Virus record (IMG/VR): IMGVR_UViG_3300025769_000525
Span: 1-30,919 of that record
Direction: 5' to 3' (one strand)
DNA from: a virus
Length of the DNA: 30,919 nucleotides
Shown: piece after piece, positions 1 to 30,919 of the stretch
Position numbering within the stretch: the stretch's first letter is position 1
Layout of the letters: each line of letters opens with the position of its first letter
Position numbers and translations under genes: made by a program
Notes under the pieces: generated by a model
What the model was told of the DNA's origin: nothing
Seen by the model: the letters and a program-made list of their open reading frames with translations, nothing else
The model's database searches: none

Positions 1-504
1 ACCAAGATCCACATTAGCGCTTGCTTTTGCTGTTACTGTGCCGCCGTTTACGTATGTGCCTGTTGCGGTACTGAGAATTGTGAACGAGTTTGCGCCTGTA
101 TCAATCGAATCGATCAGTCCTGAGATGTTATATGCTGAAGGATTTACGCCTGTAATTACTGCAGTCCAGCCTACTTGAAAGTCTGTGTTTTCAATTTCAC
201 TATCGATAGTATATGTTACCGCAGTTCCAGTATTCGTAACATTTGTGATTGTAAACGGACCATCAGCATAGTTCAAATAAATCATATTATCTTGAACCGA
301 CAGTGTAGATGATACTACAGTAGTTGTTTCTCCAGTTACTAAAAGATTACCATCAATAGTAAATGTTCCGGTTAATGGTGTAGTACCATCGACAACCAGC
401 ACACCAGTTCCATTGGTCAGTGCGTTAATTTCGTCGATTACAAGATTAGTTGTCTGTCTGAATTCGTTGAACGTATTACTCAGAAAAACTTGTGAAATTG
501 GCAT
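1..504 (-). CDS. Fibre-like structural protein, N-terminal part (runs off left edge)
   Basis: An open frame of 168 codons starts at ATG 504-502 and continues past base 1 without a stop, so only the N-terminus is present. It begins MPISQVFLSNTFNEFRQTTN, a start typical of tail fibre or baseplate-attached structural proteins in marine T4-like phages. Around residues 47-77 it has the glycine- and beta-rich stretch GTFTIDGNLLVTGETTT followed by LSVQDNMIYLN. I recall that pattern as recurring near the N-termini of such phage fibre proteins. The gene is last in the visible baseplate operon, 10 nt after the stop of the small coiled-coil gene, with only a weak AGAG ribosome site. A role at the tail periphery, possibly host recognition, is inferred; the receptor-binding part would lie outside the window. 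Confidence 0.65.
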   Translation of the reverse strand, partial: MPISQVFLSNTFNEFRQTTNLVIDEINALTNGTGVLVVDGTTPLTGTFTIDGNLLVTGETTTVVSSTLSVQDNMIYLNYADGPFTITNVTNTGTAVTYTIDSEIENTDFQVGWTAVITGVNPSAYNISGLIDSIDTGANSFTILSTATGTYVNGGTVTAKASANVDLG

Positions 505-514
505 AACTGGCTCT

Positions 515-751
515 CTACTTGTTCGTTATCAGTAACGTAATCATTTCTTTTATTTGTGAGATCTCACTCTTGAGATCATGTAATTCTTCCTTTATCTCAG
601 ACACACTTTTATTTGTGTTTTTCTGATCCAACATTTTTTGCTTTCTTTTTTTATACTTTAGAAACGCATCCATGTCAGAGTTAAGCAGGGCTTTAGAGTG
701 AGTGTCTCTATGTGTAATCCCTGCTACTTTTTCATCTAACTCTACTTTCAT
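515..751 (-). CDS. Small coiled-coil protein of the baseplate operon
   Basis: This 78-residue protein sits between the DUF4815-type gene (two bases separate that stop from this ATG) and the fibre-like gene. Residues 1-30 contain DTHSKALLNSDMDAFLKY, and residues 47-75 form a likely heptad coiled coil (SEIKEELHDLKSEISQIKE). It has no signal peptide or membrane segment. Similar short proteins with a D-x-x-S-K-A-L/V-x-N start and a C-terminal coil accompany structural genes in marine T4-like phages, but I know of no assigned function. A small virion component or fibre-assembly helper is only a guess from position. Tight linkage to both neighbours and sensible composition make it a real gene. Confidence 0.7.
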   Translation of the reverse strand: MKVELDEKVAGITHRDTHSKALLNSDMDAFLKYKKRKQKMLDQKNTNKSVSEIKEELHDLKSEISQIKEMITLLITNK

Positions 752-753
752 AT

Positions 754-3700
754 TTAGGCTAAAGCAATTGCTCTCAAATTCTTAACTCTTGGTGATACCG
801 CATCGTTACTTGAAATGAACGCAACTTTGATAGCGAAACTCTTGAATCCAGTATACGTTCGACCGTCAGGTGTTGTGTACTCAACTGTATCGTTCAATAC
901 TTTATATATGCTGACACCATTTAGATTTTGTGTAAAATTGCTTTCCAAAGTAATAGATCCATTGTCGGTTACAGTTTCCACAACACCCGTGATTCTGTCT
1001 GGACCAATTGCTACTATATCACCAATCCTAAGTTCTTCGCTAAATCTAGTGTCTGTTCCAGTTACAGCAGTCGTTCCATTAGTTGTAACTGTTCCATATA
1101 GGATCTGCGATCCGCCTGTCAATTTTTCACTGGGAATCACATACTTTTCTTCCGTGTAAGCATTTGTGTTATCGGTGATTGTAGGAACTCCAACTAATTC
1201 CATAGGTTCGTACAATTTAAAATCAAAGAGATCTGGATCACTTTCATTGATGATCTTATAATAAACTTTGACATCAGATCCCGCAGGTCTGCTAATATCT
1301 AAGAATACGTTCAGATCCCCACCTTCAAATCCATCGTTCAATACAACTCGTCGAGAAATATATCTTGATTGTGTCGAATAGGTTCCAATTGGAGCTTCTT
1401 CTGGATTTTTATAAATTGCTTCATTAGTATATCCAGTTCTAAAGTTTGTTACAGTAAGAAGCTCGGTAGCACTATTGACTACGGAGACTTGCTTGATCTC
1501 TTGTCCAACTTTGATGTATTGTCCTGCAATAACTTCTGTGTTGAATGACGTGCTATTACCTGTTACCGTGTTAGTGTCTTGAGTAATCGTCACATCACCA
1601 GTAAGTTCTGTTTGTAAATCAGATCCAATTGAAATTTTTTCAATGTTAGCGTGAATTCTATCAAGATCTATGTACGGAGATAAATGTTTATCTGTTGTAG
1701 ACATAGTTAGTCTAGATTTCAAGGTTCCGGCTGTCGATACTTTATACAAAGAAGCGTAAGTAGATCTTTCTAAGTTATTAATATCAATATATGTAGTAGT
1801 TTGATCCGAAATATCCGTTAGCGATAATGCATAACTGATATTCGTTCCTGCTACGTTTAGATTTTCTATAACAGGAGTTATAACTGAATATGTACTTAGT
1901 GGTGTCGCTAGGTTATCAAAGTATGCAATTGCGGAAGTTGAAGTATCGAATTCCGCAATATTTAATTTGAATTTTATATCTTGATTTTGACGAACACTCC
2001 ACTGCAACTCATTTGATGGAGTAAACAAGACTCCAGCCGCAGGCTGTTTGTCGATCTTAAGATTTACTAAGCTGTCTGTGATGTCAATTTCACCTAAAGA
2101 TGCTGTCCATATTTCGTAATCGTCCGTATTACCATCAGGCTTAATGCTAAAACAATATTCGTTTCCAGGTAACAGATATATCGGAGAAGGAAATTCAAAG
2201 TTTGTCGCACTCGTGGAATCGGTACTTGTAGCGATTGCATCATTTTCTACACGAGAACTTTCGTTTCCTATAATTTTCCTTGTAGGAAATCCATTATCCA
2301 GTTCTCTGATTTCTACAGTAACGCCGAAATTGTCGGCCGTTGATTTTGTTTTGAAATATAAATCTACAGATGTTACAAACACTCCATTAGGATATGTGGA
2401 TTCGTCCACATAAAAACTCTGTGCGATTGGATCGAATCGTTTGAAGTTATTTGTAGAGTAACTAGCTGACGTGCTGGCAACACGACTGACTGTTTGAACA
2501 TAAGATGCATTATCAAATGCAATAAACGATGGTCGTGTGTTGATGAAAGTCGTTCCACGATTTATAGAAATTCCCGTAGCAGAAATAGGAATTCTCGCAA
2601 TAGATGTTGCAAGTGTGTCTCTATTTTGGGAATCGTCTGTCAGTTTAAACTCTCGCTGCCCCACTTTGTATCCGGATGGAATTCTAAGTATACCATAAAT
2701 TTTATTTTTACTTGTTCTTAAACTTCCATTGAATAACTGAGTGTATTTTGTGTTATCAGTTCCCAAAATTCCATCATTGTCATACAGCAAAAACAGTTCG
2801 TCGATGGTTGTTGAACCTTCCAATTTTATTTGCTTACAGTTCGCAGTAACATCGATCCCATCTAAGAATGCATAAAATGAGGTTCCGTCTTTTAGACCTG
2901 TTGCTTCGAATACAAAATCTCTTTCCCTGAATCCGTGAGAAATCGAAGCATCAGAAAGTCTTTCCAAAATAGGATTGATAGATTTTTGAGCAGAATCTAT
3001 GTTAGCATTTTCGATCTGGACATCCCACGTTTTAGTTTTTGCGGTCCTAACAACAGATGCAGAATCATTGTCGTATGATATTATCTTTGTTGCTTCGCCA
3101 ATCCAATGTCTTTCTGCGGGAAAAATTTCACTGTTCCATGCATCCGATAAAATTTTCCAGTTATCAGAAAGACCTGTAGGATCAATAACTAAATCAAGAT
3201 CCGGATTTCGATTTACATCAATCCAATTATCGGTTGCTGGATATATTCTGAGGTCACCGACCCAACTATATGTTAATTGTTGCGCTAAGTTGATTGACGA
3301 CGAAGCATAAGGCTGAACAATAAATTCTGCTTGACTATAGTTCAAAAATAACTTATTACCTTTTGTCTTAGTATATCCCGTAGACGTAAACTCATTTATT
3401 TTAAACTGAACTGATTTACCACTATCGTGATATGAAGTCAAATATTTTTGCTTTCTATTAATCGAAGCGTTATAGTCTGCTAAAGAAACGTCTGCCACGG
3501 AATGTCCGGTAAAAGGATCCGCTAAAATACCATTTTTAAATCTATCAATACCATCAGCATCCGTTATAGATTTGTCTCTAGATTCTCTTTCCAATAAATT
3601 TAAAGCGGTATAGAATTCTATATTCTCTACACGAGACTCTAATTTACCAATATCTTTCATCGTATATCTACGATTATGAATTGGATTGATGATAACATTC

Positions 3701-6700
3701 TTAGGTAGTGATGGATAAGCGGGTACCGTAATTTCTGCTAGAGTAATAGTATCTGGAACCGAAGGCGCTTCTGATGGTACAGGGAATCCTGGCGATCCAT
3801 TAGTGATCCCAAGTTCTCCTTTATTATTCATGTACAGCTTTGCTTTTCTTCCTTTATAGAATACTAAATCAGCATCGAAATCAGAATTGGATGCGGGAAT
3901 ATGCAATCCACCCCCAGTTCCCGGCGTGTCAAACGTAGTTTGCGCTGATGGATTAGTTTGTTGATTTGCGACATTAATTTTCGAAGGTCTAAAATCCAAA
4001 GAGCTTCTAAGATCAAACACTTGACCGACAGACGATGTATATGAGGATATGTCTGTTGTATAAATTGTACTTCCTGTGTTAGTAACAGAATCGTCAACTG
4101 GATATGAATCAACAGAATAATATCCAACACCTTGAGTGGTATCGTGAGTAAAGTAATCAAATACAACTAAAAGATTTCCTATCGGAAGTGTTCCGATTTT
4201 AGGCGTAATACTTGCACTTTCGTATGAATTATCACGCTGACCATTATCAAACGAATATAGATCTGTTACATCTATGTCAGATGTTGTAGCAGCATTGGCC
4301 TGATTTCCCGAATCGTAAATTGCTTTAATTTGAAAAACGTCGGAATGCCCTAGACTATATGGACCAACTTCTCCACTAGGATGCGCTACTCCGCCCGGAC
4401 CGTTAGCGGTCGGCTCAATTATAACTTCTCGATCTCTTACAATATCTTTACGAATTTCTCGTGCATTGGATCTGTCCATAGTAGCAACAAAATTCGCACT
4501 ATTTAATTGCACATTTTCCTGAAGATTAATTTGAATAGAAGTTGGGGATGCTGTTAGAGATCTTTCTCCGTTAGACCCAAGCCCTACAGTTCTGATAGGC
4601 AGTCCAGCAGGAAAAGCTTTATAGATGTCCCCTGTAAAATTGCTAGATGCCGTTTCATCTAATTCTAAATTATTGTCATCAGTGATTGATGAAATTTTAT
4701 AAATGTTTCCGTCGATGGATACAAAATCTCCAGCCGCAAACTTAGTTAAAAACGCCACACCGCCAGTTACCGTAGCATCACCTATAACGGTTGTCACTGC
4801 AGTTTCTATCGCAGAGTTAGTGAGAACTGTTGTTCTGGGAATCAGCATGTAGTTAGTGCGTTTTTGCAAATCTGATAACACACCATTTCCGATAAATGTT
4901 TCGGAATTATCATCAGAACCAACTGTACCGGAGCCGCCTGAAAGATTAATTGTGAATTCTCTGCGGAATCTAAATGAAGATTCAATTTCTCCAGCAGCAT
5001 TTCGAATAGATTTGATATTAGTGTAAGGAAGATCGAATACTAAACGATTGAATCTAGGCTCTCTAAGAATAGCATCACCAAAAGAATCTAATACTACATC
5101 CGCAACACAGTCTGGCGCACCAGTTTTATCTTGGACAATAGATCTTACATTTTGGAAAGTTGACGATGTAATGTTGATATCGTAAAGATAAAGATTGTAT
5201 ACTGCAGATCCTAATCCAGGCTCACCGCTATAGTATTCTATTGTTTTAATTCTAGCGGTACCAATCTGAGTTCCGGTTGCTGCAAAAGAATCTCCATCAA
5301 AAGTTTTTGACGTGATTACAGTCTGCGCAGTATCATACAATTGAACTTCAGCGTTTGTTTCGAAATCCCAAAATCCAATCAGTTCGTTGACAGGTAAGTA
5401 ACTACCTAAAACAATCTGAGTTTTTACTTGCTCAACTTCTTCTACGTCTAAGCCTTTTCTGAGAGTGATTCCAGTACGTGCAATAATTTCGTTTCGATAT
5501 CCCTTAACATATGCAGTAAACGGATCAGCTTCGGCTAACAACAGATCAGAATCACCACCTTCAGATAATGAGTATCTTCCATTATTCGTTCCAGTGTTTA
5601 GATGCTCTCTGATAGCAATTTTAGGATCTGAAAGTGTGTAGCTTCCAGACTCTTCATCCGTTCTACGAGCGATTGCCTCCTCAAGCTTTCCTTCAACAGC
5701 AAGCTCTTTTCTTTTCTTGATAATTCCATCTTCAACTTCGAGCATAGAAACGAATTCGGTTTCAGTTGAAACTTCATTATATCCTATTTTTGTCCAAGTA
5801 ACGTCAATGCGTAATCGATCGGCGCCTGGCGCTTGAAAGTTGTTATACCCCTGCGCATTATCCAAAACTGTAGTGTCATCTACAGCGTCGATAAATGTTT
5901 TTACAGGAACAACACCCACCTTATATGATGGGTTATTGCTATACTTGTCAAGAAGAATAGTTTGCGAATCTACCTTGATAAAATGATCTGCGATATAAAG
6001 AATTCCATCACCTAAAGTGGCTTTAGATCCTTTATTATAGATCAATTCATTTGCGGTTCCGGCATTCACTACATATTGTGTAGCATTTTCAGTTTCAGAT
6101 ATCGCATAAAATCTACTAGAATAATTTGACGTGAATAACAATTCGTTGTCGTTGAACGTCGAAGATTCACGTAAGTCTGAAGTATATACGGTTATTGGAG
6201 CAGTATCTGCAACACCACCCACTTCAGTTTCTACTGAAAGAGTGATGGTATGTGTGGGAGTAGTTTGGAACGCCGTGATGTAAGCGCCGGCTGGAATCCC
6301 CGTTCCCGTAACAGGCGAACCAACAACTACATTTGAAGCATCAACTACTGTGATCACTCTTGAAGGTAATGGTTGATTTCCATTAACAACCACCTGCGTT
6401 GAAAGACTCGCCGGATCGTACTCAATTTCTTGCGTGGCACCACTGCTGTATGTAAATCTAATTACTGGCGTGCCAGAATTAGGAATAAGAGAAAAATCTC
6501 CAGTTAAATCGTTAACCCAAATATATTGGTTGTCCGTTGCTGTAGCACTTGTAATGGGATCAACGTCCCACGCTACAAGTGTTCCTGCTACAGTAACACT
6601 ACCGGCGCCTGAAGCGGTAAAAAATTCTACTTTATTACCAACATTAAAATTTCCTGTAGGGAAATTTGAATCGCTGATTTTAATTTTTATCGCACCATTT

Positions 6701-7110
6701 GACAGATAGTTGATAAAAAAGGTTTTTGGATCAGTGGATGTCAAATCCGAAGTGATACCAACATAAGCACGAATGCCTGTTTGAGATCCGACGATTTCTT
6801 GTTCAGTAAAGTTCGCAACTGCTACTGTTTGAGTAGCAGGTGTAAGCAGATCAGCATAAGTTGGTTGAACTTTCACATAAGGTAAGTTCAAGTCTAGTGT
6901 CTGCTCACAACCTTCAATAATCGAACCTTGTTTGAAAAAGAAGTTTGCAAATCTTTCGATTTGTTTTTGCTGAATGCTCTGAGATTGTGTTAACTCTCGT
7001 GCTTGAACAGCATAACTAGGTCTAAAAAGAATCCTAGCAAACTTCTTATCTTCATCGTAATCATCATAATAAGGGCTGATGTTTAGGTTAATACCGCCTG
7101 GATTTGACAT
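754..7110 (-). CDS. Very large DUF4815-type baseplate/tail structural protein
   Basis: This is the largest gene in the window (2118 residues). Its N-terminus (NISPYYDDYDEDKKFARILF, then RPSYAVQARELTQSQSIQQK) matches my recollection of the DUF4815 family, found in structural proteins of marine T4-like phages. The rest is beta-rich, Ser/Thr/Asn/Gly-rich and without catalytic motifs. A C-terminal stretch, roughly residues 1650-1770, contains IYLLPGNEYCFSIKPDGN followed by KQPAAGVLFTPSN, a jelly-roll-like segment I recall from the same phage proteins. Three copies of a VTG-type beta module are visible (nt about 4605-4800, 1405-1605, 895-1120). It directly follows gp8, where T4 has gp9-gp12, and no homologues of those are visible here. 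It may therefore do the outer-baseplate and fibre-attachment work. The start has a GAAGAG ribosome site. Confidence 0.75.
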   Translation of the reverse strand: MSNPGGINLNISPYYDDYDEDKKFARILFRPSYAVQARELTQSQSIQQKQIERFANFFFKQGSIIEGCEQTLDLNLPYVKVQPTYADLLTPATQTVAVANFTEQEIVGSQTGIRAYVGITSDLTSTDPKTFFINYLSNGAIKIKISDSNFPTGNFNVGNKVEFFTASGAGSVTVAGTLVAWDVDPITSATATDNQYIWVNDLTGDFSLIPNSGTPVIRFTYSSGATQEIEYDPASLSTQVVVNGNQPLPSRVITVVDASNVVVGSPVTGTGIPAGAYITAFQTTPTHTITLSVETEVGGVADTAPITVYTSDLRESSTFNDNELLFTSNYSSRFYAISETENATQYVVNAGTANELIYNKGSKATLGDGILYIADHFIKVDSQTILLDKYSNNPSYKVGVVPVKTFIDAVDDTTVLDNAQGYNNFQAPGADRLRIDVTWTKIGYNEVSTETEFVSMLEVEDGIIKKRKELAVEGKLEEAIARRTDEESGSYTLSDPKIAIREHLNTGTNNGRYSLSEGGDSDLLLAEADPFTAYVKGYRNEIIARTGITLRKGLDVEEVEQVKTQIVLGSYLPVNELIGFWDFETNAEVQLYDTAQTVITSKTFDGDSFAATGTQIGTARIKTIEYYSGEPGLGSAVYNLYLYDINITSSTFQNVRSIVQDKTGAPDCVADVVLDSFGDAILREPRFNRLVFDLPYTNIKSIRNAAGEIESSFRFRREFTINLSGGSGTVGSDDNSETFIGNGVLSDLQKRTNYMLIPRTTVLTNSAIETAVTTVIGDATVTGGVAFLTKFAAGDFVSIDGNIYKISSITDDNNLELDETASSNFTGDIYKAFPAGLPIRTVGLGSNGERSLTASPTSIQINLQENVQLNSANFVATMDRSNAREIRKDIVRDREVIIEPTANGPGGVAHPSGEVGPYSLGHSDVFQIKAIYDSGNQANAATTSDIDVTDLYSFDNGQRDNSYESASITPKIGTLPIGNLLVVFDYFTHDTTQGVGYYSVDSYPVDDSVTNTGSTIYTTDISSYTSSVGQVFDLRSSLDFRPSKINVANQQTNPSAQTTFDTPGTGGGLHIPASNSDFDADLVFYKGRKAKLYMNNKGELGITNGSPGFPVPSEAPSVPDTITLAEITVPAYPSLPKNVIINPIHNRRYTMKDIGKLESRVENIEFYTALNLLERESRDKSITDADGIDRFKNGILADPFTGHSVADVSLADYNASINRKQKYLTSYHDSGKSVQFKINEFTSTGYTKTKGNKLFLNYSQAEFIVQPYASSSINLAQQLTYSWVGDLRIYPATDNWIDVNRNPDLDLVIDPTGLSDNWKILSDAWNSEIFPAERHWIGEATKIISYDNDSASVVRTAKTKTWDVQIENANIDSAQKSINPILERLSDASISHGFRERDFVFEATGLKDGTSFYAFLDGIDVTANCKQIKLEGSTTIDELFLLYDNDGILGTDNTKYTQLFNGSLRTSKNKIYGILRIPSGYKVGQREFKLTDDSQNRDTLATSIARIPISATGISINRGTTFINTRPSFIAFDNASYVQTVSRVASTSASYSTNNFKRFDPIAQSFYVDESTYPNGVFVTSVDLYFKTKSTADNFGVTVEIRELDNGFPTRKIIGNESSRVENDAIATSTDSTSATNFEFPSPIYLLPGNEYCFSIKPDGNTDDYEIWTASLGEIDITDSLVNLKIDKQPAAGVLFTPSNELQWSVRQNQDIKFKLNIAEFDTSTSAIAYFDNLATPLSTYSVITPVIENLNVAGTNISYALSLTDISDQTTTYIDINNLERSTYASLYKVSTAGTLKSRLTMSTTDKHLSPYIDLDRIHANIEKISIGSDLQTELTGDVTITQDTNTVTGNSTSFNTEVIAGQYIKVGQEIKQVSVVNSATELLTVTNFRTGYTNEAIYKNPEEAPIGTYSTQSRYISRRVVLNDGFEGGDLNVFLDISRPAGSDVKVYYKIINESDPDLFDFKLYEPMELVGVPTITDNTNAYTEEKYVIPSEKLTGGSQILYGTVTTNGTTAVTGTDTRFSEELRIGDIVAIGPDRITGVVETVTDNGSITLESNFTQNLNGVSIYKVLNDTVEYTTPDGRTYTGFKSFAIKVAFISSNDAVSPRVKNLRAIALA

Positions 7111-7138
7111 CTTTTTTTCTCTTCTTTATAAAATTGAA

Positions 7139-8416
7139 TTAGAATTCAATAATCAGTTTCACATCCTCAATCTGATCCGTTGCCCTTGAAATTGGGCTAC
7201 GATTTTCGATGTAAAGAACATCACCAGTGTATGCTCGAAGCCCTGGTGCATCAATAGTAGTAATTTGACCGGTCCCACCACCAGATGAGGTAAGGGTAGC
7301 CGAAGTTGTAAAATCTGCAACATCAGGTAAAGGAATGGAAGTATACAAATAATTATTTACCGAATCCCATTCGATAACTTCAGCGGACGAATCACCAACT
7401 GTAACAGTTTCATCTTGAGCAAATGTGCCAGTACCACCAAGTGTACCTAGTGTGTAGCGGTATGTTTGACGATACACATCACCTGTGGCTACAATAGAAG
7501 TATCATCATCGATAGGATCACGAATCAGACCAACTTTGCGGAAATCGTTTTCTGTTGAAACGGCGCCGCCTTCGTTACCATCAAGACGAATGTTCAACAT
7601 AACAAACTTTCCACCAAGTTCTTCTGGAGCATTAGATCCATGACCACCTCGTGGGCTAATAACTGCCTGTGCTGTAGCATTAGTACCGTCACCGCTAATG
7701 GTTACGTTTGCAAATGTGTAGCCTGAGCCTTCATCGCCTGGTGAGATAGTAATAGATTCTACTGCACCAGCATTAAGTGTGGCAGAAGCAGTAACACCTG
7801 TGCCATCGCCATCAACTGCAACTGTTGCTGTTGTGTATCCAGAACCGCCATTGGTCACTTTGATTACGTGAAGACCGCCGTCAATTGCCGCAGCTCCAAC
7901 GGTTGTATCTGTACGTACAGGCATAAAGTCATTAGTCAAAAACTTCAAAGCTTCTGCGGTAGTGATTGTATACATGTACTTCCACAAATAACCATCACCG
8001 GTCGTGAAAGGCGCTGTCGTGGTTAAGTCAGGTTTAACAGTAGAACCAACACCACCTGCGTTCCACAAGCACTTGTAAACATTATAATCTTCCGTCATTA
8101 CATAAAAATCATCATCTAGAAGATTACTGTCTTTGTCATCATAATAATCATATACAACACCTGAAGTCCAGTTATAACGATCAATAACTTGAATAACGTC
8201 ATCAGTTTTTACACGTTTTGCAGCAATAGAATCTCTCCAAGGTACAAATTCGATGCTGTCCGTATCGTTTGTTGGGGTAGGTGGGTTGTTATCATCCACA
8301 AAGGGTGAAACACCACCAATATAAAAGTACATGTTAGTCGGCGCAGCTTCGCTAAAAGCCTCCAAAAACTGCTCGGCGTTATGCACTCTAAATTTACTTG
8401 TTGCTATAGCAGGCAT
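7139..8416 (-). CDS. 8: Baseplate wedge protein gp8
   Basis: This 425-residue protein matches T4 gp8 (334 residues), a wedge protein that binds gp10, gp7 and gp6. The N-terminus MPAIATSKFRVHNAEQFLEA and the nearby NMYFYIGGVSPF are characteristic. The C-terminus YIENRSPISRATDQIEDVKL closely resembles the end of T4 gp8. The extra length is partly explained by a middle insertion (about residues 185-250) with two glycine-tyrosine repeats, NGGSGYTTATVAVDG and EGSGYTFANVTISGDG, like those in the adjacent gp7-like protein. The start is supported by AAGGAG seven bases upstream of ATG. The gene has its own late promoter at 8452-8459 and is followed by the DUF4815-type gene after 28 nt. Confidence 0.85.
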   Translation of the reverse strand: MPAIATSKFRVHNAEQFLEAFSEAAPTNMYFYIGGVSPFVDDNNPPTPTNDTDSIEFVPWRDSIAAKRVKTDDVIQVIDRYNWTSGVVYDYYDDKDSNLLDDDFYVMTEDYNVYKCLWNAGGVGSTVKPDLTTTAPFTTGDGYLWKYMYTITTAEALKFLTNDFMPVRTDTTVGAAAIDGGLHVIKVTNGGSGYTTATVAVDGDGTGVTASATLNAGAVESITISPGDEGSGYTFANVTISGDGTNATAQAVISPRGGHGSNAPEELGGKFVMLNIRLDGNEGGAVSTENDFRKVGLIRDPIDDDTSIVATGDVYRQTYRYTLGTLGGTGTFAQDETVTVGDSSAEVIEWDSVNNYLYTSIPLPDVADFTTSATLTSSGGGTGQITTIDAPGLRAYTGDVLYIENRSPISRATDQIEDVKLIIEF

Positions 8417-8451
8417 AATTATCTCCTTAAGTAATTACTCGATAAGTGTAT

Positions 8452-8459
8452 TATTTATA
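8452..8459 (-). promoter_or_regulatory. T4-type late promoter upstream of gp8
   Basis: Read on the minus strand this is an exact TATAAATA, the -10-like element used by the T4 late sigma factor gp55 with gp33. Transcription would start near 8446, giving a leader of about 30 nt that contains the AAGGAG ribosome site of gp8. The promoter overlaps the stop codon (TAA) of the gp7-like gene. Confidence 0.75.
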
Positions 8460-11400
8460 ATATAAATTCTCTATATGCGGCAACATTAGTATAAGAACCT
8501 GTTGGAACCACATTAATTTCTAAAGTAGTATCGTCGGTGATGTTAATAATGATAAACTCCTCATTATCTATAATCAAAGATTGTGTTTCCACAAATTCTT
8601 GCGTGAACGATGTACCACTTCCCGTAACAGTTGTTCCAGAAACAGACACAGTTCCGGCAATTGCAACTTGTGTCATCACAGTTCTTCCGCCTGGATATAC
8701 ATCCTCAAACGCAATATTTTGCCAATTTGATATCGGATCATTTCTAAACGGCCATAACTGCAGTTCACCATACGTTATCGTGCTTGCAGGTATAACATTT
8801 TCTGGAGGAGTCAATGCAGTAGTTCCTACACGTACTACTGTTTCGTTTGTTACGGGTACAACTTTTCCGACATTAAGTAGATTAATACAATCTATTGTAG
8901 TCTCATTGAATGTCGGGTTACCATTAGTAGTCACAAAAGATTCTACTATAGGTTGAATTTCAATGGACGGAGAAACAGCAATGTAAGCAAGATCTGTTTC
9001 TATGTCTACAAATCTCTGCAATCTGATATCTTGTGGCGTGATTGCCGCTAAGATATATGGATTGATTTGTAATTTTGTTTCAGTGTCTCTATAGTCAACA
9101 TTCGCAATAGACTTTTCAGGAGCAATTTTTATTTGATACTCTTGTGTCGCTAAAGTACTAACGCTTGCGAATGTCGTAACACCAATTTCTATATCAATAT
9201 CTGATGTATACACATTTAAAGGTGATACAAAAGGTATCTGGAATTCTACTTCTACCGCAGTGTCTTTATAGTATTGAGGAGACACTTCACCGAAACTTCT
9301 AATCTCAATATTGTATTCCGTCAAATCAAAAGCATTACTTACAGAAACTACATTAGAGATAGAAAGTTCTGGAGAAATTTCCGTGTGGATATTTAGCGAC
9401 GATGTTGAGAGTATTTCAAAATCAATTTCAACTTCGGTACCCCGATGATTCATTGGAGTACTAACACTAGGTGCAATTTCTATTTGATATTCTTGGGTGT
9501 TGTTTGAGAAAACATCAATTCCACTTTGAATGTCCAAATGTCTTCTTAAATAAGATGGCCCCGCTAAGGATTGCGCAGACAAGTCTAAACGCATTTCAAC
9601 TTCAACTGGAGCAGAATGATAGTTCAGTTCAGCATTCTTGACAAGCTGAATTTCAACATTCATTTCAGTTGCGGTAGCGCCTGAAACAACGTCGATTACA
9701 TTTTCAGGAATGATAAACTTAAGAATATCGATAGTACTGTATGTTGCTCCGGTAAACGAGAGCAATTCTTCCAAGAAAACAATTCTTGTGATAGCAGATT
9801 CGGGTCTGATCTGAGAATAAAATTCTGGAGTGACAGAAATAAAGGATGTAAAAAGGATTTCTCCAAAAAATTCAGTTCCAGCGGGATGTAACAATTCTTT
9901 TAGTACTTTAGAGTACTGGTTGAATTGTGTGCCTGTCCTGAGAACATAAGAAAAGTCTTGGAAAAAGAATGAATCCTGAATGATTCTGTCGTTGAGTAAT
10001 CCGTCGGTTGTTAAGAATTGCCCAGGTGTTATTGCAATACCAGATATAGTGGGAGTTAGAATTGCATCTCCATTGCCTGTTGTTGTCAATGCTTCAGCAT
10101 TTGCATATCTTAGTCCAGCATTTTCTATATCGATTTGTCTTATTGCACCAAGACCAATATTCTCTTGAACATTTGCTACATCTACGGTACCCGACGTTCC
10201 TAAAATATTATTTACAGTGAATTCCGCATCATTGTTACCGGATGTTGCTGTGATAGTAGGTAAATCATTATTGGTATATCCACTACCATATCCAGTTGAA
10301 GAAAATTCTATTGCAACGATTGCGCCAGTGTTCGGCGATCCATCTTCAATTAGCCCCTCTTGAGAATAACCAAGAGAATCGGTTCCCTCAAGTAAAATGG
10401 AATCACCATCCTCAAATATAATTGCATCATCAGAATCGATCTTGGACACAATAGCGGATGGAGTTGTTCCTAAAGGATCCGTAGGCGCAGTAATTGTAAG
10501 TACGTCTCCGATAGAATATCCAGTACCAGGATTATCGATTGTTACAACTTTAGAATTTATTGCGCCAATATTTGCAATCGCATCGTCCACTAATGCAATT
10601 GATGGAATTGAGATATAACCTGTTCCCCTATTCCTAACAACAATATTTCCAATCTCTCCAACTGTATAAGTAGACAATCCATCGGTTATTGTGTATGGAT
10701 CTATAATGTCACCAACTTCAGCGATCAATCCCGAGCCGCCGGTAGTTCCATTATCAATTGTCAATCGAGTTCCAGACTGATATCCGTAGCCTGGATTGGA
10801 AATTGTTATTTCTCCGATACCACCACTATCGATAGAGGATACGAACGCTAATGCACCAAATCCAGCACCCTGTGCTTGAATTGAAATTAGAGGGCTTGAT
10901 GCTGGTTGATAATCATAATCAAAAAAGTCTTGATCATCTACTCCGACACCTTCAATCTCTATAGTAGTTGATGTTGAGGAAACTACAGTATAATCTCTAT
11001 CGTTATTAAAACATAAAATAGGACGATCTGAAGCAAAAGGAATTTTATTTTGGGAAATTGTGAGTGTAGTTGCATCATCGACACTTACAATAGTTGTTCC
11101 TTCTATAATATGAACCCCATCATCTGATATAAAAGAACCTTCTTTAAATCCGGCGGTTGATGCAACAACAAGTTGATTATTTCCTAAAAGATTGTCGGCA
11201 ACTATCGCTAAAGAAGTTACAGAAGTTCCTGAAATAGTAATGATATCACCGGCTTCGTATAATGATAAATCAGTGCCGTTATAAGATCTTAAGATGACTC
11301 CATTGCCGATATTAGGAAATTCTAAATCAGTACCCGACACAAATCCGGAAGTAATTGTAATCGGATCTCCAACTGAATATCCAGAACCACCATCTACAAT

Positions 11401-12276
11401 ATCCACTCTAGCAATAATACCAAAAAGATCGGCTTGAGATTCTTCTTCACCAATAATTCGAATTCTTTCTTGTGGTGAAAATTCTCCGGAAACTAAAGAT
11501 AATCTAAGTTCATAGTAATCAACGCCTTGCAATGCTGTGCCGACAACATTAATTACGTTAGCCACAGCTTGGCTGGTATCGCCTCGAATTGTCCTATTCA
11601 AGAAGACAAAAGGATCGACTTGTTGTGTTCCCTCGATTGGATCTTCATATGTAGTTTCAATACGAAGAATAGAAAGTTGTTCGAATCTACCGTCAGATAC
11701 TCTTAGAAGCTCTTCACCTGGATATCTGAATACAACTTCGCTATTGAAAAATGCTTTAAAGAAAAACTCATATGCAGCTTCACTACTCTTAGACGTATAG
11801 AATTCTCGTATTCTTTCTGCGATAAGTTTTCTTTGAGCGGAAGTTGTTGACGGAACAGAATCATTCAGTTCATTTTTAAGATATTCCCAATAATCCCCAG
11901 ATGCGTATTGAAAAGTTTTATTTTTTACTAGATTGTTTGCGGCACGAATAACGTTGTCTTTTGCTTTTGTCAGCGCTGCTTCAATGCCGGACTGAGATTC
12001 TACAATTTGTTCCGTGTTATAAAAACCTTCCTCAGATCTGACTTCAACTACAAGATATTCGTTAGAAACATATTTTACAATACCTACGGCATTAGATTCT
12101 TGACCTACAACAGTGTTGCCCGCAGAAAACGTACCTGTGGATTGGATGTAAGTAAGCTTGGTACTCTCCATCCACTTATAGTACGCTTCTATAAATTTTA
12201 GAAAGTTTTCGTTATCTAAATCAGGTATTAAACTTTCTAATTTTAGCGAAGGATTTTTTTGCAGGCTATTGAGCAT
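8455..12276 (-). CDS. 7: Baseplate wedge protein gp7-like, with added repeats
   Basis: This 1273-residue protein lies between gp6 and gp8, as gene 7 does in T4 (T4 gp7 is 1032 residues). The resemblance is to the C-terminal part of T4 gp7. That part includes FLKFIEAYYKWMES near the N-terminus, YLKNELNDSVPSTTSAQRKL, then FYTSKSSEAAYEFFFKAFFN followed by VVFRYPGEELLRVSDG. A later LLHPAGTEFFGEILF resembles VHPVGFGFIAI of T4. In between are about six GxGY beta repeats (nt 10075-11400), and residues of about 870-1100 hold four tandem 55-59-residue repeats. A VTGSGTSF beta module closes the protein. T4 gp7 links the wedge to the hub and starts wedge assembly, and I infer that role here. ATG lies four nt after the gp6 stop. 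Confidence 0.75.
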   Translation of the reverse strand: MLNSLQKNPSLKLESLIPDLDNENFLKFIEAYYKWMESTKLTYIQSTGTFSAGNTVVGQESNAVGIVKYVSNEYLVVEVRSEEGFYNTEQIVESQSGIEAALTKAKDNVIRAANNLVKNKTFQYASGDYWEYLKNELNDSVPSTTSAQRKLIAERIREFYTSKSSEAAYEFFFKAFFNSEVVFRYPGEELLRVSDGRFEQLSILRIETTYEDPIEGTQQVDPFVFLNRTIRGDTSQAVANVINVVGTALQGVDYYELRLSLVSGEFSPQERIRIIGEEESQADLFGIIARVDIVDGGSGYSVGDPITITSGFVSGTDLEFPNIGNGVILRSYNGTDLSLYEAGDIITISGTSVTSLAIVADNLLGNNQLVVASTAGFKEGSFISDDGVHIIEGTTIVSVDDATTLTISQNKIPFASDRPILCFNNDRDYTVVSSTSTTIEIEGVGVDDQDFFDYDYQPASSPLISIQAQGAGFGALAFVSSIDSGGIGEITISNPGYGYQSGTRLTIDNGTTGGSGLIAEVGDIIDPYTITDGLSTYTVGEIGNIVVRNRGTGYISIPSIALVDDAIANIGAINSKVVTIDNPGTGYSIGDVLTITAPTDPLGTTPSAIVSKIDSDDAIIFEDGDSILLEGTDSLGYSQEGLIEDGSPNTGAIVAIEFSSTGYGSGYTNNDLPTITATSGNNDAEFTVNNILGTSGTVDVANVQENIGLGAIRQIDIENAGLRYANAEALTTTGNGDAILTPTISGIAITPGQFLTTDGLLNDRIIQDSFFFQDFSYVLRTGTQFNQYSKVLKELLHPAGTEFFGEILFTSFISVTPEFYSQIRPESAITRIVFLEELLSFTGATYSTIDILKFIIPENVIDVVSGATATEMNVEIQLVKNAELNYHSAPVEVEMRLDLSAQSLAGPSYLRRHLDIQSGIDVFSNNTQEYQIEIAPSVSTPMNHRGTEVEIDFEILSTSSLNIHTEISPELSISNVVSVSNAFDLTEYNIEIRSFGEVSPQYYKDTAVEVEFQIPFVSPLNVYTSDIDIEIGVTTFASVSTLATQEYQIKIAPEKSIANVDYRDTETKLQINPYILAAITPQDIRLQRFVDIETDLAYIAVSPSIEIQPIVESFVTTNGNPTFNETTIDCINLLNVGKVVPVTNETVVRVGTTALTPPENVIPASTITYGELQLWPFRNDPISNWQNIAFEDVYPGGRTVMTQVAIAGTVSVSGTTVTGSGTSFTQEFVETQSLIIDNEEFIIINITDDTTLEINVVPTGSYTNVAAYREFIL
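8960..9665 (-). repeat. Four tandem 55-59-residue repeats inside the gp7-like protein
   Basis: Successive units start near EYQIEIAPSV, EYNIEIRSFG and EYQIKIAPEK, preceded by a more diverged unit starting VEIQLVKNAE. About 18-20 residues into each unit there is a conserved beta core (PVEVEMRLDL, TEVEIDFEIL, AVEVEFQIPF, TETKLQINPY). Two units measure 58 and 59 residues. The units have diverged at DNA level, so this is an old protein-level duplication and not a fresh DNA repeat. Confidence 0.7.
10075..11400 (-). repeat. Dispersed GxGY beta repeats in the gp7-like protein
   Basis: At least five short units share the pattern G-x-G-Y/GY followed by x(4-6) and a P/L-T-I strand: GGSGYSVGDPITITSG, NPGYGYQSGTRLTIDNG, NRGTGYISIPSIAL, NPGTGYSIGDVLTITAP and YGSGYTNNDLPTITATSG. 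A degenerate sixth is NAGLRYANAEALTTTG. They probably form repeated beta hairpins decorating the wedge. Confidence 0.65.
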
Positions 12277-12280
12277 TGAC

Positions 12281-14128
12281 CTATCTTCTTGTCAAACTGA
12301 TGTCTTTATCGTTAGTTACAGCAACACGAATATCACCGTTACGAATATTTACAATCTGTCCCCTAAGTGGTAAAATATCTCTCGAAGCAGGATTAGCAAT
12401 AAGTTCGAGCGTAACGCCACCCGCCGCAATTGCCGTAGGTCTAAAATCGTCTAGAATAATTTGCCCACTATTGTAATTAATAGACCCTACGTTTTGTGCG
12501 ACACCGATAATTACACCTTCAGCACTGACTCGATATATTCTCATGATTCCGCCGTTTTCTTCCAAGAAACAATTATCAAAACCGCCATAAGAAAATGCGG
12601 TAGAAGTGACTTGGTTCCCCGCACCAAAAGGGTGTGTGGAAGGTCTATCAGCAGTTGTGTTTTGAATGGGATTGGAAAAATTAATAATATACTGCACTGA
12701 TGATCCTAGCTGAACACTAAAACGCTTTTTCATTCTAACGATAATATCGCTATTCAAAATAGATCTGTCAGAATAATCTATGAGTCTTACCAATTCTGAG
12801 TAGCGGAAATATCGAGAAAATTTATTTAATTTTTCCGTATTATACGTCTTAATGGTATTGAAAATAGTTTCTTTTAGGCTTGCTTCAGAAGCAATAATTT
12901 TTTCCGGGTCGAATGTGGCATTAACATCAACGCTGACATAAATAAACTCGGCATCAACAATTTCGGTTGAAACTGTCAAACTTTTTTTAGGATTGATAAC
13001 ACCATTAATTAGATTTAATTTTTCAGTTTCTGTTAGAACCTCTCCAACGGTAGGACGAATAGCAATAAAAACTTTTCCGTAAGCGGGCGGGTCGTTGTCT
13101 TCACCTCCCCACACGAGTACCGAATCGACATTGGGTTGATTCACAAGAATTGTTTGAAAATCTTCGGCAGTTACCGCTCTATTCTGTGCGGTGTTTGCTC
13201 TAGGCGCATTGAATCGTATTGTTTCAATACTTTCTTTATCTTGTCCACCAAGAGAGAACTGAGACGCTACGAAAGATGCCGCAACAATCGAAGCTCCGGA
13301 TACTTGTAAATTACTCGGATCTGACATCAAAGATAAATTTAGAATACCATTACCTGCAGCACCTTTAGAAACGACATATGTTAGTTTTATAACATTACCA
13401 TCCTCAAGCGCTTGGCTAATGATTCCATCACCAAATCTAACTTCATACTTTCCATCATCAGTTTCCTTGATGTAATACGCATAAGATTCACGATTTAGAT
13501 TCACGATTTGATCTGATCGTGTCCAACTTTGTGATGTTGCGTTTGTAGAAGAAAGTTCTGTTTTTACAACAAGCGTTGATATGTCTGATTCTGAATTGTT
13601 TAGCAGAAATTTTTGAGTCGGATTGTTTACATCATAAACATAAGTTTCGGACGTAATTACTCCTTCGGTTAGTGATATAGAATCGGCACTGTAAATACCA
13701 TTCGACGGAAAAATTGTAATAGGATCTAAATTAACAAAGTAGTATGTTACGCCATCAACAACAGAACTGAATCGTGTTCCGTAAGGAACTGTCACATTTC
13801 CAAATGCGGTACCGCTAATCGATACCGTAAGAGATCCTTGAATTTTTGCTGATGTTGTAGATCTAGGTGTATATCCAAGTGCTGCAGCTAAATTAACAAC
13901 AGAAGACCTTTTCTGAGCAGTTTCAATAAACGCTTCATTAAATGCCATATTAGTGTAAAACATATTGTAGTATGTGTTGTACGACAGTAAATCTAGCAGC
14001 GTAGACAAACCAGAAGCGTCAAAGTTATAATCTTGGAACTGCGACTGACCCTTCATATAGGCTTTTAAGTTTTGCTTGATGTCAAAAAACTCTAGCCCGT
14101 CTAGTTTTAAATTATTTTCTTCTGCCAT
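12281..14128 (-). CDS. 6: Baseplate wedge protein gp6
   Basis: This 615-residue protein matches T4 gp6 (660 residues), the dimeric wedge protein that forms the inner iris of the baseplate. The N-terminal region is diagnostic: FFDIKQNLKAYMKGQSQFQD, then LLSYNTYYNMFYTNMAFNEA and QKRSSVVNLAAALGYTPRS. These align with EIKQNLIEWLNGQNEFLDYD, LLAYNTLYIQQFGNAA and LRSSVVQAAQDNGYLPTS of T4. A middle segment (RFNAPRANTAQNRAVTAEDF) is typical of the gpJ/gp6 fold. The gene lies one nt after the gp25 stop (TAA-A-ATG) and four nt before the gp7-like start, so it is probably translated by coupling. Confidence 0.9.
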   Translation of the reverse strand: MAEENNLKLDGLEFFDIKQNLKAYMKGQSQFQDYNFDASGLSTLLDLLSYNTYYNMFYTNMAFNEAFIETAQKRSSVVNLAAALGYTPRSTTSAKIQGSLTVSISGTAFGNVTVPYGTRFSSVVDGVTYYFVNLDPITIFPSNGIYSADSISLTEGVITSETYVYDVNNPTQKFLLNNSESDISTLVVKTELSSTNATSQSWTRSDQIVNLNRESYAYYIKETDDGKYEVRFGDGIISQALEDGNVIKLTYVVSKGAAGNGILNLSLMSDPSNLQVSGASIVAASFVASQFSLGGQDKESIETIRFNAPRANTAQNRAVTAEDFQTILVNQPNVDSVLVWGGEDNDPPAYGKVFIAIRPTVGEVLTETEKLNLINGVINPKKSLTVSTEIVDAEFIYVSVDVNATFDPEKIIASEASLKETIFNTIKTYNTEKLNKFSRYFRYSELVRLIDYSDRSILNSDIIVRMKKRFSVQLGSSVQYIINFSNPIQNTTADRPSTHPFGAGNQVTSTAFSYGGFDNCFLEENGGIMRIYRVSAEGVIIGVAQNVGSINYNSGQIILDDFRPTAIAAGGVTLELIANPASRDILPLRGQIVNIRNGDIRVAVTNDKDISLTRR

Positions 14129-14129
14129 T

Positions 14130-14504
14130 TTAGACTCTGCTTATTAACGTTTCTAATGTTTGAAAAATCCCAGTATCTTTTACTTTAAACTCAATGGTAA
14201 TATCAATTCCATTCGGTACGACATTCGCTTCAATTGCTTGAACAATAGCTCTAGGCTCAAATGTTTTTATGGCATCGTGTATCTCTTCAATAATATCAAC
14301 TTCAGTGAGAGCATCAGCTTGTTTGAACAAATATCTTTTTAGATTGACCCCGTATTCAGGATCATAAGGTCTAGTTCCAATATCTGTACTCAATAAATTT
14401 CGAAGAGAAAGTTTTACTGCTCGCTCATTCGCCACTGGAGTTACGTCTCCAGTGTTAGGGTTTGCAACAAAGCTTAGCGCTATATCTGAATATACTGTAG
14501 CCAT
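14130..14504 (-). CDS. 25: Baseplate wedge protein gp25
   Basis: This 124-residue protein belongs to the gp25/gpW-like wedge family (T4 gp25 is 132 residues). It sits in the baseplate centre next to gp6 and connects to the first sheath ring. The family signature is clear: NERAVKLSLRNLLSTDIGTR, then RPYDPEYGVNLKRYLF and DIIEEIHDAIKTFEPRAIV. Gene order 25-6-7-8 keeps the wedge genes together. The ATG overlaps the stop of the preceding Hc1-like gene by one base (TAATG), suggesting reinitiation. Confidence 0.92.
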   Translation of the reverse strand: MATVYSDIALSFVANPNTGDVTPVANERAVKLSLRNLLSTDIGTRPYDPEYGVNLKRYLFKQADALTEVDIIEEIHDAIKTFEPRAIVQAIEANVVPNGIDITIEFKVKDTGIFQTLETLISRV

Positions 14505-14674
14505 TATTGTTTAGCTTCTTGGATCTCTTTTCTTAGTTCTTTAGTTACTTTAGCGATTTCTGATAAAGCTTTTCTTGCCCTTGTCGCCGATACTTTAACG
14601 CCTTTAGTGAGGAACTTTTCCCGTTCTTGCAAATAAGTTTCGAACAAATTTACTAAAATTTCGTGATTGTCCAT
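14504..14674 (-). CDS. Small Hc1/histone H1-like protein
   Basis: This 56-residue gene reads MDNHEILVNLFETYLQEREK, then FLTKGVKVSATRARKALSEI, AKVTKELRKEIQEAKQ and stop. The Lys/Arg-rich middle, RARKALSEIAKVTKELRKE, resembles the N-terminal domain of the chlamydial Hc1 histone-like family, and I recall small Hc1-like proteins in marine T4-like phages. DNA binding is inferred. The whole protein looks helical with an amphipathic coil, so a structural or adaptor role is also possible. Translation is well supported by AAGGA six bases before ATG, a late promoter at 14758-14765 and a TAATG overlap with gp25. It is the first gene after that promoter, inside the baseplate operon. Confidence 0.8.
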   Translation of the reverse strand: MDNHEILVNLFETYLQEREKFLTKGVKVSATRARKALSEIAKVTKELRKEIQEAKQ

Positions 14675-14703
14675 AACATTTCCTTAAAAAATTACAAAAA
14701 ACA

Positions 14704-14732
14704 CTTGACATTTGCTTGACAATGTGTATAAT
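14704..14732 (+). promoter_or_regulatory. Consensus sigma70-type promoter, antisense to the baseplate operon
   Basis: On the plus strand TTGACA (14705-14710) is followed after 16 nt by TATAAT (14727-14732). Both boxes match the bacterial housekeeping consensus exactly. A second CTTGACA lies 11 nt after the first (14715-14721), one helical turn away. Transcription would start near 14739 and run antisense into the 3' end of the gp5-like gene. I see no plausible plus-strand gene downstream, so the product would be an antisense or regulatory RNA if the promoter is used. Confidence 0.55.
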
Positions 14733-14757
14733 TAACTGTGTAGCCTTTTCATTATTC

Positions 14758-14765
14758 TATTTATA
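14758..14765 (-). promoter_or_regulatory. T4-type late promoter upstream of the Hc1-like gene
   Basis: This is an exact TATAAATA on the minus strand, eight nt beyond the gp5-like stop. A start near 14752 would give a leader of about 78 nt before the Hc1-like ATG, the longest of the late leaders here. The leader spans the opposing sigma70-like promoter at 14704-14732. Confidence 0.72.
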
Positions 14766-14772
14766 ACTTTTT

Positions 14773-16077
14773 TTACGGAGCTAGTTCATTTTCTATTGCG
14801 GTGACACGATCATTCAAATCTTGAAGTGAAGCCAAGATATCTCTTAACGTTTCTAGCAATGGATAATTTATAGATTCACTGTCCACAGTTCCTGTGACCG
14901 CAATATCACTCCCAGACGATATCAGTACTGCAGTATTTCCGATTACGCTAGTATTTACATTAGAAGTTATTGATGAGCTTCCATCCGGTGATGCTATTGT
15001 TGTGTTATTTTCGAGAGATGAAACTACCACCGATCCTTTCGAAGTAAACGTTGATGTACCACCTGATGTAAATACGAGATTCTGTGTTATCGTGCCATAG
15101 TAGTTTTTAGTATCAACTAAGTAATCACCTGCATTCTCATTGGTAGAACTATTATTATATAATGTTGATAATAAAATATTACCACCACCTGTGGTTTTTA
15201 TTCCAATCGGACCTTCGTTATTGGCTATTGAAATAGATCCTTTGTCGTTTGTAATCGTGATTTTAGAGGTTTCTTTCCCTCCAACTAATGCTAAATTTCC
15301 GGAAGTGTTAATAAGCTGAATACTTCCCTTGTCTGTAGTTGTGATAATATTACCAAACTTAGACGTTAGTGTGATGTGCCCGCCTTCCGTTGTGTTATCT
15401 GCATTGACTTTTCCTTGCGCAACAAAATTGATTTGTCCATTGCCGGGAATGTTCATGGTCATTGAACCGTCGTTGACATCACTTTTTGCAAAAACTGTTT
15501 TGATTCCATTTTCCAAAATCAGATAATCAGAAATGACTTCTGGAACTTCAGGGTATACTGAGTCTGAGTACATATCGAGTCGAATGTACTTATTTGGAAT
15601 AGACAATTCAACTCTAGGTTGTTGAGTAATTCCACCTTCAGGATCTAAAACAAATCGGACAAGATCTTTTATGTTTTGTGTATAGCTATTTCTATTTGTA
15701 TCAGATCGAATGTTTTCATTGTAGTATATTGCTGGATAACTAACGTCGCTTGGGGCAGACCATTCAAATCCCGGCTCACCTAAATTTGATAATGTGTTGC
15801 CAGGAAGAACTCCAAAGACTAAAGGTTCTTGTGAATCTCGTCCGTCTAAGAAAAATCCTACAACCCAATCTCCAATTTCCGGTCGCCCGTAAGCACCCAT
15901 GACATTCGGAGAATGGATGCAGACAGCCCACGGAAGATCTTTCGTTGGAATTTCGCCGGTGTGTTTAGGTGGATGGTAACCGAATATTCTAACTTGAACA
16001 CGCCCCAAAAGATATGGGTCGTAGTTATCTTCGACAACACCCATCCACCAAACAAAATCGTCTCTTCCTAAAAACAT
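14773..16077 (-). CDS. 5: gp5-like central spike protein lacking the lysozyme domain
   Basis: The N-terminal OB-fold (residues 1-95) is clear: WWMGVVEDNYDPYLLGRVQV, then FGYHPPKHTGEIPTKDLPWA and GDWVVGFFLDGRDSQEPLVF. It aligns with WFVGVVEDRMDPLKLGRVRV and LPWM of T4 gp5. T4 gp5 (575 residues) then has a T4-lysozyme-like domain and a triple-stranded beta-helix. This protein is 434 residues and goes from a short linker straight to glycine-punctuated beta-helix repeats (about 195-390; for example GNIITTTDKGSIQLINTSGN). No lysozyme motif is visible. It ends in a likely coiled coil (LLETLRDILASLQDLNDRVT). The trimer would form the needle under the gp27-like hub. Its ATG overlaps the hub stop (TAATG), with GGGGGAG upstream. 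Confidence 0.85.
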   Translation of the reverse strand: MFLGRDDFVWWMGVVEDNYDPYLLGRVQVRIFGYHPPKHTGEIPTKDLPWAVCIHSPNVMGAYGRPEIGDWVVGFFLDGRDSQEPLVFGVLPGNTLSNLGEPGFEWSAPSDVSYPAIYYNENIRSDTNRNSYTQNIKDLVRFVLDPEGGITQQPRVELSIPNKYIRLDMYSDSVYPEVPEVISDYLILENGIKTVFAKSDVNDGSMTMNIPGNGQINFVAQGKVNADNTTEGGHITLTSKFGNIITTTDKGSIQLINTSGNLALVGGKETSKITITNDKGSISIANNEGPIGIKTTGGGNILLSTLYNNSSTNENAGDYLVDTKNYYGTITQNLVFTSGGTSTFTSKGSVVVSSLENNTTIASPDGSSSITSNVNTSVIGNTAVLISSGSDIAVTGTVDSESINYPLLETLRDILASLQDLNDRVTAIENELAP

Positions 16078-18596
16078 TAACTAGTGTCTCCCCCACGATT
16101 GACAAAACGATTAAAGTTATTTTTCTTCACTTCGGCTGCAGAATTCTCAAAAACTTGTTGTGTCGCTTGTTCTACTGCTGCGACCCCATCTGACTTGATA
16201 GTTTCTGCAACACCGGATGCTAATTTTTCAACGTTGATATTCAAACCAAGATCCTTGACTCCTGCGGTGATCGCCGTTTGGACCGTGCTCGCTAAACTGG
16301 TTATCAGGCTGTTGGCTAATACTCCAGCATCAGGAATAGCGATGGTTGTCGCATTGTTCACAAAATTTTCGATTTGTCCTAGATTTGGAATATTATTTTC
16401 GTTCACATAGTTATCTAAAATTGATTGAATTTGTGTTGGTGTCATTTCTGTTGGAATTTGATTTCTTAGCTTTTCGACTTCGGCAGTCACTATATCAACA
16501 CTGGCCAAATTGCCAATTGCTCCGCCTACATAATCCTTCAAATCAACATACAAATTTTCTTGGTTAGTTATTGCGTCACCGATACTATTAACTCTGTTTA
16601 TGTAATTATCAATACTTCCGATTGTTGTTGTAAATCTCTCATCTATAGTTCCACTAAAATTGACAAATTGTTCGGTATAATTGCTGAAATCACCATACAA
16701 TTGATTATAGTCTTCTCTTATTCCATCCGCAAGTGTAAATTGAATTTCTCTTGGAGCAACTGCACGTCTAATAGTCGTTGGGGAATATGTAACTATATTT
16801 TGAGCATTTCTAGTAATTTGCTCTATGTCCAAAGTACCTAAATTAATTGGAGAAAAGTTTTCAATCCCCGCACCTAAAATATTTATTCCGGCTAAACTCT
16901 CAGCTACCAACGCCTGAATCTCTTCGTTTGAGGGAATATTTGCTAAGATCTCGGGATCAATTTCCGGAATTACCTCGGTTCTATCGTCTGGAGTATATGG
17001 GGGATCTTCTACTACTACCGAGTCCAACTCAGCGTCAGTATACGTAGACTGTGAACTATCTGCGGCGGGATTGGTTGGTCCTTCACCGTCTCTCGTTGGT
17101 TGATAAGGAGTGAATGTAGTTAATGGATTATCGCTTCCAACTTTTACCGCAGTGTCAATGTACAATTCTTCAGGTGTTGGGCGGTAATCCTCGCCCGCCA
17201 CTAATCCGATTTCACCTTTTAGGGATTCTCGAACAGATGCTCTAGCTAATTCTAAATGTTTTTTATAGGATGTTGTTGTAATAATATGCCTACACGCAGT
17301 AACAAAATATTTTCCGGAATACATATTATTTTCCGGAACTTCTGCAGTAGACAAATCTAATGAATGCGAAAAATCACTAGGCAAACTTAGATAGACAATA
17401 TCACCTGATCCTATGGAGTTTACACTACCCGGAACTCCTACATTGATTCTGATACCAGACATCAGCAATGCACCATTCATATCATTCTTCACCCAATCCG
17501 CTTTCATATGAACGGGATCATTGATCGCTGGGATGACTAAACGCTCACCAGGTAGACCTTGAATTCCACTATAATTACCAAATACACTTTTTTCTGCCAA
17601 TAATCCGTTAACATAGAAATCACTTTGACCTTGAGTGTAATCGAATAATGAAGATTTGTATGAACGTTTTGCGATGTTGACTGTAGAAACTTTACTTTTA
17701 TATAACCCCTTATTCATATTTGTAATATGATTAAAGTTATTTTGTAGTTCAACAAACTCAGTTTTCATGTATGTTTCAGCGCCTGCTGGAACGACGTAAT
17801 CGTATTGAGGTGAATAAGATATCCTATAGATACCTTCTTCAGTAAAGTTAGGTGATGAACTCGTCGAAAGGTCTCTAAGATTTTTTATTCCAGCAAACAC
17901 TTTCATACCCTTGTTACGAAATCCGTTCTGCGCCCGTTCGAAAAATAAATAGTAATCGCCTGTAGCACATGCACGTTTTGCTAAGTAATTGATTGCTTGG
18001 ATTGGATTATATCCCGGCGATACGAAAGTTTTATTGAACGTGAGAATACCACTGTCTTTTATATTCAAGTCTAAAGATGAGTCAAGACCCATGTCTTCAA
18101 CAAATAATTTGACCACTTTAGATATGTTTCGCTCTTGACCAAAAGATTTTGTGATTCTTCTTTTCTGAGATTCAATAGTACTTTTAGTTGTAAATTCTAA
18201 TTTGTACGTAATAGAGTTGTTGGCGTCAAATTTACCTTTGCTAATAGTATGAACAACTAAATCATTTCTGAATAAAACTACGTCTGTAGTTCCTGGCTTG
18301 AATAGCCGGAATCTAATAATTTCTCCACCGGTCAACTGAAACTTTTCTAAACCCCCCGACATATCTCTTATTTGACAAAATCCGGATATCGAAGGGTTGA
18401 AAATATCTTCGTATATTTCTATGACTTCCATAGAATCGATGATATTAATTTCGGTACCATCCCGAAGCGTTAGACCAAAAAAGTCTACACTGAATGTGTC
18501 TGCAACATATTCGTCTAATTGAAATTCTCTATCAGAAGATTGTTTAGCTAGATTGGGGAATCTAGCCGCAGGCTGATAATTGGGGGTTACTGCCAT
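16077..18596 (-). CDS. 27: gp27-like baseplate hub protein with long C-terminal extension
   Basis: This 839-residue protein lies directly before the gp5-like spike, where a hub trimer is expected. The first half, about residues 20-470, looks like the gp27/gpD hub fold: NIIDSMEVIEIYEDIFNPSI, then FCQIRDMSGGLEKFQLTGGE, a cysteine-containing YLAKRACATGDYYLFFE segment and a closing domain. T4 gp27 is only 391 residues. The extra part begins with a Pro/Glu/Thr-rich linker (about 480-560) and continues with mostly helical sequence (about 570-839), with repeated Asn/Thr-rich segments and an amphipathic end. The extension may reach into the spike or act as an assembly scaffold. The family assignment rests on position and fold-like pattern, so it is less certain than for gp5 or gp53. 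Confidence 0.65.
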   Translation of the reverse strand: MAVTPNYQPAARFPNLAKQSSDREFQLDEYVADTFSVDFFGLTLRDGTEINIIDSMEVIEIYEDIFNPSISGFCQIRDMSGGLEKFQLTGGEIIRFRLFKPGTTDVVLFRNDLVVHTISKGKFDANNSITYKLEFTTKSTIESQKRRITKSFGQERNISKVVKLFVEDMGLDSSLDLNIKDSGILTFNKTFVSPGYNPIQAINYLAKRACATGDYYLFFERAQNGFRNKGMKVFAGIKNLRDLSTSSSPNFTEEGIYRISYSPQYDYVVPAGAETYMKTEFVELQNNFNHITNMNKGLYKSKVSTVNIAKRSYKSSLFDYTQGQSDFYVNGLLAEKSVFGNYSGIQGLPGERLVIPAINDPVHMKADWVKNDMNGALLMSGIRINVGVPGSVNSIGSGDIVYLSLPSDFSHSLDLSTAEVPENNMYSGKYFVTACRHIITTTSYKKHLELARASVRESLKGEIGLVAGEDYRPTPEELYIDTAVKVGSDNPLTTFTPYQPTRDGEGPTNPAADSSQSTYTDAELDSVVVEDPPYTPDDRTEVIPEIDPEILANIPSNEEIQALVAESLAGINILGAGIENFSPINLGTLDIEQITRNAQNIVTYSPTTIRRAVAPREIQFTLADGIREDYNQLYGDFSNYTEQFVNFSGTIDERFTTTIGSIDNYINRVNSIGDAITNQENLYVDLKDYVGGAIGNLASVDIVTAEVEKLRNQIPTEMTPTQIQSILDNYVNENNIPNLGQIENFVNNATTIAIPDAGVLANSLITSLASTVQTAITAGVKDLGLNINVEKLASGVAETIKSDGVAAVEQATQQVFENSAAEVKKNNFNRFVNRGGDTS

Positions 18597-18598
18597 TA

Positions 18599-19123
18599 TT
18601 AATTGCTCGTAGAGTTCAAAATTTCTTGTATAGCGGTTTCCATTCTAGGAATAATAGAAGGTAGCAGAACTCGTATTTCTTTTTTCTTATTATTTAATTC
18701 TTCTTCATATGCATAGTTTGACAATGCGTATTTTTTATTATCATCTATTGTTTGCCAATAATCCAAACTCATTTGCACACCATCACCATCAAACCAATAG
18801 GATGAACTTGCTTTCGCCCCTATAACAGATCCATATTTAGTTTCAATATACTTGATAAATTGTTTATCGGATCTAGGCCACTCTTCAAATATATTATGTA
18901 TTCCGTTTATTAGCAGTATAGTATAAGCATATGTAGGCTTACTGTACAGCTTATACGAAATATGTTCCGGAAGTTCACCGTCTTGAATGAAATATGATCT
19001 AGCACTAAGCAAGCTAGTTCTTTTTACATATTCGGTAACCTTGATTCTCTTTGTAATGTCGATAGCTGTTAGAGTATCATAATCATCGACATTATATTCG
19101 AATTTAGGATAAAATCTAAACAC
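18599..19123 (-). CDS. 53: Baseplate wedge protein gp53
   Basis: This 174-residue protein matches T4 gp53 (196 residues), which joins wedges around the hub. Diagnostic parts are FRFYPKFEYNVDDYDTLTAI, DITKRIKV, then PEHISYKLYSKPTYAYTILL and NGIHNIFEEWPRSDKQFIKY. The start is GTG, overlapping the TAG stop of gp48 (TAGTG). A GGAGG ribosome site eight bases upstream supports GTG over later codons. The gene is followed two nt later by the hub gene. Confidence 0.85.
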   Translation of the reverse strand: MFRFYPKFEYNVDDYDTLTAIDITKRIKVTEYVKRTSLLSARSYFIQDGELPEHISYKLYSKPTYAYTILLINGIHNIFEEWPRSDKQFIKYIETKYGSVIGAKASSSYWFDGDGVQMSLDYWQTIDDNKKYALSNYAYEEELNNKKKEIRVLLPSIIPRMETAIQEILNSTSN

Positions 19124-20094
19124 TATGCAAGCCTCCGATTTTCGTGTCTAGCCGCATCCTGTTCGTCACCCAATACTCTCGGATTGATTTCAATCAAACT
19201 TAAATTCAGCGTAGTTTCTGTTGGATAACCATCTTCATGAAAAGTCATCTTTTGTCCACCATAGTCTGATGAAACACCTTCAATTACACAAGGCTTGCTC
19301 CTATAGAGAAAATCTACACCGCCTTCGGGTGGATAGAATATCAAATCAAACTGTACTAAATGCGGATACCCGAATAAGAAAGTTGCACCGTCACCTAATA
19401 GCGCATCGTTAGTGTCCGGAACTGATGGTGCTGCAGCTAAACGAAATGCACTTACAATATTTTTTATATGCTTTGCTTCACTAGAACTTCTAGGTCGCAT
19501 CATAAAAGGTAATCCATATCGTCTAAATCCTGGCCCTTTATATAACATTTGCGACATAGGATTGAGCGCTTGTCTTCTAGAAAATTCATATTGACTAATA
19601 TTGCTTAATCCAGCAGAGCCAACAAATCCTAATGCGCTATTTAATCCGGCCTCAAGAGAATATTGTAATGCTTGAGCTGCGGTCATTGCGAAATTTTCCG
19701 CATCAAAACCATCCCCACCTGCAGCTCTAGCTTGGCTATACGCTCCACTGGAGACTGTATTGTATACATTTTCATTGCCACTTCCCGCACCGAAGATGGC
19801 ATCACCTTTCATATATTCTGCTACCTGATTGATATTAAATTGTGGGGGTAGTTTTATTTTTACATTAGGTGCTTCTGTTATTTTCCCACCGAATGCATCT
19901 AAAAATTTAAATCGTGCAAACGCTACGTTGAAATCGTCATTGCTGAGTGGATACTGCAATTCATCTTTTAAGGTTAATGCTCTGTATCGTTGGATGTTTT
20001 GCATGGACCCGCCTTGAGATACAGGCCATCCAGAGTTATTAGGGAATGCTGCTTCTTCCCCATCTGCGGTTATTGCAAACACAGTACGTGCCAT
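19123..20094 (-). CDS. 48: Baseplate tail-tube cap protein gp48
   Basis: This 323-residue protein matches T4 gp48 (364 residues), which caps the hub and, with gp54, starts the tail tube. The C-terminal half carries the recognisable parts: MMRPRSSSEAKHIKNIVSAF (T4 has TPRSTEDLMAIINIYQYF), then YRSKPCVIEGVSSDYGGQKM and PTETTLNLSLIEINPRV (T4 PSTFTLEITMREI). The N-terminal part has an Ala/Gly-rich middle (about residues 105-160) like the T4 linker. It is the first gene of the minus-strand operon, with AGGA seven bases before ATG and a late promoter at 20127-20134. Confidence 0.8.
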   Translation of the reverse strand: MARTVFAITADGEEAAFPNNSGWPVSQGGSMQNIQRYRALTLKDELQYPLSNDDFNVAFARFKFLDAFGGKITEAPNVKIKLPPQFNINQVAEYMKGDAIFGAGSGNENVYNTVSSGAYSQARAAGGDGFDAENFAMTAAQALQYSLEAGLNSALGFVGSAGLSNISQYEFSRRQALNPMSQMLYKGPGFRRYGLPFMMRPRSSSEAKHIKNIVSAFRLAAAPSVPDTNDALLGDGATFLFGYPHLVQFDLIFYPPEGGVDFLYRSKPCVIEGVSSDYGGQKMTFHEDGYPTETTLNLSLIEINPRVLGDEQDAARHENRRLA

Positions 20095-20102
20095 TTTGCA
20101 GT

Positions 20103-20110
20103 CCTAAATA
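20103..20110 (+). promoter_or_regulatory. Possible weak late promoter for gp4
   Basis: CCTAAATA on the plus strand matches TATAAATA at six of eight positions and lies 32 nt before the gp4 ATG. The divergent 48-nt gap must hold some plus-strand signal unless the operon starts elsewhere. The match is poor, so this is tentative. Confidence 0.2.
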
Positions 20111-20126
20111 AGAGTTATCGATCAAT

Positions 20127-20134
20127 TATTTATA
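20127..20134 (-). promoter_or_regulatory. T4-type late promoter upstream of gp48
   Basis: This is an exact TATAAATA on the minus strand in the divergent gap between gp48 and gp4. A start near 20121 gives a leader of about 27 nt that contains the AGGA ribosome site of gp48. It would drive the whole baseplate operon. Confidence 0.75.
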
Positions 20135-20142
20135 ATAAAAAT

Positions 20143-20583
20143 ATGACATACCGTGGGTACAAAGGTAAATATACTCCCAAAAATTATCTTAAATATGAAG
20201 GAGATCCCACAAATATAATTTATCGAAGTTTATTAGAACGAAAATTTATGCAATGGTGCGATAGAAATAATCAAATAATAAAATGGTCAAGTGAGGAAGT
20301 TGTCATACCATATAAATCTCCTGTGGATAATCGCCATCACCGATACTTTGTAGATTTCAAGATCAAGTACAGAGATAAGTCTGGAAAGACTCGTGTGATA
20401 CTAATTGAAGTGAAACCTTATCAAAAAACTATGCCTCCAGAAAAGAAAACTAAGAAAACGAAGCGATACATTCAAGAAGTTATGGAATGGGGTGTCAATG
20501 ATGCTAAATGGAAAGCGGCCATTGATTATTGTAAGGATAGAAATTGGGAATTTAAGATTTTAACTGAGAAAGATTTGTCATAA
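20143..20583 (+). CDS. 4: Head completion nuclease-like protein gp4
   Basis: This 146-residue protein matches T4 gp4 (also called gp50), needed to finish filled heads before tail joining. Clear family segments are RGYKGKYTPKNYLKYEGDPT, then IYRSLLERKFMQWCDRN and IIKWSSEEVVIPYKSPVD. A TnsA-like nuclease core is visible: E32, D71 in YFVDF, and E89-V-K91 in LIEVKPY. The frame is open upstream to 19990, but that part overlaps gp48 antisense. The ATG at 20143 gives the family N-terminus (MTYRGYKGKY). No Shine-Dalgarno site precedes it. It is the first gene of the plus-strand operon. Confidence 0.88.
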   Translation: MTYRGYKGKYTPKNYLKYEGDPTNIIYRSLLERKFMQWCDRNNQIIKWSSEEVVIPYKSPVDNRHHRYFVDFKIKYRDKSGKTRVILIEVKPYQKTMPPEKKTKKTKRYIQEVMEWGVNDAKWKAAIDYCKDRNWEFKILTEKDLS

Positions 20584-20587
20584 CCGT

Positions 20588-20595
20588 TATAAATA
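20588..20595 (+). promoter_or_regulatory. T4-type late promoter at the 20601 gene start
   Basis: An exact TATAAATA lies in the 17-nt gap after gp4. With the usual spacing the transcript would begin at about 20600-20602, at or next to the ATG (20601). The gene has no Shine-Dalgarno sequence, so this may produce a leaderless mRNA, or supply transcript for downstream genes only. Confidence 0.6.
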
Positions 20596-20600
20596 GATAT

Positions 20601-21203
20601 ATGCTAATTTTCAAAGAACTCATTTACAACGGCGTCCGATCAGGTCAAGTTCCTGCGAGGACTAAAGCCGCTCGCACATGGTATCGTGACGCTGCGGCTC
20701 AAGCGGCGGGTAATTATAGACCTAGCAACGTTGTCAAACAGTTTTCTGAAAAGAGGAGGGTTGGGAGACCTGAGCCTGGATATATGTACGCTTTTAAGTA
20801 TGATCCAAAGTTCAAGAAAACTTTGCCATACTATGATGTGTTTCCTTTAATTTTTCCTATTGATTTTTATGGTGACGGATTTCTGGGAATCAATTTTCAT
20901 TATCTGCCTCTTCCACTTAGAGCAAAGTTGATGGATGCTTTGTATTCTTTAGCGTCGGATAAAAGATATGATGAAGAAACAAAAATGATTGCTACTTATC
21001 AAACACTGAATAAAGCATCTAAATATGGTGCGTTTAAGCCAACGGTGAAACGATATCTTTACGAAAATGTCAAGACGCCGTTCTTAGAAATTACTGCTAC
21101 GGAATGGGATATTGCACTGTTTCTTCCGATGGAAAGTTTCAAAAAAGCATCGACGGATGAAGTTTGGAAAGACAGTAGATCTATTATTAAAGGAAAAAGA
21201 TAA
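20601..21203 (+). CDS. Conserved T4-like phage protein, possibly DNA end protector gp2
   Basis: This 200-residue protein begins MLIFKELIYNGVRSGQVPAR and contains YMYAFKYDPKFKKTLPYYDV, GDGFLGINFHYLPLPLRAKL and EWDIALFLPMESFKKAS. I recognise the pattern as a conserved late protein of marine T4-like phages. It is sometimes annotated as DNA end protector (T4 gp2, 274 residues), which protects packaged DNA ends from host RecBCD. In T4, gene 2 is next to gene 4, and here gp4 is directly upstream, which fits, but the match to gp2 is from memory and weak. It is soluble, with a basic N-terminus and no signal peptide. An exact late promoter sits immediately before its ATG. Confidence 0.45.
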   Translation: MLIFKELIYNGVRSGQVPARTKAARTWYRDAAAQAAGNYRPSNVVKQFSEKRRVGRPEPGYMYAFKYDPKFKKTLPYYDVFPLIFPIDFYGDGFLGINFHYLPLPLRAKLMDALYSLASDKRYDEETKMIATYQTLNKASKYGAFKPTVKRYLYENVKTPFLEITATEWDIALFLPMESFKKASTDEVWKDSRSIIKGKR

Positions 21204-21857
21204 ATGGCAGTTTTTAATACATCAGCTTTTGTTAATTCAGTCCAAGTAGTAAGGCCGAATTTATTTATGTCATATCTAGTAGTTCCTGCTGCATTAAAAA
21301 CGGCTATGAACTATGGTGATCCCGATGTAATAGGAAGTTTATCAAATAGCGCTTGGTCATTAGGTGTAGACTTTAATGGAAATACTGCAGGAGCTTTTCC
21401 TTTTAGATGTGAAGCTACCGAATTGCCAGGAAAAACTGTCAACGGAATTGATATTGATGAATCGGGGCCTACATTTAAAGTGTCAACTGACGTGGTTTAC
21501 AACGATATTAATTTATCAATCATCGCCAGCAAAGATATGCAAGAAAGAAGGATATTTGAAGCTTGGATAGAATATATGGTTGGTAATCGAAATGGCCTCG
21601 GCAACGGCATATCCGGTCGAGGTGGACTTGTCCGGTACTATAATGATTATATCGGTACATTAGAGTTATATCAGATTGATGAACAAGGAAATCGCCTTGC
21701 GGGATATACGTTACACAACACTTATCCGATTGCCCTTGGGTCAATGAGTGCTAACTGGGAAGAGCGTGATACATATCAAAGATTTTCCGTTACGATGTCA
21801 TATAGATATCATACGGTATATTTTCCGGAAAACCCTTTACAGCTTGAACCTTTCTAA
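21204..21857 (+). CDS. Tail-tube family protein (gp54/gp19-like)
   Basis: This 217-residue protein shows the tube fold pattern shared by T4 gp19 (tube, 163 residues), gp54 and gp48. It has VVRPNLFMSYLVVP (gp19: ARPNLFQVEI), then FPFRCEATELPGKTVNGIDI (gp19: FTFQCKATALPAGIVEKI). It ends with YPIALGSMSANWEERDTYQR, FSVTMSYRYH (gp19: WPTNVGELQLDWDSNNEIQT). Context next to gp26, gp51 and the tape measure gene favours gp54, the tail-tube initiator that sits on gp48, over the main tube protein. Its length lies between the two. The ATG follows the previous stop directly (TAAATG), with AAAGGA upstream. Confidence 0.55.
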   Translation: MAVFNTSAFVNSVQVVRPNLFMSYLVVPAALKTAMNYGDPDVIGSLSNSAWSLGVDFNGNTAGAFPFRCEATELPGKTVNGIDIDESGPTFKVSTDVVYNDINLSIIASKDMQERRIFEAWIEYMVGNRNGLGNGISGRGGLVRYYNDYIGTLELYQIDEQGNRLAGYTLHNTYPIALGSMSANWEERDTYQRFSVTMSYRYHTVYFPENPLQLEPF

Positions 21858-21889
21858 ACTAGTTATGAAATATATTATAGGAGTATAAT

Positions 21890-22612
21890 ATGGCTTTACC
21901 TAAAATTAAATCCCCCACTTTTGAATTGAACGTCCCATCATCAGGAGAAATTGTCGTTTATCGACCTTTTTTAGTGAAAGAACAAAAAATTCTTTTGATG
22001 GCACTAGAAAGCGAAGATCAATCTGAAATGATGCGGGCAATCAAACAAATCATTATCAATTGTTGTCAGACAGAATTGGACGTTGATAATCTGCCTATGT
22101 TTGACTTAGAGTATATCTTCATGAAACTTCGTGCAAGATCCGTTGGGGAAGAAATTGAGTTAAAACTCAGTCACACTGAAGGTGAATGTGAATACAAACA
22201 TCCACACACTATCAATCTTTTGGATATTGAAATTCATCGAGAGGAGGGTCACGATCCCAAAATTATCTTAGATGAAAAAGAAGGTATTGGTATTATTCTC
22301 AAATACCCCACGCTTGGGCTCGCAGATAAAATCAATGAAGCGGCAGAAAAATCTCAGATCGAAGTTATTACCGATATGGTAGTATCTTGTGTTGATGTTA
22401 TTTTCGATGCAGAAGAAGTCTATCCTGCATCAGAATCGACTGAAGAAGAAATTTCGTCGTTCCTGAATGATTTGTCACAAGAACAGTTCGAGAAAGTTAC
22501 TAACTTTTTTAGTACTACGCCTAAGCTGAAAGTTAGTGTTGATTGGACTTGCCCAGAATGCGGTAAAGAAGAGACTGCAGAACTGGAGGGTATGGCAAAT
22601 TTTTTCGGGTAG
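21890..22612 (+). CDS. 26: Baseplate hub/tail assembly protein gp26
   Basis: This 240-residue protein belongs to the T4 gp26 family (T4 gp26 is 208 residues). Signature segments are MALPKIKSPTFELNVPSSGE, then YRPFLVKEQKILLMALESED, and YIFMKLRARSVGEEIELKL. A single CxxC near the end (C221-P-E-C224, TCPECGKEETAELEGMANFF) is typical of the family and may be half of a zinc site. GGAG stands six bases before ATG. In T4, gp26 is needed to build the hub. Its position before gp51 and the tape measure, plus the slippery site in its last codons, suggests a role like the gpG tail-assembly chaperone. Confidence 0.85.
   Translation: MALPKIKSPTFELNVPSSGEIVVYRPFLVKEQKILLMALESEDQSEMMRAIKQIIINCCQTELDVDNLPMFDLEYIFMKLRARSVGEEIELKLSHTEGECEYKHPHTINLLDIEIHREEGHDPKIILDEKEGIGIILKYPTLGLADKINEAAEKSQIEVITDMVVSCVDVIFDAEEVYPASESTEEEISSFLNDLSQEQFEKVTNFFSTTPKLKVSVDWTCPECGKEETAELEGMANFFG
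22585..22606 (+). other. Candidate -1 programmed frameshift site, gp26 into gp51
   Basis: In the gp26 frame the last codons are aat ttt ttc ggg tag. The heptamer T TTT TTC (22600-22606) fits the X XXY YYZ slippery rule. Nine nt before it is GGAGGG (22585-22590), placed like the internal Shine-Dalgarno that stimulates -1 shifting in E. coli dnaX. After the shift the reading is cgg gta gtg ctt, which continues into the gp51 frame with no stop. The fusion would replace the final G of gp26 with RVV and then gp51. Only a weak four-pair hairpin (TTTC/GAAA, 22616-22627) follows. Confidence 0.65.
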
Positions 22613-22812
22613 TGCTTTCTCATGAAAACTTGGTTAATTACTATAAAGTTAATTTTTCAATGATGCAACATCATAAATATAGTTTAACAGAACTAGAAGA
22701 AATGATGCCTTTTGAGAGAGAAATATACGTGACGTTATTGATTGATCATGTGAAGAAGGAGAATGAGAAAGCGAAAGAACAAGAGGCTAAGATGAAATCA
22801 AGAAGAAGATAA
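22612..22812 (+). CDS. 51: Baseplate hub assembly protein gp51-like
   Basis: This short protein (66 residues from GTG) matches the gp51 type of marine T4-like phages, with NYYKVNFSMMQHHKYSLTEL followed by EEMMPFEREIYVTLLIDHVK. T4 gp51 is described as a catalyst of hub assembly and is not in the finished virion. The GTG overlaps the TAG stop of gp26 (TAGTG). The nearest GGAGG is about 21 nt upstream, too far for ordinary initiation. Translation therefore probably depends on reinitiation at the overlap or on the -1 frameshift that would make a gp26-gp51 fusion. It ends nine nt before the tape measure gene, the usual place for a chaperone of that protein. Confidence 0.75.
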   Translation: MLSHENLVNYYKVNFSMMQHHKYSLTELEEMMPFEREIYVTLLIDHVKKENEKAKEQEAKMKSRRR

Positions 22813-22821
22813 GAAAAATAA

Positions 22822-25800
22822 ATGGCTTCAAACTTAGAACGGCTTGGCGGATTCATCCAAGATAAAGCGAAAGGCGCCGCAAGCAATTTTGCATACGGCG
22901 TCAAAGCTTCATTCCTATCTGCAAACCCAGCAGGTTTTGCAAAGATTGGTGCGGGTATCGATTTCTTAAAAGATGAGATTCGTTCTCAGACACAGAACGA
23001 TAAGGAAGAAGCTAAGAAACAGCGCAACGAACAGCGCCGCAGCCGTGGCTTCAATGAAATCTCTGAACGAAATCGTCAGTATCAGCAGATGCAAGAGCAG
23101 AAGCTTTTTGTATCTATTGACGAAAATATCAAAAAAATTCTAGAAATCCTCCTAAACGGGCAGGGGCAGGAAAAAGATAAAAAACAAGAAGGCTCTCTTC
23201 TTGCTGGCATTCCAGGCCTTTTTGATCCTGCCGTAAGTAGATCTCTACTATCCGCCGCCAACAATTCCAAGAAAATTGCATCATCTATTAGATCTACAGC
23301 AAATGCTATTAGATCTCTCCCAAGAGCCATGACCAATTTAACAAAAGGCATCTCGGCTGCTAGTCGTGCAGTTGCTAGAACGACTCGTGCTGTTCCGAGA
23401 TTAACTGGAGCATCTCAAGGGAGAATTGGTGTTAGACCAACAACTCCAATGATCGAGGGACCTAACACTAGGACCACTAGAGGTCCGACGATAATTGATG
23501 GCGAATTTGAAGATGTAACTCGTCGACCGCAAGGTCGAGGTGGTCGTGCTACAGGTGGAATATCTCAGTTATTTGATGATATAGCACAGTCAGTTAGAAA
23601 TTCTATACAGTCTATGCGAGCTTCATTGAAAGGTTGGCTTACTTCTGTTAAAGGTGCGTTTTCTGGATTGGGGACCAAATTTGCTAAAATATTCCCCAAC
23701 GTTGCGGAATTTGCTAACGAAATTACTACATTTTTGAAAACTGTCCTAAAGCCTGTTCTTTTAATGCTTTTTAGAGCTTTAGGTCCGGTCCTCAGTACAA
23801 TTTTTGGTGCATTAACAGCATTTGATGATAATTTTTTATCTGAACAATTAGGAGTTGCTAAAGAAGAACTGGGATTTAAAGAAAGAATGGCCGGTTTCTT
23901 TGGTGGCTTTATTGGAAGTATTTTGGATGGATTTGTTATTATCGGTGGATATATTACTTCGTGGATAATGGGATTTGATTATGATGAAGTATATGGTGAC
24001 AAAGAGCTAGTATTTACTGAAGCATTTACAAAAATGTTTGATTACTTTTTTGATGCTGCCAGCAACGGATTAGTTTATATAATATCATTAATAACAGGGA
24101 ATGATTATGTTAATGATGTAGCGGCCGCAAATTTAGCATATCTAGCCGGAAAACTTATAGAACCTACTACTTTATTTTTCAGATCCGTTGGAGATTTCAT
24201 CGCCAATACATTTGATGATCTTTTAATTTGGTGGCATAAAGAGGTTGTGGCTCCAGTTAAAGAGAAAATTGTAGATCTCAAAGAGTGGGTGCATGACAAT
24301 TTTTACAGTGGGATAAGTGAAGGTCTTGGAAAAATTGTAGACAATGTTGTAGATTTTGTCTATGGTTTTTTAAATGGCGCAATCGATTTTATAAACAAAA
24401 AAGTATATGAGTACACCGATTATGATCTTATACCAGATTCTCTTAAAGCTAGTATTCGCAATACGTTAAAAATTGGTAATGTAGGTGAAGGTAGAACGAG
24501 TTTTGCTGACCAAGCAGTAGAGAGAAATGCCGAATATCTTAAAGAATTAGCCAATGAAAGAGCTGCTATTGGAACTGATACCGAATCTAGTATTAGTGAA
24601 ATTAAAAATCGTCAGGCGCAGAGAACTCAAGAAACGATTGAAGCACATACTCAATCTTTAAAAACTCTAGCCATGTTGCAAGAGCAATCTCAAGTAGGTC
24701 AAAAAGAGATTAGGGCTGAAGAAGAGCGAAAGAGAAACGAACAACTGGCTCAACAACAGTCGGCAGAGGAAGAAATTAAATTATTAGAAGAAGAAGGCCA
24801 AAAGAAAAACGAGGTCGGATTCGAAAATGTGGAAGGAGCTACAGCCCAACAAACCGAACAGGCAGCCACCATAGCTGACGCTCAATTTGAGCAGTCTGAA
24901 AGGCAACATAAAGAACAATCCGATCTTCAAATATACCTGAATGATAGATTGAGCCAGATGCTTTATGGTTGGATGGGTCAACAAAGCGATTTATTCCAAG
25001 CACTTGTCGGGCCATTATTGGAAGGTCAATCTGGTGGGGGCCCGCTTGGAACAATTTTTGATAATTTATTTGGCGGTGGCAAAGGCGGCGGCCTTGGTGA
25101 TGTCTTAGGAAACCTTTTTGGGAAAGGAAAAGGGGGATGGTTCGATTCTGCAAGTAATTGGCTCAAAGGAACGTTTGGTCCTATTGGAGAATCTTTGTCT
25201 GGAATAGGAGACGCTTTGGGTGGCCTATTCAAAACTTCCAGTGGAACAAGTATATTCAGCACCCCAGGCTTTAGTGGAGGATCTCTAGGTAGCATATTTG
25301 GTGGCGGTGGTGCATCGATGGATCCACTCGCAGCATTACTCGGTACTAAACTCAGCGGAAGTCTTGGATTAACGGGCGTAGGCGCTAACGCAGCATTTGA
25401 TGTTGCTCAGAGCTTGTTAACGCCTGGAACTGGAATGGCTGGAATTAAAGGTGCACTTGCTGGACCTGGCGGATTTGCTGGCGGCCTTGGTGCTATAATG
25501 AGTGTCTTTAATGGTAATGTAGACACGCCTGGAGGTGCATTATCTGCTGGGTTGGGTGTTTATCAACTGTTAAGGGGTGGTGGTGTCGGCGGTGTCTTGG
25601 GTGGTGGTATTGCGAATTTAGGTTCTCGAATGATCGCTTCTCAGGCAGCACAAATGTACGGACAACAGGGGTTTGCGGCGCTGAGCCAGGCTGGTATGGG
25701 AAATGCTGCGCTGTCTGGAGCTGCCAAGACTGGTTTTATGGGTAAAGCTGGCTCCATGCTCGGAAACTTTGGTGCTGGTATGTCTGCTGGTGCTAGTACA

Positions 25801-27546
25801 GGATTTAATATAGGCGGCCAAGGGTTTGGGGGTCTGGGTCAAACCGGATTTGCGGCAAATGCAGGTGCTGCATTAGGTGCTATTGGTAATGGTATGATGA
25901 CTTACGCTATTGCTAATATGTTGAGTGGTGGATATGAAATTAATAAGAGTTTGAATAAAGTTGCCGGCACTGTTGGTGCGTTTTTTGGTCCGGTTGGTGC
26001 TGCCATTACTGGTGTTGTTATGGGTGGTCTTAATCGTTTGTTTGGTAGGAAGGCAAAAGAATACACCGACGTTGGTTTAGATCTAAATCTAGGAGCAGAC
26101 ACTACAGGTCAAGTTTATAAAGACTGGATCAAAAAAGGCGGTGTATATCGTTCTGATAAGAAGGGTACGGAATATGATGATCTTGATAACGAGTTAGTTC
26201 AATACTTTAATAGTTCTGCAAAATCCATACAACAAGGATATGGCCGTCTTGCTGAAATGATGGGAATGAGCGCAGACTCGATTGTAGGATTCACTAAGTC
26301 GTACTCTGTATCACTCAAAGGATTATCTGCAGCAGAGCAGCAAAAGAAAATAACTGATGCTATGACTCAGTATGCTAAAGATGCTATCCAAGCAAGTTAT
26401 GGTAATGTTGCTAAGTACGCAATTGAAGGTGAAGACACACTTGCAACATTTGAACGATTAGCAACATCTACGCAAAATGTAGATTACTGGTTCGATGCAT
26501 TAGGATATACTGCGGAAAAAACTACCGATATATTCAAAACAGTTGGTGAGGATATGTCTACTGCAGGCGCAGAAGCTGCAGCAGGATTCTTAGGAATTGA
26601 TTGGACAAAGACAGGATACTATGCTAACTTTATGGGTGGTGGAATACCTTCCGCCGCTATGTATGGTAGTGGTGGTCCGTGGACCGAAGGTATGTACAGT
26701 ATGTACGAAGGGTTTGGTGGCTACGGAGGGTTTGCTCTTACTGCTGCTGCTCCTACTGCAGAACAGCAAGCAAATCAACAAGCATTAGGTATCGCAGGAG
26801 CTAAAGCCGCATTTGTAGAAATGTTTGGTGGTCAGGAAGCATTCGGGTCTGCGATGTCCTCGTACTTTAATTTATTTTATAGCGCAGAAGAACAAGCAGA
26901 GTTTGCTCGTAGACAGGCTGTGAAGTTAGCGGAAGATGTGCTATCTGGATTGGATCCGGAAATTGCATCATTGATCGAACAGTTTGGTGAAAGTGGCGTT
27001 CAAACACAAGAACAGTTTGATCAAGCGCTTAATGATTATCGTGCCCAAATTGATGCTGCAATTGCTGCGGGTGATATGGAACTCGCACAAGAATTGATAT
27101 CAGGTGCTGAATTGTTCTATCAAGCTGCTGAATTAAGCATGCAAGCCGCAGAGATGAATGAAGAAGGGGATCTAATCAGTCAGATGACGCCAGGGGAATT
27201 CTTTGGGCATACAATACAAGCCGCTCAAGGTGTTATGGGTGCAGTGGGCACTGAAGAAGGTATCAAGACACTTTCTGATACACTAGAGACTACAGCGTTT
27301 ACTGCAGCGGATGCGGGGGTATTAGCAACAGAAACAGCGGCCGCTGTAGGAGAAGCAGTGTCGTCAGCAAATGACGGAAATCAATTTAGAGATCTTATTT
27401 CTGCAGCACCGTCAATCAACACTAATCAAAATGTTACTAATCAGAATGTGAATCTATTCTCCGATAACATTCGAGATTATCATCCGATTCTTGATGTCAA
27501 TATTCGGGGTGTCACCAACGCATTTATTGGAGTCGGGAGTAACTAA
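22822..27546 (+). CDS. 29: Tape measure protein (gp29-like)
   Basis: This 1574-residue protein directly follows gp26-gp51. Its layout is that of a tape measure: a basic helical N-terminus (1-110) and hydrophobic segments near 305-335 and 357-385. Then comes a Gln/Glu-rich coiled coil (about 580-700), a long glycine-rich stretch (about 735-1040) and a further hydrophobic hairpin near 1046-1073 (FFGPVGAAITGVVMGG). An Ala/Gln/Glu-rich helical C-terminus follows, ending NIRGVTNAFIGVGSN. T4 gp29 is only 590 residues, so the family name comes from position and composition, not clear alignment. It sets tail length and may insert in the host membrane at injection. I see no lytic enzyme motif. The next element is a terminator. 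Confidence 0.75.
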   Translation: MASNLERLGGFIQDKAKGAASNFAYGVKASFLSANPAGFAKIGAGIDFLKDEIRSQTQNDKEEAKKQRNEQRRSRGFNEISERNRQYQQMQEQKLFVSIDENIKKILEILLNGQGQEKDKKQEGSLLAGIPGLFDPAVSRSLLSAANNSKKIASSIRSTANAIRSLPRAMTNLTKGISAASRAVARTTRAVPRLTGASQGRIGVRPTTPMIEGPNTRTTRGPTIIDGEFEDVTRRPQGRGGRATGGISQLFDDIAQSVRNSIQSMRASLKGWLTSVKGAFSGLGTKFAKIFPNVAEFANEITTFLKTVLKPVLLMLFRALGPVLSTIFGALTAFDDNFLSEQLGVAKEELGFKERMAGFFGGFIGSILDGFVIIGGYITSWIMGFDYDEVYGDKELVFTEAFTKMFDYFFDAASNGLVYIISLITGNDYVNDVAAANLAYLAGKLIEPTTLFFRSVGDFIANTFDDLLIWWHKEVVAPVKEKIVDLKEWVHDNFYSGISEGLGKIVDNVVDFVYGFLNGAIDFINKKVYEYTDYDLIPDSLKASIRNTLKIGNVGEGRTSFADQAVERNAEYLKELANERAAIGTDTESSISEIKNRQAQRTQETIEAHTQSLKTLAMLQEQSQVGQKEIRAEEERKRNEQLAQQQSAEEEIKLLEEEGQKKNEVGFENVEGATAQQTEQAATIADAQFEQSERQHKEQSDLQIYLNDRLSQMLYGWMGQQSDLFQALVGPLLEGQSGGGPLGTIFDNLFGGGKGGGLGDVLGNLFGKGKGGWFDSASNWLKGTFGPIGESLSGIGDALGGLFKTSSGTSIFSTPGFSGGSLGSIFGGGGASMDPLAALLGTKLSGSLGLTGVGANAAFDVAQSLLTPGTGMAGIKGALAGPGGFAGGLGAIMSVFNGNVDTPGGALSAGLGVYQLLRGGGVGGVLGGGIANLGSRMIASQAAQMYGQQGFAALSQAGMGNAALSGAAKTGFMGKAGSMLGNFGAGMSAGASTGFNIGGQGFGGLGQTGFAANAGAALGAIGNGMMTYAIANMLSGGYEINKSLNKVAGTVGAFFGPVGAAITGVVMGGLNRLFGRKAKEYTDVGLDLNLGADTTGQVYKDWIKKGGVYRSDKKGTEYDDLDNELVQYFNSSAKSIQQGYGRLAEMMGMSADSIVGFTKSYSVSLKGLSAAEQQKKITDAMTQYAKDAIQASYGNVAKYAIEGEDTLATFERLATSTQNVDYWFDALGYTAEKTTDIFKTVGEDMSTAGAEAAAGFLGIDWTKTGYYANFMGGGIPSAAMYGSGGPWTEGMYSMYEGFGGYGGFALTAAAPTAEQQANQQALGIAGAKAAFVEMFGGQEAFGSAMSSYFNLFYSAEEQAEFARRQAVKLAEDVLSGLDPEIASLIEQFGESGVQTQEQFDQALNDYRAQIDAAIAAGDMELAQELISGAELFYQAAELSMQAAEMNEEGDLISQMTPGEFFGHTIQAAQGVMGAVGTEEGIKTLSDTLETTAFTAADAGVLATETAAAVGEAVSSANDGNQFRDLISAAPSINTNQNVTNQNVNLFSDNIRDYHPILDVNIRGVTNAFIGVGSN

Positions 27547-27573
27547 AAAAAGGGGAGCATTGTGCTCCCCTTT
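27545..27573. terminator. Strong intrinsic terminator between convergent operons
   Basis: GGGGAGCA (27552-27559), a TTG loop and TGCTCCCC (27563-27570) form a perfect eight-pair stem, extended by A-T pairs. Seven As precede it (27545-27551), so on the minus strand the hairpin is followed by seven Ts, the classic form, ending the gp32 transcript. On the plus strand only three Ts follow, but it may also stop the tape measure transcript. Confidence 0.9.
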
Positions 27574-27578
27574 GAGTA

Positions 27579-28475
27579 TTAAGCTTCGGCTAGCTTTTCA
27601 AAGTAAGTTAGCCCGTCATCGTCATTATCAGTCGACCACGGATCATCACTCGCTTCTTCTACAGTCTTAGTCTTAGCTTGGACAGGTTCTGGTATAGACT
27701 TGGGTGCTGGGGCAACATCCTCATCTAATCCAAGAACATAGTTCAATCGAGTTTTCAACTCATCATAAGTCTTGAAGTTTTCAGGGCTTACGAACTCATT
27801 GAGTGCATATTCTGATCCCCAAATACGTTCAAGGTCATCATCATCATCAGACAAAGGAGAGACAGTATCAAATTCTGACTTGTCATAGTTTTGATAGCCT
27901 TCAACTTTACGAATCTTTAGTTTGAAGTTTGCGCCTTCCCATAAATCAAAAGGATTTACTGGAGTCTCGTCTTCGAACTCTGGATTCATTTGATCGTTCA
28001 GTTTATCAAAGATTTTCTTACCAAACTTGAACAGTCGAACTTCACCTTCATTATCGGGATTGGCTGGATCTTTTACGATATAAACGTTAGCGATGTAAGA
28101 GAGCCTACGCTTTTGTTTACGTGCAACGTCTTTATCAGACTCGATACCAGAATTCCATAGCATTGAGTTATGCTCAGATACAGGATCTTTCTGATTGAGC
28201 GTAGTCAATGAATTCTCGATATACCATCGACCGCTAGGGCCTTGGAATGAGTGTGACCAGAGTTGTACCCAAGGAAGATCCTCTCCCTTAGCAGGTGGAA
28301 GAAAGCGGATAACAGCAAAGCCATTACCTGCTTTGTCTACAGCGGGACGCCAGAAACGAGTATCCTCATAAGATTTCTTTTCGCTTCCTCCGGTCGATAC
28401 TTTCGTAACTTCCTCAGTAAGTTTCTTGAGATCTTTGTTTCGTTGACGCTTTAGTTCTGCAAAGTTTGTAGCCAT
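27579..28475 (-). CDS. 32: gp32-like single-stranded DNA-binding protein without zinc cysteines
   Basis: This 298-residue protein matches T4 gp32 (301 residues), the cooperative ssDNA-binding protein of replication and recombination. It has a basic N-terminal cooperativity region (ELKRQRNKDLKKL, LAST-type). The OB-fold core contains NGFAVIRFLPPAKGEDLPWV, GRWYIENSLTTLNQKDPV, LSYIANVYIVKDPANPDNEG, then LFKFGKKIFDKLNDQMNPEF and FDLWEGANFKLKIRKVEGYQ. An acidic C-terminus (SDDPWSTDNDDDGLTYFEKL) binds partner proteins in the family. T4 holds zinc with H64, C77, C87 and C90; here the histidine is kept (WSHSF) but the protein has no cysteine at all. GAGG lies eight nt before ATG. The terminator follows directly. 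Confidence 0.92.
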   Translation of the reverse strand: MATNFAELKRQRNKDLKKLTEEVTKVSTGGSEKKSYEDTRFWRPAVDKAGNGFAVIRFLPPAKGEDLPWVQLWSHSFQGPSGRWYIENSLTTLNQKDPVSEHNSMLWNSGIESDKDVARKQKRRLSYIANVYIVKDPANPDNEGEVRLFKFGKKIFDKLNDQMNPEFEDETPVNPFDLWEGANFKLKIRKVEGYQNYDKSEFDTVSPLSDDDDDLERIWGSEYALNEFVSPENFKTYDELKTRLNYVLGLDEDVAPAPKSIPEPVQAKTKTVEEASDDPWSTDNDDDGLTYFEKLAEA

Positions 28476-28552
28476 TTGTATTACCTCGTATGTTTTCGTA
28501 TATTAGTTGTATGTTTATCTTATCCACTTTATTCATTATATAATATTATATA
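28476..28552 (-). promoter_or_regulatory. AT-rich leader of gp32 with a 16-bp palindrome
   Basis: The gap holds TATATAATATTATATA (28537-28552), a perfect 16-bp palindrome that also spells TATAAT on the minus strand and overlaps the gp59 stop. From there to the ribosome site (GAGG, 28487-28484) the leader is almost all A and T with hardly any pairing potential. In T4 an unstructured A/U-rich leader lets gp32 repress its own translation. The same may hold here. I see no good -35 box. Confidence 0.4.
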
Positions 28553-29142
28553 GTCAGACCGACCATATTTTTCAGTGTAGTTGTGTACTTTTTCACATCG
28601 AAAGTTATAAACGGTCGATACTTCTTACACAATCTACTGACCTCGCCATATAGCGGGTCATATAGTATAGTATCATAATTATTCATAAATGTCAAGATTG
28701 AATCTAAAATAATTAGTGATTCTATGCTAATTTCTTTTTGTAGATATTTCCGAATGATCATTGGATGCTCACCCGGCTCTACTTCAAATAATTTATTCAT
28801 CTCTTCGGATGTGATGCCATCCATGAATGTCATCTCATTTTCGAACACATACGACATCGACTCTCGCTTCTTTAGCCATTGCTTATAAACAGACTCACCT
28901 TTTTCGGAAATGAGATCTCCAACCCATATCTTAGGATCATTTATAAAATTGGCTACAAGAAAATCTTCTAGATTACTCCCTTTAGTTTTACCTAACTTTA
29001 CGAAGTAATATTTGTCGTTACGTTTCATGAATGTGTTTTCTGAGACCCTAAACTTTTTATTGTATTTGAAATAGTCATACTCATCTACTGTAAAGTGATT
29101 CTTTACCGCAAGATATGTTGCATAGGTATTCAAACCATCCAC
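28546..29142 (-). CDS. 59: Replicative helicase loader gp59
   Basis: This 198-residue protein matches T4 gp59 (217 residues), which binds forked DNA and gp32 and loads the gp41 helicase. Family segments are FKYNKKFRVSENTFMKRNDK, then YYFVKLGKTKG, FLVANFINDPKIWVGDL (T4 ISNLVANQDAWIGDI) and RKYLQKEISIESLIILDSIL (T4 FKLLQSNIISFETFILLDSF). The start is GTG, overlapping the TAG of gp33 (TAGTG), with AAGGA nine nt upstream. The order 33-59-32 is as in T4, and proximity to gp32 fits their direct interaction. Confidence 0.88.
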   Translation of the reverse strand: MDGLNTYATYLAVKNHFTVDEYDYFKYNKKFRVSENTFMKRNDKYYFVKLGKTKGSNLEDFLVANFINDPKIWVGDLISEKGESVYKQWLKKRESMSYVFENEMTFMDGITSEEMNKLFEVEPGEHPMIIRKYLQKEISIESLIILDSILTFMNNYDTILYDPLYGEVSRLCKKYRPFITFDVKKYTTTLKNMVGLTI

Positions 29143-29399
29143 TATTTGTTGTCCTTGAATTTCAGTTTAGGCTTTTTACTCACAACCATCTTAGTGCGAA
29201 CTGCATCTGTTTCAATAACGGATTTCATTTGAGATGTCACGAGAGATGCCGCAGTTTCTATTTCAACATTATTTTTTTCGCAATACCAAAGGATAGAGTC
29301 CATCATAGAGATTGGCGCTCTGTCACGCATGATGTTTAAAATGCGTTTCTCGAATTCTTTTTGACTGAGAATTTTTAGTTTTGCTTTATCTTCTTCCAT
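29142..29399 (-). CDS. 33: Late transcription co-factor gp33
   Basis: The product (85 residues from ATG 29399) fits gp33, which links the late sigma factor gp55 and RNA polymerase to the gp45 sliding clamp. T4 gp33 is 112 residues. Features are EKRILNIMRDRAPISMMDSI, then LWYCEKNNVEIETAASLVTS and QMKSVIETDAVRTKMV, followed by a basic tail. Position directly before gp59 and gp32 is as in T4. The frame is open to a TTG at 29453, and an ATG at 29429 is also possible. I prefer 29399 because AAGG sits four nt upstream, it avoids overlap with the previous gene, and family members start shortly before this helix. Four perfect late promoters in the window are its likely targets. Confidence 0.7.
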   Translation of the reverse strand: MEEDKAKLKILSQKEFEKRILNIMRDRAPISMMDSILWYCEKNNVEIETAASLVTSQMKSVIETDAVRTKMVVSKKPKLKFKDNK

Positions 29400-29415
29400 G
29401 TTACCTTGAATGTGT

Positions 29416-29724
29416 TTATACAGTTTCATTGGAATTCTCACTGATAACTTCAACTTCAGGCTTTCTATTTCGCCTTTTCGCTCGGCTAATAGCCGCTAAA
29501 CGTCGTTTTTCGTTGTCGGCAAGTCTTCGAAATTTTCGATTGAGTCCGGTTTTGTGTATTTGATTAAGTTTCTTTTCGGGTTCTTGTACGGGATTCTTTG
29601 CTCGCAACTCTAAAATTTTTGTTGCAATTGATCTTGCATCATGAGGTAATTCTTGATATAATCTTTTACCTTTTTTAGATGAGTTTCCCGACTTTCGTAA
29701 CAGTTTCGCTTTCTTTCCGTTCAT
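29416..29724 (-). CDS. Small basic protein, function unknown
   Basis: I do not recognise this 102-residue protein. It is strongly basic, with Lys/Arg clusters at both ends (MNGKKAKLLRKSGNSSKKGK and NRKFRRLADNEKRRLAAISR, then AKRRNRKPE). A central stretch, ELPHDARSIATKILELRA, looks helical. It may bind nucleic acid. The frame starts at ATG 29736, but the ATG at 29724 is preceded by GGAG with a six-base gap, so I chose it. It still overlaps the preceding BFD-like gene by 50 nt. It is followed by gp33 after 16 nt if gp33 starts at 29399. Confidence 0.6.
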   Translation of the reverse strand: MNGKKAKLLRKSGNSSKKGKRLYQELPHDARSIATKILELRAKNPVQEPEKKLNQIHKTGLNRKFRRLADNEKRRLAAISRAKRRNRKPEVEVISENSNETV

Positions 29725-29890
29725 ACGAATCTCCATTTGATGAAGACGCTAGTATATCACCATACCCCGAACTTGTCAAGTAATCCAGACACTTTCCACA
29801 ATTTAAATCATTTTCATATAGGCGCTTTAGCAAGTCACCCGAATTATCATAATCTGATTCACGGATGTTCCTGCAAACGCACAGAATCAT
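29675..29890 (-). CDS. BFD-like [2Fe-2S] ferredoxin-type protein
   Basis: This 71-residue protein begins MILCVCRNI and has CGKCLDYL at residues 31-38. The C4-x-C6 and C31-x2-C34 pattern is that of the bacterioferritin-associated ferredoxin (BFD) family, where four cysteines hold a [2Fe-2S] cluster. In E. coli Bfd 31 residues separate the cysteine pairs; here only 24 do. The C-terminal half (about 40-71) is Ser/Glu-rich and probably disordered. Bfd releases iron from bacterioferritin, so a phage copy could affect host iron supply, but that is inference. Its ATG overlaps the lipase stop (ATGA), so the two are co-translated. Confidence 0.7.
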   Translation of the reverse strand: MILCVCRNIRESDYDNSGDLLKRLYENDLNCGKCLDYLTSSGYGDILASSSNGDSYERKESETVTKVGKLI

Positions 29891-30651
29891 TGTTCTTGTG
29901 AGAATTTTTCTAGATGTTTAATATATTCCATAATGCTGTGATCACTGAAACTGTCGATCTTACCTTTCTTCAATCCATCCCAAATACCACGCAGTTTGTC
30001 TTTTGTCAACTGCCATCCAGTTAGATTGCGAACACGACCGTATGCGTTGATGTAGCAGGCGGTGCCGTGATGTTTGTATCCCAGAATCGCCGGTGGAACT
30101 GTAGTTACGATATCGTTGTTGTTTCTCCAACGATAGTGCCGAACTGGAAGACTCTTACAATATTTGTCCCAACCTACACGAGGAGAACCATACGTGTACA
30201 ACTCTTCAACTTCAGGCATATCAGAATCAAGAACACAGCGAGCAGAAATGATTGTCGCCATCGCTGCACCTAGACTATGACCAGTGACCCACACTTTGCG
30301 TTTACCGACTGCTTTAGGTGTCAAGTCTTCACGAATCATAGGCCAGAGTTCGTCAACTTCCGACTTGAACCCACGATGAACACGGCTAACCGTCTCAGAC
30401 AAAACTGGTAACGCCTGAAGATCTGCTTTGATATCATTAAATTCTGTGGGCTGAGTTCCACGACAAGCAATGACTAAATCTTCTTTGTTTTGAAAACGAT
30501 ATGCTTGCGACCCTTCACGGTCATAAAATTCACATTGCGTGAATCCTAATTTCTTTACTTGTTTCTTAGCGTCTGCTTCTCCCATGTAAGCAATCGCACT
30601 GAGCCTAGCAAACAATGCACTCTTTTCTTGAAAACTCATTTTACTAATCAT
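29887..30651 (-). CDS. Class 3 lipase-type alpha/beta hydrolase
   Basis: This 254-residue protein has the lipase class 3 (fungal lipase-like) pattern. The strand before the oxyanion region is LVIACRGTQPTEFNDIKADL (about 59-78). The nucleophile elbow is VWVTGHSLGAAMATIISA with S126. YTYGSPRVGWDKYC follows, then RNNNDIVTTVPP with D180, and DHSIMEYI with H238. The triad Ser126-Asp180-His238 is complete, so it is probably active on an acylglycerol or other ester. There is no signal peptide, so it would work in the cytoplasm or after lysis. Membrane breakdown, lipid use or lysis support are possible roles. GGAG eight bases before ATG supports the start, and it overlaps the membrane-protein gene (ATGA). 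Confidence 0.85.
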   Translation of the reverse strand: MISKMSFQEKSALFARLSAIAYMGEADAKKQVKKLGFTQCEFYDREGSQAYRFQNKEDLVIACRGTQPTEFNDIKADLQALPVLSETVSRVHRGFKSEVDELWPMIREDLTPKAVGKRKVWVTGHSLGAAMATIISARCVLDSDMPEVEELYTYGSPRVGWDKYCKSLPVRHYRWRNNNDIVTTVPPAILGYKHHGTACYINAYGRVRNLTGWQLTKDKLRGIWDGLKKGKIDSFSDHSIMEYIKHLEKFSQEQ

Positions 30652-30908
30652 TTCTTTTTCTCCAGTTTTTTAATTCGTGCTTCGAGTTCGTCTATCTTTT
30701 TAGTGACTTTAGGATATTTCTTTCGCCACGCTGTGGGATCGTCCTGCAACCATTCCCACCCGAATTTGTCAACGAGTGTGTCAAGGAACAGATCGAATTT
30801 GGCATAACACCAAAGTGCCATGTGCGTGTCTTTGAACCACGCTAAGAAAGCAGCACCAAAAACAGACCCAGCGATAGCTGTGTATATCCACAGCGTATCG
30901 CCGAACAT
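30648..30908 (-). CDS. Small single-pass membrane protein
   Basis: This 86-residue protein has one likely membrane segment at residues 6-24 (LWIYTAIAGSVFGAAFLAWF). A Trp/Phe-rich middle (WCYAKFDLFLDTLVDKFGWE) and a charged coiled-coil C-terminus (VTKKIDELEARIKKLEKKK) follow. Similar small proteins occur in marine T4-like phages without known function. The stop overlaps the lipase ATG (ATGA), so they are probably co-expressed, and it might tether or regulate the lipase at the membrane. The start lies 11 nt from the window edge, so its promoter is not visible. Confidence 0.7.
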   Translation of the reverse strand: MFGDTLWIYTAIAGSVFGAAFLAWFKDTHMALWCYAKFDLFLDTLVDKFGWEWLQDDPTAWRKKYPKVTKKIDELEARIKKLEKKK

Positions 30909-30919
30909 AGCAGTTAAAG

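Follow-up and report, generated by a model that had tools for sequence, protein, structure and literature searches.

A conserved sigma70-type promoter antisense to late baseplate genes of a T4-like phage and its possible role in transcriptional interference

Why would a T4-like phage carry a consensus host promoter that points the wrong way inside its cluster of baseplate genes? The question is raised by one gene junction in the window, the 30,919-base stretch of DNA analysed here, which represents part of the genome of a T4-like phage and gave no match to phage records by megablast. The minus strand around the junction encodes, in this order, a gp48/54-like tube cap protein, gp53, a PHROG 350 tail protein, a gp5-like protein, a histone-H1-like protein, gp25, gp6 and more baseplate proteins. 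The gp5-like baseplate hub gene (14773–16077, minus strand; PHROG 430, E 6.7e-29; N-terminal OB part) is separated by a 98-nucleotide gap from a late unit that opens with the 56-amino-acid H1-like gene (14507–14674, minus strand), a named relative of which is annotated as histone H1 in S-SRM01. The unit continues with a gp25-like wedge gene (14130–14504, minus strand; PHROG 261, E 1.7e-32) and the wedge gene gp6 (12281–14128, minus strand; PHROG 219, E 5.9e-158). Matches of the gp5-like protein to the hub/lysozyme family are restricted to its N-terminal 130 residues, and no lysozyme part was matched. A T4-type late promoter box of this unit, TATAAATA, occupies 14758–14765 of the minus strand, exactly where the original prediction had placed it. 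Further copies of this box lie on the minus strand at 20127 and 8452 and on the plus strand at 20588. No intrinsic terminator was found between gp5 and the next unit.

The antisense element occupies the gp5/H1-like gap and reads, on the plus strand, TTGACA (the −35 hexamer, 14705–14710), TTTGC, a second TTGACA (14716–14721, 11 nucleotides after the first and within the spacer), ATGTG, TATAAT (the −10 hexamer, 14727–14732), TAACT and GTGTAGCC (14738–14745), the last of these at the predicted start site. Its −35 hexamer is situated 68 nucleotides beyond the gp5 stop codon, and the promoter points back into gp5. The two hexamers match the sigma70 consensus at 12 of 12 positions with a 16-nucleotide spacer. 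The original prediction had described this pair correctly apart from a start coordinate that was one base too early, and had not mentioned the second TTGACA or the start-site motif. Its statement that all flanking genes run opposite to the promoter also holds, and extends to the 56-amino-acid gene, which it had not included. No sense sigma70 site with at least 10 of 12 matches is present near the element. Although it is the sole exact TTGACA/TATAAT pair in the window (both strands, spacers of 15–19), dinucleotide shuffles of the window contain 0.14 exact matches on average and at least one in 13% of cases. The exact match alone is thus not beyond chance, and the case depends on comparison with relatives. 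A separate plus-strand site at 7104–7132, TTGACA-N17-TATAAA, is antisense at another gene junction; it is T-rich and probably due to chance.

A search of viral contigs with the H1-like protein returned 17 clear relatives (84–100% identity), which collapse into seven distinct upstream sequences, or haplotypes, including that of the window. Four sequences had been retrieved with the motif itself (L049, L084, L101 and L136), and conservation was recomputed without them. In all seven of these haplotypes, retrieved via protein similarity, the −35 hexamer, the GTGTAGC of the start motif and the late box are 100% identical, against an average of 62% for the other intergenic columns. The core of the promoter (−35, −10 and start motif together) is better conserved than the rest of the nearby intergenic DNA (permutation p = 0.002). 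The −10 hexamer reads TATAAT, TACACT or TATAAG in these haplotypes at a spacing of 16 or 17, and its columns taken by themselves give a poor alignment, as the box shifts by one base. Among relatives at large it takes the forms TATAAT, TATACT, TACACT, TATATT or TATAAG at a spacing of 16–18, a distance typical of sigma70-type early promoters. Across the window's clade and its closest relatives, GTGTAGC keeps a constant distance of 26–27 nucleotides from the −35 even as the −10 shifts. On the 3′ side of the start motif, the late box is the only conserved sequence in the seven haplotypes.

A second protein search widened the comparison to 391 relatives, the best 80 of which represent 43 distinct upstream regions; gp5 is found upstream and gp25 downstream at 74 of these 80 loci. 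An antisense site with at least 10 of 12 matches occurs in 40 of the 43 regions (4.4% in shuffles), a sense-strand site of the same quality in one, and a second TTGAC 11–13 nucleotides downstream in 34. One outcome that the original prediction had named as speaking against it, namely that close relatives have lost the boxes, was looked for, and the promoter proved to be kept, both in the unbiased haplotypes and in the second clade. The core of that prediction, a sigma70-type promoter directed antisense into the baseplate cluster, is upheld by boxes conserved in two clades, with the reservation that the −10 is the weaker TATAAG in two haplotypes. As judged from these sequence comparisons, the antisense promoter within the tail-gene cluster is real and strongly conserved.

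None of the 43 second-clade regions has a late box beside the element, the box being confined to the window's clade. The proposal that two promoters face each other is therefore correct for the window's clade but not as a general arrangement, and the conserved function must be something other than opposition to that late promoter; the antisense promoter is older, or kept more widely, than its pairing with the late promoter. An association of the element with the H1 gene itself was rejected, as the element is missing beside H1-like genes at other loci (AG-345 records, S-SRM01). One alternative is that the site is a chance match, as the shuffles would allow, or the relic promoter of a former antisense gene island like that of Pelagibacter phage Mosig, where antisense genes do stand between gp5 and gp25. 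Such an origin is hard to square with a −35 and start motif that are invariant across two clades with no gene left to drive, and we regard it as very improbable.

The product of the promoter was examined as a source of function. The antisense RNA would extend over the 3′ part of gp5, and its overlap with the next unit's leader would be limited to the first few nucleotides of that leader. A coding function was rejected: a 68-amino-acid ORF on the plus strand is lost in relatives that are 89% identical (L004 and L005), and no plus-strand ORF is kept in them. A terminator at 15181–15195 was likewise rejected because it is not kept in relatives, as was a structured RNA in the H1-like mRNA leader, for which RNAalifold gave zero pairs on 22 sequences; the site of the element has no Rfam match. 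The invariance of GTGTAGC at the start site, and its occurrence at unrelated loci, could nevertheless mean that the product matters, as a small antisense RNA with a fixed 5′ end, GUGUAGCC, that pairs with phage or host RNA. We consider this improbable, given that the late box alone is conserved downstream of the start motif, that no terminator is kept, that the first 60 nucleotides of the RNA are predicted to be nearly unfolded, and that an identical 5′ end also begins ordinary mRNAs. With no conserved ORF, terminator or RNA structure to point to a product, transcription itself would be the simplest function.

The element belongs to a class of composite promoters with the signature TTGACA, often a second TTGACA 11–13 nucleotides on, TATAAT and then (G/A)TGTNCC. 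We scanned for TTGACA, TATNNT and TGTAGCC, used the reversed motif as a control and collapsed the matches into families (73 and 74, respectively). The gap between the −10 and TGTAGCC is 5–6 nucleotides in 42 of the 73 families compared with 9 of the 74 control families, in which the distribution is flat, and a second TTGAC follows the first by 11–13 nucleotides in 10 of 73 compared with 0 of 74. The TGTAGC form is absent from the five isolates tested. The class occurs at about two copies per large phage contig (97–176 kb), a frequency that led us to reject it as a generic early promoter of the phage; a signature of the genomes of a marine host group was also rejected, since the strict pattern has 54 matches in 84,980 genomes, mostly Clostridia. 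Four contigs (G001, G002, G003 and G009) have two class copies each, and as they were picked for carrying the motif, their copy number is informative and its presence is not. In all four, one copy is antisense right before gene 55, which encodes the late sigma factor; the second copy in G001 and G009 serves as a sense promoter for a pair of genes, one of which encodes an RNA ligase. More generally, 21 of 28 and 35 of 41 sites with at least 11 of 12 matches in two large contigs lie before or within genes on the same strand, and just 3 and 2 are intergenic and antisense.

The low copy number, together with a −35-to-GTGTAGC distance that is held while the −10 slides, would also fit the possibility that the conserved DNA is mainly the site of a phage regulator with a small regulon, composed of the TTGACA repeats and GTGTAGCC, with the promoter activated or repressed in the style of middle promoters. 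Cyanomyoviruses lack MotA (PMC2984593), which would suit such an arrangement, but no candidate regulator was found and the −35/−10 geometry is that of sigma70 alone, so that a regulator site as the main explanation appears unlikely to us.

Gene 55 provides a second location at which antisense placement can be assessed. Antisense sites with at least 11 of 12 matches are present within 200 nucleotides of it in 31 of 80 protein-retrieved loci (0.75% in shuffles), counts that lean upward because the query proteins were taken from element-bearing contigs. A panel of isolates chosen via baseplate similarity is independent of this bias, and six of its eight Kyanoviridae have an antisense sigma70 site before gene 55, with 12 of 12 matches in Syn33, HTVC008M and Mosig and 11 of 12 in P-SSM2, Syn1 and S-PM2. 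The site is absent in the Kyanoviridae isolates Melnitz and BUCT-ZZ01 and in the Straboviridae T4, JSE, nt-1 and Aeromonas phage 31. All six site-bearing isolates also have a sense sigma70 site beside the antisense one. At six gene 55 loci of cyanophages and pelagiphages (L459, L460, L461, L463, L464 and L465), the two are back to back or overlapping, and overlapping two-way sites occur in several isolates, which makes them resemble bidirectional bacterial promoters (PMC12825309). The window site differs in having no sense sigma70 partner; in its clade, the sense promoter is the facing late box. In contig G002, the ten exact consensus promoters all point the other way from the gene 55 element (G002:62943, L342:4944).

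The main rival to a role in gene expression, and the one with the best precedent, is a replication-origin promoter of the T4 oriE type, in which early RNA made by the host polymerase, complementary to the gene 5 transcript, would form an R-loop in an A+T-rich downstream stretch and prime the leading strand. In the T4 record, gene 5 carries an oriE annotation with the remark "primer RNA is complement of gene 5 transcript". T4 also has an antisense TTGATG-N17-TATAAT 309 nucleotides before the gene 5 stop codon. The window promoter is similar in sequence and place, being antisense to gene 5 at its 3′ end within a late baseplate cluster, with a repeated TTGACA and A/T-rich DNA after it, and about two elements per large contig would suit an origin; the repEA/repEB promoter of T4 is early and factor-independent. 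In contrast to T4, the window promoter lies just past the gp5 stop codon and not inside the gene, keeps no antisense ORF akin to repEA/repEB, and has a repeat of only two TTGACA, 11 nucleotides apart, within the promoter itself, with no larger cluster in the intergenic sequence. Furthermore, no turn in GC skew is seen at the elements in two large contigs, in other phages the second class copy serves as the promoter of ordinary early genes, and the A/T-rich stretch is not kept in the second clade, as judged by eye. An origin function is for these reasons doubtful, and if the gp5 copy does prime replication, the oriE arrangement of T4 would extend to a distant family. An antisense site with an extended −10 is also present inside gene 5 of T4, HTVC008M and Mosig, 309–328 nucleotides before the stop codon (L450:2878, L145:3997 and, at about 327 nucleotides, L144). 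The site in T4 coincides with the annotated oriE, and these internal sites may partly follow from a shared Tyr-Tyr-Asn coding stretch.

Considering (i) the consensus boxes, (ii) their conservation, (iii) the composite signature shared with other loci, (iv) the sense use of that signature elsewhere and (v) the absence of a conserved product, the most likely action of the antisense promoter is transcriptional interference. The full reading, to which we give about even credence, is that selection keeps a host-sigma70 promoter where the gp5 unit of this T4-like, Kyanoviridae-like phage adjoins the H1-like/gp25/gp6 unit, and that this promoter acts by interference. The host holoenzyme would fire the promoter early, before the phage late sigma factor gp55 is made, and the RNA would start at about 14739 and extend to the right across the 3′ end of gp5. 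Such head-on transcription would keep polymerases from reading out of gp5 into the following unit; in the clade of the window it would also cover the late promoter, whose predicted start is within about 15 bp. The block would be released once transcription by gp55 replaces that by sigma70, which is shut down. As the late promoter coexists with the antisense promoter in the window's clade, any interference would have to be incomplete or temporary.

The similar antisense site before gene 55 would restrain the late sigma factor in the same manner, and the antisense promoters suggest that early wrong-way transcription is built into the order of gene expression in T4-like phages. More tentatively, the composite promoters (TTGACA-TTGACA-TATAAT-GTGTNCC, about two per phage) could form a family-wide device, placed antisense at the entrances of gene 55 and the gp25/gp6 unit, in which transcription by host sigma keeps late functions blocked until its displacement, perhaps with adjustment by a phage factor that reads the start motif. 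Three sequence features sit uneasily with interference: the invariance of seven nucleotides at the start site exceeds the need of a plain interference promoter, two haplotypes have the weaker −10, and six phages lack the gene 55 site. The invariant start motif, which neither interference nor an oriE-type origin explains, may point to a phage factor or to a function of the RNA 5′ end. The timing of genes in Kyanoviridae and similar phages without MotA has been described as unclear (PMC2984593), and a conserved antisense promoter at both the late sigma gene and a late structural unit would offer a concrete, testable device for it.

Antisense transcription has a precedent in T4-like marine phages in CfrI of cyanophage S-PM2, a detected antisense RNA of ~225 nucleotides over psbA and a homing-endonuclease gene (PMC2984593). 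The window element, known from its promoter sequence, concerns other genes: it faces gp5 and has no conserved terminator that would define a discrete RNA. It shares the consensus −35 and −10 with the sigma70-type early promoters of T4-like marine phages, among which the composite signature drives early operons in sense, and differs from them in being antisense to all its neighbours and in its doubled TTGACA and fixed start motif. Many contigs (L044, L059, L060, L064, L071, L074, L087, L119 and L121) carry a repeated promoter family of another kind, TTGACA...TATATAATAGA(C/T)TATGTAGCCCACCGGGTACATATA, which has an inverted repeat where transcription is predicted to start. In L048, L057, L085 and L112, palindromes of the form GGCTACA...TGTAGCC flank the −10 and are operator-like in look.
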